A stretch of DNA of 64,000 nt from an uncultured Bryobacteraceae bacterium (GTDB taxonomy: Bacteria; Acidobacteriota; Terriglobia; Bryobacterales; Bryobacteraceae): contig CALJAM010000008.1 in assembly GCA_938027685.1 (NCBI GenBank), positions 124,001 through 188,000 of the forward strand, written 5' to 3'. The notes under the pieces were generated by a model. It was not told the origin of the DNA, did no database searches, and saw nothing but the letters and a program-made list of their open reading frames with translations. The first letter of the stretch is position 1; every line of letters starts with the position of its first letter. Shown here in pieces: positions 1-64,000 of the stretch. The position numbers and the translations under genes were made by a program.

Positions 1-845
1 CGCGCCAGGCGCTCGAAGTGGGCGTAAACGATGCGGGTCACGGGCTCGATGGGATCGTCTTTGTCGCCGAGAAAAGTCCCCATCACGCTGAGCACGAAGG
101 GCCGGCCCGGCAGGAACACGATGCCGGTCTCGCAGCGCACTCCCGGCACGGAACCGGGCTTGGAGGCGACGGGGACCTCGCGGGGCACGGCCTTGCGGAT
201 GCCCGCTTCGACCGTCTTCAGGACGGTCAACATCCGGCGGCAGGCCTCCTCGTCCACCACACGCCCGTGATAGAGCATCTCGGCCAGGCGCGCCATCTCC
301 CGCGGGGTCGAAACATTTTCCTCGTCGCGCGTTGCAGCGACCGAATCCATCATGCGCCGACGCAACCGCGTGGCGAACAGACCGAGACCGTCCAACGTAC
401 GATTGACCTCCTCCATCCCGACCAGGCTGATCAGCCGATTCGTGGCCACGTTGTCGCTGTCGCGGATCATGCGTTCGATCAGCTCGCGGACGGTGATCTC
501 CAGGGGGCCGCGCTTGAGCTCCTGCCGGAGCTTCCCGCTGCCGCCGACGACATCCTCCGGTCCCAACCGGACGCGTTCCTCGAGGCGAATGCGGCCGGCG
601 CGCGCGGCGCGGAAGACCTCGACCATGACGGGGATCTTGATCGAGCTGGCTTGCGGAAAGACCGTATCGAGGTTGTGGCCGAACATCCAGCCGGTGTCCA
701 GGTCGAGCGCGGCCACGCCCAGAACGCCCTCCAGCGACCGCTCCACGCCGGCCAGAGCCTCCAGCGTCCGTTTCTCGAGCAATTCCGTGACCGTCGGCTG
801 CGACCATAGCGCAGCCGGGGCAAGCAACCAGGCCATCCAGCGCAT
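1..845 (-). CDS. Class A beta-lactamase-fold serine hydrolase, partial (3' end off window)
   Basis: Reading from an ATG at 845 toward position 1 gives 281 open codons with no stop, so the C-terminus lies outside the window. The N-terminus is a short signal peptide (hydrophobic run at residues 4-13, then WSQP). The fold motifs are in the right order: SSIK at 67-70 (SxxK nucleophile), SDN at 130-132, and a KPG near residue 220 at the KTG position. The omega-loop ExxxN that supplies Glu166 in true class A beta-lactamases is not visible: the corresponding stretch reads MMDSVAATR. The protein may therefore be a penicillin-binding esterase or peptidase-like hydrolase rather than an antibiotic-degrading enzyme. 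It is divergent from the isomerase at 887, with 41 bases between them. Family call is good; substrate is unknown. Confidence 0.85.
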   Translation of the reverse strand, partial: MRWMAWLLAPAALWSQPTVTELLEKRTLEALAGVERSLEGVLGVAALDLDTGWMFGHNLDTVFPQASSIKIPVMVEVFRAARAGRIRLEERVRLGPEDVVGGSGKLRQELKRGPLEITVRELIERMIRDSDNVATNRLISLVGMEEVNRTLDGLGLFATRLRRRMMDSVAATRDEENVSTPREMARLAEMLYHGRVVDEEACRRMLTVLKTVEAGIRKAVPREVPVASKPGSVPGVRCETGIVFLPGRPFVLSVMGTFLGDKDDPIEPVTRIVYAHFERLA

Positions 846-886
846 AACCGTCAATGTAGCCCGGATGCTGCGCTAGAATCCGGGGT

Positions 887-1732
887 ATGAAATTCGGCGT
901 GCACTCGTTCATCTGGAGCGCGGGCTTCGATGAATCCAACGTGGACCTGTTCCCCATGGTGAAGCAGTACGGCTTCGACGGCCTCGAGGTCCCGCTGTTC
1001 GAGCCACGCTCCTTCCCGGCCGCAGCCATCCGCCGCGCACTGGAAGTCAACCGCATGGAATGCACCGTGAGCGCCGTGATGGTGGACGGCCTCAGTCTGA
1101 TCAGCGATGATGCGGACGTGCGTCGGCGGGCCAGGGAGCACCTGGTCGATGCCATCCGCGCCGTAGCCGAGGCGGGCGCAAACTTGCTGGTAGGGCCGCT
1201 CTATGCGCCTGTGGGCTACCTGCCGGGCCGTCGGCGCACGCAGGAGGAGTGGCGTCGGGCGGTGGATGCCTACCGCAGTCTTACTGCCGTTTTGGACCAG
1301 ACCGGGGTGACCCTGGCGATCGAACCCTTGAATCGCTTCGAGACCTACTTCCTGAACACCGCTGCCGACGCCGTCGCCATGGCTATCGAGGTCGGCCATC
1401 CGCGCGTCGGCGTGCTGCTGGACACCTTCCACCTCAACATCGAGGAGAAGGACCTGGGCGCCGCCTATCGCCTGGCGGGTCCGCATCTCAAGCACGTGCA
1501 TGCCTGCGAAAACGACCGCGGCACGCCGGGCACGGGCCACATCGAATGGGAGGCTGTCTTCGCAGCGCTGCGCGAAATCGGCTACGACGGCTGGCTGACG
1601 ATCGAAAGTTTCGGCTTCGCCCTGGGCGGCATTTCGGCAGCAGCCTCCATCTGGCGCGACCTGGAGTCCAGCCCTGACCGGATCGCCATCGAAGGCGTCA
1701 AGTTCCTCAAGCGCATGGCCGGGCGCGCGTGA
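887..1732 (+). CDS. Sugar phosphate isomerase/epimerase, D-tagatose/D-psicose 3-epimerase-like
   Basis: This 281-residue TIM barrel belongs to the xylose isomerase-like/AP endonuclease 2 superfamily. The D-tagatose 3-epimerase metal set is complete and correctly spaced: Glu146 (AIEPLNRFE), Asp179 (LLDTFH), His205 (HVHACEND) and Glu240 (TIESFG). The intervals of 33, 26 and 35 residues equal those of Glu152/Asp185/His211/Glu246 in the Pseudomonas enzyme. It should epimerise a free ketose at C3 or a related keto-sugar, using a divalent metal in the cytoplasm. No signal peptide is present. It stands alone on the plus strand between two minus-strand genes, so its pathway is not shown by context, although nearby genes degrade carbohydrates. 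Exact sugar is not predictable. Confidence 0.88.
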   Translation: MKFGVHSFIWSAGFDESNVDLFPMVKQYGFDGLEVPLFEPRSFPAAAIRRALEVNRMECTVSAVMVDGLSLISDDADVRRRAREHLVDAIRAVAEAGANLLVGPLYAPVGYLPGRRRTQEEWRRAVDAYRSLTAVLDQTGVTLAIEPLNRFETYFLNTAADAVAMAIEVGHPRVGVLLDTFHLNIEEKDLGAAYRLAGPHLKHVHACENDRGTPGTGHIEWEAVFAALREIGYDGWLTIESFGFALGGISAAASIWRDLESSPDRIAIEGVKFLKRMAGRA

Positions 1733-1772
1733 GCTCTGCCCCCTGATGCGGCAGACCGGATGCGCCGCGTTT

Positions 1773-3071
1773 TCAGTCACGAATACGTCCGGCCATGCGG
1801 TAAAGCCAGACCAGCGCGGCGTCCATAAGCCGCTCCCCTGCTCCGATTTCGACCGGGGAGACCGCAGGGTCTGCGCCGTAGCCGCCCTCGGCCACCGCCT
1901 CGATCGTGGGAAAGTACTGGTGGTAACCGTTCGTGCAGCCGGCGAAAAACAGCGCTCTCAGCCGCGCTCGCTGCTTCAGCCGGATCGCGTGGGCGCAGAA
2001 GACTTCTCCCGAAACGCCCACAAAACCGATCTCGCCGTTGAGCAGCACGACCGTGAGCCTGGGCTGGATTCCGTCCTTGTACTCGTCAAGGTAGTTGGCG
2101 ATCAGCTCCGGGAAAAAAGCCTTAGCGTAGAGGGCGCGCAGGAGGGGGTTGGCGAAATCGACGCGCGAGCGGAAACGGAATCGTTCTTCCCGAACCTCGA
2201 GCGAGGCGGCCGATCGCGAAACCGGCTCCAGCGTATCCATGACTGCGAGTGTCCGCTGAGCCAGGCTTTCTCCAAAGGCGCGGTAATCCTGCCCGCCGGC
2301 CGGGGCGGCCGACAGATCGCCTGAGGCGCCTTGCAGGAACAGCACGTGGGCGCCGGTGCGTTCGCGCAGAGCCTGCTTCATCGCGCCCACCCAGTCCGCG
2401 GAAAATTGCAGGCGCGAGGCGGGCAGCAGAGTCGGATGGGCCGCAAAGTTGACGATGACGGCGATCGGTTTGCCGGCAGCCCCGACCACCCGGAGGATGC
2501 CCAGGTCCCCATCCACCGGCTTCGGCTCCAGCTTGCTGTGCCGATTGCGGTTGAAGCCCTCGACGGGAACCACGGCAGCCTCCAGCGCGGCCGGCTCGAG
2601 CTTGCCGGCGGCTTCTAACACCGCCTCGACGATGGCGTCCTCCAACTGCTGGTAATAGCGAAGGGCCGCATCGAAGCGCCCCTGGCCTTTGCCTGGTTCG
2701 TTGCTGAGCTCCAGCACCGGGCCGTGATGCGTATGCGAAGCGGCGATGAAAGAGAACTCGATTCCGGCCGCTCGCAGCCGATGGTTGATGCGCTCCAGCG
2801 AGCGCTCGGACGGCGTGCGCCCCAGATCCAGACCCACGATGGCGAGTTTGCGGCCGCTCCCACTAACAACCAGGGCGTCGGCGAACAACGGATCGAGCAT
2901 GCCCTGGGAAAGCGCGTCGTGCCTGGCTCCGTAACCCCACATGGGTAGCGGCTCCGAGGGCGTTATTTCGCGGCGCGCGGCGCCGGCCAAAAATTCCGCC
3001 GCCGGCGCCGGGAAGCAAACCGCGGCACAAGTGAGGACCGTCAGCCAGGCGCGTCTTGTCAACTCAGGCAT
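1773..3071 (-). CDS. Neutral/alkaline ceramidase-like secreted hydrolase
   Basis: The 432-residue product starts with a signal peptide (TRRAWLTVLTCAAVCFPAPAA; cleavage around residue 25). The body matches the neutral/alkaline non-lysosomal ceramidase domain: an opening GAARREITP, a zinc-site ASHTHHGP near residue 112, and GASGDLS near residue 250, where the family has its SxxGD-type nucleophile region. Such proteins cleave N-acyl amide bonds of ceramides, but bacterial relatives of this short form often lack the C-terminal immunoglobulin-like domain and have untested substrates. This copy is short compared with the roughly 650-residue Pseudomonas enzyme and probably lacks that domain. It lies 299 bases downstream of the glycoside hydrolase on the same strand; I see no gene in that gap. 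Confidence 0.83.
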   Translation of the reverse strand: MPELTRRAWLTVLTCAAVCFPAPAAEFLAGAARREITPSEPLPMWGYGARHDALSQGMLDPLFADALVVSGSGRKLAIVGLDLGRTPSERSLERINHRLRAAGIEFSFIAASHTHHGPVLELSNEPGKGQGRFDAALRYYQQLEDAIVEAVLEAAGKLEPAALEAAVVPVEGFNRNRHSKLEPKPVDGDLGILRVVGAAGKPIAVIVNFAAHPTLLPASRLQFSADWVGAMKQALRERTGAHVLFLQGASGDLSAAPAGGQDYRAFGESLAQRTLAVMDTLEPVSRSAASLEVREERFRFRSRVDFANPLLRALYAKAFFPELIANYLDEYKDGIQPRLTVVLLNGEIGFVGVSGEVFCAHAIRLKQRARLRALFFAGCTNGYHQYFPTIEAVAEGGYGADPAVSPVEIGAGERLMDAALVWLYRMAGRIRD

Positions 3072-3370
3072 ACGCCAGCAGATTACCGCAGGCAGGAGCC
3101 TGAGCGGCGCAGACGATTCCCATCACGCACAGGAAGGCAGGATTCGCCCCGCCGACGCAGGAGGTCTTCGACCCCTCCCGTGCGGCCACGACACCGTCGC
3201 CTGGCTGGCGCACGGCGCATTCAATGCTTCGAAGGCGCCCAAGCGGGCGCATCTGTGGCGGCCCTTGCGTCTCCTGGGGCGCAGCGACCCGCAGGGCCTG
3301 TCGGTCTTCTGGGACGCTTCAGGACGAAACCCGAGGAAAAACGGCGGTCGGGCGAGGCGAGAGAGGGTTC

Positions 3371-6046
3371 TCAAAACTCGGCCACGATCTCCAGCCATGG
3401 CGTCAACGGCTGACCCTCGGCCTGCACATGGATGCGGAAGCCGTCGGTCTCCCGTTGCACCCACTGCTCCGAGAGAGGCTCGAGCCGCCGCCCGGCGCCG
3501 TCCAACGGGTACACTGTGATCCTCGCAGCGCCAGATCGGATCCAGAGGGCGCCCTCGACCCGTTCCATCCACACCGGCGCGGCTCCTCCGTTCAGATTGC
3601 CGGAGGGCTTGTTCGGCGAGTCAGGCTCCAGAGTGAACCAGTCGTTGGCGCCCGGGTAGTTGACCAGCCCTTGCGGCCGCGGCGGCTCGACGCCGGGCTG
3701 GGAGCGGAAAGTGGCGCCGGGCAGCGACACCAATAGCCGCGTGGATTCCTCCACCGGACGCTCATCCAGAGCGGTCACCAGCAGGGCCACGAAATTACGG
3801 GTCTCCGAAGACGGTTCGAAGGCGATCGGTCCTGCATGCACCTTGCCCTCCAGATAGCCGAACACGCCGGCTGCCTTGGTTGCTTTCAGCAGCAGCCGCC
3901 GGGCATCCGGATCATAGACGATCTGTCCCGTATCGCTTACATACGGCGGCTTGCCCGCCGTGCGCGCGGCCTGCGGCCATTCGCCGTCCCCGCCCGCATC
4001 GAGGCCGCAGGCGTGGAGCAGGCAAACGGCGGGATCGAAGCCGGCGAGGCTTGTGAGAAAAGCGGCGACGGCGGAATTCCTTTTCTCGCGACTCGCCCGC
4101 AGGCGGTCTTCGCTTTTCACGGGCAGTGACAGGCGCTCGCGCGCGGGCTCGACGGCGCCGGAACGAAACAGCCAGGCCGCCTGCCCGAAATTGACGAATT
4201 TGCCCCAATCGCCGTTGAGGTTGAAACCGTGCGGTACGCCGACATCCCAACTTCGCGAGTGCTCATAGGCGAAGTGCATGACGCCGTCCCAGTCCTGCAA
4301 CGCCGCGAAAGCAGCCAGCGCGGGGTCGATTTCAGCGCCCTGACGGTTGGGCCAGGGCTGATTGAACTCACTCACCGTATAGGGTCGGTCGAAGGCACGC
4401 GCCACGGCCATGTTCAGGAACGCCTGAAGGCCGCTGCCCGTTGCGGAGCTGTCGCGAATGCGCCAATCGCGCCCGTCCCAGGCCGTGTTGGGGAAGTTGT
4501 AATGGTCCACGTAAAAGTGGTTGTCGAGGTAGTCCAGCTCCCGGTGAGAATCCAGATTCAACAGACCGCCGTAACTCATCTGCGTGCCCGTCACGGGCAC
4601 CAACTCGTCGGTTGCCGCCCGCACTGCGTCACGGATGAGGTTCAGATACCGGCGGTCGCATTCGACCAGGAAGCTCAGGTAATCGTTCACGCGCGGCTCA
4701 ACTGCGATCTCCTCGCTTTCCACAAGCGCTACATTGCCGTCTTCGAGGCTCTGGCCTTCGCCCAGGGACTGCTTGCCGGCCCGCCGAAGGGTGGCGTTAC
4801 GCACGTAAACCGCGCTGCCCGCCAGCTTCTCGATGGACAGACCGAAGCGGCCGTTGCCATCCATGGGGAAGGCGGCCGTGAAGCTCAGGCGGTACTTCCG
4901 CCATTCGGATGCGACCTCGATGTGGATGCCGCGCTGGGTGCGCCAGGGACTGACGTTCAGCTTCACGTCCCAGTAGACGGTGCGCCGCTCTCCGGGCGGT
5001 AGGTCGGCCCGAATTTCGATCTCGCCCACGTAGGGCATGCCCGGTTCGACCGTGAAGCCGGTCTGCTTCAGAATGACCCAATTGCCGCCGGACGTCACGC
5101 GCACGCGGACCGCACGGACGCCGTCCACCTCCATCTCTTCGGGCGCTTCGCCGCGCGCCGGCGCGTGGTTCTCGATCGTCCACCGGCCGGGCAGCAGCTC
5201 GGGTCCGTCCTCCTGCGAAGGTCCCCACGCTTGACGCAGCGTTTCGGTCGAGCCGTAGCGCTCGCGCAAGAACCGGTTCCACCGGCGCTGGAGCTCAGCA
5301 CGGTATTCGCCCGTCAAGATGGGGTCCAGATTGCCTGTTTGCCAGTCGCGCACGAGCGAGCTTTCGTTGTTGATCTCGACCATGGCGAGCACGGGGTCGC
5401 CCCGCAATGCGAGCGCTTCGAGCAGGCCGCGCGCGTATTCGGCCTGCAAGTCGACCATGCGCGGCCAGAAGATGTGCAGCGGCTTGCTCTGGCGCGGGAA
5501 GGCGGGATGCTCAGGCACGCCGTCCGCGGCGGGGCGGAACTGGTAGCCGACGTGCAGGTTCACGTTGACGTAAATGCCATTGGCTTTGAGCGCATCCAGC
5601 AGGCCGCGCAGCCGCCGGATCGCCACAGGATTGAGGGATGGATACGGGTCGCGGGTCAGCGTGCTGCCGGCGTTCTCCGGGTTGGAATCCGGCTGGCTGT
5701 CCATGTGGTGCAACCGTACAAGGTTCACGCCCAGCCGCCGCAACCTGCGGGCGACCCGTTCGGCGTCCGCGGGCTCTGGAAAGTTCGCGCCGAAACAGAG
5801 GTTGAGGCCGAAGAAGCGCACGCGCTCATCGTCGGCGGTTCCGGGCTCGAGATCGGGGCCCACGCGCCAGAACCGTCCGTCCCGGACGAAGACGCGGTCA
5901 GCGGCCTGCAGAGGTCGGTTCATGTGGCTGAAATCCGGCGCTCCCGAGAGGGCGTCCTGGTCGATGGCGAACGGGTAGTAACGGGGCTGGGCAGGCAGCA
6001 GGCTTCCCATGTACGTGAGAGCAAATAGGGTAGCGATCACCCGCAC
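3371..6046 (-). CDS. Secreted GH5-like glycoside hydrolase with inserted carbohydrate-binding-like domain
   Basis: The 891-residue protein has a signal peptide (residues 1-20, ending LLPAQ) and a clan-A TIM barrel. The barrel is seen as FGLNLC at 79-84, NLVRLHHMD around 108-116, acid/base Glu228 in EINNES, and probable nucleophile Glu560 in YTVSEFNQP. Between these, residues about 285-425 form a beta-rich segment (GEIEIRADLPPGERR, YWDVKLNVSPW, HIEVASEWRKYRLSF) typical of a jelly-roll carbohydrate-binding module inserted into the barrel. A further beta-rich region follows the barrel to the end. It presumably cleaves a beta-linked polysaccharide outside the cell. The specific polymer cannot be read from sequence. 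Start chosen at ATG 6046 because it directly precedes the signal peptide. Confidence 0.82.
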   Translation of the reverse strand: MRVIATLFALTYMGSLLPAQPRYYPFAIDQDALSGAPDFSHMNRPLQAADRVFVRDGRFWRVGPDLEPGTADDERVRFFGLNLCFGANFPEPADAERVARRLRRLGVNLVRLHHMDSQPDSNPENAGSTLTRDPYPSLNPVAIRRLRGLLDALKANGIYVNVNLHVGYQFRPAADGVPEHPAFPRQSKPLHIFWPRMVDLQAEYARGLLEALALRGDPVLAMVEINNESSLVRDWQTGNLDPILTGEYRAELQRRWNRFLRERYGSTETLRQAWGPSQEDGPELLPGRWTIENHAPARGEAPEEMEVDGVRAVRVRVTSGGNWVILKQTGFTVEPGMPYVGEIEIRADLPPGERRTVYWDVKLNVSPWRTQRGIHIEVASEWRKYRLSFTAAFPMDGNGRFGLSIEKLAGSAVYVRNATLRRAGKQSLGEGQSLEDGNVALVESEEIAVEPRVNDYLSFLVECDRRYLNLIRDAVRAATDELVPVTGTQMSYGGLLNLDSHRELDYLDNHFYVDHYNFPNTAWDGRDWRIRDSSATGSGLQAFLNMAVARAFDRPYTVSEFNQPWPNRQGAEIDPALAAFAALQDWDGVMHFAYEHSRSWDVGVPHGFNLNGDWGKFVNFGQAAWLFRSGAVEPARERLSLPVKSEDRLRASREKRNSAVAAFLTSLAGFDPAVCLLHACGLDAGGDGEWPQAARTAGKPPYVSDTGQIVYDPDARRLLLKATKAAGVFGYLEGKVHAGPIAFEPSSETRNFVALLVTALDERPVEESTRLLVSLPGATFRSQPGVEPPRPQGLVNYPGANDWFTLEPDSPNKPSGNLNGGAAPVWMERVEGALWIRSGAARITVYPLDGAGRRLEPLSEQWVQRETDGFRIHVQAEGQPLTPWLEIVAEF

Positions 6047-6284
6047 GCAATCATTATGTGTCCAATCCGCCCGGGCTGCCCACGACCGGTCGCGGTCCGG
6101 CGCCGTTCGCTGCGCAAAGCGACGGGCTTAAACCCGATTTAGCTCCTTTCGGACCCGAATGGTCGCTTCGTGAGACGGTGCGATTGTAAGATAAACCAGA
6201 AGAGTAGACAGGTGCGCTTGCGCCGGTTTCGGACCTGGGCCTCCGACGTGGCGATCGAGCCGGCAGCACATAGCGGAGTGGGAA

Positions 6285-9200
6285 ATGGGCATCAACATCG
6301 GCTTGGACATCGGGGCCATCAGCCTCAAGCTGGCTGCTCTGGGGGATAAAGAAGACCGGCCTGTATTGGAGGCGCTCTCGGGCGCACGGCCCTCGTTCCG
6401 ATTGTTGGAGTGGCGTTCGCCCGCCGGTCCGCGCCCGTTGATCATTTCCGAGTACCGCCGGATCGGCGGCAGCCCCATCCAGGCGACTTACGACTTGTTG
6501 CAGGAGTTCTACGAGATCGTGCCCGAGACGCGCATCGAAGGATTGCGCGTGACAGGTTCGGGCAGCCGCACGATCGCCCGGATCCTGGGCATTTACTTCG
6601 AGAACGAGTTCAAGGCGATCGCCCGCATGATGAGCGCCTTTTATCCTCACGTGCGGACGATCTTCGAGCTGGGGGGCGAAAGCGCCAAGTACATCCGGCT
6701 GGAACCGCAGGCCGAGACGGGGCGGCTGGGTATCGTGGACTACGACCGGAGCGGCGAGTGCGCGGCGGGCACCGGGTCTTTCCTCGACCAGCAGGCCTCC
6801 CGGCTGAACTATTCCGTCGAAGAGATCGGCGAGGTGGCCTGCACGGCCGCCTGTGCGGCACGGATCGCCGGGCGCTGTTCGGTCTTCGCCAAGTCGGACA
6901 TGATCCATGCCCAGCAGAAGGGTTACAAGCCGGAGGAGATTCTGCGTGGTCTCTGCGATGCGGTGGCGCGCAACTTCAAGGCCGCCGTGGTCAAGGGGCG
7001 CAAGATCACGCCGCCCGTGGCGCTCATCGGCGCCGTCTCGCAGAACATCGGCATCACGCGCGCGCTGCGGGAGGTCTTCCATCTCGGCCAGAGCGATCTG
7101 TTCGTGCCCGAGCTGTACGCATGGTGCGGAGCCATCGGCACCGCGATGCTCGAGGCCGAGGAGACGCGCAAACGCTCCTTCGCCGAAATCCATCGCCTGG
7201 CGCAGCACGAGGGCGAGACTGCGCCGCAGGATACGCGCCCGCTGTCGATGGAAAACGTGGTGCTGTTGCGCGATCGCGTGCGGCCCTACTCGCCGCCTCC
7301 GGGCGACGGTCCCATCCCGGCCTATCTGGGAATCGACATCGGCTCGGTCTCGACTAACGTGGTCGTGATCGACGAGCACGGCGCTCTCATTCACGAGGTC
7401 TACCTGCGTACGGCGGGCCGGCCAATCGAGGCGGTTCAGCAGGGCCTGTCGGAAGTCGATCGCCTCTGGGGTCACCGGCTCAAGATCCTGGGCGTGGGCA
7501 CTACCGGGTCCGGGCGCGAGCTCATCGCGGAAGTGGTGGGCGCCGACGTGGTCAACGACGAGATCACGGCGCACAAGACCGGCGCTCTGCACGTGGCCGA
7601 AACGCTGGGGCTGCCGCCGGTGGATACGATCTTCGAGATCGGCGGGCAGGACTCCAAATTCATCTCGATCGAAAACGGTGTGGTGGTGGACTTCGCCATG
7701 AACGAGGCCTGCGCCGCAGGCACCGGCTCCTTCCTCGAAGAGCAGGCCGAAAAGCTGGGCATCTCGATCAAGGGCGAGTTCGCACGACTTGCGCTTTCTG
7801 CGCCGAGCCCCACGCGACTGGGCGAGCGCTGCACGGTCTTCATGGAGCGCGACATTACCAGTTGGCTGCACAAGGGCGAGAGCGTTCCCAACATCGTGGC
7901 CGGGCTTGCCTACTCGATCGCGTTGAACTACCTGAACCGCGTGGTGCGCGGGCGCAAGATCGGCAACGTGATTTACTTCCAGGGCGGCACGGCTTACAAC
8001 GACGCGGTGGCCGCGGCTTTTGCCTCTTTGCTGGGCAAGACCATCCACGTACCGCCCCACAACGGCGTCATTGGCGCCATCGGCATGGCGCTTATCGCAC
8101 GGCAATGGCATCGCGCGACCAATGGTGTGACGCGCTTCCGCGGCTACGACCTCAGCCGCCTGAAGATGACCACGCGCGATTTCGTCTGCCAGGCCTGCTC
8201 GAACCTCTGCGAGATGAAGGAGTTCACTATCGAGGGCCAGAAGAGTTACTGGGGCGACAAGTGCTCGGACCGCTTCCGCAAGCCCTCGGTGACGGGACGC
8301 AAGCCGGTCATCGAAGACCTGTTCGCTTACCGCGAGAAACTGATCGAGGAGCTGACGGGGCGGCCCTGGAACGCCGGTCCGTCGCGCGCCCGCGAAACGC
8401 TCGTCGTGGGCTTGCCTCGCGCCATGGCCATGTTCGATCAGTACCCCTTCTGGCATCGCTACCTGACGGAGCTCGGACTGGAAGCGGTGCTGTCGCCGCC
8501 CACCGATCCGAAGATCGCCGCGGCCGGCGTCGAGTTGGCGATCGCGCAGCCCTGCTATCCGATCCAGATCGCTCACGGACACGTGCAGGCGCTGCTGGAT
8601 TGGGGCGTGGACTACGTTTTGCTTCTCAATTTGCTCGACGCCGAGTCCAACCCCGACTATCCCTGCATCTCTCACTACTGTCCCTGGAACCAGACCCTGC
8701 CGTGGGTGGTCCGATCGGCGCCGCAACTGGAACCGCACCGGTATAAATTCCTCATCCCCACGCTGCACTTCCAGCTCGGTCGCGACCACGTCAAACGGGC
8801 TCTGGCGGAATGCATGCGCAAGCTGGGGATAAGCCGGCGGGCCAGCGACCGCGCCGTCGATGCGGCTTATGCAACGCAGCGGGTTTTCCAGGAGCGCCTG
8901 CTCGAAGCCGGCCGCCGCGCGCTCCGAACGCTGGTCGAGACGGGCGAGCCGGGTCTCATCCTGGTGGGTCGCTCTTACAACATTTACGACCGCAACGTGA
9001 ACTGCGACGTCCCGCGCAAGCTGCGGCACCGCTACGGGGCGAACGTGATCCCGATCGACTTCCTGGTCAGCGGGCGCGAATTCATCGGCGATCTGCACCC
9101 GAACATGTACTGGATCTCGGGACAGAAGATCCTGGCTGCGGCGCGGCTGGCGCGCGAACACCCGAACCTGCACCTCATCTACATTTCGAACTTCAAGTGC

Positions 9201-9389
9201 GGGCCGGATTCCTACATCAAGCACTTCACGCGGGACGCCGCCGGCTCGCCGTATCTGGTGCTCCAGTTCGACGGCCACGGCAACGATGCCGGCTACATGA
9301 CGCGCTGCGAAGCGTATCTGGACAGCAAGGGGATCCTGCGATGCTACAAAGCTGCAGAACCGCGAGCGTTGACGGCGACCGTGCAGTAA
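6285..9389 (+). CDS. 2-hydroxyacyl-CoA dehydratase activase (BadF/BcrA family), double-ASKHA form
   Basis: This 1034-residue protein has two tandem BadF/BadG/BcrA/BcrD ATPase domains (about 4-295 and 345-620) followed by a DUF2229-type CoA-enzyme-activase region to the end. Each ATPase domain keeps both cysteines that bridge a [4Fe-4S] cluster in the Acidaminococcus activator HgdC: Cys159 (GECAAGTG) with Cys198 (GRCSVF), and Cys476 (EACAAGTG) with Cys516 (GERCTVF). Spacings are 39 and 40 residues against 39 in HgdC. The family uses ATP to drive low-potential electron transfer to a dehydratase or reductase. The usual large homologue is a single chain of about 1400 residues; here the last third is the separate overlapping gene at 9341. 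A purine-rich ribosome site (GGAGTGGGAA) precedes ATG 6285. True substrate of this long family is unknown. Confidence 0.9.
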   Translation: MGINIGLDIGAISLKLAALGDKEDRPVLEALSGARPSFRLLEWRSPAGPRPLIISEYRRIGGSPIQATYDLLQEFYEIVPETRIEGLRVTGSGSRTIARILGIYFENEFKAIARMMSAFYPHVRTIFELGGESAKYIRLEPQAETGRLGIVDYDRSGECAAGTGSFLDQQASRLNYSVEEIGEVACTAACAARIAGRCSVFAKSDMIHAQQKGYKPEEILRGLCDAVARNFKAAVVKGRKITPPVALIGAVSQNIGITRALREVFHLGQSDLFVPELYAWCGAIGTAMLEAEETRKRSFAEIHRLAQHEGETAPQDTRPLSMENVVLLRDRVRPYSPPPGDGPIPAYLGIDIGSVSTNVVVIDEHGALIHEVYLRTAGRPIEAVQQGLSEVDRLWGHRLKILGVGTTGSGRELIAEVVGADVVNDEITAHKTGALHVAETLGLPPVDTIFEIGGQDSKFISIENGVVVDFAMNEACAAGTGSFLEEQAEKLGISIKGEFARLALSAPSPTRLGERCTVFMERDITSWLHKGESVPNIVAGLAYSIALNYLNRVVRGRKIGNVIYFQGGTAYNDAVAAAFASLLGKTIHVPPHNGVIGAIGMALIARQWHRATNGVTRFRGYDLSRLKMTTRDFVCQACSNLCEMKEFTIEGQKSYWGDKCSDRFRKPSVTGRKPVIEDLFAYREKLIEELTGRPWNAGPSRARETLVVGLPRAMAMFDQYPFWHRYLTELGLEAVLSPPTDPKIAAAGVELAIAQPCYPIQIAHGHVQALLDWGVDYVLLLNLLDAESNPDYPCISHYCPWNQTLPWVVRSAPQLEPHRYKFLIPTLHFQLGRDHVKRALAECMRKLGISRRASDRAVDAAYATQRVFQERLLEAGRRALRTLVETGEPGLILVGRSYNIYDRNVNCDVPRKLRHRYGANVIPIDFLVSGREFIGDLHPNMYWISGQKILAAARLAREHPNLHLIYISNFKCGPDSYIKHFTRDAAGSPYLVLQFDGHGNDAGYMTRCEAYLDSKGILRCYKAAEPRALTATVQ

Positions 9390-10669
9390 GGCCGGAGGCG
9401 GGCGCCGACCGCAGGCCCGAAGGGCTGAGGGGCAAACGCATTTACGTCCCGCCCATGGCGTATGGCAGCGCGCGAGCCTTTGTGGCCGCCTTCAGGGCTC
9501 TCGGTCTTGACGCCGATCTCACGCCGCCCTCGGATCATCTGACGCGCGAACTGGGCTCGCGATACACCTCAGGCGACGAGTGCTACCCGGCGAAGGTGAC
9601 CGTGGGCGATTTCATGAAGCTGCTTCAGCAGCCCGGCGTCGATCCCTCGCGCGTGGTCCTGTTCATGCCCACCGCCGACGGGCCCTGCCGCTTCGGGCAG
9701 TATGCGCCTTACCTGCAACGGCTCCTGGCTGCGGCCGGCTTCCCCGAGACCCAGGTGCTGTCGCCCACCTCGGCCAATGCCTACGCGGATCTCGGCGAAC
9801 TGGCCCGCCCCTTCATCCGCACCGGCTGGCGCGCCTTGTTAGCCGCCGACATCCTGCAGAAACTGCTTCTCATGCACCGTCCGCACGAGGTCAACGAAGG
9901 TCAGACCGAGGCGGTTTACGAGGAGTGCCTGGACGACCTCTGCCGGACCATCGAACAGGCGCCGCTGGACCCACCCAAACAGCTCCACGCCATCCGTGAT
10001 TCGCTGGTGCGCGCCCGCGATCGTTTCCGTGTGCTCCCCATTCGCCGCGATCCCTCCACACCGCTGATCGGCGTCGTGGGCGAGATTTTTTGCCGCTTGC
10101 ACACTTTCTCGAACGAGAACCTGGTGGCGCGACTGGAAAGCTACGGCGCCGAGGCCTGGCTTTCCGACATCACGGAATGGGTCTGGTACACCAACGCCGA
10201 GCAGTTCCGCAAGCTGCGGCTGACCGGACGGCGTTTTTCCAAAGAGGCGTTGGCGGCGTGGATCCGCAAATACATTCAGCACCGCGACGAGCAGGCCTTG
10301 CTCGAACCCTTCCGCGAGACCTTTGCGGGCTACGAGGAACCCGAGATCCAAGAGGTTCTCGCCTACGCCGAGCCCTACCTGCCCCCGGGAGGCGCCATGG
10401 GCGAAATGGTGCTGAACGTGGGCAAGGCCGTGTATCTCGCTCACAAGGGCGTGGATGGCATCATTGACATCAGCCCGTTCACCTGCATGAACGGCATCGT
10501 CAGTGAAGCGATCTACCCGAGGGTGAGTCGCGACCTGGACGGCATTCCCATCCGCAACTTTTATTTCGACGGCACGCAGTCCGACCTGGACCGCGATCTG
10601 GGTGTGTATCTCGAGCTTGCCCGCAGCTACCAGCGCCGCAAGCGGTTCCAGCGTCCTCGCAGCTTTTGA
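9341..10669 (+). CDS. C-terminal partner of the CoA-enzyme activase (HgdB/D-component-like protein)
   Basis: An ATG at 9341, preceded by AGGGGA, opens a 442-residue reading frame that overlaps the end of the upstream activase by 49 bases in another frame. The same frame stays open further upstream, but that part is out of frame with the activase-coding sequence, and recognisable homology begins at GKRIYVPPMAYG. The protein resembles the 2-hydroxyglutaryl-CoA dehydratase D-component-like tail of the 1400-residue activases, with conserved blocks SGDECYPAKVTVGDF, ADGPCRFGQY, GEIFCR and SPFTCMNGIVSEA. The Cys residues in these blocks are candidate cluster ligands. It should work with the 6285 product as one complex. 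The overlap suggests translational coupling and 1:1 production. Confidence 0.85.
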   Translation: MLQSCRTASVDGDRAVRPEAGADRRPEGLRGKRIYVPPMAYGSARAFVAAFRALGLDADLTPPSDHLTRELGSRYTSGDECYPAKVTVGDFMKLLQQPGVDPSRVVLFMPTADGPCRFGQYAPYLQRLLAAAGFPETQVLSPTSANAYADLGELARPFIRTGWRALLAADILQKLLLMHRPHEVNEGQTEAVYEECLDDLCRTIEQAPLDPPKQLHAIRDSLVRARDRFRVLPIRRDPSTPLIGVVGEIFCRLHTFSNENLVARLESYGAEAWLSDITEWVWYTNAEQFRKLRLTGRRFSKEALAAWIRKYIQHRDEQALLEPFRETFAGYEEPEIQEVLAYAEPYLPPGGAMGEMVLNVGKAVYLAHKGVDGIIDISPFTCMNGIVSEAIYPRVSRDLDGIPIRNFYFDGTQSDLDRDLGVYLELARSYQRRKRFQRPRSF

Positions 10670-10837
10670 AGCGATCGCCGGGCGCCCGACGCCGTCAGAG
10701 CGACGGTCGGCGGTCGGCCCCCTCGCAGCTGCCGAGTCGCGCGCCGGCGCTCGAAGGCCTCGGAACCGCAGCAACGGCTGCGAGCCTTTGCAACGGTCCG
10801 ACTTGCGCCCGCGGGTCGTCCCAGCGCGAGCAGTATC

Positions 10838-13183
10838 ATGGGATGCGACATGCGAGTCGCGCTGCTGCTTGTCGCTTCACTTGCCGCCGGCCAAGCGCCC
10901 GACCGAAACCCGCTGCCGGATGAATGGGGATACCGCCCTGCCGACGGCGCCACGGTACCGCTGAATCCGCCCTCGCTCACCTGGGTGCACGAAAGCGCCG
11001 CGGCCTCCTACGAGGTCCAGTGGGCGAACAATCCCCAATTCGAGACTGCCGTCAGCGTCCGTCATATCCCCTGGAGCGTCTACACGCACCATGCGCCGCT
11101 CAGGCCGGGGCGCTACTGGTGGCGGTATCGCATCGTGAGCCGGGACGGCTCGCTATCGGCCTGGAGCCGGGCGCGATCGTTCACGGTCCCGGCGGACGCC
11201 GCCGTATTCCCGCAACCCACCCTCGAGGAACTCAAGCGCCGTGTGCCCGCTGCTCACCCGCGCCTCTTCTTGCGGCCGGAGGATCTGGCGCGGTTGCGCG
11301 ACAGGGCGCGCGGGGACCTGCGCGCGGCGTGGGAGCGTGTGCAAGCGCGTGCGGAAGAACTCTTGAGCGCCGAGCCGACGCCCGAACCCACCGTGCGCGC
11401 CAGCGCGAGCGATCCTGCTACGCGGCAATTCTGGTGGTCCAACCGCGAGCAGACTCTGCGTGCCTGCCAGGAGGCGGAGATCCTCGCCTTCGCTTGGCTC
11501 CTCAGCCGGGACCAACGCTACGGCGAGGCGGCGCGGCGCTTCACGCTCAAGCTGGCCGCCTGGGACCCCGACGGTCCCACGAACTTCAAACTTAATTGCG
11601 AGGCAGCCAAGCCGATTCTTCACCGGCTGGCGCGGGCCTATGACTGGGCGTGGCCTCTGTTCAGCGAAGAGGAACGCGCACGTATCCGCGCCGTGCTGCT
11701 CCGGCGCGCCAATGACGCGTGGGTAAGCGGCGAAGTGCGGCAGGGCGTCGGCCACCTGAACCAGCCTTACAACAGTCACGGAAACCGCACCTGGCACAAA
11801 CTGGCCGAGAACGCCATCGCTACCCTCGGAGAGACGCCCGAATCGGATAAGTTCCTGGAGTACGCCGTAGCTAAGTTCTTCGCCGCTTATCCCGTTTGGT
11901 CAGACGACGATGGCGGCTGGCACGAGGGGCTTTCATACTTCGCCGGCTATATGAGTAAGGCTGCCTGGTGGATGGAAGTAGCCCGCGTAGCCCTGGGCAT
12001 TGACGGCTTCCGGAAGCCTTTCTTCGCACACTTCGGCGATTACGCCCTGTACTCGGCACCGCCGGGCTCGCCCGATCTCGGCTTCGGTGATCTCGCGCAC
12101 GGACGTCCGGGGCCGGGCTGGGGTTTCATGCATTACTTCGTACGTCGCACCGGCAACCCGTACTGGGCGTGGTGGCTGCAGGCTTGGGGAATACCCGAAC
12201 GGACAGGCGAGCCGATTCTCGATTTCCTTTGGGGCGCGGCCCCACCCGTTGCCGCCAAGGCCCCGCGCGAGCTGCCGCCTTCGAAGGTGTTCCGCGGGAC
12301 AGGCGTGGCCGTGTTGAACACGACGCTGCTCGATTCGGCCGGCAACGTACAATTTCGCTTCAAGTCCAGCCCGATGGGACGCTGGAGCCACGGGCTGGAT
12401 CCGCACAATTCCTTTACCCTGAACGCCTACGGCGTACCGCTGCTGGTCAACTGCGTCTACCGGGATCTCTACGGCAGCCCCTTCCATCGCGGCTGGGTGT
12501 GGGGTACCCGGGCTCACAACGCCGTGCTGGTCAACGGCGAGGGACAGAAGCCGCGGTCGGCCGATCCCGGCGGCCGCATCGTGCGCTGGCAATTCGAGGA
12601 CGGGATGGACTACGTTCTGGGTGACGCAACCTTCGCCTACGAAGGACGCCTCGAGCGAGCCTTGCGGCACGTGCTCTTCATCAAGCCCGATGTGATCGTG
12701 CTGGCCGACGAGCTGCGCGCGCCCCAACCGAGTACCTATCAATGGATGCTGCATGCGCAGCAGCCGTTCGAGCTGGATGAGACCGGACAGAGGCTGGTGC
12801 TGGACCGCGGAAAAGCGGGCGTCGTCGTCGATTACATCGCCCCGCAGACGCTGAAATTCCGCCAGTGGACCGGCTACGATCCGGAACCCGACTGGGAATA
12901 CCTGAAGTCAGTGAATCGCCCACCGATCCCTCCGCAGTGGCACGTGGAAGCCTCCGCAGCGGAGCCTGCGCGCGAGATCTTGACCCTGAGCGTTCTGCGC
13001 GTCTTCAGCGCCGGTTCGCGCCTGACCGAGCCGGTGCGCACCGAGCGCCGCGGGCAGAGCATCGCGCTGGAGTTTCGCGCCCCCGGCGGCGATCCGGTTG
13101 TGTTGCGCCTGAACCCGGAACCGCGGACGTGGGCGGAAATCCGCCGGGCGAACCGCCGGTGGCGTCTGAGCAACCAGGAGTGA
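10838..13183 (+). CDS. Heparinase II/III-like protein (DUF4962 N-terminal domain)
   Basis: The product is 781 residues from ATG 10838, or 777 from ATG 10850, which would start directly at a signal peptide (MRVALLLVASLAAGQAP). An N-terminal fibronectin-like/DUF4962 segment (about 20-120) is followed by an alpha-toroid (about 130-470), with SHGNRTWH and YAGYMSKAAWW-like blocks, and a C-terminal beta-sandwich beginning near FRGTGVAVLN. This is the usual build of secreted or periplasmic polysaccharide lyases of the heparinase II/III family. The actual uronic-acid polymer is not predictable. It is the last gene of the plus-strand group after the activase pair, but a 168-base gap and its unrelated role argue for its own promoter. 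Confidence 0.82.
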   Translation: MGCDMRVALLLVASLAAGQAPDRNPLPDEWGYRPADGATVPLNPPSLTWVHESAAASYEVQWANNPQFETAVSVRHIPWSVYTHHAPLRPGRYWWRYRIVSRDGSLSAWSRARSFTVPADAAVFPQPTLEELKRRVPAAHPRLFLRPEDLARLRDRARGDLRAAWERVQARAEELLSAEPTPEPTVRASASDPATRQFWWSNREQTLRACQEAEILAFAWLLSRDQRYGEAARRFTLKLAAWDPDGPTNFKLNCEAAKPILHRLARAYDWAWPLFSEEERARIRAVLLRRANDAWVSGEVRQGVGHLNQPYNSHGNRTWHKLAENAIATLGETPESDKFLEYAVAKFFAAYPVWSDDDGGWHEGLSYFAGYMSKAAWWMEVARVALGIDGFRKPFFAHFGDYALYSAPPGSPDLGFGDLAHGRPGPGWGFMHYFVRRTGNPYWAWWLQAWGIPERTGEPILDFLWGAAPPVAAKAPRELPPSKVFRGTGVAVLNTTLLDSAGNVQFRFKSSPMGRWSHGLDPHNSFTLNAYGVPLLVNCVYRDLYGSPFHRGWVWGTRAHNAVLVNGEGQKPRSADPGGRIVRWQFEDGMDYVLGDATFAYEGRLERALRHVLFIKPDVIVLADELRAPQPSTYQWMLHAQQPFELDETGQRLVLDRGKAGVVVDYIAPQTLKFRQWTGYDPEPDWEYLKSVNRPPIPPQWHVEASAAEPAREILTLSVLRVFSAGSRLTEPVRTERRGQSIALEFRAPGGDPVVLRLNPEPRTWAEIRRANRRWRLSNQE

Positions 13184-13189
13184 GCGGAA

Positions 13190-13606
13190 CTAGCTCCCGC
13201 GGGCGTCGGCGCGCCTCCGGCCGAGGAGCGTTTCCGTGCGCGCCTGTTTTTTGGGGACGTGCGCCAACGCGCGGCGTACGCAAGCCACCATGGCGTCGGC
13301 ATCCACAGGCTTGACGAGCAGGTCCGCCACCCCGCTGGGGATCGACGCCGCACGGTTCGTCGAGAGGGCCACGATCGGCAGCGCCGGAAAACGTTGATGC
13401 AGGGCCCGGACGACTGCCTCAGCGCCCATGCCGCCCAGTCCCAGCTCGATCAGGACCAAGTCGACACGGCCGCACGCGCAAAGGGCGAGCGCTTCGAGGC
13501 CGCTCGAGACTCCCACCACCGCGAATCCCTCCGCTCGGAGCGCGGCCTTCGCGCAGGCGCGTGTTCTGCGGTCGGGATCCACGACAGCGATGAGCGCCCG
13601 TGGCAT
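13190..13606 (-). CDS. Single-domain response-regulator-like protein with Glu at the phosphoacceptor site
   Basis: The 138-residue protein has one CheY-like receiver fold. Asp10 and Asp12 (VVDPD) supply the acidic pocket, Ser82/Thr83 (ALSTN) the switch position and Lys99 (LLVKPVD) the invariant lysine. The strand that normally carries the phosphorylated aspartate reads DLVLIELGLGGM, putting Glu54 where Asp is expected. Glutamate at this site usually cannot be phosphorylated and can mimic the active state. The C-terminal tail is short and basic with no output domain. Its 3' end is 6 bases from the convergent heparinase-like gene. No partner kinase is adjacent. Confidence 0.82.
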   Translation of the reverse strand: MPRALIAVVDPDRRTRACAKAALRAEGFAVVGVSSGLEALALCACGRVDLVLIELGLGGMGAEAVVRALHQRFPALPIVALSTNRAASIPSGVADLLVKPVDADAMVACVRRALAHVPKKQARTETLLGRRRADARGS

Positions 13607-13688
13607 GGCGCAGCGACGACTGTACTACTGCCGGCCCCCGCGCCGCAACCGGGAGCGGCCCGCACGCCGCGGTCCGACCGGTGCGATC

Positions 13689-13943
13689 TCAGTGCCGACC
13701 GTTGCGCTCGGTGATCTTGCGCCGCAGTGCCTCCATCAGGCGTTGGTGGACCTGGGGCGGCAAGGGGTAGAGCTCGGTGCCTTTGTAAATGCGCAGCGTC
13801 TTTCTCGTGGTGTCGCAAATGACCCAACAGTTGGGGCACTGGGCCAGATGGGCTTCGATCTCCTGGCGCAGGCCGGGGGAAGTGGCGTCGTCCAGGTAAT
13901 CGTTGAGCTCCTTCAGGAAGTCTTCACAGGTAAGCAAAGACAT
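13689..13943 (-). CDS. Zinc-finger anti-sigma factor of the adjacent ECF sigma factor
   Basis: The 84-residue protein carries the ZAS-type anti-sigma signature HLAQCPNC (His32, Cys36, Cys39) on a helical scaffold, with Cys6 near the N-terminus. It lacks a transmembrane segment, so it is a cytoplasmic anti-sigma factor. It overlaps the sigma gene by 20 bases (13924-13943) and is downstream of it, the usual arrangement for co-translated sigma/anti-sigma pairs. It presumably binds and inhibits that sigma factor until a redox or other signal disturbs the zinc site. Confidence 0.85.
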   Translation of the reverse strand: MSLLTCEDFLKELNDYLDDATSPGLRQEIEAHLAQCPNCWVICDTTRKTLRIYKGTELYPLPPQVHQRLMEALRRKITERNGRH

Positions 13944-14550
13944 CGTCCCCCTTGCGCTTGAAGTAACGCGTCAGATGCTCGCGCAGGCGCAGGCGCGCTC
14001 GCAGGAGCCGGCTCTTGACCGCCGGCACCGAAAGGTTGAGGATCTGCGCGGTTTCCTCCGTAGAGAGCTCTTCGATGTCGCGCAGGGCGAAAACCGTACG
14101 GAAAATGGGCGGGAGGCTTTCGATGGCCGAGGCCAGGATCCTTCGCAGCTCCTCCTGCGAGTAGAGCTGTTCGGGATCCTCCGCCCAGACCGCAATCTCG
14201 CGCACCAGCGTCTCCTCGCCCGTATCGAACGTTTCGTCCAGAGAAACCGAGCGGTCGCTCTTGCGCCTGCGCAGCTTCATCAGGGCCTGATTCACCGCGA
14301 TGCGCACCAGCCACGTATAGAACTTGGAGTCGCCGCGGAACTCGCCCAGGTGCTCATACGCCTTGAGGAAGGTCTCCTGCAGGACGTCCTCGGCATCTTC
14401 CGCATTCTGTGTGATGTTGCGCGCCAGCCGAAAGATGCTGTTTTCGTACCGGGCGACGAGCTTGGCGAAAGCCTCCGCGTCGCCCTCCTGGGCGAGGCGC
14501 ACCAGTTCGGCGTCCTCCCTTCCGTTAGTGCGTGCGGCCTCTGGGTGCAT
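13924..14550 (-). CDS. ECF RNA polymerase sigma factor (sigma-24/RpoE-like)
   Basis: The 208-residue protein has sigma region 2 (FAKLVARYENSIFRLARNI, EDAEDVLQETFLKAYEHL, and WLVRIAVNQALMKLRRRK) and region 4 (LPPIFRTVFALRDIEELSTEE with the helix-turn-helix NLSVPAVKSRLLRARLRLRE). The two are joined by a linker of about 40 residues. No regions 1 or 3 are present, which defines the ECF class. It is followed by its overlapping zinc anti-sigma gene. Start is ATG 14550; a TATAGT hexamer on the minus strand at 14585-14580 lies about 30 bases upstream and might be a -10 element. The regulon cannot be seen here. Confidence 0.92.
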   Translation of the reverse strand: MHPEAARTNGREDAELVRLAQEGDAEAFAKLVARYENSIFRLARNITQNAEDAEDVLQETFLKAYEHLGEFRGDSKFYTWLVRIAVNQALMKLRRRKSDRSVSLDETFDTGEETLVREIAVWAEDPEQLYSQEELRRILASAIESLPPIFRTVFALRDIEELSTEETAQILNLSVPAVKSRLLRARLRLREHLTRYFKRKGDDVFAYL

Positions 14551-14664
14551 GCATCGCGCCGTCGACGGGTCTCATCTCTACTATAGCAACCGGGCTTGCC
14601 CCGACTGCCGGCTGCGCGGCAGGCCGAACGTTGGTAGTGTGATAACCTGAAGTGTCATTCGCCT

Positions 14665-16605
14665 ATGGAAGAAATCTCCGTCACCCTGCCCGACGGCAGC
14701 AGCCTCCGTGTGCCCAAGGGCAGCCGCCCCATCGACATCGCCCGTCGGCTGAGCCGCCGCCTGGCGGAAGAAGCCGTGGTAGCGCGCATCGACGGCGAGT
14801 TGGTCGATCTTACGCGCCCGCTTGAATCGGACGTGAAGCTGCAAATCCTCACACCTAAGGATCCGGAAGCCTTGGAAGTCTACCGGCATTCGACCGCCCA
14901 CCTGCTGGCGGCGGCCGTCGTCGAACTCTATCCGGGCACCAAACTCGGCATCGGTCCTGCCACGGAGACCGGTTTTTATTACGACTTCGAGCGCCAGGAG
15001 CCTTTTACCAACGAAGATCTGGAAAAGATCGAAGCTAAAATGCGCGAGCTCCAGAAGCTCGATCTGCCGTACGAGCGTCGTGTCGTTCCCAAGGAGGAAG
15101 GCTTGGCGCGCTATGCCGCCCTCGGCGAGGACATGAAAGTGGAGCTGATCCAGGAGCGCGCCGGCGAACAATTCACCGAGTACACTCTCGGCCCCCGCTT
15201 CGTGGACTTCTGTCGCGGGCCTCACGTCCCGTCTACCGGCCGCATCAAGGCCTTCAAGCTTCTTTCGGTTGCGGGAGCTTACTGGAAAGGCGATGAACAC
15301 AACCGCCAGCTCCAGAGAATCTACGGCACGGCTTTCTTCACCCAGAAGGAGCTGGATGAATATCTCAAGCAACTCGAGGAGGCCCGCAAACGCGACCATC
15401 GGCGCCTCGGACAGGAGCTCGACTTATTCAGCATTCAGGAAGTGGCGGGCCCGGGCCTGATCTTCTTCCACCCGAAAGGCGCCATCGTACGGCGTGCGCT
15501 CGAGGACTGGATGCGTGACCAGTATGTCGAACGCGGCTATTCTCTCGTTTACACGCCGCACGTGGCGCGCGCGGATCTGTGGAAAATCTCCGGCCATTAC
15601 GACTTTTACGCGGAGAACATGTTCCGCCGCATGGAGCTGGAAGACGCCGAATACCAGCTCAAGCCCATGAATTGCCCCTTCCATATCCTGATTTACAAGG
15701 ACCGGATGCGCAGTTACCGGGAGCTGCCCATCCGTCTGGCCGAACTCGGGACCGTCTACCGCTACGAGCGCTCGGGCGTCATGCACGGTCTGCTGCGCGT
15801 GCGCGGTTTCACGCAGGATGACGCCCACATCTTCTGCACGCCGGAGCAAATCGAGGACGAAATCGCGGCCTGTCTCGACTTCGCCCTTCACGTGCTCAAA
15901 ACCTTCGGCTTCGAACGCTACGAAGCGGATCTTTCCACTTGGGACGGGGGCGCTTCGGGCAAGTACGACGGGACCGCCGAGCAGTGGCAGTTGGCGGAGG
16001 CGGCGTTAAAGAATGCCTCGGATCGGCTGGGTTTGAAGGTAAAGGTCGTACCCGACGAGGCGGCCTTTTACGGCCCCAAGATCGACGTCAAGCTGGTGGA
16101 TGCCATCGGGCGGCTCTGGCAACTCTCCACCATTCAGTTCGACTTTACCTTGCCGCGGCGCTTCCAGCTCACCTACATCGGTGAGGACGGCAAGCCGCAC
16201 CAACCCCTGATGGTTCACCGCGCCCTGTTCGGCTCGCTGGAGCGGTTCTTTGGAATCCTCATCGAGCATTACGCGGGCGCTTTTCCCGTCTGGCTGGCGC
16301 CCGTGCAGGCCGTCGTGCTGCCCATCACGGACCGCCAGATCGCTTACGCGCGTGAGGTGGCGTCCCGGCTGAAGCGCGCGGGGTTGCGCGTCAGCGTGGA
16401 TGAGCGCAATGAAAAGGTCAATTTCAAGATCCGCGAGGCGCAGCTCCAGAAGGTGCCCTACATGCTCGTGGTCGGCGATCGCGAGGCGGCGGCAGGAACC
16501 GTTTCCGTCCGCAACCGCCGCCATGGGGATCTGGGCGCGCGCACCGTGGACGCATTCCTGGCGGAAGTTACAAAGCTGATCGCGGAGAAAACGCCCATCG
16601 AGTAA
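14665..16605 (+). CDS. thrS: Threonine--tRNA ligase
   Basis: The 646-residue length is normal for bacterial ThrRS. It charges tRNA-Thr with threonine. Domains in order are TGS (1-62, opening EISVTLPDGS), the editing domain with HSTAH (His75, His79) and FCRGPH, a class II catalytic core (GPGLIFFHPKGA motif 1 region; QLKPMNCPFH; RYERSGVMHGLLRVRGFTQDDAH motif 2 region; PLMVHRALFGSLERF motif 3 region), and the anticodon-binding domain (VWLAPVQAVVLP onward). The stop at 16605 is 5 bases before the glycosyltransferase start, so the two may be co-transcribed. GATAAC at 14641-14646 preceded by TGT is a possible extended -10. I see no T-box-like leader in the 114-base upstream gap. Confidence 0.97.
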   Translation: MEEISVTLPDGSSLRVPKGSRPIDIARRLSRRLAEEAVVARIDGELVDLTRPLESDVKLQILTPKDPEALEVYRHSTAHLLAAAVVELYPGTKLGIGPATETGFYYDFERQEPFTNEDLEKIEAKMRELQKLDLPYERRVVPKEEGLARYAALGEDMKVELIQERAGEQFTEYTLGPRFVDFCRGPHVPSTGRIKAFKLLSVAGAYWKGDEHNRQLQRIYGTAFFTQKELDEYLKQLEEARKRDHRRLGQELDLFSIQEVAGPGLIFFHPKGAIVRRALEDWMRDQYVERGYSLVYTPHVARADLWKISGHYDFYAENMFRRMELEDAEYQLKPMNCPFHILIYKDRMRSYRELPIRLAELGTVYRYERSGVMHGLLRVRGFTQDDAHIFCTPEQIEDEIAACLDFALHVLKTFGFERYEADLSTWDGGASGKYDGTAEQWQLAEAALKNASDRLGLKVKVVPDEAAFYGPKIDVKLVDAIGRLWQLSTIQFDFTLPRRFQLTYIGEDGKPHQPLMVHRALFGSLERFFGILIEHYAGAFPVWLAPVQAVVLPITDRQIAYAREVASRLKRAGLRVSVDERNEKVNFKIREAQLQKVPYMLVVGDREAAAGTVSVRNRRHGDLGARTVDAFLAEVTKLIAEKTPIE

Positions 16606-16610
16606 ACTCC

Positions 16611-17735
16611 ATGCTGGCCGCGGCCGCGTTGGCGCTGACGGCCGGGGCGCTGGCTTACTGCGTGCTGGTGCTTGCGGCTGCGCGCAGTTACCTCCGGCAG
16701 CCGTGCCCCAAGGGTGGGTTGCTGCCGCCGGTGAGCGTCGTGCGGCCACTGGCGGGCGCAGACGAGGGTCTGGAAGAAAACCTGCGCAGTTACTTTCGCC
16801 AGGACTATCCCGAATTCGAGATACTGGCTGCGGTCCGCTACGGCGACGATCCCGCCCGCGCGGTTTTCGAGCAGGTCGCCGCCGGCTTCCCGCAGGTGCC
16901 CGCCCGCCTGATCGTCACCGGCGAACCTCCCTACCCGAATGCCAAGGTTTTCAGCCTGGCCCGCATGTTGGCCGCGGCGCGACACGACCTCATCGTCATG
17001 GCCGACAGCGATACGCGCGTAGCGCCGGATTTCCTGCGTCGCGTAGCCCATGAATTCCAAGACCCGAGGCTCGGCCTGAGCACGTGTCCCTACCGCGCCG
17101 TCCCCGGCCGCAGCCTGTGGTCCCGGCTGGAAGCTCTCGGCATGAACACCGACTTTCTGGCAGGCCTGCTGGCCGCGCGGCTCGTCGAAGGCGTGCGCTT
17201 CGCCGTCGGACCCACGATCGTGGCGCGCAGAGAGGCCCTGGAGGCCATCGGCGGCGTCGAGACCCTGTGCGACTACCTCGCGGAGGACTTCGTGATGGGG
17301 CGTAGGGTAGCCGAGGCCGGCTGGCGCGTGATCCTCTCGCGGCACCGAATCGAGCACCATATCGGCAGTCAGGCCTGGCGGGAGAATTTCCGGCACAGGC
17401 TGCGATGGATGCGCTCTACGCGGCGTTCGCGGCGTTGGGGATATTTGGGACAGGTTTTCACTTACCCCTTGCCGCTCGCGCTGCTGACCCTCTCGCTGAC
17501 GCCCGGAGCCTGGCCGCTGGCCCTCGGCACCCTGGCCCTTCGCGGGGCTGCGGCTTGGACGGTGGCAGAGAAGATTTTGGGGGACCCGCTCTTCCGCCGT
17601 TTCTGGTATCTGTTGCCGCTCGAGGATTTACTAAGTTTCTGTTTCTGGCTGGCAGGCTTTTTCGGCAGGACGATCACCTGGCGCGGGCGCAAGTATCTGC
17701 TGGAGCGCGACGGCCGCTTTCGGCCCATAGCCTGA
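16611..17735 (+). CDS. Ceramide glucosyltransferase-like / HpnI-like family 2 glycosyltransferase
   Basis: The 374-residue membrane protein has an N-terminal transmembrane helix (1-27), a GT-A domain and C-terminal hydrophobic segments (about 280-350). Key motifs are VSVVRPLAGADEGLEENL, the DxD-like MADSDTR, FAVGPTIVARREAL, the acceptor-site AEDFVMGRRV, and the RLRWMRS block, which equals the (Q/R)xxRW signature of GT21 ceramide glucosyltransferases. In bacteria the same architecture occurs in hopanoid-associated HpnI, but no hopanoid genes are next to it. It probably transfers a sugar from a UDP donor to a membrane lipid. It starts 5 bases after thrS, probably coupled to it. Convergent with the efflux gene, leaving 5 bases. 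Confidence 0.82.
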   Translation: MLAAAALALTAGALAYCVLVLAAARSYLRQPCPKGGLLPPVSVVRPLAGADEGLEENLRSYFRQDYPEFEILAAVRYGDDPARAVFEQVAAGFPQVPARLIVTGEPPYPNAKVFSLARMLAAARHDLIVMADSDTRVAPDFLRRVAHEFQDPRLGLSTCPYRAVPGRSLWSRLEALGMNTDFLAGLLAARLVEGVRFAVGPTIVARREALEAIGGVETLCDYLAEDFVMGRRVAEAGWRVILSRHRIEHHIGSQAWRENFRHRLRWMRSTRRSRRWGYLGQVFTYPLPLALLTLSLTPGAWPLALGTLALRGAAAWTVAEKILGDPLFRRFWYLLPLEDLLSFCFWLAGFFGRTITWRGRKYLLERDGRFRPIA

Positions 17736-17740
17736 GCTGC

Positions 17741-19315
17741 TCAGTGAAGGGCGGTCGACCGTCGCGCGAGCGCTTTGCGCATTAGAAAAGGCGCCGGCAG
17801 ACAGGCCAGGATCATGACCGCCACCCAGCGATGGGTCTGCACGAAGGCTAGCAGAGTCGACTGCTGCAACAGGATCCCGTAAAGGGCCGCGTGCGCGGCC
17901 TGCCAGGCCTGCGGCACCCCGACCAGCCGCCCCAGAGCTGCCTGCAACCCGGCTCCATAGCGCTGGTAAGCGGGGTCGTACGGCGTCAGGTGACCGACCA
18001 GCCAGGCCTGGTTGCGCTGGGCGCTACGCACCAAGTACGCCGTCCATACGGAGATCCCGATGCTGCCGCCCACGTTACGCACCAGGTTGAAGATCGCAGT
18101 CGCGTTGCCCATCTGCTCGTTGCGCAGGCGGGCCACGGCGAGCGCGGCAAGAGGAACAAAGATGAAGCCGGTCGCGAAACCGTGGAGCAGGTTGGCGGCC
18201 GCCAGGCTGGCCGTGGCGGTCTCCAGCGTCAGGTTGCCCAATTGGTAAGTGGCCAGCGCGAACGCGCCAATGCCGAAGACGATGAGTTTTCGCCCGTCCG
18301 TTTTGCTGAGTAGCCAGCCTGCCAGGGGCAGCCCGAAGAACGCACCCACCCCGCGCGGCGCAATGGCCCAGCCGCTATGCTCCGCATTGTAAGCGAGCAG
18401 GGTTTGCAGGAACTGGGGCAAGAGAGTCATGGCGGCATACATGCCGCCGCTGATCACGAAAATCGTCCCGGCCGAGACGGCGAAGTTTCGGTCCCCGAAA
18501 ACTCTCAGGTCGACCACCGGATGGCCGGTGCGCAGTTCCCGAGCCAGAAAGGCGACAAGGCCGATCACGGTGATCACCGCAAGGGTGGTGATGAACCGGC
18601 TCGAGAACCAATCCTCGTCCTGGCCCTTATCCAGCATGATCTGCAGCGCGCCGATCCATAGGATGAGCAACGCCAACCCGAGCCGGTCCAGCGGACCTGC
18701 TTCGCCCTCGCGGATCCACGGGGGATCCTCCAGATAGCGAGCCATCAGGAACAACGCCAACAGGCCGGTGGGCAGGTTGATGTAAAAGGCCCATCGCCAC
18801 GAGTAGTTATCCGTCAGCCAGCCGCCGAAGATCGGCCCGATGACCGGCGCGAGCACGACGACCAATCCGAAGACAGCCATCGAAAGACCCCGTTTCTCGG
18901 GCGGGAAACTCTCGAGCAGCACGGCCTGGGCCAGCGGCACCATTGCCCCACCGCCGACGCCCTGAAACACGCGCGCCACGACGAGCATGCCGAGGCTCAG
19001 AGCAAGCCCGCAGGCCATCGAGCTCGCGACGAAGAGGGCCGTACAGAACATCAACAGTCGCTTGCGGCCGAAGCGTAGCGCCAGCCACGCACTGATGGGC
19101 ACCACCACGCCGTTCGCCACCAGGTAACTGGTCAGCGTCCAGGTGGCTTCCGAGTTGGTGGCGGCCATGCTGCCGGCGATGTAGGGCAAAGCCACGGTCA
19201 CGACCGTCGTGTCCAGGACCTCCATGAAGGTAGGCAGGACGATGGCGACCGCCACCAGCCAAGGATTATGCCGGGGCCGCCACTCGGCCGTGCCGGTCAG
19301 CGGATCGGCGCTCAT
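17741..19315 (-). CDS. DHA2-family MFS efflux pump (EmrB/QacA type)
   Basis: The 524-residue protein has the 14-helix DHA2 drug:H+ antiporter pattern. The family motifs are visible: LPYIAGSMAATNSEATWTLTSY in the first loop region, LALRFGRKRLLMFC (motif A), and VARVFQGVGGGAMVPLAQA followed by GPIFGGWLTDNYSWRWAFYIN (motif C region). It sits last in a minus-strand operon: activator, TolC-like channel, HlyD/EmrA-like adaptor, then this pump. It should form a tripartite drug or solvent export system across both membranes. Its start overlaps the adaptor stop by 4 bases, so translation is coupled. Substrate is not predictable from sequence. Confidence 0.92.
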   Translation of the reverse strand: MSADPLTGTAEWRPRHNPWLVAVAIVLPTFMEVLDTTVVTVALPYIAGSMAATNSEATWTLTSYLVANGVVVPISAWLALRFGRKRLLMFCTALFVASSMACGLALSLGMLVVARVFQGVGGGAMVPLAQAVLLESFPPEKRGLSMAVFGLVVVLAPVIGPIFGGWLTDNYSWRWAFYINLPTGLLALFLMARYLEDPPWIREGEAGPLDRLGLALLILWIGALQIMLDKGQDEDWFSSRFITTLAVITVIGLVAFLARELRTGHPVVDLRVFGDRNFAVSAGTIFVISGGMYAAMTLLPQFLQTLLAYNAEHSGWAIAPRGVGAFFGLPLAGWLLSKTDGRKLIVFGIGAFALATYQLGNLTLETATASLAAANLLHGFATGFIFVPLAALAVARLRNEQMGNATAIFNLVRNVGGSIGISVWTAYLVRSAQRNQAWLVGHLTPYDPAYQRYGAGLQAALGRLVGVPQAWQAAHAALYGILLQQSTLLAFVQTHRWVAVMILACLPAPFLMRKALARRSTALH

Positions 19316-20634
19316 CGCACTCTCACCCTAGGCACCACCGACATGCCCGGGCCGATCTTGTAACCGCTCGGCAGCGGATCCGTGAAAACGATCTTGACCG
19401 GAACGCGCTGCACGACTTTCACGTAGTTGCCCGTGGCGTTCTCGGGCGGCAGAAGGCTGAAGCGGGCGCCGGAGCCGCTCTGAATGCTGTCGACCCGTCC
19501 GCGTAACTTCAACTGCGGGTACGCATCGATCTTGATCTCCGCCGGCTGGCCCGGCCGCATGCGCTTGAGCTGCGTTTCCTTGAAGTTCGCGACCACCCAG
19601 AGGCGATCGGAGACCAGCGCCATGAGGGCCTGACCGGGCTGGACGATGTTGCCGGGCTCGACGGACTTCTTGGTGATGTAGCCCGCCTCGGGTGCGCGGA
19701 GCTGCGTATAGGAGAGGTTGAGTTCGGCCTGACGCACCAGCGCCCGCTGCAGCTCGATGCCGGCGCTCAAGGCCTGCACTTCGCTCTGGCGTGCGCGCAC
19801 CTGGTCCGCGCCCGCCTCGGCTTCTTTCACTCTTCCCTCGGCTTGCCTGACCGCGGTCTCGGCCTGGCGTAAAGCGGCCTCGGCGGATTGCCGCGCAGCC
19901 TGGGCGCGCGCAAGGTCGGCTTCTGCAAGCGCAACCAGTTGGGTGGCGGCTTCGAGGTTGGCCGCGGTGGCGCGCGCTTCCGTTTCAGCGCGATCGAGCA
20001 TCTGGCGCGAGATTTCATCCTTCTCGAAGAGGGCACGGTAACGCGAAAGGTCGGCCGCCGCTCGCTTCGCTTCCGCTTCGGCGGCGGCGCGGCGCGCCCG
20101 GGCCTGTTCGAGATTGGCTTCCGCGGCCCTCACGGCCGCCGCCGCCTCGCCGAGCCGCGCCCGCAGCATCTCGACCTGTGCCCGCGCGGCCTCCAGCCCC
20201 GCACGCGCTTGGACGAGTGCTGCGGTCGTGACCGTGGTGGTCGCCGCCAGGCCCGCCCGTCCCGCGGCCGTACGCGCCAGCATGTCCTCTAAGCGAGCCC
20301 GCGCCTCGGCGAGGCGCGCCTCGTAATCCGCCGGATCCAGCTCGACGAGCAAGTCGCCGCGGTTGACGTGCTGGTTGTCCTCCACGTGCACGCGCAAGAC
20401 CTGGCCGTAAACGCGCGGGCTGATCTGGATGATGGCGCCCTCGATGAAAGCGTTATCCGTGGTTTCATACGCGCGGCGATAAGAGTAATACCAGCCGCTG
20501 ACGAGCACGCCGACGAGGATGAGCGCGATCAGTAGCAGACGGCGCCGTCGTCCGGCTGCGCCCGGAACGAACTTCTCTTCGAACTGCGCCTGGGACCGGC
20601 CGATCTGCTCAGTCGGCAGGGGATTTTCGGGCAT
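19312..20634 (-). CDS. HlyD/EmrA-family membrane fusion protein
   Basis: The 440-residue adaptor has one N-terminal transmembrane helix (about 30-50, RRLLLIALILVGVLVSGWYY), a first lipoyl half (PRVYGQVLRVHVEDNQHVNRGDLLVELDP), a long Ala/Glu/Arg-rich coiled coil (about 95-290), and the returning lipoyl half plus beta-barrel (LRAPEAGYITKKSVEPGNIVQPGQ; VVANFKETQLKRMRPGQPAEIKIDAYP). This is the EmrA pattern that bridges an inner-membrane pump to a TolC channel. It lies between the TolC-like gene (27 bases upstream) and the DHA2 pump (4-base overlap). The coiled coil is longer than the usual EmrA hairpin and includes an extra repeat-like Ala-rich stretch. Confidence 0.92.
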   Translation of the reverse strand: MPENPLPTEQIGRSQAQFEEKFVPGAAGRRRRLLLIALILVGVLVSGWYYSYRRAYETTDNAFIEGAIIQISPRVYGQVLRVHVEDNQHVNRGDLLVELDPADYEARLAEARARLEDMLARTAAGRAGLAATTTVTTAALVQARAGLEAARAQVEMLRARLGEAAAAVRAAEANLEQARARRAAAEAEAKRAAADLSRYRALFEKDEISRQMLDRAETEARATAANLEAATQLVALAEADLARAQAARQSAEAALRQAETAVRQAEGRVKEAEAGADQVRARQSEVQALSAGIELQRALVRQAELNLSYTQLRAPEAGYITKKSVEPGNIVQPGQALMALVSDRLWVVANFKETQLKRMRPGQPAEIKIDAYPQLKLRGRVDSIQSGSGARFSLLPPENATGNYVKVVQRVPVKIVFTDPLPSGYKIGPGMSVVPRVRVR

Positions 20635-20661
20635 GGATGCTCCTTGATCGTTCCTCTTTTT

Positions 20662-22017
20662 TCAAAACTTGAAGTCTTCGGCATGGCCGATGGCCACCGC
20701 CAGATTCAGACGAGCCATGTTATAGAGCGCCAGGCTCGCGACCCAGTCCTTGCGGGCGTTCTCCAAGGCGGTCTGAGCCTGAACGACTTCGACGTTGTCC
20801 GCCAGGCCGTTGCGGAAGCGATCCTGCGCCAGCTCCAGCTCGCGCTCGGCCAGGCGCAGCGCACTTTCGGCGGCCCGCACCTGCTCGCCGCGGACCGCCA
20901 GATGATCCAACGCCTCGCGAACCTCTTTTTCGACCGCCGCCCGCAGATCCCGGTAGCGGGCTTGCGCCTCGCGGCGACGCGCCGCCGCAAGCCGCATCTC
21001 GGCGCGAGTGCGCCCGCCGTTGAACAGCGGCACATCGATGCGGACGCCGACGCTGCGGGTGGGCAGGTTCAGCTCGTTGGGACGCAAGCCGCTCGAGCCG
21101 TAGTCACCGAAGAAGCTGAGCGACGGTAGCCAGCCGCCCAGGGCGGCCCCGCATTCGGCCTCCGCAGCACGAAGCTGCTCGCGAGCAGCCTTCAGATCGG
21201 CGCGGTCGGCTAAGGCTTGTTCGACAGCCTTGCCCGCCTCGGGCAGATCTTCAGGCGTGAACTTCAACCTGTCGGTGAGCTCCGGCTCCGCCGAAAGAGG
21301 TGCGCCGATGACGCGTAGCAGATTCAACCGGGCGGTGTCCAACTGCGCGCGCGCCTGTGCCAGCCTGACGCGCTGACCCGCCAGCCTGGTCTCGGCGCGC
21401 GCCACGTCCACGCCCGTGGCTACGCCTGCTTGCCGACGGCTGCGCGCCAGCTCCAGCAGCCGCTCGGCAAGTTGTACGTCCGCCTCCGCGGCGGCCACGT
21501 TTTGCTCGGCCTCCAGCACGCTCAGATAGGCGAGGGCGGCCGCGGCCGTGACGAGTTGGAGAGCGTGCTGCTCGGCGTAACCCGCAGCCGCCGCGCCGTG
21601 ACGCCCGGCCGCCAGGCGCTTGAGCGCGCCGAAGCTGAAGATGCTCTGCACAAGTTGCACGCGGGCGTCGAAGCGGTTGAACGGGCCCACGAAAAGCGGG
21701 ATCGGAATACCCGGCAGATTCTTGGGCGAAAAGCCCATGGCCGCCAGGTTTACGGTCAGGTCCATCTGATAGCTGCTGCCGTGCAAGTTGGGCAGTAAGG
21801 CAGAGCGCGCCACGTCCTTCACGGCGTCTGCCTGCACTCTGCTCTCGGCGGCCAGCCGGGCCTGCAAGTTGTTGCGGCGCGCCAGTTCGACGGCCTCGGC
21901 AAGCGTCAGTTTCAGCTTTTCAGCCGCCGCAGCCGGGGCGACGACTAACAGAAAAACCAGACAGGCGATGAGGCCAAGCCTCCGCCCAAAAGGCTCGTTG
22001 CAAGTTGCGTTAGGCAT
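20662..22017 (-). CDS. TolC-family outer-membrane efflux channel
   Basis: From ATG 22017 the protein is 451 residues; an in-frame upstream ATG at 22077 would add 20 residues that do not look like a signal peptide. The chosen start gives a signal sequence (LGLIACLVFLLVVAPAAAA). The mature part shows the two OEP repeats of the TolC fold: LKLTLAEAVELARRNNLQARLA near the start and the long amphipathic helices with alternating Ala/Glu/Arg, including RSVGVRIDVPLFNGGRTRAE before the second repeat. It forms the trimeric exit duct for the adaptor and pump encoded downstream. A sigma-54-like promoter lies just upstream at 22027-22041. Confidence 0.92.
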   Translation of the reverse strand: MPNATCNEPFGRRLGLIACLVFLLVVAPAAAAEKLKLTLAEAVELARRNNLQARLAAESRVQADAVKDVARSALLPNLHGSSYQMDLTVNLAAMGFSPKNLPGIPIPLFVGPFNRFDARVQLVQSIFSFGALKRLAAGRHGAAAAGYAEQHALQLVTAAAALAYLSVLEAEQNVAAAEADVQLAERLLELARSRRQAGVATGVDVARAETRLAGQRVRLAQARAQLDTARLNLLRVIGAPLSAEPELTDRLKFTPEDLPEAGKAVEQALADRADLKAAREQLRAAEAECGAALGGWLPSLSFFGDYGSSGLRPNELNLPTRSVGVRIDVPLFNGGRTRAEMRLAAARRREAQARYRDLRAAVEKEVREALDHLAVRGEQVRAAESALRLAERELELAQDRFRNGLADNVEVVQAQTALENARKDWVASLALYNMARLNLAVAIGHAEDFKF

Positions 22018-22026
22018 TCCAGCTCC

Positions 22027-22041
22027 GCAAATCCGATCCCA
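22027..22041 (-). promoter_or_regulatory. Candidate sigma-54 (-24/-12) promoter upstream of the efflux genes
   Basis: On the minus strand this site reads TGGGATCGGATTTGC. It has GG and GC dinucleotides separated by exactly 10 bases and a TTGC -12 element, against the TGGCAC-N5-TTGCA consensus. It lies between a sigma-54 activator gene and the tolC-like gene. Weak points: the -24 element matches only TGG plus part of the rest, and a start about 12 bases downstream would fall at the tolC start codon, leaving almost no leader. A downstream start codon or a different promoter is possible. Confidence 0.3.
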
Positions 22042-22082
22042 CTTCCCTGGCCTAGCAAACGGTCTTCCAGACCGCAAACCGC

Positions 22083-23654
<1,572 letters not shown>

Positions 23655-23883
23655 GCTAGCGCAGGGCCTTCGGCATCTGCCATCGGCAATTGACGAAGTC
23701 GGCGTAGGGCCGCCGCTTTGCCACTCGCACCATCCTCCCCACAGCGCCACGCTCCTGGCTCGGGAAAATCGCTGGTTCGATCGCAGCCCTAGCCCACGGC
23801 CTGACCCCGGCCTCTGACCCGGAGCCGGTCCCCGTTGCCGCAAAGATGGCCGAACGCTTGCATCGGAACGATTACGCTGACCC

Positions 23884-24186
23884 ATGTTCCGCCTGAGTGA
23901 GTCCGGCGGTGCCGAGCGCACGGTCATCCGAATCAGCGGCGGCCTGGTGGGCGAGTACGCCCGCTTGGCGGAGGAGACTTGTGCCAAGGCCATCGCCGCC
24001 GGTAAGCGCGTGCAGGTCCTCCTGCAACAGCTTACCGGGGTGGACGAGATGGGCCGGCAGATGCTGATCGAACTGATCCGCCGTGGAGTGGCATTGCGCG
24101 GGCTCGACCTTTACTCGAAGCAGTTGCTCAAGATCATTCGACGCTCGTCGGGGAGCCCAAGCAAATGGGGGCGCAAAGCGGGCTGA
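23884..24186 (+). CDS. Small STAS-domain-like protein
   Basis: The 100-residue protein resembles a minimal anti-sigma-antagonist (STAS) fold: [21 protein letters not shown], a central [24 protein letters not shown], and a C-terminal amphipathic stretch. In classical STAS antagonists the loop after the third strand is DSSG and carries the phosphorylated serine. Here it is VDEMG, with no serine, so control by a serine kinase is unlikely. Comparable small proteins are frequent in Acidobacteriota, but the fold call rests on pattern, not alignment. It is divergent from the GAF activator (229-base gap); the start ATG follows GACCC with no strong ribosome site. Confidence 0.6.
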
Positions 24187-24253
24187 GCGGGCTTGCTCAC
24201 TCGCCCAGGGACGCGCGCACTTGCAGCGATCGGCCCAACCGCAATCGGTGGAA

Positions 24254-26473
24254 TCACCGGCGCTGCGGTACGACGCGGAGCTCGCGCCTCGCCTCGATGC
24301 GCGCAAAAGGGAGCCGAAAGGCACGCCCCACATAGTAGGCATCCCAGTGATCCTTGAAGCGGCCCGAAAGTGCGTGGCCCGAGACGCCTGTGGGAAGCAC
24401 GAACAGGGTCCTGTCCAGATCGGCAAAATCGACCACGATGCGCAGCGACGGCCCGATACGGCGGGTGGTCTGCTTCACGGTGGTGGTGCCGCCGCTCATG
24501 GGCACGGGGCCGATGCGGAAGTACTTGCCGACAAGCGGCAGTCGCGCCAGTACCGGATGTTCGACCAGAAGGCGATTGGCTTCGCCCCACCGCCAGCGGC
24601 GCATCTGCGGTCCTTGCATGCGCCGCCCTTCTTCCACGGCGCCGGCCAGCGCCGTCAGTAGCACCGCATCGAAGTCCTCGAACCACTCGCGAGGTCGCTC
24701 CCGCAAGAGCCTTTCCAACACGGCAGGCGCGATCTCGAACCGATAGTTCAGGCTGTTGCCCGGCGAGGCCCGCTCGACCACCGCCTTGCGGAAATGATTT
24801 TCTAGGAGCACCGCCAGCAGCGCCGCCGCCGAGTCCTTCTCCATCTGCCCGTTCCAGCCGCGCAGCAGCTCGATGGCCGGGACCAGCGTGGCGTCCCGCT
24901 TGCTCGAACGCTCGTAAGCTGCCACCGCCTGCCGCGCCAGCAGATGATGGAAAGCCGAATAGACGTCCTTTTGTACGGCGAGCATCTCTTCGGCGCGCCA
25001 GCCCATGCGGGCAGCCAGCAGCGTGCGGATTTGCAGGGCGCGGTACGGGGGCGCGAAGCTGCCGCTCACCGCGTAGGCAAAGCTCTCCGGGAAGGGATTC
25101 TGGTTGGCGGAGACGATCATGCCCGAGGGCGGATCCAATACCGAAGGCAAGGCTTCGAAGGGAATATAGCCGGCCCACTCCTGTTTGGGGTCACTTCCGT
25201 CGGCGGGCAGGTCGCCCCGATGGCTTTTGCGGATGGGCAGGCGGCCGGCAGCCTGGTAGCCGATGTGTCCCTCGCGGTCGGCGTAGACGAAGTTCTGGGC
25301 CGGACCGCCGTAGCGCGCCAGCGCCGCGCGGAACTCCGCCCAGTTGCGCGCGCGGTTCAAATCGAGGAACGGGAAGCCGAAGCCGGCCGTATCCGCCGCG
25401 CTCCATCGCAGCGCCCAGTATCGGCCCTTTTCCTCAGCCACCACCGGCCCATGACGCGTGACCCAGATTTTCAATTCCACCGGCGGCCTTCCCCTCACGG
25501 GGATCGTCTCGGTTTCAAGCCGCGCCGGCTCCCAACGCCCTGCGTAAAGATAGCGACCCGTAGCCGGGTCCAGCTTGACTTCGTAAAGGTCCTGCACGTC
25601 GAATTGCAGATTGGTCATGCTCCACGCGATGTGACCGTTGTGACCGATGACCACGCACGGTAAACCGACCAGGGCTGCGCCGATCACATCCAGACCCGGC
25701 GCGCGTAGATGAACGGGGTGCCAGATGGCGGGCAGCGAGTACTCGAGATGAGGATCGCCGGCCAGCAGCGGTTTGCCCGTGGCCGTCCAGCGGCCCGAAA
25801 GGGCCCACGCGTTCGATCCCGGCGCCGGCTCCCAGTCGGCGCGCAACGGGTAAAGCCTTTCCACCTTGACTGGGTCGCCGGCCTCGCGCAAGCGCAGCTT
25901 CTGGCGCTCGATTTCCCAGGTGCTGGTCAACGCACGGTACATGTACAGTCCGATCAGGATGGAATCCACGCCGGACCACGGGCGCGGCTCGTAGCCGAGC
26001 AGGCGAAACTCGACGGGCAGCCGCGAAGCGTGCGTGCTCAGGTAGTAGTTGACGCCGCGCACGTAGGCATCCAGTGCCCTGCGATCCGCCTCGGGCAGCG
26101 AAGCGTGCTGCTGCTGCGCGAGCCTGCGCAAGCGGAGGCGCCGCGCGGCGAAATCCGATTCCAGCGCCGGCGGACCGAAGATCTCCGCCAACGCTCCGCT
26201 GGCCAGCCGGCGCAAGGCATCCATCTGCCAGAACCGGTCCTGCGCGGTGACCAAGCCCTGCAAGAAGAGCGCATCCTCGATACTCGTCGCGGCAATATGA
26301 GGCACGCCCATCCTGTCCCGCGTCACCGCGGCACGGCCGCTCACCGGCGCCTCGATCTCGCCGGAGGTTCGCGGCAGCGGCCGGCAGCCGTACCAGTAAA
26401 CGAGCACCAGCGCGCCGACGACTGCGATGCCGGCCGCTATGTTGAAATAGCGGAGGATCTTCCTGAGCAACAC
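24254..26473 (-). CDS. Penicillin acylase family N-terminal nucleophile amidase
   Basis: The 739-residue precursor opens with a membrane-spanning or uncleaved signal helix (7-30). The alpha-chain part contains RDRMGVPHIAA and ALFLQGLVTAQDRFWQMD. The junction PAPGSNAWALSG puts Ser220 as the autoproteolytically exposed nucleophile of the beta chain, followed by GNPHL-like AGDPHLEYSLP and the catalytic-site block VVIGHNGHIAWSMTN. The class includes penicillin G acylase, acyl-homoserine lactone acylases and aculeacin acylases. Specificity cannot be chosen from sequence. The linker that would be removed is not obvious. It is convergent with the STAS-like gene and has no operon partner. Confidence 0.92.
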   Translation of the reverse strand: MLLRKILRYFNIAAGIAVVGALVLVYWYGCRPLPRTSGEIEAPVSGRAAVTRDRMGVPHIAATSIEDALFLQGLVTAQDRFWQMDALRRLASGALAEIFGPPALESDFAARRLRLRRLAQQQHASLPEADRRALDAYVRGVNYYLSTHASRLPVEFRLLGYEPRPWSGVDSILIGLYMYRALTSTWEIERQKLRLREAGDPVKVERLYPLRADWEPAPGSNAWALSGRWTATGKPLLAGDPHLEYSLPAIWHPVHLRAPGLDVIGAALVGLPCVVIGHNGHIAWSMTNLQFDVQDLYEVKLDPATGRYLYAGRWEPARLETETIPVRGRPPVELKIWVTRHGPVVAEEKGRYWALRWSAADTAGFGFPFLDLNRARNWAEFRAALARYGGPAQNFVYADREGHIGYQAAGRLPIRKSHRGDLPADGSDPKQEWAGYIPFEALPSVLDPPSGMIVSANQNPFPESFAYAVSGSFAPPYRALQIRTLLAARMGWRAEEMLAVQKDVYSAFHHLLARQAVAAYERSSKRDATLVPAIELLRGWNGQMEKDSAAALLAVLLENHFRKAVVERASPGNSLNYRFEIAPAVLERLLRERPREWFEDFDAVLLTALAGAVEEGRRMQGPQMRRWRWGEANRLLVEHPVLARLPLVGKYFRIGPVPMSGGTTTVKQTTRRIGPSLRIVVDFADLDRTLFVLPTGVSGHALSGRFKDHWDAYYVGRAFRLPFARIEARRELRVVPQRR

Positions 26474-26530
26474 CCCAAGATTGTACTGGAGCGGCCGGCG
26501 GGGGCCGCACGGGCGCGGGAGAGACGTACC

Positions 26531-27871
26531 ATGAGCGATGCCTACTTCGGTTACCGACTTTTGCTGCTGGCGTGTATCGTCGCGATGAACGCCTTCTTCG
26601 CCTCAGCCGAGGCGTCGCTGATTGCCGTGAGGCAGTCCAAGCTACGGGAGATGGCAGAGCGCGGCCAACTGGGCGCGCACGCCGCGCTGAGCCTGCTGGG
26701 CAACCCTGCGCGGCTGCTCTCGACGGTCCAGGTGGGCGTGACTCTGGCCGGTCTGGCGGCAGGCTGGGCTGGTGAGGACACGGTCTATCGCCTGTTGCTG
26801 GCGCTGGCCGGGAGCGCCGAGAACCCGGCGGTCGCCTGGATACTGCGCGCCACGGCTTTCATCTGCGCTTTCCTGATCCTCACCTTCGCCATAGTGGTCG
26901 CCGGCGAGGTCGTGCCCAAGAACCTCGCCATCCAAAACTCGGACCGTTTCGCCGTGCTGATTGCGCCTCCGCTGCTGGTCTTCGCCCGCCTCATGCAGCC
27001 GTTCGTCAGCGTGCTGGAGAATTCGGCCTCGCTGCTGTCGCGCCTGTTGGGACTGCGCGGTGAAAGCAGCGCTCACTCGGTCGAGGAGTTGAAAATGATC
27101 ACCAGCTCGGTCCGGGAGGCGGGGCGTATCTCCCGCATCGAGGAACAGGCAGTGCTCCGCCTGCTCGAGCTGGACAGGATCGCAGTGCGGGAAATCATGG
27201 TTCCCCGTCGCGATATCGTGTCACTGCCTGTTGATGCGAACCTCGAACAGATCCTGCGTACGGCCCTGCGCTACCCCTTTTCCCGCTTCCCGGTATACGA
27301 GGGCGACCCCGAACAGATCGTCGGCATCCTGCACTACAAGGACCTGATGGCCGTGTTGGCGCGGCAGCGCCTCCTGGGCGGCCCCTTCCACCTCCGCCCG
27401 CTCCTGCGCCAGCCCCTGGTGGTGCCCGAAAGCAAACCGCTTAGCCAAATGATCGAAGAGTTCCGTGCGAGCCGGCGCCATATGGCGCTGGTGGTCGATG
27501 AATTCGGCACCATTGTGGGGCTGGCGACCTTCGAGGACGTACTGGAGCAGATCTTCGGCGAGATCGAGGACGAGCACGACGTGCAACAGCCGGCCCCGGC
27601 GCTCGAGGCCCCCGTGCTCGAGCTGGAGGGCAACGTGAGCATCCGCGACTTGGCCTCGCAGTACGGCATCGAGCTGCCCGTGAATGCCGGCTTCGAGACG
27701 CTGGCCGGGTTCCTGCTGCACCGGCTGGGTTACATCCCGCAGGGCGGCGAGAGCGTGGATTATGAAGGCCGCCGGTACACGATCCTCGAGATGGACCGGC
27801 GCCGCATCGCGCGCGTGCGGATCGAGAAGCTGGCGAACGCGCCGTCACCTCCGACCCCCACCGCGAACTGA
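26531..27871 (+). CDS. CNNM/CorC-type membrane protein with CBS pair (hemolysin-family)
   Basis: The 446-residue protein from ATG 26531 has a DUF21/CNNM membrane domain (1-190, about four hydrophobic helices, with AEASLIAVRQSKLREMAE and GEVVPKNLAIQNSDRF), a CBS pair (about 205-325: REIMVPRRDIVSLP, YPFSRFPVYEGDPEQIVGILHYKDL, MALVVDEFGTIVGLATFEDV) and a C-terminal CorC/HlyC domain (DLASQYGIELP onward). The family exports or regulates Mg2+ or other divalent cations; the hemolysin name is historical. It is divergent from the penicillin acylase gene with a 57-base gap. A longer in-frame opening upstream lacks homology and is rejected. Confidence 0.9.
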   Translation: MSDAYFGYRLLLLACIVAMNAFFASAEASLIAVRQSKLREMAERGQLGAHAALSLLGNPARLLSTVQVGVTLAGLAAGWAGEDTVYRLLLALAGSAENPAVAWILRATAFICAFLILTFAIVVAGEVVPKNLAIQNSDRFAVLIAPPLLVFARLMQPFVSVLENSASLLSRLLGLRGESSAHSVEELKMITSSVREAGRISRIEEQAVLRLLELDRIAVREIMVPRRDIVSLPVDANLEQILRTALRYPFSRFPVYEGDPEQIVGILHYKDLMAVLARQRLLGGPFHLRPLLRQPLVVPESKPLSQMIEEFRASRRHMALVVDEFGTIVGLATFEDVLEQIFGEIEDEHDVQQPAPALEAPVLELEGNVSIRDLASQYGIELPVNAGFETLAGFLLHRLGYIPQGGESVDYEGRRYTILEMDRRRIARVRIEKLANAPSPPTPTAN

Positions 27872-27966
27872 CCTGCCCTCCACCGGCGGTCTTCCCCGAT
27901 GGCACGCCTTTCTCCGCCGATAGCAGCGACGCGTCGCCGTCGGTTGAACCGGAGACCCGAGGCAGC

Positions 27967-29169
27967 TCAGTACGGGCTCACGGGATGGAGCTCGCGCACG
28001 GCCTCCGGCCCGCACATCCGCGCCACCTCCTTCCGCAGGGGCTCCAGCACGCGCGCGTAAATCATCTTGTAGGCCTCGCAGAAATAATCGAGGTCTTCGA
28101 AGCGCCGGTTCGGTCCGTAGCGCAGCTTGGGACAACCGCCGTGGCAAATGGCGTCGTACTCGCAAACGCGACACTCCGGGCGCGGCAGGGTCTTCTTGGA
28201 GGCGAATTCGAGCCGGCGAAGGCGACGCGCGATCTCCGGCCAGGTGTCCTGCATGATGTTGCCCAGCTTCCAGCCGCGCTCGACGAAGAAGTCGCAGGGG
28301 TAGACGTCGCCGTTGTACTCCACGACGACGTAACTGTCGCAGGTCTGGTGCATGGTGCAGTTGCCCGGCTTCTGGCCGGCGAGCGCTTCGGCGAGGTTGT
28401 CGAAGAGACGGATGCGCACGCGCCGCCGCTCGGGCCACCAAAGCTGGAAGGTCTCGAGCATGAAACGACCGTACTGCGCAGGCGTGATCGTGAAAGGCAG
28501 CGGGTTTCCCTGACCGTCGAACTCGGCTAGGGGTATGTACTGGATGTTGTCCACGCCGATCGAGCGGAAGAAGCGGTACACCTCGCGAGGATGCTCGACG
28601 TTGGCCTGGCTGAGAACGCACAGGACGTTGAACTCCACCTTGTGCTTTTTGAGCACTTCGATGCCGCGCATCACGCGACGCCAGGTGCCTTGCCCGCCGC
28701 GATTGACGCGGTAGCGGTCGTGCATCGGCTCGGGTCCGTCGATCGAGACGCCGACCAGCCAGTTGTATTCGCGCAGCAGCTCGCACCAATTCTCGTCGAT
28801 CAGGATGGCGTTGGTCTGCAGCGCGTTCGAAACGCTCTGGCCGTCGCGCCCGTATTCTTTTTGAAACTCGATCAAACGCCGGTAAAAGTTGAGCCCGGCC
28901 AGCGTGGGCTCGCCGCCCTGAAAGGCGAACACGCTGTTCGGATAGGAATAAAACAGGTAGCCGTCCACCAGGCGCTCGAGCACATCCAACGTCATCGAGC
29001 GTGCCGGCAGATCCTTGTACGGATCGGCCTCGCGGTCCAGGTAAAAGCAGTAGGCGCAATCCAGATTGCAGACCGCAGAGACGGGCTTGATCAGCAGGGA
29101 GTTGATGCGCGGCGTCGTCCCCGGTCCCTCGCCCAGAATCGGAAAAGCGAACCCGCTCCCCATGGCCAC
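27967..29169 (-). CDS. Anaerobic sulfatase-maturating radical SAM enzyme (anSME)
   Basis: The 400-residue enzyme carries the radical SAM motif CNLDCAYC (Cys34, Cys38, Cys41), FQGGEPTL for SAM binding, VSIDGP with the conserved acid, and a SPASM domain. The SPASM cysteines lie in NCTMHQTCDS, GDVYPCDFFVE, CRVCEYDAICHGGCPKLRY and a final FC. Such enzymes convert a Cys or Ser in sulfatases to formylglycine without oxygen. A Cys-type sulfatase with a CAPTR motif is encoded at 60059-61831 in the same window, and is the plausible client. The gene stands alone between two divergent or unrelated genes, with no sulfatase adjacent, so it probably serves sulfatases genome-wide. Confidence 0.92.
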   Translation of the reverse strand: MAMGSGFAFPILGEGPGTTPRINSLLIKPVSAVCNLDCAYCFYLDREADPYKDLPARSMTLDVLERLVDGYLFYSYPNSVFAFQGGEPTLAGLNFYRRLIEFQKEYGRDGQSVSNALQTNAILIDENWCELLREYNWLVGVSIDGPEPMHDRYRVNRGGQGTWRRVMRGIEVLKKHKVEFNVLCVLSQANVEHPREVYRFFRSIGVDNIQYIPLAEFDGQGNPLPFTITPAQYGRFMLETFQLWWPERRRVRIRLFDNLAEALAGQKPGNCTMHQTCDSYVVVEYNGDVYPCDFFVERGWKLGNIMQDTWPEIARRLRRLEFASKKTLPRPECRVCEYDAICHGGCPKLRYGPNRRFEDLDYFCEAYKMIYARVLEPLRKEVARMCGPEAVRELHPVSPY

Positions 29170-29238
29170 TACTGTAACATCGGCGCGCCGGGGGAACCCG
29201 CGATCGGGAGGGCGCAGTCCGCAAACTGCGCCATGCGG

Positions 29239-30159
29239 CTAGCAGCGCTCGGCCAAGCCGCCACCCCGGTGGTTGGGTATGGTGCAGCCTTCGCAAGCCG
29301 CATGCTCGAACTGAATCGTCGTGTGGCAGATCAGAAAGCGCTCGGCCAGCATTTGGTTCAGCCGCCGCAGCAACCCTTCGCTTTCGGAGGGAGGCACGTC
29401 TTCAATGACGACGTGGCAACTCAAGGCGTGGGTGGTCGAGCTGAGGCTCCAGATGTGAACGTCGTGTACGTCGAGCACGCCGGGCACCTCCCGCATGGCT
29501 CGCACGACCGTCTCCAACTGCATGCCGCGCGGCAGGCCCTCCAGCAGGATGTTGAGCGATTCGCGCACGATGTCCCAGGCCGTCCAGACGATCAGCATCC
29601 CGATGAGGGCCGAAAGCGCCGGATCCACGCGCTGCCAGCCCGTCGCGCGGATCAGCAGCGCGCCCACAATGATGCCCACCGATCCGAGCGCATCGCCCAG
29701 CATGTGCGCCCACGCACTACGGATGTTCAGGTCGCAGGACCGCCAGCGATCCAGACCGCGCATGACCACGAGATTCACTGCCAGACCGGCCAGAGCGACG
29801 ACGAGCATCGTGGTTTCATGCACGGGCCGCGGGGAGAGCCAGCGACGGTAGCTTTCGTAAAGGATATACGCAGCCAAGCCCAGCAGCGCCAGCGCATTGG
29901 CGAAAGCGGCCAGCACTCCGGCCCTTTGGTAGCCGTAAGTCTTCACGTCGTCGGCCGGCCGCTCCGCCACACGATTGCCGAACCACGCCAGGGCTAGAGC
30001 GAGCGCGTCGGTGAAGTTGTGAGCGGCGTCGGAAATCAGGGCCAGGCTGTTCGCGTACCATCCGGCTGCCAACTGCACCGCCGCGAAGACGACCGTCAGC
30101 GCCAGCGACCGCCCCAGCGTGCTGCCCTTGCGAGGATCCAACTGCGCCTCGGCTCGCAA
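29239..30159 (-). CDS. Cation diffusion facilitator (CDF) transporter, Zn/Cd/Co type
   Basis: The 306-residue protein has six hydrophobic segments and the two transport-site motifs of CDF exporters: LISDAAHNFTDAL in helix 2 (Asp44, His47, Asp51) and AHMLGDALGS in helix 5. A C-terminal ferredoxin-like domain (VVRAMREVPGVLDVHDVHIWSLS) follows. The HxxxD arrangement favours zinc/cadmium specificity as in CzcD and ZitB. The C-terminus has Cys-rich EHAACEGCTIPNH, a likely metal-sensing site. It is downstream of the sigma-54 activator at 30261 on the same strand (101-base gap), but that activator has no obvious metal-sensing domain. Confidence 0.92.
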   Translation of the reverse strand: MRAEAQLDPRKGSTLGRSLALTVVFAAVQLAAGWYANSLALISDAAHNFTDALALALAWFGNRVAERPADDVKTYGYQRAGVLAAFANALALLGLAAYILYESYRRWLSPRPVHETTMLVVALAGLAVNLVVMRGLDRWRSCDLNIRSAWAHMLGDALGSVGIIVGALLIRATGWQRVDPALSALIGMLIVWTAWDIVRESLNILLEGLPRGMQLETVVRAMREVPGVLDVHDVHIWSLSSTTHALSCHVVIEDVPPSESEGLLRRLNQMLAERFLICHTTIQFEHAACEGCTIPNHRGGGLAERC

Positions 30160-30260
30160 TGCGCGCTCCTTGTTTACAGTCTACGCAACCGAGGCCTTAG
30201 CCGCACCGAACCCGCGTGAGCCGCACAGCCGGCCCGGATGATTTTTGCCCGAGGGTGCGG

Positions 30261-31649
30261 CTACGCATTGGCCGCGGCCTGGAGACTTTTCAGCTTGGCC
30301 GCGAATGTCGTGCGCTTCAGGCGCAGCAGTTCGGCCGCCTGCTTCTTGTTGCCGTTCGAGCGGCGCAACGCCTGTTCCAGCAGGCTGCGCTCGATGCGGG
30401 CGATGGTCCGCTCGAAATCCATGCCTTCGTCCGGCAGCCGGATGAACTCCAGCGTGTTGGCGTTGAGCGCCTTCCATTGCGCCGGCGAAGGCAGCGGAAA
30501 ATCCGAGGGCAGCAGAAGCTCGCGCTCGCCGCTCAGAATGACCGCCATTTCGACGGCGTTCTCCAGTTGCCGTACGTTGCCCGGCCAACTGTAGCCGGTG
30601 AGCCGCTCCATGGCTTCAACCGAGATGCGCTTGGGCGGAATGCCCTCGCGCGAGCAGACCTTCTCGAGAAAGTGGGCGACAAGCGGCGGGATGTCGCTCG
30701 CACGCTCGGCGAGCGGGGGCAGGTGAATGGGAACGACGTTCAGCCGGTAATAGAGGTCCTCGCGGAAGCGTCCCTGCCGGACGCGCTCTTCGAGATCGGC
30801 GTTCGAAGCAGCCAGTACACGCACGTCGACGGAAATGACCTCCGAGCTTCCCAACCGTTGCAGCTCGCGTTCCTGCAACACACGCAGCAGCTTGGCTTGC
30901 AGATCGAGCGGCATATCGCCGATCTCGTCCAGAAACAGCGTGCTGCGGTGCGCCTGCTCGAAGCGGCCGATGCGGTGGTGGATCGCACCGGTGAAGGCGC
31001 CGCGTACGTGACCGAACAGTTCGGCCTCCAGCAAGGTCTCGGGGATGGCGCTGCAATTGACCGCCACCATGGGCAGGTGTCCACGGCCGCTCGCCATGTG
31101 AATCGCACGCGCCACCACCTCTTTGCCCGTCCCCGTATCCCCGGTGATCAGAACCGTACAGCGGCGGCGCGCCACCAGCCGGATGACGTCTACGACCTGT
31201 CGCATGGCCCGGCTTTCGCCGATGAGGAGCCTGCGCCAGGGCTCTGTTCCGGGGTCCCCGCCACCGCGCGCCTGCTCGCAGTGGCGCCGCCAACGGACCG
31301 CCTCTTCCAACAGCGCCCCCAGCCGCCGCGCGTCGGGCGGATCGCCGAGGTAGTGAAAAGCACCGAGCCGTGACAGCCGTACCGCGCGATCGTAGCTCGG
31401 CTCGGCCTCGCGGATCAGCACCGGCATCAGAGGCTGGATGCGCAGCACTTCTTCCAGCCACTCCTCCGGCGCCCAGCCTGGCACGGGAAACTCGGCCAGG
31501 ACGGCGTCGAAGCAAGAGTGGGCGATGGCATCCAACGCTGCCCAGGCCGAGCGAGCCACCTCCACAGTCCAGCCCGAAATCTGCGGCGAGAGAGCTTCCG
31601 GACCGGGCAAGCAAGCAGCCTCGTCGGAGACCAGCCACAAGAGCCTCAT
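30261..31649 (-). CDS. Sigma-54-dependent activator with degenerate receiver domain
   Basis: The start at ATG 31649 is set by AGGAG seven bases upstream and gives 462 residues; a longer in-frame opening at 31850 would add 67 residues without similarity. An N-terminal receiver-like domain (1-120) has lost its chemistry. The phosphoacceptor position reads [12 protein letters not shown], with Glu53 in place of Asp, and the invariant lysine is replaced in FHYLGDP. The AAA+ domain has [14 protein letters not shown] and LFLDEIGDM, and a Fis helix-turn-helix ends the chain ([20 protein letters not shown]). It should activate sigma-54 promoters without classical phosphorylation. The first gene it could control on this strand is the CDF transporter. 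Confidence 0.9.
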
Positions 31650-31865
31650 GACAGAGCTCCTGGCAGGACAGGCTTCGTCGAGGTCAGCATCGGACCCACT
31701 ATCGGCGCACGGCGTCGGAACTTGAGACCCGAGGGCCGCCGAGGCGGTGGGGGAAATCTCTCTTAGAACGGAGCCTGCGGAGGTAATGGAGCACCCGCGG
31801 AACGGGGATGAGGCTCCCGGGCGAGGCACTCGCCGTTTCACCGTCGGCATCCTGCCTACTCGGAG

Positions 31866-31892
31866 TTGACCTGAGCGCGTATAAGTGATAAT
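31866..31892 (+). promoter_or_regulatory. Candidate sigma-70 promoter of the carbonic anhydrase gene
   Basis: TTGACC at 31866-31871 is followed by GATAAT at 31887-31892 (15-base spacer) or TAATCT at 31889-31894 (17-base spacer). The surrounding 60 bases are clearly AT-rich compared with the GC-rich genome. A strong ribosome site, AAAGGAG at 31912-31918, precedes ATG 31924. Confidence 0.55.
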
Positions 31893-31923
31893 CTAGATCT
31901 ACAATACCAATAAAGGAGAGGCC

Positions 31924-32514
31924 ATGGAGTTCCAAGCCGACATCATCAATCGCCGTCTGCAAGACTGGGAAAACTGGGTCTTTCGCCGCCACAAGGGAAT
32001 CCCCAACAACAAGCGTCTGTTCGTGCTGGCCTGCATGGACGAGCGGCTCCCCGTGGAACAAGCGCTCGGGCTCGAGCCGGGCGATGCACACATCTTCCGC
32101 AACGCGGGCGGGCTTGTCACCGACGACGTCATTCGCAGCGCCGCCCTCACGGTGGGTCTGTTTGGGACTCGAGAGATCATCATCGTTAACCACACCGAAT
32201 GTGGCATGCTGGGCGCCACGGGCGAGCAGGTCACTCGAAGGCTCGAAGAAAAGTTCGGGCTCGATCTGACGCAGGTGCCGCTAGATCCCGCCCTACCTGA
32301 ACTACGGCTTCCGCGAGAGGCCCTTTACCGTTGGTGGAAGACGCAGACCGACATCGATCGGGCTGCGCTCGAACAGGTGGAGCTGCTGCGCAACCATCCG
32401 CTGATTCCAAAGGACGTTCACATCACGGCTTACGTCTACGAGGTCGAGACGGGCCGCCTGCGCAAGCCGGGCGAGATCTACGCCACGCGCACCAGCCAGG
32501 CGTTTTACAGGTGA
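31924..32514 (+). CDS. Beta-class carbonic anhydrase
   Basis: The 196-residue protein has the beta-carbonic anhydrase zinc site: Cys37 and Asp39-Arg41 (ACMDERL), and His90/Cys93 (VNHTECGM). It converts CO2 and bicarbonate in the cytoplasm. A recognisable RNAGG block follows the first motif. It is short (typical 200-230 residues) and lacks the C-terminal extension of plant-type forms. It has its own promoter and a strong ribosome site, and is divergent from the sigma-54 activator. The class is safe; whether it is type I or type II by the fourth ligand region is not settled here. Confidence 0.92.
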   Translation: MEFQADIINRRLQDWENWVFRRHKGIPNNKRLFVLACMDERLPVEQALGLEPGDAHIFRNAGGLVTDDVIRSAALTVGLFGTREIIIVNHTECGMLGATGEQVTRRLEEKFGLDLTQVPLDPALPELRLPREALYRWWKTQTDIDRAALEQVELLRNHPLIPKDVHITAYVYEVETGRLRKPGEIYATRTSQAFYR

Positions 32515-32815
32515 CGGTGTTCGACACAGCCGCGTGCCGGGCGATGGTGGCCGTCTAGGGGAAAAGCCGCTCGGGGGGCTGCCTCGCGGCCGCGGCCGTC
32601 GCTGTCGGTTGGCCGGCGGCGGCATCCCCCGCGCCGAAACTCACTGCGTCGACGAATCGGTAGGCGCGCAGGAGGGTGTAGAAACGGGCGGAATTTGGCG
32701 GCGCCAGATGCGCCCCGCAGGGATTCCCCGAATTGGGAGCTCGTCTGCAACCGGACTCTTCCGGTCAGGCCCGGTTTCTGGTAGAATTCTTGACGGAAGC
32801 CACTGAGTCCCCGGG
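32515..32815. other. Intergenic stretch with no recognised gene
   Basis: The 301 bases between the carbonic anhydrase stop and the tRNA-Gly gene contain no convincing reading frame. TAGAAT at 32782-32787 is a possible -10 element for the tRNA. A TTGACG at 32790 has no matching -10. No strong hairpin with a T-run is visible after the carbonic anhydrase. Confidence 0.5.
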
Positions 32816-32890
<75 letters not shown>

Positions 32891-33477
32891 CATTCCTCCA
32901 CGTCTCGGTGTGCCGCTGGCGCCCCGAGTAGCCATAGAGCAGGGCCGCTGTCCAAGAGCACAGTTTGCCGCGAGCTGCAGATCGTGCTCGGCCGGGATCC
33001 TCGAGTCGCTGGTGGACGAATGCCCTGGGCCCAAGGGTAGGGACAACTCGGGTCAAGCGTGGAGATTGACCCGCACGCCGCCGTCGTCCCGCGCCGCACA
33101 CGATGCCAAATCCACACACGCTCTGAAGGCGCAGCCTTGAGGGGCGGCACCTCTGGCATTGGCTCCGGGCCGGTTTTTGGCGCGCATTGGGGGCTCCCCG
33201 CCTTAGTCGGTCGGAGCAGACCCGTCAGCTCAAGGCAAGCAGTGGGAATCGTCACAATCCAATTGAGTCTGTTGGGCAAGCGCTCGGAGCTCGGCGGCGG
33301 TATCGGATTTCCCTGGGCGCCACCGGCTCGGAGGCACCCAAGCAGCTGAAGAGCCCGGCCGCCTCTTCCCACCCAGCGAGGCACAGCCCTGCTCCCGCTT
33401 CCGTCCACGCCATGCAATAGCGCACCGCGGAAAAGCAACCCGATTCGCCAAACGGGCGAGAGTGGGGCGAGCCGACT
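32891..33477. other. 587-base gap after tRNA-Gly, no gene recognised
   Basis: No reading frame here has codon structure or similarity I recognise; the open frames are short and overlap on both strands. The sequence is GC-rich with several short inverted segments, for example TCGCC/GGCGA at 33445-33459. A structured RNA cannot be excluded by eye. Confidence 0.4.
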
Positions 33478-33849
33478 CTAGTCCTCGATAGACTCTTTGC
33501 CCTCGTCTTTCGCCGGGCCGGGCTCTTCCTCGCTTTCATCCAGGCCGCCGCGCTCGATCTCCTCGAGGGCCTCCTCGAATTCCTCGCTGTCCTCGCCGAG
33601 CTCCTCTCCCATGCGGCGCATCCAGCGGGCAACGCTCTTGGGATCGTTTTCGTCGATGCCGGCCATCTCGGCTTCATCGGCGAGGCGCTCGAGCCGGTCT
33701 TCCTCGGAACGAGCCAAGGCAAAGCGGGAGTACAGACGGGTGAGTCGGGACGAGCCGCATCTTGGACAGCTCCGGGCTTCCTCCCCCATGCGCATCAGAA
33801 GGCTGAACTTTCTGCCACAGTTTTCGCAGCGGTATTCGTAGATCGGCAT
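33478..33849 (-). CDS. FmdB-family zinc-ribbon protein with acidic tail
   Basis: The 123-residue protein starts with the FmdB zinc ribbon: MPIYEYRCENCGRKF (Cys8, Cys11) and SCPRCGSSRL (Cys28, Cys31). The rest is charged and helical, ending in a long Glu/Asp-rich tail (GEDSEEFEEALEEIERGGL onward). FmdB family proteins are putative regulators or metal-binding accessory factors; none has a clear biochemical activity. The following TPR gene lies 25 bases upstream on the same strand, so the two may share a transcript. The acidic tail is longer than in many homologues. Confidence 0.85.
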   Translation of the reverse strand: MPIYEYRCENCGRKFSLLMRMGEEARSCPRCGSSRLTRLYSRFALARSEEDRLERLADEAEMAGIDENDPKSVARWMRRMGEELGEDSEEFEEALEEIERGGLDESEEEPGPAKDEGKESIED

Positions 33850-33874
33850 GGCGTAGCTCTCCGTCAGGCACCTT

Positions 33875-34822
33875 TCAATCGCGCTGCAGGTATGCAGACA
33901 CTCGTCCGATCAACTCCAGAATTTCCTCACGCACCTCGGGCTCGAGGTTGCCCAGCGTGGCCTGCCCGGCCAACTCCTCGAGCTTCTCCGCCAGCAACGG
34001 GCGAACCTGCGCGCGCTGGCTTTGCGCAAGCGCCTGTAGCGTCTCCCCAACCATCGCTCCCCGCTGCCCGACATCCGCCAGGGCGATTCTGGCCGCGTGC
34101 GCCAGAAGGCGATCCGCCTGGTCGTATCGTCTGAGCACCACGTAGAGTTCGCCCAGGCGCCGGTAGTGGCGGACCAACCCGGGATCGCTGCAGCCAAGCA
34201 AAGCTTCCTTGATCCGGATGACGCTCCAAAGCAGGGGTTCGGCCTCCTCGTATCGTCCTTGCGCCAGATACCACTCGGCGAGACGATCCCGGCAGACGGC
34301 CGCTTCCCAGCTTAGCGGGCCCGCCTCCTGCTCGTGGAGCCGAAGAGCCTCCCGCAAGGCGATCAAGGCCGAGTTTCGGCGGCCCTCAGCCAGCTCGATA
34401 TCCGCCAATTCCTGCAGAATGAAAGCCAGACTGTCATCGCCGGCGGCAGAAGCCTGCCGAGCCAGGACCGCTGCTAACTCGTACTGTCGAGCGGCTTCGT
34501 CCGCCCGACCACGAGCCTCCAGCACGGCGGCCAGGTTAAAGCGCGCCACGGCAAGTCTGGCCGGCGAAGCGTGCGGATCAGAGGCCAGGATCTCGACTGC
34601 CTGCGTGAAGCAGCGCTGGGCCTGAGCAAGGCGGCCGGCGTGTGCATGCAACACGCCCATGCAGACCAGCGTTTCCGCCAGTCTCCTGTTAGGCGGCGGC
34701 AAGTGCGCCACGGCCCCGGCAGCCCTTTCCAGGATGCCGAGGGCCTCTTCGGGGTTGCCTGCGTAAAAAGCGGCGCCGGCCAGGTCCATGTAACAGTGCC
34801 ATGTCAAATCCGCCAGCTGCAC
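33875..34822 (-). CDS. TPR-repeat protein of unknown function
   Basis: The 315-residue protein is built of about six tetratricopeptide repeats with clear WLGA/YxxALxxx periodicity (GNPEEALGILERAAG, GRLAQAQRCFTQAVEIL, GRADEAARQYELAAVL, GRYEEAEPLLWSVIRI, RRYDQADRLLAHAARIA). No signal peptide or catalytic motif is visible. TPR arrays of this type scaffold protein complexes. It lies 25 bases before the FmdB-like gene on the minus strand. I cannot assign a partner. Confidence 0.75.
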   Translation of the reverse strand: MQLADLTWHCYMDLAGAAFYAGNPEEALGILERAAGAVAHLPPPNRRLAETLVCMGVLHAHAGRLAQAQRCFTQAVEILASDPHASPARLAVARFNLAAVLEARGRADEAARQYELAAVLARQASAAGDDSLAFILQELADIELAEGRRNSALIALREALRLHEQEAGPLSWEAAVCRDRLAEWYLAQGRYEEAEPLLWSVIRIKEALLGCSDPGLVRHYRRLGELYVVLRRYDQADRLLAHAARIALADVGQRGAMVGETLQALAQSQRAQVRPLLAEKLEELAGQATLGNLEPEVREEILELIGRVSAYLQRD

Positions 34823-34878
34823 CGCGCCACCCCGTTCGCGTGCTCCACAGACATGTTACCGGTGTCAGGCCAGGACGC

Positions 34879-35613
34879 TCAATCGGTTTGCAGAGTCCGC
34901 AGCCAAGCCTGCATCCGCCGGTAGTGCGAACCCTGCCAATAGTGTCGGCCGCACCCCGGACAGCGCCAGAACTCCGTGTAGCGCTCACGCACGCCCGCGG
35001 GAACGCAAGCGGGAGGGTCCCCTTCGAGCCGCTCGAGGACCTGATTGCAACGCAGGCAACGCGTGAACGGCCGCATATGTCTTTCCAACTGAAACCGACG
35101 GACGACCTCTGCAACCTGGCGGCGAGGCTCCGTCTCACGGATGAAGTAGCCGTGAGTAACCGATCCATGCTTGAGCAATCCCGCATCCCGTGTCAGCAGG
35201 ATGCGGCCTTCGCCGGCCAGGCGCGCCAGCTCGTGGTCGCCGGCGTCATTGCGGTAGAGCGTATCGAAACCCAACAGGCGCAGGTAAGCAGCCAGCCTGC
35301 CCAGATGGGTGTCGAGCACGAAGCGGGTCTCGCGGAGGGGCGCCGGGCGAACCTTCACCAGCGGGCTGACGTCGAAAGACTCGAAGACCGGGTACACGCT
35401 GATGCGGTCCCCGTCGCGGACAAGGTAGTCGAAGCCGACGCTTCGACCGTTGGCGAGAATCAGCTCGACCTCCGGGTGCGGCACGCCAAAGCCTTCGATC
35501 ATGTCTTTGACCGGCGCGCTCAGATCGAACTGATGCGAGAAGGACCTCTGCCGACGGGCAGGGGGAAGGAAATCGTTCAACTCGCCGTAGAAGCGGAACC
35601 AGGCCTGCGCCAC
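34879..35613 (-). CDS. Mut7-C RNase-domain protein with N-terminal ubiquitin-like fold
   Basis: The 244-residue protein has a ubiquitin-like/MoaD-like N-terminal region (1-90: WFRFYGELNDFLPPARR, VELILANGRSVGFDYLVRDGDRISVYP) and a Mut7-C domain. The latter shows FVLDTHLGRLAAYLRLLGFDTLY with the PIN-like acid residues, LLTRDAGLL, and a zinc ribbon CLRCNQV/CPGCGRHYWQGSHYRRM. The combination is a known bacterial family of presumed RNases. Its substrate is not known. It is 56 bases from the TPR gene on the same strand. Confidence 0.88.
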   Translation of the reverse strand: MAQAWFRFYGELNDFLPPARRQRSFSHQFDLSAPVKDMIEGFGVPHPEVELILANGRSVGFDYLVRDGDRISVYPVFESFDVSPLVKVRPAPLRETRFVLDTHLGRLAAYLRLLGFDTLYRNDAGDHELARLAGEGRILLTRDAGLLKHGSVTHGYFIRETEPRRQVAEVVRRFQLERHMRPFTRCLRCNQVLERLEGDPPACVPAGVRERYTEFWRCPGCGRHYWQGSHYRRMQAWLRTLQTD

Positions 35614-35728
35614 GACTCCTGGGCTCCCCGCCTCCAGCGCTGCTCACGCGGCGGTGCGCCGCGGACGGTGAAAAACTGCGGTTAAGCTCCGGATTCGGCG
35701 AGGACTGCCTCCGGGTCTCCCCCTGAAG

Positions 35729-36163
35729 TTAGCGGCGCGCAACCAGTTCCCGTTCCACCCGGCGGGTCGCACGTTCGCTGATCAGGTCCGCTACGCGGCT
35801 CAACAACCCGGGCAAATCCTCGGGCTTGATGAGAACCGTACCATCAGGGCGCTTGGACCGGGCCCGGGCGTCCTGGTAGGTGGTTACCAGCGCAGTCGCG
35901 GGCTTGTATTCCATCAGGCGGGCATAGGCCAGCACCTTTAAGCCGGCCTCCGGTGACTCCATCCGCAGGTCCGTGAGTACCAGTTCGTACTCATGCTTTT
36001 CGAGCTTCTCGATAGCCTCGGCTGCCGAGGCAGCCGCGTCCACGTGGTAGCCGCCCGCCTCCAACACCGTCTGGAGGGTCAGCCTGGAGGTCAGGTTGTC
36101 ATCCACCAGCAGGACGCGTGCCAAATCCAAGTGCCGGTGTGGGCTTTTCTGGGCCTTGTTCAT
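35729..36163 (-). CDS. Single-domain response regulator
   Basis: The 144-residue protein is a stand-alone receiver: acidic pocket VLLVDDN (Asp21, Asp22), phosphoacceptor in YELVLTDLRME, TTYQD near the switch residue, and KPEDL for the invariant lysine. The C-terminal helix ends in a basic tail. Unlike the receiver proteins at 13190 and 30261, it keeps the phosphorylatable Asp. No output domain or adjacent kinase is seen. Its upstream region (36164-36372) is unusually AT-rich, with a TTAAC/GTTAA palindrome at 36251-36264. Confidence 0.85.
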   Translation of the reverse strand: MNKAQKSPHRHLDLARVLLVDDNLTSRLTLQTVLEAGGYHVDAAASAAEAIEKLEKHEYELVLTDLRMESPEAGLKVLAYARLMEYKPATALVTTYQDARARSKRPDGTVLIKPEDLPGLLSRVADLISERATRRVERELVARR

Positions 36164-36250
36164 CCTTCAGCCCATCCTTGTAGGTGTTGTAGTTCTAAAT
36201 CTCAGTGTAACCGAAAGGCGGGCGAAAAGCACGAACTAAAGTTGTATTCC

Positions 36251-36264
36251 TTAACGATGGTTAA
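36251..36264. promoter_or_regulatory. Perfect TTAAC/GTTAA inverted repeat upstream of the response regulator
   Basis: TTAAC at 36251-36255 and GTTAA at 36260-36264 are separated by GATG. They lie about 90 bases upstream of the response-regulator start in the only AT-rich patch of this area. The site could be an operator or part of the promoter region; TACACT on the minus strand near 36215 is a possible -10. No protein can be named. Confidence 0.3.
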
Positions 36265-36372
36265 TCTTTAGGGGCTTTAAGGTGGCCATCAACGGCGACC
36301 CGACGCGGGTGCTCCGGACGCCTGTGCGGGCCTAATGCTACCCCCAAAAGTGGGGCCAGCGTGGCGGAAGTT

Positions 36373-37689
36373 TTAGTCCCGGCTTCCAAAAACCCGCTCA
36401 TAAATCTTGCCCACGTGCCGAAGCTGGCGCTCCAGGGAGAAAGCCTCTCGGATCTGGTCCGGGCTCAGCCAACGCGCGATCTCAGGGTCCGCTTCCACGG
36501 CGGTCTTGAAGTCTTCGCCCGACTCCCAACTACGCATGGCGTGGGACTGCACGATTCGGTAGGCCTCCTCGCGCAACATGCCCGCGGCCGCCAGATCCAG
36601 CAGGAGCTGGCCCGAGAAGATCAGGCCGCGCGTCAGCTCGAGATTGCGCCGGATCCGATCCGGGTGCACGCGCATGTTCTCGACCACCTCACTGGTGCGC
36701 GCCAGCAGGTAGTCGACCAGAATGGTCGAATCGGGCAGGATGATGCGCTCGACGGAGGAATGTGAGATGTCGCGTTCGTGCCAGAGGGCGATGTTTTCGA
36801 AGGCGGCCATCGCATTGGCCCGCACCAACCGGGCCAGGCCGCAGATCTGCTCGCAGACCACGGGGTTCCGTTTGTGGGGCATGGCGGAGGAGCCCTTCTG
36901 GCCGCTCGCGAAGGGCTCTTCGGCTTCCAGAACCTCGGTCCGCTGCAGGTGCCGGATTTCGAGCGCAATTTTTTCGAGCAGGGCGGCGATCAGGGCGAGC
37001 ACCGCCAGGTAGTGGGCGTGCCGATCGCGCGAGACCACCTGCGTGCTGACCCGCGCGGGCCGGAGGCCGAGCCGGGCGCAAATCCGTTCCTCGGCTTCGG
37101 GACGGAGGTGGGCATACGTCCCCACGGCCCCGGACACCTTGCCCACGCAGACCTCCTGCTCCACTTCGCGCAACCGCTCCAGGTTCCGCTGCGCCTCGTC
37201 GTACCAGAGGACGAACTTCAGCCCGAAGGTGACGGGCTCGGCGTGCACGCCGTGCGTGCGCCCAACCTGGGGGATGTCTCTGAACTCGAAGGCGCGGCGC
37301 TCGAGCGCCTTCATCAGGCGTTCGAGCCCGGCCTCGAGCAATCGGTTGGCCTGCCGGATCTGAAGCGCCAGGGCGGTATCCACCACGTCGTAAGAGGTCA
37401 ATCCGTAATGCAGCCAGCGGGAGGCGTCGGCGTGGCCGGTTCCCGCAAGATGCTCGGCCACGGCGGTGGTGAAGGCGATGACGTCGTGGCGCACCTCGCG
37501 TTCGATCTCGTGGATTCGCTCCAGCCGAAAGCCTGCATGCTCGCGCAACTGGCGCGCCGCTTCCGGCGGCACCTCACCGAGCTCGGCCAGCACCTCGGCG
37601 GCCGCCAGCTCGACCTCCAGCCAGGTTCGGAACTTGTTTTCGTCGCTCCAGATGCGACCCATTTCCGGCCGCGTGTAGCGTGGGATCAT
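36373..37689 (-). CDS. purB: Adenylosuccinate lyase
   Basis: The 438-residue enzyme shows the fumarase/aspartase superfamily signature GSSAMPHKRNPVVCEQ, the TSYDVVDTALALQ region and VGRTHGVHAEP with the catalytic histidine. It carries out two steps in purine synthesis: cleavage of SAICAR, and of adenylosuccinate to AMP. Length is in the short bacterial class (about 430). Its ATG overlaps the stop of the MBL-fold gene by 4 bases, so it is translationally coupled and second in that operon. Confidence 0.96.
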   Translation of the reverse strand: MIPRYTRPEMGRIWSDENKFRTWLEVELAAAEVLAELGEVPPEAARQLREHAGFRLERIHEIEREVRHDVIAFTTAVAEHLAGTGHADASRWLHYGLTSYDVVDTALALQIRQANRLLEAGLERLMKALERRAFEFRDIPQVGRTHGVHAEPVTFGLKFVLWYDEAQRNLERLREVEQEVCVGKVSGAVGTYAHLRPEAEERICARLGLRPARVSTQVVSRDRHAHYLAVLALIAALLEKIALEIRHLQRTEVLEAEEPFASGQKGSSAMPHKRNPVVCEQICGLARLVRANAMAAFENIALWHERDISHSSVERIILPDSTILVDYLLARTSEVVENMRVHPDRIRRNLELTRGLIFSGQLLLDLAAAGMLREEAYRIVQSHAMRSWESGEDFKTAVEADPEIARWLSPDQIREAFSLERQLRHVGKIYERVFGSRD

Positions 37690-38486
37690 AGCTCGAAGAC
37701 CTCGGTCTGGCAGCGTTGCTCGACCACGACCAGCCGCGTGGGCAATCCGCGGCTCCGCAAGGCCTGTCCCGCCACCAGGCGAACCAGGTCGGGATGGTTG
37801 TTGTTCTCACTCAGATGGCCCAGCACCAGCGTGTGCGTGCAGGGTTCCAGGTGTCGGCGGATGAATTGCGCCACCGCGTCGTTGGAGAGGTGTCCCTGGC
37901 GGCTCATCACCCGCTGCTTCACCGACCAAGGGTACGGACCCACCTTGAGCATGTCCAGGTCGTGGTTGGATTCCAACACGAGCAGCTCGGCGCCCCGGAT
38001 CTGAAACCGGATCGAATCGGGGATGTAACCCAAGTCAGTGACAATAGCGATCTTGTGCCCCTCGATCAGGAACGAGTAGCCGACCGGGTCCACGGCGTCG
38101 TGCGGGACGCTGAAGCTGGTCACCTCGATGTCCCCGATGCGCCGGCGCGCACCGGCCGGGAAAAGCTCCAACGGCGGCGGCTCATCGTCCCAGGGGATGG
38201 CGCGCGCGGTCAACTCGCTCAGGAAGACGGGACGGCGGATCTTGCGCGCCAGTACGGGCAGCCCGGAAACGTGGTCGGTGTGCTCGTGGGTGATGAGGAT
38301 GGCGTCCAGACGATCGAGCGATTCGCCTGCGGCGGCAAGGCGCCTCTCGATCTCCCGAGCGCTCAAACCCGCGTCCACGAGCAACCGCGTCCGGCTGCTC
38401 GCCACCAGCGTGGCGTTACCCGAGCTGCCACTGGCCAGAACGCACAAGCGAACGATGGCGGCCTCCGCGATCCCCCATCGTAACAT
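37686..38486 (-). CDS. MBL-fold metallo-hydrolase (YycJ/WalJ-like)
   Basis: The 266-residue protein begins [27 protein letters not shown], then has the metal-binding [11 protein letters not shown], and later IVTDLGYIP and [10 protein letters not shown]. This matches the YycJ/WalJ group of beta-lactamase-fold hydrolases, implicated as 5'-to-3' exonucleases in mismatch repair. The start at ATG 38486 gives a short N-terminal extension before the conserved [11 protein letters not shown]. It is the first gene of a two-gene operon with purB. The dusB gene is divergent with 50 bases between. Confidence 0.88.
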
Positions 38487-38536
38487 CGGAACGGCGCGGC
38501 GCGCGGCGGCGGGGGCCGCTACAATGAAGGTCAGAG

Positions 38537-39550
38537 ATGGCGGTCATCCCGCAGGTGCTCAAGATCGGGGACGTTCAAATCCGGCCGGCTACGGTGCTGG
38601 CGCCCATGGCCGGGATCACCGACACGATCTTTCGGCGCCTGATCCGCGAGCTCGGAGGCTGCGGGCTCATCATGACCGAATTCACCAGCTCGCACGGCAT
38701 CGTCAACGCCGTCCGTGCGGGCGGCCGCGGGCGCACGCTGAGATATCTGTATTTCGAGCCCGACGAACATCCCATCGGAGCTCAATTGTTCGGCGCCGAT
38801 CCGGACGTCATGGCCGAGGCCGCGCGCCAGTGCGAGGCGCTGGGATTCGATCTGGTGGATATCAACCTCGGCTGCCCGGCCAAAAAGGTCTGCCGCTCCA
38901 ACGGCGGTTCGGGATTGCTGCGCGATCTGCCGCTCATCGAACGTATCTTCCGCAAGGTGCGCGCGGCCATCCGGATCCCGCTGACCGCGAAAGCCCGCGC
39001 CGGCTGGAGTCAGCAGGAGATTGTCGCCGTGCCGTTGGCGCGACTGGCGGAAGACTGCGGTTTGGATGCCTTCGCGCTGCACCCGCGCACGCGCGATCAG
39101 GGCTTCGGGGGCCGCGCCGACTGGCGCTTGATCGCCGAGGTGAAGGCCGCCGTGCGAATCCCTGTCATCGGCAACGGGGACATCGTCACGCCGGAAGACG
39201 CCGAGCGGATGGTGCTCGAGACCGGCTGCGACGCGGTCATGATCGGGCGTGCGGCTTCCTACAATCCCTGGATCTTTCAGCAGATCGCCGATTATCAGGC
39301 GACCGGTCGCTACCGGCAACCCTCGCAGCAGGACCGCTACCGGCTCATGCGCCGCTACTACGCGCTGCTGATGGAGCGGGCAGATCCCGAGACCGTAGGC
39401 AAGATGAAACAGTTCGCCACCTACTTTACGCACGGCGTGCGAAATGGCGCACGGTTGCGAGCTGCGGTGTATCGCGCGCAGAAGCCCGAAGAAATCCTCG
39501 AGCTCGTCGACGAGTTCTTCCATCACGAATTGCAGGCCCAGCCCGCATGA
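38537..39550 (+). CDS. dusB: tRNA-dihydrouridine synthase B
   Basis: The 337-residue flavoprotein reduces uridine in the tRNA D loop. Characteristic blocks are [53 protein letters not shown] with the catalytic cysteine, [18 protein letters not shown] for FMN phosphate and [13 protein letters not shown]. It starts an operon: dusB, rnhA, an outer-membrane protein, then nadD. The stop overlaps the rnhA ATG as ATGA. Confidence 0.94.
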
Positions 39551-40032
39551 AAAAGGTCCGGCTGATCACGGACGGCGCCTGCAAGGGCAATCCCGGGCCG
39601 GGCGGGTGGGCAGCCATCCTCATTTACGGTCCCCACCGCAAGGAGCTCTCCGGAGCCGAGCCCGAGACTACAAACAATCGCATGGAGCTCCGCGCCGCGA
39701 TCGAGGGGTTGCGCGCTCTCAAACAACCATGCGAGGTCGAGATCATCACGGACTCCGAGTATCTGAGGAGAGGGATCACGGAATGGCTGCCGCGCTGGAG
39801 AAGCCGCGGCTGGACGACGGCTTCCCGTAAGCCCGTGCGAAACGAGGATCTGTGGCGCGAGTTGGACGAACTCAGCCGGCGCCATCGCACGCACTGGATC
39901 TGGACGCGCGGCCACGCGGACCACCCGGAAAACCGACGCGCCGACGAACTGGCCTCGCGCGCCGCACAAGAACTGGCTTCCCGTGCGAAGATGACAACTC
40001 AGGACGAGCCGAAGCGGAAAACAGCGCAATGA
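39547..40032 (+). CDS. rnhA: Ribonuclease HI
   Basis: The 161-residue enzyme degrades the RNA strand of RNA/DNA hybrids. Catalytic acids are seen in order: Asp9 ([12 protein letters not shown]), Glu in NNRMELRA, Asp in [11 protein letters not shown], and Asp in [11 protein letters not shown], with His in GHADH. The C-terminal tail after RAAQEL is a short basic extension. It is translationally coupled to dusB by an ATGA overlap at its start and to the outer-membrane gene by another at its end. Confidence 0.95.
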
Positions 40033-40664
40033 GGGTGAAGTTCTTTTCCGTCTTGTTCTTCCTGACCCCGGTCGCATGGGGCCAGCGTCCCGCCTTCGGT
40101 CTGAAGCTGGGCTGGCCCGCCACGGACGTCTTCCGGACGGAGTCGTGGCCCGGCGGCAAGTACGAAGGCGCTAGTGGACGCTGGGTCTTGGGACCGGTCT
40201 TCGAGCTGATGCTGCCGTGGCGCTTCAGCCTCGAGGCCGACCTCCTGCATCGCTCCGTCGAGTACCGCTCCCAGGGACCCGGCGAAAGCCTGGCCACCAC
40301 GGGGCGCGTTTGGTGTTTCCCCCTGATGGCCAGATGGCGGCTTTCCGAGCGCTGGGTCGCGCCGGTCGTGGGTGGTGGCATAACCTGGCGGAGGTTCACC
40401 GGCCTCAGACAGACTGGGACCGAAACGCCCGGCACCCTGCCCCGACAACCCGTGGCAGTCAACCGAAGGGAACCTCGCGAGCTCGTGGACAGGACGTCCC
40501 GCGGTTACGTGTTCGCGCTCGGGCTGGAAGGGAACCTGCTTGGTCCGCGCCTGATTCCCGAGCTGCGCTACACCCGTTGGCGCAACGACGCATTCCGCAC
40601 CATGCACGGGTCGTCCCTGACCGGCCGCAACCAGTTCGAATTCATTCTGGGCATTATGTTCTAG
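40029..40664 (+). CDS. Outer-membrane beta-barrel protein (opacity/OmpW-like fold), unknown role
   Basis: The 211-residue protein has a signal peptide ([15 protein letters not shown]) and eight or so amphipathic strands with aromatic girdles ([58 protein letters not shown]). The last residue is Phe, as needed for BAM-dependent insertion. It has no recognisable ligand motif. The ATG overlaps the rnhA stop as ATGA, so it is a coupled but functionally unexplained operon member. Confidence 0.7.
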
Positions 40665-40682
40665 CACTGCGAGAGGGCCCCA

Positions 40683-41258
40683 TTGCGCCTGGCGATATTC
40701 GGCGGGACGTTCGACCCCGTGCACCGCGGCCACCTCGAGGTGGCGCGGGAAGCTGCGACGAAGGTGTCCCTGGATCGCGTTCTCTTCGTCCCCGCCTCTC
40801 ATCCGCCTCATAAGGGCTACCGCGCCCACGCCCCCTACGGAGACCGCGTCCGGATGCTCGAGCTGGCCTGTGAAGGAGAGCCCCGTTTCGAGGTCTCGCG
40901 GCTGGAGGAGGGCGAGCCGGTGAGCTACTCGGTCCATACCATCGAGAAGGTCCGCTCGACCTTGGCGCCCTCCCAGGAGCTGTTCTTTCTCATCGGCGCC
41001 GACGCCTTCGCAGAGCTGCCTACCTGGCACCGGTGGCGCGACGTCGTCAAGCTGGTGACCTTCATCGTAGCCAGCCGCCCTGGGCACGTTTACACCGTAC
41101 CGGAGGGCGCGCGCGTAATCGAGTTGCCGACGTTGGCGCTGACGGTCTCATCGAGCGAGTTGAGGCGGCGGCTGGCGGCGGGGGAGTCACCGCCGGAAAT
41201 TCCGCCGAAGGTGCTCGAGTACATCCGATCCCGCGGTCTGTACGGCGGGACGGGGTGA
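40683..41258 (+). CDS. nadD: Nicotinate-nucleotide adenylyltransferase
   Basis: The 191-residue enzyme makes nicotinate adenine dinucleotide in NAD synthesis. It has the nucleotidyltransferase HxGH motif in GGTFDPVHRGHL, SHPPHKGY, IGADAFAELPTWHRW and TVSSSELRRRLAAG. The start codon is TTG at 40683, chosen because the conserved RLAIFGGTFDP begins directly after it and GAGAGG lies just upstream. It follows the outer-membrane gene by 18 bases. Confidence 0.93.
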   Translation: MRLAIFGGTFDPVHRGHLEVAREAATKVSLDRVLFVPASHPPHKGYRAHAPYGDRVRMLELACEGEPRFEVSRLEEGEPVSYSVHTIEKVRSTLAPSQELFFLIGADAFAELPTWHRWRDVVKLVTFIVASRPGHVYTVPEGARVIELPTLALTVSSSELRRRLAAGESPPEIPPKVLEYIRSRGLYGGTG

Positions 41259-41519
41259 CCCGACTGAGGCGGAGCGCTGCGCAAAACAACATCCCGTGTT
41301 GAAGTTCACATCGCTGGCAACAGCGGCAAACAAAGGATTTGCGGACCAACTTGTCATGGTATGTTGAAACTCGCAGCATGCCGGGGTCGCTCACCGGCTC
41401 GCCAGCGCGGGGGACCAGAGAGATAAGTCTTGGTCCTGCAGAGGATTGGCGGGAAATGTCCGCTCGGGCTCGCAGTGGTCCCCAAAATGCGAGGTGCAAG
41501 GGTGAAAGGAGTGCGAGCC

Positions 41520-42182
41520 ATGGTTGCCTTGCTCGTTCTTGCAACGTTCGTTGCTTTTATCATCATCGACGTGCTGCTGCACCGCGAGAGGTATCGCTTC
41601 CCGGTCACCGAATCCGCACTGGAGACCGAACCTCACCAAGCACCGATGGTCGCCGGCGTTGCGCTGCCGGAGTCGCTTTCCTATCACCCTGGCCATACGT
41701 GGGCCATGCGCACGGGTCGAGAACGCATCCGCATCGGCGTGGATGAGCTGGCAGCGAGCCTGCTAGGGCGCATCGTTTCCATCGAGGGACCGCCCGTGGG
41801 CAGGTGGTTTCGGCAAGGGGAGAAAGGCTGGAAGGTAAAGACCGCGCACGGTGAAGCAGCGATGGTCGCGCCCGTGGAGGGGGAAATTGTCGCCATTAAC
41901 GAACGGGTGCGCCAGGATCCGTCTGTGCTGACCCGGGATCCTTATGGGGCGGGCTGGCTTTACGAGGTGTATTCCCCCGACGTCGAGGTCAGCCTGCGCA
42001 ATTTGCTTTCCGGCTCGCTGGCGCGGCGCTGGATGGAGTGGGCAGTGATGGAGCTCCGTCAGATGCTGGCGCCGCAGGCCTTCGCAACCGCTCTGGATGG
42101 CGGGAGGATTCAGCCTGAGTTGGGCGCGCAAATGAGCGCCGACCAGTGGCGGGAGGTAACCCGCCGGTTCTTCCTGGCTTGA
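41520..42182 (+). CDS. Membrane-anchored GcvH-like protein lacking the lipoyl lysine
   Basis: The ATG at 41520 follows AAAGGAG with good spacing and gives 220 residues; an in-frame start at 41430 would add 30 residues before the membrane segment and lacks a ribosome site. Residues 2-21 form one transmembrane helix, and residues 55-150 a GcvH/biotinyl-lipoyl fold: YHPGHTWAM, RIGVDELAASLLGRIVSIEG, APVEGEIVAINERV, TRDPYGAGWLYEV. In an ungapped alignment to glycine cleavage H protein, the lipoylated Lys (ESVKAA) falls on His110 (KTAHGEA), so it probably is not lipoylated. It is the first gene of a six-gene respiratory/signalling cluster and may be a structural or redox-partner subunit of the next two products. 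Confidence 0.85.
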   Translation: MVALLVLATFVAFIIIDVLLHRERYRFPVTESALETEPHQAPMVAGVALPESLSYHPGHTWAMRTGRERIRIGVDELAASLLGRIVSIEGPPVGRWFRQGEKGWKVKTAHGEAAMVAPVEGEIVAINERVRQDPSVLTRDPYGAGWLYEVYSPDVEVSLRNLLSGSLARRWMEWAVMELRQMLAPQAFATALDGGRIQPELGAQMSADQWREVTRRFFLA

Positions 42183-42192
42183 GGGGGATCGG

Positions 42193-42951
42193 ATGTTTGC
42201 ACTGCTGATCGATGTGACTCGTTGCGTCGGATGCGGAGCCTGCGTGGCCGCCTGCTGCGAGGCCAACGGCCTGCCTCTGGAAGAGGGTGCGGATCTCGGT
42301 CCTTACCACTACACCGTCGTTCGCAAGGTCCGCACCCGGCGGGGTGAGGTGTATTATCGCCTCCTTTGCATGCATTGCTTGGATCCGGCCTGCGCTTCCG
42401 TGTGCCCGATCGGCGCATTGAAGAAGAGACCCGACGGGCCGGTCACCTACAACGCCTCGATCTGCATGGGCTGCCGTTACTGCGTGCAGGCCTGCCCGTT
42501 CGAGGTGCCGCGGTACGAATGGAACAGCCGCGCGCCAAAGTTGGGCAAATGCTCCTTCTGCGCGGAACGGCTGCAACATGGTCAGGTCACGGCTTGCGCC
42601 GAGGCGTGCCCGACGGGGGCCACCCTCTGCGGAGAGCGCAACGAGCTGCTCAAGGTCGCCAGAGAGCGCATCGCCGCGGAGCCCGGCAAGTACCTGCCGA
42701 AGATATACGGCGAACGCGAAGTCGGCGGGACATCGGTCCTTTACATCTCGCATGTTCCCTTCAGGACCTTGGGCTTGCCGGAGCACCTTCCGCTCGAGCC
42801 GCTGCCTGGATACACGGGGCGCGCCCTTTCGCAGATTCCGCCGTTGGTGGGCTCTGCCGGCATTGTGCTGGCCGGGCTGTGGTGGCTTACCGATCGCAAG
42901 GCAGAGGTCGCCCGCGCCGAGCGCGAGACCAGATCGGGAGGTCGCAGATGA
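42193..42951 (+). CDS. 4Fe-4S ferredoxin-like electron-transfer subunit (HybA/NrfC/DmsB family)
   Basis: The 252-residue protein has sixteen-cysteine style cluster motifs: RCVGCGACVAAC, CMHCLDPACASVCP, CMGCRYCVQACP, and CSFCAERL with ACAEACPTGA. This is the four-cubane pattern of HybA/DmsB/NrfC subunits. A C-terminal hydrophobic helix (PPLVGSAGIVLAGLWWL) suggests a membrane anchor as in HybA. There is no obvious Tat or Sec signal at the N-terminus (FALLIDVTRCVG), so the side of the membrane is uncertain. Its stop overlaps the NrfD-like ATG (ATGA). It should pass electrons between the quinone-site membrane protein and an unknown catalytic subunit, which is absent here. Confidence 0.92.
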   Translation: MFALLIDVTRCVGCGACVAACCEANGLPLEEGADLGPYHYTVVRKVRTRRGEVYYRLLCMHCLDPACASVCPIGALKKRPDGPVTYNASICMGCRYCVQACPFEVPRYEWNSRAPKLGKCSFCAERLQHGQVTACAEACPTGATLCGERNELLKVARERIAAEPGKYLPKIYGEREVGGTSVLYISHVPFRTLGLPEHLPLEPLPGYTGRALSQIPPLVGSAGIVLAGLWWLTDRKAEVARAERETRSGGRR

Positions 42952-44096
42952 TGATCCGACGGCTGTTCTGGCGCTGGTTGGCCCTGGCGATTTTAGCCGC
43001 CGGCGTGTACGCAACCATCGTTCGTTTCACCCAAGGTCTGGGCGCCGCGACGAATCTCTCGGACCAGATGCCGTGGGGACTTTGGGTCGGCTTCGACGTG
43101 TTGTGCGGGGTCGGCTTGGCGGCGGGCGGCTTCACCATCACCACGGCGGTCTACATCCTGCACTTGGAAAAGTTGCGTCCGATCGTGCGACCCGCCGTGC
43201 TGACGGCCTTCCTCGGTTATCTGCTCGTCATCGTGGCGCTGCTATACGATCTGGGTCGTCCCTGGAACATCTGGCGCGCGACCGTGATGTGGAATCCGCG
43301 CTCGGTGATGTTCGAGGTCGCCTGGTGCGTGATGCTTTACACCACGGTGCTGGCGGTGGAGTTCTCTCCCCTGCTCTTCGACAGGCTGGGATGGCGGAGG
43401 GCGTCGCGGGCGGCGCGCTCGGCGATCGTGCCGCTGACGGCGGCCGGCTTTATCCTGTCCACTCTGCACCAATCCTCTTTGGGGAGCCTGTACCTGATTC
43501 TTCCGACCAAGCTGCACCCGCTCTGGTACAGCCCCCTGCTGCCCTGGCTGTTCTGGTTTTCGGCTGTCGCGGGCGGCCTGGCGATGGTAATCTTTGAGAG
43601 CGGGATGAGTGCGCGGGCTTTCGGGCGCGCGCTCGAGCTGGACGTGCTCGAGAAGTTGGCCAGGGCGATGACGGTCTTCGTGGGCCTGTTTCTTTTCCTG
43701 CGCTGGTGGGACTTGGGCCGCCGCGGGCATGCGGCGACTGCCCTGCACGTCTGGGGTGCCGATTCCTTGCCCGCGCGGATGTTCTGGCTGGAGATGGCGC
43801 TGTTCGTGATTCCCGCCGCTCTGGCTCTCTCCTCCCGTTGGCGGCGCAGTCCGCAGCGGCTGTTCGGCCTCGGGTGTACGATGGTGGGGGCGTTCCTGCT
43901 GCACCGGCTGAACGTCTCCACGACGGCGCTGGCCGCGGGGCAGAGCTATTTCCCCTCGTGGATGGAGATTGCGGTGACGCTGATGCTGGTGACGCTGGGA
44001 GTGGCCGCTTTCCGGTTCGCCGTGCGTCACCTGGCCGTCTTCGAAGGGCCCCGTCGTATGAAGGAAGAACGCCCGACGCAAGTCGTATATGCATAG
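42948..44096 (+). CDS. NrfD/HybB-family membrane quinone-interacting subunit
   Basis: The 382-residue protein has about ten hydrophobic helices and the HybB look: QMPWGLWVGFDVLCGVGLAAGGF, LLYDLGRPWNIWRA, STLHQSSLGSLYLI and HPLWYSPLLPWLFW. The family couples quinone or quinol chemistry to a ferredoxin-like subunit. No catalytic (molybdopterin, NiFe or multihaem) subunit is encoded in the cluster, so the electron source or sink must come from elsewhere. The start overlaps the FeS gene and the end overlaps the histidine kinase by 8 bases. Confidence 0.92.
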   Translation: MMIRRLFWRWLALAILAAGVYATIVRFTQGLGAATNLSDQMPWGLWVGFDVLCGVGLAAGGFTITTAVYILHLEKLRPIVRPAVLTAFLGYLLVIVALLYDLGRPWNIWRATVMWNPRSVMFEVAWCVMLYTTVLAVEFSPLLFDRLGWRRASRAARSAIVPLTAAGFILSTLHQSSLGSLYLILPTKLHPLWYSPLLPWLFWFSAVAGGLAMVIFESGMSARAFGRALELDVLEKLARAMTVFVGLFLFLRWWDLGRRGHAATALHVWGADSLPARMFWLEMALFVIPAALALSSRWRRSPQRLFGLGCTMVGAFLLHRLNVSTTALAAGQSYFPSWMEIAVTLMLVTLGVAAFRFAVRHLAVFEGPRRMKEERPTQVVYA

Positions 44097-45687
44097 GCTC
44101 GGCGTAAAGTTGACGGCGGGACTGGCGGCCGCAATGGCCGCCGTCCTGCTGTGGCTGGGCACTGCCAATCTTCGTGTACTCCGAGAGAACCTGGAAACCA
44201 CCGCCGTCCTTTCCGCGCGCAGCATCGCCGACATCATCTTCCGCGCCACACACGATTCGATGATGCAGAACAACCGCGAGGAGCTGTTGCACATCATCCA
44301 AAGCATCGGCGCCCAGAGCGGGGTGCGGAAGATTCGCGTCTTCAACAAGAACGGTACGATCCAGCTTTCGACGCAAACCAGCGAAGTCGGTCAAATGGTG
44401 GACAAGCGCGCCGAGGCCTGCTACGCCTGCCACGCCTCGGACACGCCGCTGGAGAAGCCCGCTGCGCATCAGACCTACCGCTTCTATCGCATCGGGCAGG
44501 AACGGTTGATCGGTTTGATCCGGCCGATCGAGAATGAGCCGGCCTGCGCCAATGCCTACTGCCATGCCCACCCGCCGTCGCAGCGCATCCTGGGCGTGCT
44601 GGACGTGGTGCTGTCGCTCGCCTCTGTCGACGAAGCGCTGGCGGCCCACGAGCGGCGCATGCGCGCACAGGTGTTGGTCTCCGCCGGGGTTCTGATGGCG
44701 GTCGGCGGGGTCCTGGTCTGGCTGCTGATCTCGCGTCCCGTGCGGAGGTTGATCGCCGGGGTCAACCGGCTGGCGCAGGGAGAGCTCTCCTGGCGTTTTC
44801 GCTTCGAGCGTCGCGACGAGATCGGCGCTCTGGCCCGCGCCTTCGACGATATGGCCGAGCAGGTGGAGACGGCCAATCGCACGCTGGAGGAAAGGATCCG
44901 ACGCAAGACGCAGGAGCTGGAGGCCGCGCAGCAGAAACTGATCCACACGGAAAAGCTGGCGTCGCTCGGGCAGCTTGCGGCGGCGGTGGCGCACGAGATC
45001 AACAACCCGCTGGCGGGCATTTACACCTATGCTCGCCTGCTGGAAAAGAAGGTCACGCTCTCAGGACCGGCGCTGGAATGGGTCCAGACCATTCAGCGCG
45101 AGAGCCGCCGCTGCGGAGAGATCGCCAACAGTCTGCTCGTGTTCGCCCGCAAACAGCCGACGCAGACCGCTCCCTGCGACCTCCGTACCATCGTGCGCTA
45201 CGCGCTGGCCGTGCTGGAGCACAAGCTCCAGGGCACCGGAATCGAAGTGGTGCAGCAGATCCCCGAGCTGCCGCTCATCCACTGCGACGGCTCTCAGATC
45301 CAGCAAGTGTTGACGGCGATTCTGGCCAACGCCGTGGACGCCATCGGCAGCCGCCCGGGCCGGCCGGGGCGGATCCGCATCTGCGCTTCGCTGACGCCCG
45401 ATGAGCGGGTCGATATCGCCATCAGCAACAACGGGCCGCCGATCCCGCCCGACGTACTGCCCCGCATCTTCGAGCCCTTCTTCTCCACCAAACAGGCGGC
45501 TGCCGGGGTGGGATTGGGGCTGGCGGTGGCGTACGGCATCGTGCAGCGGCACGGAGGCGAAATCCAGGTCGTCTCGAACGAAGAGGAAACCACCTTCCAC
45601 GTGCTGCTGCCGGTAGGCCCCGCGCCCACGCCCTCACCGCCGGAGTCATCCGATGTCCGAGCCGAAGCCCTCCATTCTGATCGTTGA
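44089..45687 (+). CDS. Haem-c-type membrane sensor histidine kinase
   Basis: The 532-residue kinase has TM1 (7-26), an extracytoplasmic domain (28-195), TM2 (196-215), HAMP (216-268), a coiled coil, HisKA with AHEINNP (His302), and an HATPase domain (DGSQIQQVLTAILANAVDAI; FEPFFSTKQ; GVGLGLAVAYGIVQRHGG). The outer domain contains CYACH (111-115), a canonical CxxCH haem-c motif, and CANAYCH (153-159), a Cx4CH type motif. It should sense redox state or a gaseous ligand through one or two c-type haems. It overlaps the NrfD-like gene (8 bases) and its response regulator (35 bases), so the signal probably concerns this respiratory module. Confidence 0.9.
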   Translation: MHRLGVKLTAGLAAAMAAVLLWLGTANLRVLRENLETTAVLSARSIADIIFRATHDSMMQNNREELLHIIQSIGAQSGVRKIRVFNKNGTIQLSTQTSEVGQMVDKRAEACYACHASDTPLEKPAAHQTYRFYRIGQERLIGLIRPIENEPACANAYCHAHPPSQRILGVLDVVLSLASVDEALAAHERRMRAQVLVSAGVLMAVGGVLVWLLISRPVRRLIAGVNRLAQGELSWRFRFERRDEIGALARAFDDMAEQVETANRTLEERIRRKTQELEAAQQKLIHTEKLASLGQLAAAVAHEINNPLAGIYTYARLLEKKVTLSGPALEWVQTIQRESRRCGEIANSLLVFARKQPTQTAPCDLRTIVRYALAVLEHKLQGTGIEVVQQIPELPLIHCDGSQIQQVLTAILANAVDAIGSRPGRPGRIRICASLTPDERVDIAISNNGPPIPPDVLPRIFEPFFSTKQAAAGVGLGLAVAYGIVQRHGGEIQVVSNEEETTFHVLLPVGPAPTPSPPESSDVRAEALHSDR

Positions 45688-47017
45688 CGACGAGCAGGTC
45701 GTTCGCGACTCGCTCGTGCACTGGTTCACGGAGGAAGGTTACCGCGTAGAGGCTGCCGCGAGCGCCGCCGAAGCGCTGTCACGCCTGGCCGCGGGCGATT
45801 TGGACCTGATCATCGCCGACATCCGCATGCCCGGCATGGACGGGCTGGAGCTGCTCGAGCGGGTCCAATCCGAGCAGCTCGACACCGCGGTTATCATCAT
45901 GACCGGCTACGCCAGCGTGGAAAGCGCGGTGCGTGCGCTCAAGCACGGGGCTTTCGATTACATCACCAAGCCGTTCGACCCCGACGACCTGTCGGTCGTG
46001 GTGCGCAACGCCATCGAGCAGCAGCGGCTGAAGCGGGAAAACCGCATGCTGCGCGAGCAGTTGAGCGAGACGCTGGCCACCACGGAACTGGTGGGCCAGA
46101 GCGAAGCCATGCGGCGCGTGCGCGAGCAGATCGAGACCGTAGCGCCGGTGGACACCACGGTGCTGATCGTGGGTGAGAGCGGCACGGGCAAGGAACTGGT
46201 CGCGCGCGCCATCCACCGTCTCAGCCCGCGCCGCTACAACCCCATGGTGGTCGTGCACTGCGGAGCCCTCACCGAGACGCTGATCGAAAGCGAGCTCTTC
46301 GGTCACGAGAAAGGCGCCTTCACCGGCGCGCAGTACCGCAAGAAGGGGAAGTTCGAGGCCGCCCACGGCGGCACGATCTTCCTCGACGAGATCGCCGATA
46401 TCAGTCTCAAGACGCAGACCGACCTGCTTCGCGTTCTACAGGAACGCGAGATCGTGCGGGTGGGCGGCACGCAGCCCATCAAGGTGGACTTCCGCGTCAT
46501 CGCCGCCACCAACCGCGATCTGGCGGAGCTGGTCAAGGAAGGCCGCTTCCGCTCCGACCTCTATTACCGCCTCAACGTATTCACCATTCACTTGCCTCCG
46601 CTGCGCGAGCGCCACGGCGACGTGCCCCTGCTGGCGCAGTACTTCCTCGAAAAGTACAGCCGGCAGATGAACCGCAGGTTCACGGGCTTCGACCGGGCCG
46701 CCATGGAGCTCCTGGTGAGCCACAACTGGCCCGGCAACGTGCGCGAGCTGGAAAACATCATCGAACGGGCCGTGGTCGTCGGACGCGAGCCGCTGATTCG
46801 AGCCTCGGATCTGGCCATCAATCGCCCGGTCCTGACCGACGACGATCTCACGCTGGAGGCGGTCGAGCGCAAGCACATCCTCCGCGTGCTCGAAGATTTC
46901 GGCTGGAACCAGACACAGGCGGCCAAAGCTTTGGGCATCGACCGCGTGACCCTTTATCACAAGATCCGCCGCTACGGGCTGAAGCCGCCCGAGCGCAGCC
47001 GCTCCACACGGGCGTGA
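45653..47017 (+). CDS. NtrC-family sigma-54 response regulator
   Basis: The 454-residue protein has an intact receiver (ILIVDDEQ; phosphoacceptor Asp56 in LIIADIRMPGMDG; YITKPFD), an AAA+ domain (GESGTGKE, GAFTGA, IFLDEIADI), and a Fis-type DNA-binding end (NQTQAAKALGIDRVTLYHKI). It overlaps the haem kinase gene by 35 bases, so the two are a cognate pair. Its likely targets are promoters of the same respiratory cluster, although I could not find a convincing -24/-12 site in the 261-base region before 41520. Its stop overlaps the GTG start of the archaemetzincin gene. Confidence 0.94.
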   Translation: MSEPKPSILIVDDEQVVRDSLVHWFTEEGYRVEAAASAAEALSRLAAGDLDLIIADIRMPGMDGLELLERVQSEQLDTAVIIMTGYASVESAVRALKHGAFDYITKPFDPDDLSVVVRNAIEQQRLKRENRMLREQLSETLATTELVGQSEAMRRVREQIETVAPVDTTVLIVGESGTGKELVARAIHRLSPRRYNPMVVVHCGALTETLIESELFGHEKGAFTGAQYRKKGKFEAAHGGTIFLDEIADISLKTQTDLLRVLQEREIVRVGGTQPIKVDFRVIAATNRDLAELVKEGRFRSDLYYRLNVFTIHLPPLRERHGDVPLLAQYFLEKYSRQMNRRFTGFDRAAMELLVSHNWPGNVRELENIIERAVVVGREPLIRASDLAINRPVLTDDDLTLEAVERKHILRVLEDFGWNQTQAAKALGIDRVTLYHKIRRYGLKPPERSRSTRA

Positions 47018-47586
47018 AACGGCCGCCGCCAGTGCCGGGCGCCCGTCTGGTCGCCGTAGGCGACTTTCCTGAACCCCTGCTCGCCGAGCTCTCCCGGCGC
47101 AGCGGCCTGCCGCGACTCGCCGGCCGTTTCGATCCCGCCCCGGCCTGGGATCCGGCTCGCGGCCAATGCGATTCCACCCTCCTCATTCAGGCGCTGCGCA
47201 CCCGGTACGCCATTCCCGTGGTAGGCGCGACTGCCCTGGATCTCTTCATCCCCGTGTTCAGCTTCGTTTTCGGCGAAGCCGAACTGGGCGGGCGCGTGGC
47301 GGTCTTTTCCATCCACCGGCTGCGCGAGGAATTCTACGGTCTGCCGCCCAACCCGGCGCGACTGCTGGAGCGGGCGCTGCGCGAGCTGCTGCACGAGCTG
47401 GGGCACGTGGCGGGGCTGGTGCATTGCATCGAGCCTTCTTGCGTCATGCGACCCTCCCACTCGGTCGAGCAGGTGGACACCCGCATGGACGACTACTGCG
47501 AGACCTGCTGGCAGCTGATCGAGCAACGACAGAGGTTGGCCCGCGTCAGTGACCCTCCGCCTCCAGAAAGCGCTCCGCTTCGATAG
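47014..47586 (+). CDS. amzA: Archaemetzincin-family zinc metalloprotease
   Basis: The 190-residue protein has the archaemetzincin catalytic core HELGHVAGLVHC (His127, Glu128, His131, His137 with Cys138), followed by CVM (Cys143) and CETC (Cys162, Cys165), which form the second, structural zinc site. Most relatives are archaeal; bacterial copies are scattered. The GTG start at 47014 overlaps the regulator stop (GTGA), so the gene is translated with the sensor/regulator pair. Its 3' end overlaps the convergent trxB by 41 bases. It has no signal peptide, so cleavage would be cytoplasmic. No substrate is known. Confidence 0.9.
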   Translation: MKRPPPVPGARLVAVGDFPEPLLAELSRRSGLPRLAGRFDPAPAWDPARGQCDSTLLIQALRTRYAIPVVGATALDLFIPVFSFVFGEAELGGRVAVFSIHRLREEFYGLPPNPARLLERALRELLHELGHVAGLVHCIEPSCVMRPSHSVEQVDTRMDDYCETCWQLIEQRQRLARVSDPPPPESAPLR

Positions 47587-48469
47587 CAGCCATGCAGCCG
47601 GCGGCCGCCGCCGTAACGGCCTGCCGGTAGACGCGGTCCTGAACGTCCCCGGCGTGAAAGACCCCGGGCACGCTGGTGCGCGCGCCGCCCTTGGAGACGA
47701 TGTAGCCGTCAGGATCCAGTTCTATCTGGCCGCGGAACGGCGCCGTGTTGGGTACGTGGCCGATGGCGATGAAAAGCCCGTCCACCGGCTCCTCCCAGGT
47801 CCGTCCGCTCTCGACATCCCTCAAACGCACCCCCGTCACCAGACCTTTCTCTACATCGAAAACCTCTTCGACTACGGCTTTCGTGATCCAGCGGATCTTG
47901 GGATTGGCTCGGGCCCGCTCGAGCATGATTTTGGATGCGCGGAACTGATCGCGGCGGTGGACGATGGTGACCTGGCGACCGAAGCGAGTCAGGAAGATTG
48001 CCTCCTCCATGGCGGAATCGCCGCCGCCCACGACCATGATCAGCTTGTCACGGAAAAAGAAACCGTCGCAGGTGGCGCAGGAGCTCACGCCGCGTCCGAT
48101 GAGCTTCTGTTCGCTGGGCAACCCCAGCCAGCGCGCGCTGGCGCCGGAGGCGATGATCAGGGCTCGGCATTCTTCCCACTGCTCATCGATGCGGATGCGG
48201 AAGGGTCGGCGGGAAAGGTCGGCCTCGGTCACGGAGCCTTGCACGTACTCGGCGCCGAACCGCTCGGCCTGCCGGCGCATGTTAGTCACCAATTCCGGCC
48301 CCTGGATGCCTTCGGGGAAGCCTGGGAAGTTCTCGACCAGCGTAGTGAGCGAGAGCTGTCCACCGGGCTCGTGCCCGGTTACCACCAACGGTTTCAGGTT
48401 GGCCCTGGCGGCGTAGATCGCCGCGGTATTTCCTGCACAGCCTGAACCCACGATGATGAGATTGCGCAT
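47546..48469 (-). CDS. trxB: Thioredoxin reductase
   Basis: From ATG 48469, preceded by AAGAAGG, the flavoenzyme is 307 residues; an in-frame opening further upstream to 48670 has no homology. Motifs are the FAD site LIIVGSGCAGNTAAIYAARA, the redox-active CATC (Cys131, Cys134), the NADPH site VVGGGDSAMEEA, and GVFHAGDVQD. The FAD motif has Cys11 where GPAG is usual. It reduces thioredoxin with NADPH. It is 47 bases after feoB on the same strand and may belong to the feo transcript. Its 3' end overlaps the archaemetzincin gene. Confidence 0.93.
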   Translation of the reverse strand: MRNLIIVGSGCAGNTAAIYAARANLKPLVVTGHEPGGQLSLTTLVENFPGFPEGIQGPELVTNMRRQAERFGAEYVQGSVTEADLSRRPFRIRIDEQWEECRALIIASGASARWLGLPSEQKLIGRGVSSCATCDGFFFRDKLIMVVGGGDSAMEEAIFLTRFGRQVTIVHRRDQFRASKIMLERARANPKIRWITKAVVEEVFDVEKGLVTGVRLRDVESGRTWEEPVDGLFIAIGHVPNTAPFRGQIELDPDGYIVSKGGARTSVPGVFHAGDVQDRVYRQAVTAAAAGCMAAIEAERFLEAEGH

Positions 48470-48515
48470 AGCGAGGAACCTTCTTATGCTAGCAGGAAGG
48501 CAGGGCCGGCAAACC

Positions 48516-50411
48516 CTATGCGCCCCACATGGAGGCGAGCCGATAGGTAAGCCAGGCCCCGGTATAGGCGAGAGTTCCCATATAGAAGAACTGCAACGCG
48601 GGCCACTTCCAACTGCCAGTCTCGCGCCTGACCACCGCGATGGTCGAGATGCATTGCAGAGCGAAGGCAAAAAAGACCAGCAGCGCGAAGGCGGCGGCGG
48701 GCGTCAGGTCCTTGCGCACCGACTCCTGCAGACTCCCGGAAGCGGCGTCGCCCTCGATGCCGTAGATCGTACCCAGCGTGCTCACGATCACCTCGCGCGC
48801 GGCCAGCGACGTAATCAGACCCACGCCGATTTTCCAGTTGAATCCCAGCGGCCGGATCACAGGCTCGACGGCGTGTCCAAGCCGGCCCGCGTAGCTGCGT
48901 TCGATGGGAGGCCGCGAGCCGTCCTCGAGCGGAAGGTTCGCGAGCGCCCACAGAATGAGGGAGACGGCAAGGATGATCGTGCCTACGCGCGTGAGGAAGA
49001 TCTTGGTGCGGTCGAACAAGCGAAGGCCGAGCGACCGCAGCGTGGGACGACGGTAGGGGGGAAGCTCGAGCACGAAGGGCGTTCGCTCGCTCTTGAGAAT
49101 CGCCGACTTGAGCAGGCCTGCGGTCGCAATAGCCGCCAGGAACCCAAGGACGTAAAGGCCCAGCAACGCAGCCGCGCGCGTGCCCAGCAAGGGTCCGAGC
49201 AACGGGCGCTCGGGGATGAAAGCCGCGATGAGGAGCGTGTAAACGGGCAGGCGCGCCGAACAGGTCATCAAAGGCGCAATCAGGATCGTCGCGATACGGT
49301 CCCGGCGGCTCTCGATCGTGCGCGTGGCCAGGATGGCGGGCACGGCGCAGGCGTAGGCCGAAATCAGCGGGATGAAGGATTTGCCCTGCAGTCCGACTCT
49401 GGCCATCGTGCGATCGGCGATCAGCGCCGCACGCGCCAAATAGCCCGAGTCCTCCAGAATGCCGATGAAGAGGAACAGCAACAGGATCTGAGGCAGGAAG
49501 ACGACGACCGAACCGGCCCCCGCCCACACGCCGTCCACCGCCAGCGAACGCAGAGCCTCGCCGGGAACCCGCCGGCCCACCCATTCTCCTGAGGCATTGA
49601 TGAGAGCCTGTACAGCGTCCATCAGGGGGCGCGCGCCGAGGAAGATCGTCTGAAACACCGCCACGACGACGGCCAGGAAGATCAACGGGCCCGCGACAGG
49701 GTGCAGGAAGATCCGATCCAACCGCTGCGTCCAGACGGGCGGCGATGGCGGCTTCCAGGTCCGGGCGCCCAGATGCTGCGCCCACAACCGGCAGCGGGGT
49801 ATGTCGTTCAGCAGGGCGCGGTCCAGGCGCGGCGCACCCGTGCGAATCTCGCCGTCCAGGAACGCAAGCACGGGCTCGAGTCCCTCGCCGCGCGCCGCGC
49901 TGGCCAGGACGACGGGAGCTCCCAGATGCTCAGCGAGGGCTTCCACGTCGACGTGCCCGCCCCGCTCGCGCAGCTCATCCGCCATGTTGAGCACGACCAT
50001 GGCGGGGAGCCCCAGGGCCAGCACGGGAGCCGCTACGGTCAGGTGACGGCTGAGCAGGTTGGCGTCCAGCACCACAATGACTGCGTCCGGCCGGGGCATG
50101 CCGGGCATACGCCCGGTAAGCACGTCGTGCGCGATCCTTTCGTCCTCGGAGCACGGCGTCAGACTGTAGATGCCGGGCAGGTCCACCAGCGTCACTTCGT
50201 GGCCACGCGCCACGCGGGTCTTGCCCACCCGGTGCTCGACCGTAACGCCGGGGTAATTGGCGACTTTTTGGCGCAGCCCGGTGAGCCGGTTGAACAGGGT
50301 CGATTTGCCTGAGTTGGGCGGTCCCACGATGGCCACGATGGCGGGCTTGCCCGAGGTCTTTCCTTGGGCGCCCGCTAAGGCGCAGCTTTCACAGTGGCAG
50401 GCGCCGATCAT
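48516..50411 (-). CDS. feoB: Ferrous iron transporter B
   Basis: The 631-residue protein has the N-terminal GTPase (GPPNSGKST, DLPGIYSLTP, NMAD) and the membrane core with Gate-type segments (FLFIGILEDSGYLARAAL, LMTCSARLPVYTLLIAAFIP, GLITSLAAREVIVSTLGTIYG). It imports Fe2+ across the inner membrane. An unusual N-terminal CHCESC sequence (residues 5-10) could bind metal. It is shorter than E. coli FeoB (773 residues), mainly through a compact GTPase-linked region. It overlaps feoA by 4 bases. Confidence 0.95.
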   Translation of the reverse strand: MIGACHCESCALAGAQGKTSGKPAIVAIVGPPNSGKSTLFNRLTGLRQKVANYPGVTVEHRVGKTRVARGHEVTLVDLPGIYSLTPCSEDERIAHDVLTGRMPGMPRPDAVIVVLDANLLSRHLTVAAPVLALGLPAMVVLNMADELRERGGHVDVEALAEHLGAPVVLASAARGEGLEPVLAFLDGEIRTGAPRLDRALLNDIPRCRLWAQHLGARTWKPPSPPVWTQRLDRIFLHPVAGPLIFLAVVVAVFQTIFLGARPLMDAVQALINASGEWVGRRVPGEALRSLAVDGVWAGAGSVVVFLPQILLLFLFIGILEDSGYLARAALIADRTMARVGLQGKSFIPLISAYACAVPAILATRTIESRRDRIATILIAPLMTCSARLPVYTLLIAAFIPERPLLGPLLGTRAAALLGLYVLGFLAAIATAGLLKSAILKSERTPFVLELPPYRRPTLRSLGLRLFDRTKIFLTRVGTIILAVSLILWALANLPLEDGSRPPIERSYAGRLGHAVEPVIRPLGFNWKIGVGLITSLAAREVIVSTLGTIYGIEGDAASGSLQESVRKDLTPAAAFALLVFFAFALQCISTIAVVRRETGSWKWPALQFFYMGTLAYTGAWLTYRLASMWGA

Positions 50412-50710
50412 CGACGGGCGTCTTCACCGGCCGGTTCCAGTATCAGGCAGGCTGCTGTTTCCGCTCGCAAGGCGATCTCGGCGCCATCGACGCGGTAGAT
50501 GCGCGGATCGCCTCCGGGCGCGGCGCGGCCGGCTTCGATCCGGGTGCCCGGAAGGAAACCCAGAGCCATCAGCCTGCGCGAGGCCTCTTCCGGCAGGTTG
50601 ATCTTGGCCAGGATTCCCCACTCCCCTTCGGTCAGCTCGGCCAGGGTGCGGGCCCGCGCGGCTGAAGCTGGGGTCCGGCGCGCCGGGCTGGTGAAAACCA
50701 GTTGCAGCAC
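50408..50710 (-). CDS. feoA: FeoA-family protein
   Basis: The 100-residue protein has the FeoA SH3-like core: LPEEASRRLMALGFLPGTRIEAGRAAPGG, YRVDGAEIALRAETAACLIL. It is the cytoplasmic accessory protein for FeoB and its stop overlaps the feoB start. The start codon is GTG at 50710. A strong promoter (50718-50746) places transcription start at or next to that GTG, so the message may be leaderless. A downstream start would remove the first 20-30 residues, which are poorly conserved, so it cannot be excluded. Confidence 0.88.
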   Translation of the reverse strand: MLQLVFTSPARRTPASAARARTLAELTEGEWGILAKINLPEEASRRLMALGFLPGTRIEAGRAAPGGDPRIYRVDGAEIALRAETAACLILEPAGEDARR

Positions 50711-50717
50711 GTTTCCA

Positions 50718-50746
50718 GTATCCTATGTCCGATTTTGCGTTGTCAA
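50718..50746 (-). promoter_or_regulatory. Strong sigma-70 promoter of feoAB
   Basis: On the minus strand TTGACA (50746-50741) is followed after 17 bases by GATACT (50723-50718), a consensus -35 with optimal spacing. The expected start is about 7 bases downstream at 50711-50710, at the GTG start codon of feoA. I see no Fur or DtxR-type operator. Confidence 0.72.
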
Positions 50747-50876
50747 TAACGTTCAGGATCGCCGTGCCGGCCCGCCCAGTCAGTCGTTGCAAGATCGTTG
50801 CGAAAGGAGACGACGCCCCGATTCGCGGGGTAGCGCCGCGGGCCCCGTGTTACAATCGGACTCACGCGGCCGCCCC

Positions 50877-51827
50877 ATGCGCGTTCTGGATGCCGAGGCC
50901 ACCTACAGCCGAGCCCAGGTGCGGCGCCTGCTGGGCATCTCCGAGTCCCGGCTGCGCAGTTGGGAGCGCCAGCAGCTCATCCCGGTCCAGACCGAATTCC
51001 GTCTGGCCGATCTGCTCGCACTGGGCACACTTCGCAAGCTCGCCGAGCTCAATCTTTCCGCCGCGCGCATTCGTCGCATCGTCAGCGCCGTGCGGCGCAA
51101 GGTGGGCGAGCTTGAGGAGCCGCTCAAACAGTTGCGCATCGTGCGGGAGGGGCGCAAGATTACCGTGATCGTCGGCGGCCGTAAGATGGAGCCCCTCACC
51201 GGTCAGCTCCTGCTGGATTTCGACCGCGAGGAACTTGCCCGCCTGGTAAACTTTCCCGAAAGCCGAGTCCAAAGCCGCTCGCCCGCCGCTCGCGCCCGCG
51301 AGGCCGAGCAATGGTTCGAGCGAGGTCTCGAGCTGGAGCGCGCGGGCGCGCCGTTCGATCAGATCTTGCAAGCCTACCTGAAGGCCGTCACGCTCGACCC
51401 CAGATCGGCGGGCGCGATGGTGAACCTCGGGACGCTGTTCTTTCACCGGCGCATGTGGGCGCAGGCCGAGCTCTGGTACCGCCGGGCGTTGGAGGTCGAA
51501 CCGGGCTACGCGCTGGCGCACTACAATCTGGGCAACCTGTACGATGAGATGGAAGATCGCGACGCGGCCATCGCGCAGTACCAGCAGGCCATTCGGCTCG
51601 ATCCCGATTATGCTGACGCGCATTACAATCTGGCGCTTCTCTACCAGATGAGCGGGCGGACGCTCGAGGCTGTCCGCCACTGGCAGATTTACTTACGCCT
51701 CGACCCCGTCAGTCCCTGGGCTGCGATTGCGCGGCGCGAGCTCGAGAAGCTTCGCCAGACGACGATCGTACGCGGTGGCCAGCAAGCCCCCGAGGGCCGG
51801 GGCGGTCCCTCAAAAGCTGAAGGATAA
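50877..51827 (+). CDS. MerR-type DNA-binding domain fused to TPR repeats
   Basis: From ATG 50877 the protein is 316 residues. An N-terminal MerR-type helix-turn-helix (TYSRAQVRRLLGISESRLRSWERQQLI, residues 8-34) is followed by a linker and at least four TPR units (about 145-295: DQILQAYLKAVTLDP, AELWYRRALEVEPGYALAHYNLGNLYDE, AAIAQYQQAIRLDPDYADAHYNLALLY). It has no Cys-rich metal-binding end like typical MerR proteins. It is divergent from feoAB with 166 bases between, and could regulate that promoter, but this is positional inference only. Confidence 0.85.
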   Translation: MRVLDAEATYSRAQVRRLLGISESRLRSWERQQLIPVQTEFRLADLLALGTLRKLAELNLSAARIRRIVSAVRRKVGELEEPLKQLRIVREGRKITVIVGGRKMEPLTGQLLLDFDREELARLVNFPESRVQSRSPAARAREAEQWFERGLELERAGAPFDQILQAYLKAVTLDPRSAGAMVNLGTLFFHRRMWAQAELWYRRALEVEPGYALAHYNLGNLYDEMEDRDAAIAQYQQAIRLDPDYADAHYNLALLYQMSGRTLEAVRHWQIYLRLDPVSPWAAIARRELEKLRQTTIVRGGQQAPEGRGGPSKAEG

Positions 51828-52048
51828 GAGGGCGTCGATCTGATTGCGCCGCGGCCCCCAACCCGTGCGATTCTCGCCCACCGCCTGGAGGGGAGTACAG
51901 GCGTCATCGCCGCGGCGCCGGCCGATTTTGACGTCAGGGCCGCGCTCCCGGTCCCTCCGATCCGGCCGGGGCCCGTTCACTCGCACGCAGCAGCGTCGAA
52001 CCACCTTCCGCATGTGCTACAATCGCGCCCCGATTCGGAGGCTTTTCC

Positions 52049-54646
52049 ATGACATTCTCGTCAGCCTCGACTCACGCCTCTGTCGCACTCCTGCTGGCAG
52101 GCCTGCTCGCGCATGGTGCGCAGTCCCAGCTACGCATCCCGCCGCCCGATGAGTTCTTCGGCTTCCGGTTGGGTAGCGATCGCAAGATCGCACGCTGGCC
52201 GCGGATCGTCGAGTACTATCGGGTGCTCGAACGCCAGGCGGGCGGCAAGCTCAGAGTCATCGAAATGGGACCCACCACCGAGGGCCGCCCGTTCCTGCTC
52301 GTCATCATCACGGCGCCGCGGAACATGGAGCGGCTGGAGCGGCTGCGTCAGGTGAACCTCCGGCTGAGCGATCCCCGCGGCCTCACCGACGCAGAGGCTG
52401 CCAAGCTGGTCGAGGAGGGTCGCGCCGTCGTCTGCCAGTCCATGAGCCTGCACGCCACCGAGATCGGCGGGACGCAAATGGCGCCTGAGCTCGCCTACGA
52501 ACTGGTCGCGCGGGAGGACGCCGATACGCAGCGCATCCTCGAGAACGTGATTTTCCTTTTGATCCCCTGCTTCAACCCCGACGGGGCGGAGATGGTGGCC
52601 GACTGGTACGAAAAAACCCGGGGGACGGAGTACGAGGGCAGCAGTCTGCCCTGGCTGTATCACAAGTACGCCGGGCACGACAACAACCGCGACGCCTTCC
52701 AGCTCAACTTGGTCGAATCGCGCTACGCGGCCCGGATCCTCTTCCGCGAGTGGATTCCGCAGGCTTACGTGGACCACCATCACATGGGCAGCTACGGTCC
52801 GCGCTTCTACGTGCCGCCCTACGCCGAACCTATCCGGCCGCACGCCGATCCTTTGGTCTGGCGCGAGATGAGCTGGTACGGCGCGCACATCGCGTACAAG
52901 GAAGAGGAGGCAGGCCTTTCGGGCGTCATCAACATGGCGCAGTTTTCCGGCTGGGGTCACTTCGGCTTTCACTGGATCACGCCGTTTCACAACATCGCGG
53001 GCATGTTGACCGAGGCCGCGACGGTGCGCATCGCCACGCCGATTTACATTCATGCCGACCAGCTCCGCGGCGAGGCGCGCGGCTTCCCGTTCTACGGCCC
53101 GCACACGACGTTTCCCAATCCCTGGCCCGGCGGCTGGTGGCGGCTGCGCGACATCGTGGAACGGCAGAAGGTCTCCGCCTGGGCCGTCCTTGATTTGGCC
53201 GCGCGGAACCGCGAAACGGTGTTGTGGAACGCGTTCTACAAGGCGAAACGGCAGACCGAGCGCGGCGCGCAGGGCAAGCCGGCGGCCTACCTGATCCCGC
53301 CCGCCCAGCACGATCCGCTGACGGCCCTGAAGATGGTCAACAACCTGCTGGCGCAGGGCATCGAGGTGCACCGTGCACGGTCGGCCTTCACGCTGCCCTC
53401 GGGCATGAGCTATCCTGCGGGCACGTTCGTCGTCTCGCTGGCGCAGCCCAAGATGGGATTGATCCGCTACCTGCTGGGCCGCACCTTTTATCCCGACAAC
53501 GAGTGGACGCGCGCCCGCGACGGCTCGCCCATGCGCCCCTACGATCTGGCCACGGACACGATGTTCGAGTTCATGGGCGTCCGCGTGGATCCCTCCGACG
53601 ATCCCGTCCGCACGGAGCTGGAGAGGGTCGCGGCCGAGCTCAAACCGCAAGGCGCCGTGCCGCCGGGGCCGACGCTCTACGCGCTCGACGGCCGGCTCAA
53701 TGACGCCTTTCGCGCCGTCAACCTGCTGCTCGATCGCGGCGTTCCCGTCCGTCGGCTCCACAGCGCATGGCAGGATCGTCGGCCAGGCGACTTCATCGTC
53801 TCCGGTTCGGCGGCCGCGCTGGCCGAAGTCGCCCGCGCGACCGGAGTGGATTTCATCCCGCTCAAGGAGGATCCCGGCCCGGCCGCACGCGCCCTGGAGC
53901 GGCTCAGGATCGGCATGTACCAGCGCTACTGGGGCGGCAACATGGACGAGGGCTGGACGCGGCTGCTGCTCGAACAGTTCGGCTTCCCTTATAGCAGCGT
54001 ACTCGACGCCGAGATCAAACAGGGAGGCCTGCGGCAGAAGTACGACGTATTCGTGCTGCCCGACGATTCGACCGCGCGCATCACCGGCGAGCGGCGTGAA
54101 CGCCCGGGCGAGCCGCCGGCTCCGCCCGAAGAGGAGTATCCCCCGGAGTATCGCAGCGGCATCGGCGAGGAGGGCGTCAAGGCCCTGCGCGAATTCGTCG
54201 AGCAGGGTGGCGTCCTGCTGACGCTGGGCAACGCCTCCATGTTTCCCATCGAAAAGCTTGGCCTGCGCCTGCGCAACGTGGTCGTGGGCAGAAGCTCGCG
54301 GGAATTCTGGTGCCCCGGTTCGACACTGCGCGTGCGGTTCGACACGACCCACCCGCTCGCCTATGGCATGCCCGAGGCAGGTTTGGCGCTGTATCTGGCG
54401 GGCAATCCGGTCTTCGAGATCCTGCCTTCGTCCGCGAACGACCGCTATGAAACCGTGGTGCGCTACGCCGAGCGGGATCTTCTGGCCAGCGGGTGGCTGA
54501 TCGGCGAGCAGGTGATCGCGAACAAACCTGCCATGATCGCGGCGCGGATGGGCAAAGGCCAGGTGGTTATGATCGGCTTTCGCGCCCAGCACCGCGCGCA
54601 GACTCACGGAACCTTCAAGCTGGTCTTCAACGCGTTTTTCAAGTAA
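52049..54646 (+). CDS. Secreted M14-family zinc carboxypeptidase-like protein
   Basis: The 865-residue protein has a signal peptide (residues 1-27, LLLAGLLAHGAQSQ) and an M14 domain. Zinc ligands are His135 and Glu138 (SLHATEIGG) and one of His243-His245 (VDHHHMGSYG). FNPDGAEMV and DNNRDAFQ (211-218) match the substrate-binding NR pair. The last 450 residues form an unassigned region including a glutamine-amidotransferase-like fold (DVFVLPDDS; GVKALREFVEQGGVLLTLGNAS). It probably trims peptides in the periplasm or outside. It is 58 bases before the TPR/beta-barrel gene. Confidence 0.9.
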   Translation: MTFSSASTHASVALLLAGLLAHGAQSQLRIPPPDEFFGFRLGSDRKIARWPRIVEYYRVLERQAGGKLRVIEMGPTTEGRPFLLVIITAPRNMERLERLRQVNLRLSDPRGLTDAEAAKLVEEGRAVVCQSMSLHATEIGGTQMAPELAYELVAREDADTQRILENVIFLLIPCFNPDGAEMVADWYEKTRGTEYEGSSLPWLYHKYAGHDNNRDAFQLNLVESRYAARILFREWIPQAYVDHHHMGSYGPRFYVPPYAEPIRPHADPLVWREMSWYGAHIAYKEEEAGLSGVINMAQFSGWGHFGFHWITPFHNIAGMLTEAATVRIATPIYIHADQLRGEARGFPFYGPHTTFPNPWPGGWWRLRDIVERQKVSAWAVLDLAARNRETVLWNAFYKAKRQTERGAQGKPAAYLIPPAQHDPLTALKMVNNLLAQGIEVHRARSAFTLPSGMSYPAGTFVVSLAQPKMGLIRYLLGRTFYPDNEWTRARDGSPMRPYDLATDTMFEFMGVRVDPSDDPVRTELERVAAELKPQGAVPPGPTLYALDGRLNDAFRAVNLLLDRGVPVRRLHSAWQDRRPGDFIVSGSAAALAEVARATGVDFIPLKEDPGPAARALERLRIGMYQRYWGGNMDEGWTRLLLEQFGFPYSSVLDAEIKQGGLRQKYDVFVLPDDSTARITGERRERPGEPPAPPEEEYPPEYRSGIGEEGVKALREFVEQGGVLLTLGNASMFPIEKLGLRLRNVVVGRSSREFWCPGSTLRVRFDTTHPLAYGMPEAGLALYLAGNPVFEILPSSANDRYETVVRYAERDLLASGWLIGEQVIANKPAMIAARMGKGQVVMIGFRAQHRAQTHGTFKLVFNAFFK

Positions 54647-54703
54647 GCGCCGCAGTTCGGCTGCGAAAAGCGCCGCGCCGGCCCACTATTTGTGATAGCC
54701 GGC

Positions 54704-56719
54704 ATGAGAATCCGCGGCCTGTGGCTGGTCCTGGCGGCCGGGCTGGCCTGCGGCCAGACGCCCGATCCCGCCTATCCGTGGCTGGAAAAAGCCTACGCCG
54801 CCCTGCGTACGGGCGATTACGAGCGGGCCATCGAATCGTTCCGGCACGCGATCGAGCTGGCGCCCGACCGAGCCGCCGTACGCAAGGATCTTGCCTACGC
54901 CTACCTGAAAATCGGCGCTAACGAAGCGGCGCTCGAGCAGTTCGCCGAAGCCATGCGGCTGGATCCTGCCGATCACCACGTCGCTCTCGAGTACGCCTTC
55001 CTGTGCCACGAGACGGGTCGCCGGGCCCTCGCGCGGCGCGTCTTCGACCGTCTCCGGCGCACGGGAGACCCGGCTTCGCGCGCGGTGGCCGAGCAGGCCT
55101 TCCAGAACATCGACCGCGCGCTGGCCGACGGCATCGCCCGGTGGCTTGCCGCCCTCGACAAGAACCCCGCCGACTTCGGCACGCATTTGGAGCTGGCCCG
55201 GCTGGCCGAGGAGCGCGACGATCTGGAGCTGGCCGCAACGCACTACGAAAGAGCCTGGCGGCTGCGACCCGAGAGGCGTGCCGTCCTGGTGGATCTGGGC
55301 CGCGTCTGGCTGGGACTGGGTCAATTGGAGCGCGGGATGGCTGCGCTGCTGGCGGCCTCGCGCGGCGCGGAACCCCATGCCGCGGACCGGGCGCGCGAGC
55401 TGTTGCCCGCCCGCTACCCCTATGTTTCCGAGTTCGAGCGCGCGCTGGCGCTGGATCCGGCAAACGCCCCGCTGCGTCGCGAGCTGGCGTACTTGCTGCT
55501 CGAACTGAAAAATCCATCGCAGGCCGAGCGGCACTTCCGCGCGCTGGTCGAGGCCGATCCCTCCGATCTGCTCTCCGCCGCGCAACTCGCTTTCCTGCTG
55601 CTCGCCCGAGGCGAGCGCGAAGCGGCAGCCCCTTTGGTCCGGCGCGTGTTGGGCGGAAACGATCGGGAGCTGGCCGCCCGCGTGCGCCGTGCCCTGGGAA
55701 TGCCCGCCGAACCCGCCCCGCCGGGCGAAACGCAGCCTGCAGCTCCGGAAGCCAAAGTCATGGCCGAGCGCAGCTACAACGCCGGATATCTGAAAGACGC
55801 TCTGAAATACCTCGAGCTCGCGCACGAACAGGATCCGGCCGATTTCGGCGTCATGTTGAAGCTCGGCTGGACTTACAACTTGCTGGGCCGCGACGATCTG
55901 GCGCTCAACTGGTTCCGGCTGGCGAGTTATAGTTTCGATCCAGCCGTCGCGGCCGAAGCGCAACGGGCCGCACGCAACCTGAGTTCGACGCTCGCACGGG
56001 TTCGCAGCTCCTTCTGGGCGATGCCGTTTTATTCTTCCCGCTGGCGGGACGTTTTCAGTTATTCGCAAATCAAGACGGAGTTCCGCCTGGGACGGTTGCC
56101 GCTCCGTCCGTACGCCTCACTGCGGTTCGTCGGCGACGTGCGCAGCAAGCCGGGCGGGGCGGTGCCGCAGTACTTCTCCGAGACGGCGTTCATCCCGGCC
56201 GCGGGCATCGCAACTCCGAATTTCCGGGGTTTCATGCTCTGGGCTGAAGCCGGACTCGCCGTCAGTTACCTCGAGCGTCCCCAGAGCGGGCGCACGATGC
56301 CCGATTGGCGCGGCGGGCTGGCCTTCAGCCGCGGCTTCGGCCGCTCGCTGGGGGCCGAATCGCCCGGCCTGCTCTTGGAGACCGGCGCCGACGCCGTCTA
56401 CCTGAGCCGCTTCGATCACGATCTGCTTCTTTACTGGCGCAACCGCACCGGTTACACCGCGCCAGTCGTCCGCGGACTGGGCGGGCTGGCCACGCAGTGG
56501 TACTGGAATTTCAATGCCGCGGCCGATGCGCGACGCCAGTACTGGGCGAGCTTCCTCGAATCCGGCCCCGGTTTTCGTTTCCGCTGGGAGACGATGCCCG
56601 CCGGCTTCTATTTCGCGGTGGACCTGTTGCGCGGCGTCCACACGCTGAATCGATACAACCCGCGCCGCCCCAACTACTGGGACTGGCGCGCGGGGATCTG
56701 GTATGCGGTGTCGCACTAG
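54704..56719 (+). CDS. TPR plus C-terminal beta-barrel protein, polysaccharide-export-like
   Basis: From ATG 54704 the protein is 671 residues (a GTG four codons earlier is possible). It has a signal peptide (RIRGLWLVLAAGLACGQ), about ten TPR-like repeats (30-430) and a C-terminal beta-rich region (about 440-671) with alternating aromatic strands and a final YAVSH. This layout is that of BcsC, PelB or NfrA-type outer-membrane proteins that pass polysaccharide through a periplasmic TPR scaffold and a barrel. It overlaps the next gene by 17 bases, so the two are coupled. No synthase is adjacent, so the polymer is unknown. Confidence 0.75.
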   Translation: MRIRGLWLVLAAGLACGQTPDPAYPWLEKAYAALRTGDYERAIESFRHAIELAPDRAAVRKDLAYAYLKIGANEAALEQFAEAMRLDPADHHVALEYAFLCHETGRRALARRVFDRLRRTGDPASRAVAEQAFQNIDRALADGIARWLAALDKNPADFGTHLELARLAEERDDLELAATHYERAWRLRPERRAVLVDLGRVWLGLGQLERGMAALLAASRGAEPHAADRARELLPARYPYVSEFERALALDPANAPLRRELAYLLLELKNPSQAERHFRALVEADPSDLLSAAQLAFLLLARGEREAAAPLVRRVLGGNDRELAARVRRALGMPAEPAPPGETQPAAPEAKVMAERSYNAGYLKDALKYLELAHEQDPADFGVMLKLGWTYNLLGRDDLALNWFRLASYSFDPAVAAEAQRAARNLSSTLARVRSSFWAMPFYSSRWRDVFSYSQIKTEFRLGRLPLRPYASLRFVGDVRSKPGGAVPQYFSETAFIPAAGIATPNFRGFMLWAEAGLAVSYLERPQSGRTMPDWRGGLAFSRGFGRSLGAESPGLLLETGADAVYLSRFDHDLLLYWRNRTGYTAPVVRGLGGLATQWYWNFNAAADARRQYWASFLESGPGFRFRWETMPAGFYFAVDLLRGVHTLNRYNPRRPNYWDWRAGIWYAVSH

Positions 56720-58727
56720 TGGGCTGGCGCTGGCGGCCGGTTTGGCCGCCTTCGCCGCACAACCCCATTTCTATTACGCGCCGAAGGGAACGGAGCCGTG
56801 GCCCGAGATTCTCGGCGCCATAGGGCTTCCGCCCGCAGCCTCTCTCGCCGAGGCGCGGATCATCGTGCTGGGGAATGGCGCGCCGCCCGCCGACTGGCGC
56901 GAGCGCCTTCAGACCGGAGCCATCTTCATCGTGGAGGGCGAATCTCCGCTGGCGGCCGAGCTCGGCTTCCGCAGCTCCGACCGCCGCTTCGTGGCCCGCA
57001 GCGTGCAAGACGTGCAGCGGCCTGAGCTCCGCATTGTATGGGAGCGCCCGGCCGAGCTGCCGCTCTTCAATCTCCCTGCGGACGCGCGCGTGCTGGCGTG
57101 GGAGCGGTGGGAAAAAGCACCCCTGGTGGCCGCCGTGCGTCGCGGCCGGGGCGCCGTCCTGTGGCTGGCGTGTTCGCCGGGCGGGAACCCGTACGCCCGC
57201 TTCCCGTACCTGCTGCACGCACTGGTCGACCTGGGCGTCGAGCCTCCGTTCGCCGGCCGCAGCCTCTGGGCCTTCTTCGACTCCTCCTACCGGCTGCGCG
57301 TGGATCTCGATTACTTCGCCCGGCGGTGGCGTAAGTCCGGAATCGCCGCGCTGCACGTGGCCGCATGGCACTTTTTTGACCCGGACGTCGAGCGCGACGC
57401 ATACCTGACTCGGCTGATCGAGGCCTGCCACCGCAATGCCGTGCTGGTGTACGCATGGCTCGAGCTGCCGCACGTCAGCGACCGCTTCTGGCAGGAGCAT
57501 CCCGAGTGGCGTGAGAAAACGGCGCTGCTACAGGATGCCCATCTCGATTGGCGCAAGCTCATGAATCTGGCCAATCCCGAGTGCGCCCGAGCGGTGCGCG
57601 CCGGGGTGCGGCGGCTGGTGGAGCGTTTCGATTTCGACGGCCTGAACCTGGCCGAGCTCTACTTCGAATCGTTGGAAGGCGTAGCGAACCCGTCCCGCTT
57701 CACCCCCATGAACGACGACGTGCGGCGCGAGTTCCGCGCGCTGGCCGGCTTCGATCCGCTGGAGCTGTTCCGGACGGATTCGCCCCGCCATCATGCACGC
57801 AACGCCGAGGGGCTTAGGACCTTTCTGGATTACCGTGCGCGCCTGGCAGCACGTCTGCAACGAGAGTGGATCGCCGAACTGGAGTCGCTGCGTTCGCTGC
57901 GGCCGCATCTGGATCTGGTGCTGACGCATGTCGACGACCGCTTCGACACGCGCATGCGCGAGGCGGTGGGGGCGGACGCGGCGGCGCTGCTGCCCCTGCT
58001 CGACCGGCACGCTTTCACCTTCCTGATCGAGGACCCGGCGACGGTCTGGCATCTGGGCCCCGGCCGTTACCTCGAGATCGCGCGCCGCTACCGGGAACTG
58101 ACGCCGCATCGCGACAGGCTCGGCGTGGATATCAACATCGTTCCACGCTATCAGGACGTGTACCCGACAAAGCAACAAACCGGTACGGAACTGTTTCTGC
58201 TGGTACGCGCCGCCTCGCAGGCCTTCCCCCGCGTGGCTCTCTATTTCGAAAGTTCGCTGCTCGAGCCGGACCTGGCCCTGTTGCCGGCGGCCGCGGCCGT
58301 CGCAGGACGCCTGGCGCGACGCGGAAACGGTCTGATCGTGGAGGCAAAACAACCGCTCGGGGTGCGCCGGCCGGGGCCGGTACGCGTGAACGGCAGGTCT
58401 TGGCCCGCACGCGATGACGAGTACGTCTGGCTGCCCGCAGGTGCGCACGTGCTCGAGGAGGGCGGCGACCCGCCGGCTGTTCGGCTGCTCGATCTCAATG
58501 CCGCGCTGCTCGACGCGGAATCGCTGCCCGGGGGTCTGGAGTTCGCCTACCGCAGCTCCTCGCGCGCCATCGCGGTGCTGGACCGCGCCCCGAGCGCCAC
58601 GGAGGTGGACGGCGAGCCGGCGCGCCTGCCCGTCATCGAGGACCGCGGTCGGTTCCTCCTGATGGCGCCGCGGGGCCGGCATCTCATCACGGTGCGCGTG
58701 GAGAGCGACTCCCGGCTGTTAAACTGA
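56703..58727 (+). CDS. Secreted TIM-barrel glycoside hydrolase-like protein, uncharacterised
   Basis: The 674-residue protein has a signal peptide (SGLALAAGLAAFAAQ). Residues about 200-500 form a putative glycoside-hydrolase barrel: LHVAAWHFFDPDVER, VLVYAWLELPHVSDRFWQEHPEW, FDGLNLAELYFESLEG, VLTHVDDRFD and LGVDINIVPRY. Glu and Asp residues at the ends of the predicted strands are candidate catalytic acids, but I cannot assign a family. The N-terminal 190 residues look like an uncatalytic glutamine-amidotransferase-type domain. Overlap with the TPR/barrel gene suggests they act on the same polysaccharide, as PelA or BcsZ do with their partners. Confidence 0.72.
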   Translation: MRCRTSGLALAAGLAAFAAQPHFYYAPKGTEPWPEILGAIGLPPAASLAEARIIVLGNGAPPADWRERLQTGAIFIVEGESPLAAELGFRSSDRRFVARSVQDVQRPELRIVWERPAELPLFNLPADARVLAWERWEKAPLVAAVRRGRGAVLWLACSPGGNPYARFPYLLHALVDLGVEPPFAGRSLWAFFDSSYRLRVDLDYFARRWRKSGIAALHVAAWHFFDPDVERDAYLTRLIEACHRNAVLVYAWLELPHVSDRFWQEHPEWREKTALLQDAHLDWRKLMNLANPECARAVRAGVRRLVERFDFDGLNLAELYFESLEGVANPSRFTPMNDDVRREFRALAGFDPLELFRTDSPRHHARNAEGLRTFLDYRARLAARLQREWIAELESLRSLRPHLDLVLTHVDDRFDTRMREAVGADAAALLPLLDRHAFTFLIEDPATVWHLGPGRYLEIARRYRELTPHRDRLGVDINIVPRYQDVYPTKQQTGTELFLLVRAASQAFPRVALYFESSLLEPDLALLPAAAAVAGRLARRGNGLIVEAKQPLGVRRPGPVRVNGRSWPARDDEYVWLPAGAHVLEEGGDPPAVRLLDLNAALLDAESLPGGLEFAYRSSSRAIAVLDRAPSATEVDGEPARLPVIEDRGRFLLMAPRGRHLITVRVESDSRLLN

Positions 58728-58772
58728 TGGATTCGGGACGCCGTCCGGCGGCGCCCCGCCCGGCTCAAGATC

Positions 58773-59399
58773 ATGCGCAAATTGCCGGCAGTCGCCCTGC
58801 TTCTGTGGGCTCCTTTGTTTGCCCAAACCTGGGAGATCAACTTCTCGCGCGTCTCTTCGAAAATCAGCGATGCGCCTCTGGGCACGCTGAACGAGAAGCA
58901 CAAGAAGGACGACGACACGCGCCTGGTGGGCCAGTACGGCTACGGGGTCCGCGTGACCTACAACACCCGCGGCTACTACGGCCACGAGATCGGCTACATA
59001 CGCACGCACGCCCTGTTTCAAACCAAGATCCGTCCCGACGCCAAGACCTTCAACCTGGCTGAAGAGCGCGTCTGGGTCCAATCGGGCTTTTATACGTTCC
59101 TGATGTACTGCATGCCTCGGGGCGAGAAGTGGCGGCCTTACATCGCCGTCGGGCTGCAGGCCCACCAGTACGGAGCCCCCAAGAACATCCCGCAGTTCGA
59201 TACCGGCCCCACGCGCAACTACGGCGTCAACTACGGTCTGGGCCTGAAGCTCCACTTGATCCCGCACTCCGTGATCCGCCTGGATTTCCGCGACCACTTC
59301 GGCGGCAAGCCCTATGATCTCAAGTACGAGGATCCCATGAAATCCGGCGGCATCCTGCGCAGCATGGAGCTTTCAGCAGGCGTAGGGTTCACGTTCTAG
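58773..59399 (+). CDS. Outer-membrane beta-barrel protein, unknown role
   Basis: The 208-residue protein has a signal peptide (LPAVALLLWAPLFAQ) and a barrel pattern: YGYGVRVTYNTRGYYGHEIGYIRT, WRPYIAVGLQAHQYG, YGVNYGLGLKLHLIPHSVIRLDFRDHF, ending SAGVGFTF with terminal Phe. It resembles the OmpA/Omp85-small eight-stranded group. It is the last of the plus-strand group beginning with the M14 gene (45 bases after the previous stop). No ligand or enzyme motif is seen. Confidence 0.7.
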   Translation: MRKLPAVALLLWAPLFAQTWEINFSRVSSKISDAPLGTLNEKHKKDDDTRLVGQYGYGVRVTYNTRGYYGHEIGYIRTHALFQTKIRPDAKTFNLAEERVWVQSGFYTFLMYCMPRGEKWRPYIAVGLQAHQYGAPKNIPQFDTGPTRNYGVNYGLGLKLHLIPHSVIRLDFRDHFGGKPYDLKYEDPMKSGGILRSMELSAGVGFTF

Positions 59400-60058
59400 G
59401 CGCAGCCGGACGTCGACGCCCGTTCCGGCCGGTGGAGCCCCGGCAGCCGCTGGAACTGGCCCGGCCGACCACGGCTGAAAAGGGAGCGCGGATCGTATTC
59501 CTGAACGGCTCGTGCCGCCTCTAGCAACTCCCACGGGAGCACACGCACGGCCGCGTTGCGCCTGTCGCAGTCGGACCCGCAGCCTACCCGGTCTGAAATC
59601 CCTTCCCCATGCCCGCGCCTCGCGTTTGCACGACGCCCGCTGCGAGAAGCTGCCACCTTACAGCTCCCGCACCACGACTTTGACCAGGTGCGTTTTCTGC
59701 CGCAGCGGCTCGCGAGTGGCCTTTTCCAAGGTTCGCAATCCGCCCCGTGCTTCGTTCAGGGAGCCCTATCTCTTTACCCCCCTAAGTTCCCTTCTTAAAA
59801 AAGAGAGCGCGACTCATTGTCGTCTTCACGAAACTTTCGCAGCGCCGCGGCGAAGGGTTCGAAAACGGGCCTGTCGCACGTGCTCGAGCGCGCGTCAAAG
59901 CAAACTCCTGCGCGCCGGCTGTTTGCGACGGCTCCTTGCTGAGTAAGTCACCCGACGCCGCGACGCGCTTTGGTCAAGGCACTGCTGCCGCACATCGGCG
60001 TCGGGCACAGGTGCGCCGGGAACTCTTCGACCGCCCTCTGCTGTGGCCGAAACCTCTA
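59400..60058. other. 659-base gap, no intact gene
   Basis: No open frame here is convincing. A minus-strand frame ending at 59396 contains a peptide (VLPWELLEAARAVQEYDP) resembling C-termini of some flavoenzymes, so a decayed oxidoreductase gene is possible but not shown. The A/T-rich TTCTTAAAAAAGA at about 59790-59806 stands out without a clear function. Confidence 0.4.
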
Positions 60059-61831
60059 TTATTTCCGGCGCAAGGCCACGTAACGAACCTCCGCCGCCTG
60101 TCGCCCGGGAATTTCGAGCGCTCGCAGGACGAGTTCGCCGCGCCCTCGCGCGAGCCGTAGCACGCCCAGGCGCAGAGGCCGGAAATCTTTCACATAGGAC
60201 TCACTCCGCGGGACACGATCAAATTCCGCGCCGACGAGCGGCGGATCCCAAGCTTCGGTGATCCTGCGCTGAACCCGCGCGTCGCCGAAGCCAAGTTCGA
60301 TGAGGGCGCCGGGCTCGGGCGCGGCGTAGTAAATGTCGGCTTCGTAGTCGCCCGCCTTGCCCACCTCGATGTCCCAAGTGATCCGGTCCGCCGTGCTGGT
60401 CCAGTTGGTGAAGAAGGAGCAGTTGGGCGGACGTGCGCTGCGACGTATGCCGCCGTGAGGCACACCGTCGCGGGCGGGCAGCCATGTCAGCGGCGCGTAG
60501 CCGACGGGGAATGGCCGGTCGTCGGGGCCGACCAGCGGCAGCATCTCCCCGGACCATTCCTCGACGGCCCTGCGCAGTTGAGCAGCCACCTCCGGCCTCT
60601 CGCCGGCCAGGTCGCGTTGCTGGCCTGGATCGAGGACAATATCGTACAGACGGCCCGCGGGATCCAGGCGGTACTGTTGAGTGCGCACGCTCACCCGCCG
60701 GTTGTTCAACGAGAAAAGCATGCGGTCCGGCCAGTTCCGCGCCCTGCCCTCTAGCAGCGGCCGCAGGCTTCTCCCATCCAAGGGTTTCTTGGAGATCGGG
60801 GGCACGCCGGCCAAGTCGGCCAGCGTAGGTAGCAGATCGATGGCGGCTGCGATGCGGTCCACTCGCAAGCCGGCGCGGATGCGGCCGGGCCAGCGGATCA
60901 GCAGCGGGCTGCGCAAACCACCCTCGTCGAGCGACCCTTTGCGGCCCTTCAACCCGCCGTTCCAACGCCAACTGTTCGGGCCGTTGTCGCTGAAGTACAC
61001 GACGATCGTGTCACGCTCCAGCCTAAGCCGCCGAAGCTGCGCCAACACGCGACCGACGTTCCAATCGAGGTTCTCGCACATGGCCAGCGCAGCTCGGGTC
61101 ATCCCGAGGTCTTCCTGCGGCGCCCGCAGCTTGGGTTCGAAGTTCGCGAACTTCTGCCAAAAGCGGTCGGGCACCTGCATCGGCGAGTGAGGAATGTTAT
61201 AAGCCAAATAACAAAAGAAAGGACGATCCCGCTGCGCCTCGATCCAGGCGAGCGCGCGATCCGTCATATCGTCCGGGAAGTAACCTTTGCCGCGAACCAG
61301 TTCGCCGTTGTGGTCCAGCTCGGGATCGAAATACTGTCCCCAGTGGCCCTCGGTGAAACCGTAGAACTCATCGAAGCCGCGCGCGTTGGGATGGTAGGGA
61401 TGCTGCGTGCCGTTGTGCCACTTCCCGAAAAGGGCGGTGGCGTAACCGGCTGCCTTGAAGGTATCGGCAATGGTGACTTCGTCGGCGTTCATTCGCTCGG
61501 CGCCGGTGGAGACGCCGCGCACGCCGCTGCGAGCGTGATAACGCCCCGTGAGGAATTCCGCCCGCGTGGGCGCACACAAGGCGCATACGTAGAAGTACTC
61601 GAAACGAGCGCCATGACGACCAAGCGAGTCGATATTGGGCGTAGCCAGGTGAGGATTGCCGTGCAGGCTCAAGTCGCCCCAACCCTGATCGTCCGCCAGG
61701 ATTACGACGATGTTGGGGCGGCGCAGCGGCGCCAGGCTCAGTCCTGATTTACCCAGGGCGTAACCTGCCAGGCCGCCCAGCCACTGGCGGCGGGAGACTT
61801 CACGCTCATAGAAAGTGAGGGGCGCGCTCAT
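60059..61831 (-). CDS. Cys-type sulfatase, Tat-exported
   Basis: From ATG 61831 the protein is 590 residues; the frame continues upstream to 61987 without homology. Residues 13-26 (SRRQWLGGLAGYAL) form a twin-arginine signal. The sulfatase core starts PNIVVILADDQGWGDL with the metal-binding Asp47-Asp48, and Cys86 in CAPTR is the residue converted to formylglycine. GKWHNG, FFCYLAYNIPHSPM and VVYFSDNGPNSW follow. The C-terminal part after about residue 455 is beta-rich and may bind carbohydrate. It probably desulfates a glycan. An anaerobic maturase is encoded at 27967-29169. Confidence 0.93.
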   Translation of the reverse strand: MSAPLTFYEREVSRRQWLGGLAGYALGKSGLSLAPLRRPNIVVILADDQGWGDLSLHGNPHLATPNIDSLGRHGARFEYFYVCALCAPTRAEFLTGRYHARSGVRGVSTGAERMNADEVTIADTFKAAGYATALFGKWHNGTQHPYHPNARGFDEFYGFTEGHWGQYFDPELDHNGELVRGKGYFPDDMTDRALAWIEAQRDRPFFCYLAYNIPHSPMQVPDRFWQKFANFEPKLRAPQEDLGMTRAALAMCENLDWNVGRVLAQLRRLRLERDTIVVYFSDNGPNSWRWNGGLKGRKGSLDEGGLRSPLLIRWPGRIRAGLRVDRIAAAIDLLPTLADLAGVPPISKKPLDGRSLRPLLEGRARNWPDRMLFSLNNRRVSVRTQQYRLDPAGRLYDIVLDPGQQRDLAGERPEVAAQLRRAVEEWSGEMLPLVGPDDRPFPVGYAPLTWLPARDGVPHGGIRRSARPPNCSFFTNWTSTADRITWDIEVGKAGDYEADIYYAAPEPGALIELGFGDARVQRRITEAWDPPLVGAEFDRVPRSESYVKDFRPLRLGVLRLARGRGELVLRALEIPGRQAAEVRYVALRRK

Positions 61832-62161
61832 GAATTCCTTGTCTCCTTCCGAACATGCGATTATGCCAGACCGGGAGGCCGGAGCTCTTGCGCCCACGCG
61901 GCGCCTGCTTGCAATACTTTTCGTTCTCCCTGCCGAGACTCTCCCCGACGCCGAATGGCAGAGCAATCCGGATAACGACCGCAACACTGCGGCTCCGTGC
62001 TTTCACAAATACGCCGGAGGCCGACTGAGGGGGGCCCAAATCCGCCGGCGACGGATGCCGGCTTGCCAGGCGGCGGATGATGCGGGGGCTCCGGCGGCCG
62101 GGCAATGTCGGCCGCGCGCCGAGCAGCAGAAAGTGTGACGATGCGCGGGGTCATCGCATAG
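61832..62161. other. Start of a gene-poor, decayed region
   Basis: No gene is seen here. An open plus-strand frame at 61815-62138 has no recognisable similarity and no good ribosome site. From this point to the right edge the sequence shows fragments of mobile-type genes. Confidence 0.4.
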
Positions 62162-62500
62162 TGGCGTGATCCGTCCACAATTCCGAGGCTCGTCGCAGAA
62201 GCGACGGAGGGCGCATTCCACACTCGGTCGCGCCGGGTCGTGAGGGCCCCGCACAAGGAATTGCGCGCAGCCGGCGCCGGGTGTGGTGGCGCCGCGCGGG
62301 GCCCGGCGCGATATCCCCAGATCCAAGGCGCCGACGGGAGGAACGGCCAAGGCTTGCCGCTGAAAGATGTGATCGCGCAGCGTGCCATCCCTTCGCGTCG
62401 CTGGGCGGAGATCGAAGATGGGCCGGAAGCGGTCGTTAGGCCGATTCTGCACACTTCTGGCGGACATAGTGGAGGCCGTCGCGCGATCGGTATTACGTGA
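62162..62500 (+). pseudogene. ParB-family C-terminal fragment
   Basis: The frame preceding 62162 is stopped by TAG. From there to a TGA at 62498-62500 it reads WRDPSTIPRLVAEATEGAF and then about 90 residues I do not recognise. The first 18 residues match the end of the parB frame at 63945-64000 (DPSRIPELVTEAMEGAF), and the DNA is about 80% identical over 57 columns. So the region is a second, truncated copy of a related gene. It has no start codon or ribosome site of its own. Functional expression is unlikely. Confidence 0.6.
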
Positions 62501-62532
62501 CCGGCCGACGGCGAGGGGAAATCCCGCGAGCT

Positions 62533-62732
62533 GAGAAAACTAGCGACTCCGTGGTGCGGAACCTCCGGATCATCGGCGAAGCAGCTACCCGCTCCCGCCG
62601 GAGGTCCGCCGGCAGCATCCTGAAGATCCCCCGGAGGCGGATCACCGCCACCGCGTCGTCCATGGTTACCTCGATGTGGATCCCGAGCTACTTTGGCAGA
62701 TCATCTCCGAGCATCTGCCAAAACTGAGATAA
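62533..62732 (+). pseudogene. HepT-like (DUF86, HEPN toxin) gene remnant, multiply frameshifted
   Basis: Reading frame 1 gives EKTSDSVVRNLRIIGEAATR, a clear HepT/DUF86 helix. Near 62590 the similarity shifts by one base to LPPEVRRQHPE, returns to frame 1 for IPRRRITATA near 62625, and shifts again to HRVVHGYLDVDPELLWQIIS and EHLPKLR, ending in TAA at 62730-62732. At least three frameshifts make a functional toxin impossible as read. The conserved H and R of the RxxxxH HEPN motif survive in the fragment. The N-terminal third is missing, as is an MntA antitoxin partner. Confidence 0.75.
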
Positions 62733-62749
62733 GGGCTCCCATCATTGGA

Positions 62750-62809
62750 GCACTCAGGGGCCGAACCCTCGCCGTTGAGGCACTCAGGCGACGAGCCCTC
62801 GGCAGGGCT
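62750..62809. repeat. 30-bp tandem repeat, two imperfect copies
   Basis: GCACTCAGG occurs at 62750-62758 and again at 62780-62788, exactly 30 bases apart. The remainder of each unit shares GAxCCCTCG. A third, decayed copy may begin near 62808 (GCTACTCACG). It encodes a 10-residue repeat on the minus strand (EGSSPECLNG, EGSAPECSND). It is not a CRISPR array: there is no spacer-repeat structure. Confidence 0.6.
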
Positions 62810-62875
62810 ACTCACGAGCACTAGAAAGGTTTTTTGGGGCGCCCGTCCGTAGCTCTTTGAACTCTCTGAACTCTC

Positions 62876-62920
62876 TGGTCGGGCCGCCGGGATTTGAACC
62901 CGGGACCTCTTGCACCCCAA
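62876..62920 (-). pseudogene. 3' half of a tRNA-Pro gene, probable attachment-site scar
   Basis: The minus strand reads TTGGGGTGCAAG (anticodon loop with GGG and the 3' anticodon stem), a short variable region, the T arm CCGGG TTCAAAT CCCGG, acceptor strand CGGCCCG, discriminator A and CCA (plus-strand TGG at 62876-62878). The 5' half, D arm and the matching CGGGCCG are not present: the adjoining sequence is A/T-rich. Integrases usually recombine in tRNA 3' ends and leave exactly such a duplicate half. No integrase gene is intact nearby. Confidence 0.75.
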
Positions 62921-62985
62921 GGAAAAAATATCAATCACTTACAGACACCCCTGTTTGAAAACAAAAGACTTAGCCGCGATGGTTT

Positions 62986-63044
62986 TGGACCTAAATTGGA
63001 CCTAAACCCGGCATGCCACGCCAGTGTGGACCTGCACTGGACCT
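62986..63044. repeat. Four TGGACCT direct repeats in two phased pairs
   Basis: TGGACCT occurs at 62986-62992, 62997-63003, 63027-63033 and 63038-63044. The first and second are 11 bases apart, as are the third and fourth; the pairs are 30 bases apart. They lie 66 bases from the tRNA-Pro half. The one-turn phasing and position fit arm-type binding sites for an integrase or excisionase. The alternative is the decayed 3' end of an integrase coding sequence on the minus strand. Confidence 0.5.
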
Positions 63045-63340
63045 GAAAAGAGCGCTTGGTACGTCACGTGCTTCGCGCGCGATTCTACGCCGACGGCTGT
63101 GAAAACTCAGTTTGCGAAACAGGAGACGAAAAATTCCCTCGCCTATATATGGATGACCCCAGAGACCCCACGGCCCCGTGCCCTTCCCTTACGTACGGCT
63201 CGAGGGACAACCGCCGAAGACGACCGCGCGCGTTCTTGTCCGCTGAACCCGTTGATCCCACGTGTGAGATCATCCAGCCGTATCGCATCACGAGGGCCGG
63301 AGAGGCTGAATCGGCGAGCGGCCCGACAGGAGAATGAGTC

Positions 63341-64000
63341 ATGGAAGTTCGCGAGATTGAGATTGACAAAGTCGTCGTTTCCGCTCAAAACACCCGGAAA
63401 AGGCTGGAAGCCGGTCAGGAAGACAGTTCGCTCGAGGACTTGGCCGCGAGCATCCGAGAGAAGGGGCTACTTCAGCCGATTATCGTGCGCGCGGTGGGGA
63501 AGGGTTATGAACTGATCTCTGGGCAGCGCCGCTTGCTGGCCTGCTAGAAGATCGGGATGCGGTCAATCCCTGCGATCGTTCGAAGCGGCCTGGATGACAC
63601 AGATGCAACGGCAATATCGCTCATCGAGAACGTCCACCGGGCGGACATGGACCCCATGGACAAGGCTCGCGCCTTCCAACAGTTGAGCCAGCACCATGGC
63701 TCAGACTTCAGCCGCGTCTCGAAAGAGACGGGCGTGAGTGTCGGCACGATCCGGAAATATCTCAGCTTGCTGGCCCTGCCGCCGCAACTCCAGCAGCGCC
63801 TCTCCACCAGCGAGGGCCCCGCCAAGATCGAGGCACTCTACACCCTCACGCGGACCTTCCCCGACCCGGGGGTGATGGCCGAGGTGTACGAGCAGATCGG
63901 CGGCTTTAAACAGGACATCCAAGTAGCCATCCTGCGGGAAAGTGGTGGTGATCCGTCCAGAATTCCGGAACTGGTTACAGAAGCGATGGAGGGCGCATTC
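63341..64000 (+). pseudogene. parB-like (ParB/RepB/Spo0J) gene with in-frame TAG, continuing off window
   Basis: ATG 63341, with AGGAG upstream, opens a ParB N-terminal domain: EIDKVVVSAQNTRKRLE, LASIREKGLLQPIIVR, ELISGQRRLLAC. Codon 69 is TAG (63545-63547). The same frame then continues without another stop for 151 codons to the window edge: KIGMRSIPAIVRSGLDDTD, AISLIENVHRADMDPMD, VSVGTIRKYLSLLALP. The break falls inside the conserved RRLLAxKxxG segment, and one base change would restore it. It could be a recent nonsense mutation, a sequencing error or suppressed readthrough. No parA is adjacent; positions 63045-63340 contain no gene I can support. Confidence 0.8.

Follow-up and report, generated by a model that had tools for sequence, protein, structure and literature searches.

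An H-protein-fold family without the lipoyl-lysine is linked to FeS/NrfD respiratory gene modules in Acidobacteriota and Fidelibacterota

The protein of 220 residues encoded at positions 41,520 to 42,182 of the forward strand of the window, the stretch of 64,000 nucleotides that was analyzed, belongs to a family of H-protein-fold proteins without the lipoyl-lysine, and the genes of this family are specifically linked to genes for 4Fe-4S (FeS) and NrfD-family proteins. We use the label GcvHL for the family, the window protein included. FeS/NrfD modules exchange electrons with quinones. We consider it fairly probable that GcvHL is a non-lipoylated, membrane-anchored accessory subunit of an Hmc-type quinone-linked module, where it would accompany an HmcB-like FeS protein and an HmcC/HybB-like NrfD protein; gene linkage and one fusion to an HmcD segment suggest that it is a member of the complex.

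The window is part of contig C8 of a draft genome of 3.93 Mb, and among named relatives a Bryobacteraceae MAG (Acidobacteriota) is the nearest, with 81% identity across the GcvHL protein. An AAAGGAG stretch was found upstream of the ATG of the window gene, and its dN/dS values versus three relatives were 0.08 to 0.13, which are rough because dS exceeded 1; on the basis of these two features we regard the window GcvHL as a real gene. Pfam, the alignment, an AlphaFold model, and VIA-align together divide the product into an N-terminal transmembrane (TM) helix (residues ∼2–20), an H-protein fold (∼48–175) with His110 in place of the lipoyl-lysine, and a C-terminal tail with Asp-Gly-Gly (DGG) at 193–195. 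The Pfam GCV_H model matched residues 54–165 (E 8.7e-18; 64.8 bits versus a cut-off of 22.2), and a phmmer search against the PDB matched H-protein chains (best 2.4e-17). The AlphaFold model, built from 8 sequences, had a mean pLDDT of 84.5 with block means of 90–97 over residues 51–180, and VIA-align superimposed it on the H-protein 1htp with a Z score of 19.6 and an rmsd of 1.3 over 131 residues; 19 H-proteins or H-like proteins were found at Z scores of 12.5–19.6, with the next structure at 6.1. The membrane helix and GcvH fold of the original prediction were thus borne out. The scores against the NCBIfam gcvH models were below their cut-offs (66.4 versus 115.85 and 83.5 versus 117 bits), and on these scores and the missing lipoyl-lysine, membership in GcvH proper was rejected.

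His110 aligned without gaps to the lipoyl-lysine of nine canonical GcvH sequences, including that of the same genome, and in the AlphaFold model it lies in the turn (109–111) of the lipoyl hairpin, between strands 102–108 and 112–116, which confirms the position proposed for it. The survey that followed covered Acidobacteriota and Fidelibacterota (the record title has Neomarinimicrobiota). Among 125 GcvHL sequences, the window's own included, position 110 was Gly in 77, His in 4, and Lys in a single sequence, whereas the lipoyl-lysine was retained in all nine canonical GcvH rows of the same alignment. The canonical rows were assigned by short length and an ESVK-type motif, and one spurious row (L094_2179) of the original 135 was removed. 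The GcvHL sequences were collected, among the matches listed, with profiles built from lysine-less members and yield no per-phylum frequencies; the resulting sampling bias is limited, though not removed, because the same profiles also find canonical GcvH. The residues at this position in 24 close members were Gly (12), His (3), Asn (3), Asp (2), and one each of Ser, Gln, Pro, and Glu, with no Lys, and lysine was likewise missing from the site in all 19 GcvHL of seven further Fidelibacterota stretches, some of which are already among the 125. Three of the four His110 members are the window protein and its two congeners, so the histidine is a genus-level detail. We conclude from the alignments that the absence of lysine, and not the histidine, is the conserved trait of the site. 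The proposal of a lipoyl fold re-used without its lysine was supported family-wide and in two phyla, but a special or metal-binding role of His110 was not supported, and the residue was rejected as a functional ligand, as histidine occurs in 4/125 and glycine is usual. Of the suggested "structural or metal-binding subunit," the structural part would fit better.

The lysines of the family also bear on the idea of a swinging redox arm, with a lipoyl group or another one attached to GcvHL elsewhere in the chain, an idea that we judge to be very unlikely. Some members do have a lysine close to the turn (position 112 in 32/125, 111 in 19/125, and 109 in 12/125), but no lysine column exceeds 33 of the 125 rows, the window protein has no lysine at 109–112, and its lysines 102, 105, and 107 are shared by 33, 8, and 13 of the 125, respectively. 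Lipoylation on a neighboring lysine was rejected on the same column count. Two observations had been named as speaking against the original prediction, lysine in the homologs and a lipoylated lysine elsewhere; in the sequences, the first was seen in one of 125 and no column pointed to the second. Chance mutation of a glycine-cleavage H-protein, or a decaying copy, is extremely improbable, even though the window protein scores above the Pfam GCV_H cut-off, as the dN/dS values are low, the pattern is common to two phyla, and a canonical lysine-bearing GcvH is encoded elsewhere in the genome; an isolated mutation or a decaying copy was rejected on the dN/dS values and on the residues seen at the site across the family. 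In a tree whose columns include the hairpin, the canonical GcvH rows formed one group with support of 100/100; the inner forks and the root are unsure because the columns are few.

The window GcvHL gene is followed, after a gap of 10 bp, by the gene for an HmcB/HybA-like 4Fe-4S protein with a C-terminal TM tail (42,193–42,951, forward strand), and from this gene onward every gene overlaps the next. The NrfD-family membrane protein (42,948–44,096, forward), which is HmcC/HybB-like and matched PF03916 at 2e-19, has a start codon of our choosing that overlaps the FeS stop. HmcB and HmcC were the best NCBIfam matches of these two proteins, although neither reached Hmc equivalog status (255.9 bits versus a cut-off of 420 and 318.8 versus 550, respectively). 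The scans with Pfam and NCBIfam therefore bear out the predicted place of GcvHL directly ahead of FeS and NrfD genes. The run continues on the same strand with a histidine kinase (HAMP/HisKA/HATPase by Pfam; 44,089–45,687) whose sensor part contains CxxCH and Cx4CH by motif search, an NtrC-type, sigma-54-dependent response regulator (Pfam; 45,653–47,017), and, as the last member, an archaemetzincin (peptidase M54; 47,014–47,586) that scored 130.7 bits versus the NCBIfam cut-off of 145 and 83.4 versus the Pfam cut-off of 24.4. No multiheme cytochrome (HmcA) was found in the window, the kinase ORF being the only frame of at least 60 residues with CxxCH, and HmcE and HmcF were not seen among the six genes of the operon. 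The motif HExxHxxGxxH is kept in 33 of 35 archaemetzincins.

Gene linkage was examined with profiles built from the first loci, for 100 GcvHL in 76 stretches. An FeS gene was present within 8 kb of 85 of them, NrfD near 82, the kinase near 63, the regulator near 57, and the archaemetzincin near 48; the 15 with neither FeS nor NrfD in that range include some, but not all, at contig ends. As the stretches were mostly chosen for their GcvHL, the reverse test from NrfD matters. NrfD matches below 1e-100 were obtained in 21 of 61 related genomes, with a GcvHL within 1.1 kb in 20 of the 21, and all ten Qrc-type NrfD matches had a GcvHL in the same cluster. Three HybB-like NrfD matches (46–48%) had none in stretches of 18.0, 9.2, and 8.7 kb. 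In the one exception among the 21, genome G018, the close FeS–NrfD pair was found without GcvHL and, at a contig end, with an ORF containing four CxxCH motifs upstream of FeS; an NrfD fragment at another contig end (G013:C47) adjoins kinase, regulator, and protease. The linkage of GcvHL to FeS/NrfD modules is specific, and the predicted association with such a respiratory module is borne out in this sense (20/21, 10/10, and 0/3).

In Fidelibacterota, the order GcvHL–FeS–NrfD–GcvHL was present in all seven stretches and was extended to GcvHL–FeS–NrfD–GcvHL–GcvHL–kinase–regulator–protease in five of them. An HmcD match begins one GcvHL, in L006 (41.6 bits versus a cut-off of 34), which is followed by a multiheme ORF of 395 residues; for ten other GcvHL, HmcD scored below the cut-off in two and gave no match in eight. 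GcvHL genes without an FeS or NrfD gene in reach were seen in L102, L103, L104, L106, L120, L122, and L050. The genome of L104 holds a second GcvHL, as do G133, G269, and G324 by match positions, and the second GcvHL of G181 is linked to FeS/NrfD (L105).

The FeS protein of the window matches the HmcB model from position 38 and therefore is without the signal region (the first 37 model positions), and window-type FeS proteins in general begin only a short way ahead of their first cluster motif, by a few residues. A twin-arginine-type motif, by motif match only, was present in the FeS proteins of all six stretches with the order FeS–NrfD–GcvHL (L110, L113, L115, L116, L119, and L123). PMC10924467 discusses FeS proteins that have a tail anchor but no signal and that may be carried along by a Tat partner; no such partner was seen among the genes of the window operon. 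A helper or partner may be needed by a window-type FeS protein without a Tat-type signal, and GcvHL could accordingly be an assembly or targeting factor, comparable to a redox-enzyme maturation protein, that helps the FeS/NrfD pair to mature or insert, rather than a lasting subunit. The distance of some GcvHL from complex genes would agree with this role, but two or three GcvHL per operon and the HmcD fusion look more subunit-like, and GcvHL also accompanies the FeS proteins that do have a Tat-type motif, in the other gene order. We consider such a factor rather unlikely.

Relatives have a second type of locus, ordered c7–Cys-rich GcvHL–QrcA–QrcB–QrcC–QrcD–GcvHL with TM helix. In the one cluster scanned (L058), the NCBIfam scores were 223.4 bits for QrcA (cut-off 180), 557.8 for QrcD (570), 317.5 for QrcC (400), and 229.8 for QrcB (440), and we name the cluster Qrc-like because the last three are below the equivalog cut-offs. 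The Qrc-like clusters in Acidobacteriota were L057–L067, L136, and L140; in a passage of PMC8076601, the QrcD proteins of its data set come only from Deltaproteobacteria. Two or all three of the kinase, the NtrC-type regulator, and the archaemetzincin were also found beside the Qrc-like clusters L066, L067, L136, and L140. The regulatory set thus travels with two kinds of complex, as it occurs there as well as in the window operon (44,089–47,586).

CxxCH or Cx3-4CH was found in the first 300 residues of 46 of 47 kinases. The sigma-54 site before the window GcvHL gene is weak (p 0.44), and −24/−12-like sites were detected upstream of 27 of 84 GcvHL at p ≤0.05 versus mononucleotide shuffles, a lenient control. 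The heme-motif kinase and the NtrC-type regulator may control the operon through sigma-54. A role of GcvHL itself as a signaling adaptor that informs the neighboring kinase and regulator of the complex's redox state is quite unlikely: the two genes are near GcvHL (63 and 57 of 100, respectively) in Hmc-type and Qrc-type loci alike, but FeS (85) and NrfD (82) are more strongly linked to it, and L105, L116, and L167 contain GcvHL with FeS/NrfD and no kinase within the stretch fetched. The accessory subunit is our preferred reading.

The residues conserved across the 125 GcvHL are His59 (124), Trp61 (124), Gly73 (125), Asp75 (123), Pro118 (125), Trp146 (123), and Trp171 (113); position 75 is Thr in all nine canonical GcvH. 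The C-terminal Asp, Gly, and Gly are conserved in 109, 123, and 113 of the 125, respectively, in a tail without counterpart in canonical GcvH. A TM-like segment was detected in 101 of 125, using a crude finder and with some GcvHL starts set too early, and among these 101 the net charge rose from the part before the helix to the part after it in 76, was unchanged in 13, and fell in 12. As positive charge follows the helix, the GcvHL domain probably faces the cytoplasm. As an accessory subunit, GcvHL would sit in the FeS/NrfD complex with its domain on the cytoplasmic face and, rather than swinging as a redox arm, would use its conserved surface and tail to provide a dock or scaffold.

Some GcvHL (L086, L085, L114, and L058) contain an added Cys-rich segment with, by eye, CxWM...C...C..C or four-Cys repeats, which may bind a metal or cluster; the window GcvHL has no Cys. 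An NqrA match in one GcvHL was weak (18 bits). The protein that we call c7 is a small TM protein (L058, 12,296–12,637, and ten other Qrc-linked copies) whose tail reads MADGGE in all 11 copies and resembles the DGG tails of GcvHL; the one copy scanned had no Pfam match. A search of the 61 genomes for the motif TxADGGE gave 37 matches, and the reversed control gave 3. All nine matches in which ATG is the second codon were on contigs with GcvHL matches, and the other 28 may include glycerate kinases. DGG also occurs in 17 of 49 regulators, where it is probably part of an AAA+ stretch. We tentatively extend the subunit reading, in a form that we hold to be doubtful, to the suggestion that lipoate-free H-protein subunits of the two phyla are a shared cytoplasmic coupling module of Hmc-like and Qrc-like NrfD-type complexes, which would cap the cytoplasmic side of NrfD and gate proton entry or bind a soluble redox partner; the docking peptide would be the DGG tail, which c7 shares.

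The open-licence literature (bioRxiv and most subscription papers being outside it) contained no paper with GcvH together with NrfD or HmcD together with GcvH, and among the open-licence papers listed no title or abstract start suggests that an NrfD complex includes an H-like protein. In a term search of PMC8076601, a review on NrfD-like subunits, no word starting with glycine or lipo occurred, and PMC9386147 treats NrfD and glycine cleavage in different places. GcvHL thus joins a known fold to known types of complex, and we found no description of this combination in the open-licence literature. Automatic annotation may call these proteins glycine cleavage H-proteins, because their Pfam scores exceed the GCV_H cut-off; if our reading is correct, an undescribed subunit of energy-conserving membrane complexes is concealed behind such names in Acidobacteriota and Fidelibacterota. 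The family would then clearly exemplify a cofactor-carrier fold whose shape was retained although the cofactor was lost throughout, an old metabolic carrier seemingly re-used in respiratory machinery, and would offer a concrete handle on what, if anything, occupies the cytoplasmic side of NrfD-type subunits.

Compared with known systems, GcvHL shares with GcvH (PF01597) the fold (residues 48–175) and the core residues His59, Trp61, Gly73, Pro118, Asn127, and Trp146, but it differs by the missing lipoyl-lysine, the TM helix, the DGG tail of ∼50 residues, Asp75 for Thr, and the respiratory context. H-protein-like proteins are also known under other names, such as NF045810, TIGR03077, and the Streptococcus GcvH-L (5a35; Z score 12.5), but the window GcvHL scored 33.7 and 37 bits against the first two, versus cut-offs of 150 and 144. 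The nearest precedent for a re-used H-protein is LbpA of Hdr-like sulfur oxidation (PMC6067878), likewise an H-protein paralog re-used in electron transfer. The lysine is retained in all 95 LbpA described there, and two Cys are conserved in most of them, whereas the window GcvHL has neither the lysine nor any Cys, and the Pfam and NCBIfam scans identify its neighbors as FeS, NrfD, kinase, regulator, and peptidase, with no Hdr-like cluster beside it; membership in LbpA was rejected on these three points. Like HmcABCDEF of Desulfovibrio, as described in PMC10924467, the window operon encodes an HmcB-like FeS protein together with an HmcC-like NrfD protein and has regulators close by, and the family adds the HmcD-like segment on one GcvHL (L006); the window operon differs in its additional GcvHL, in the absence of the multiheme cytochrome, HmcE, and HmcF, and in FeS and NrfD scores below the cut-offs. 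The window genome had no Qrc-type NrfD match at 1e-20, and the clusters of relatives differ from the QrcABCD menaquinone reductase by the extra GcvHL and c7, but they resemble it in their Qrc-like genes, which are flanked on both sides by GcvHL.
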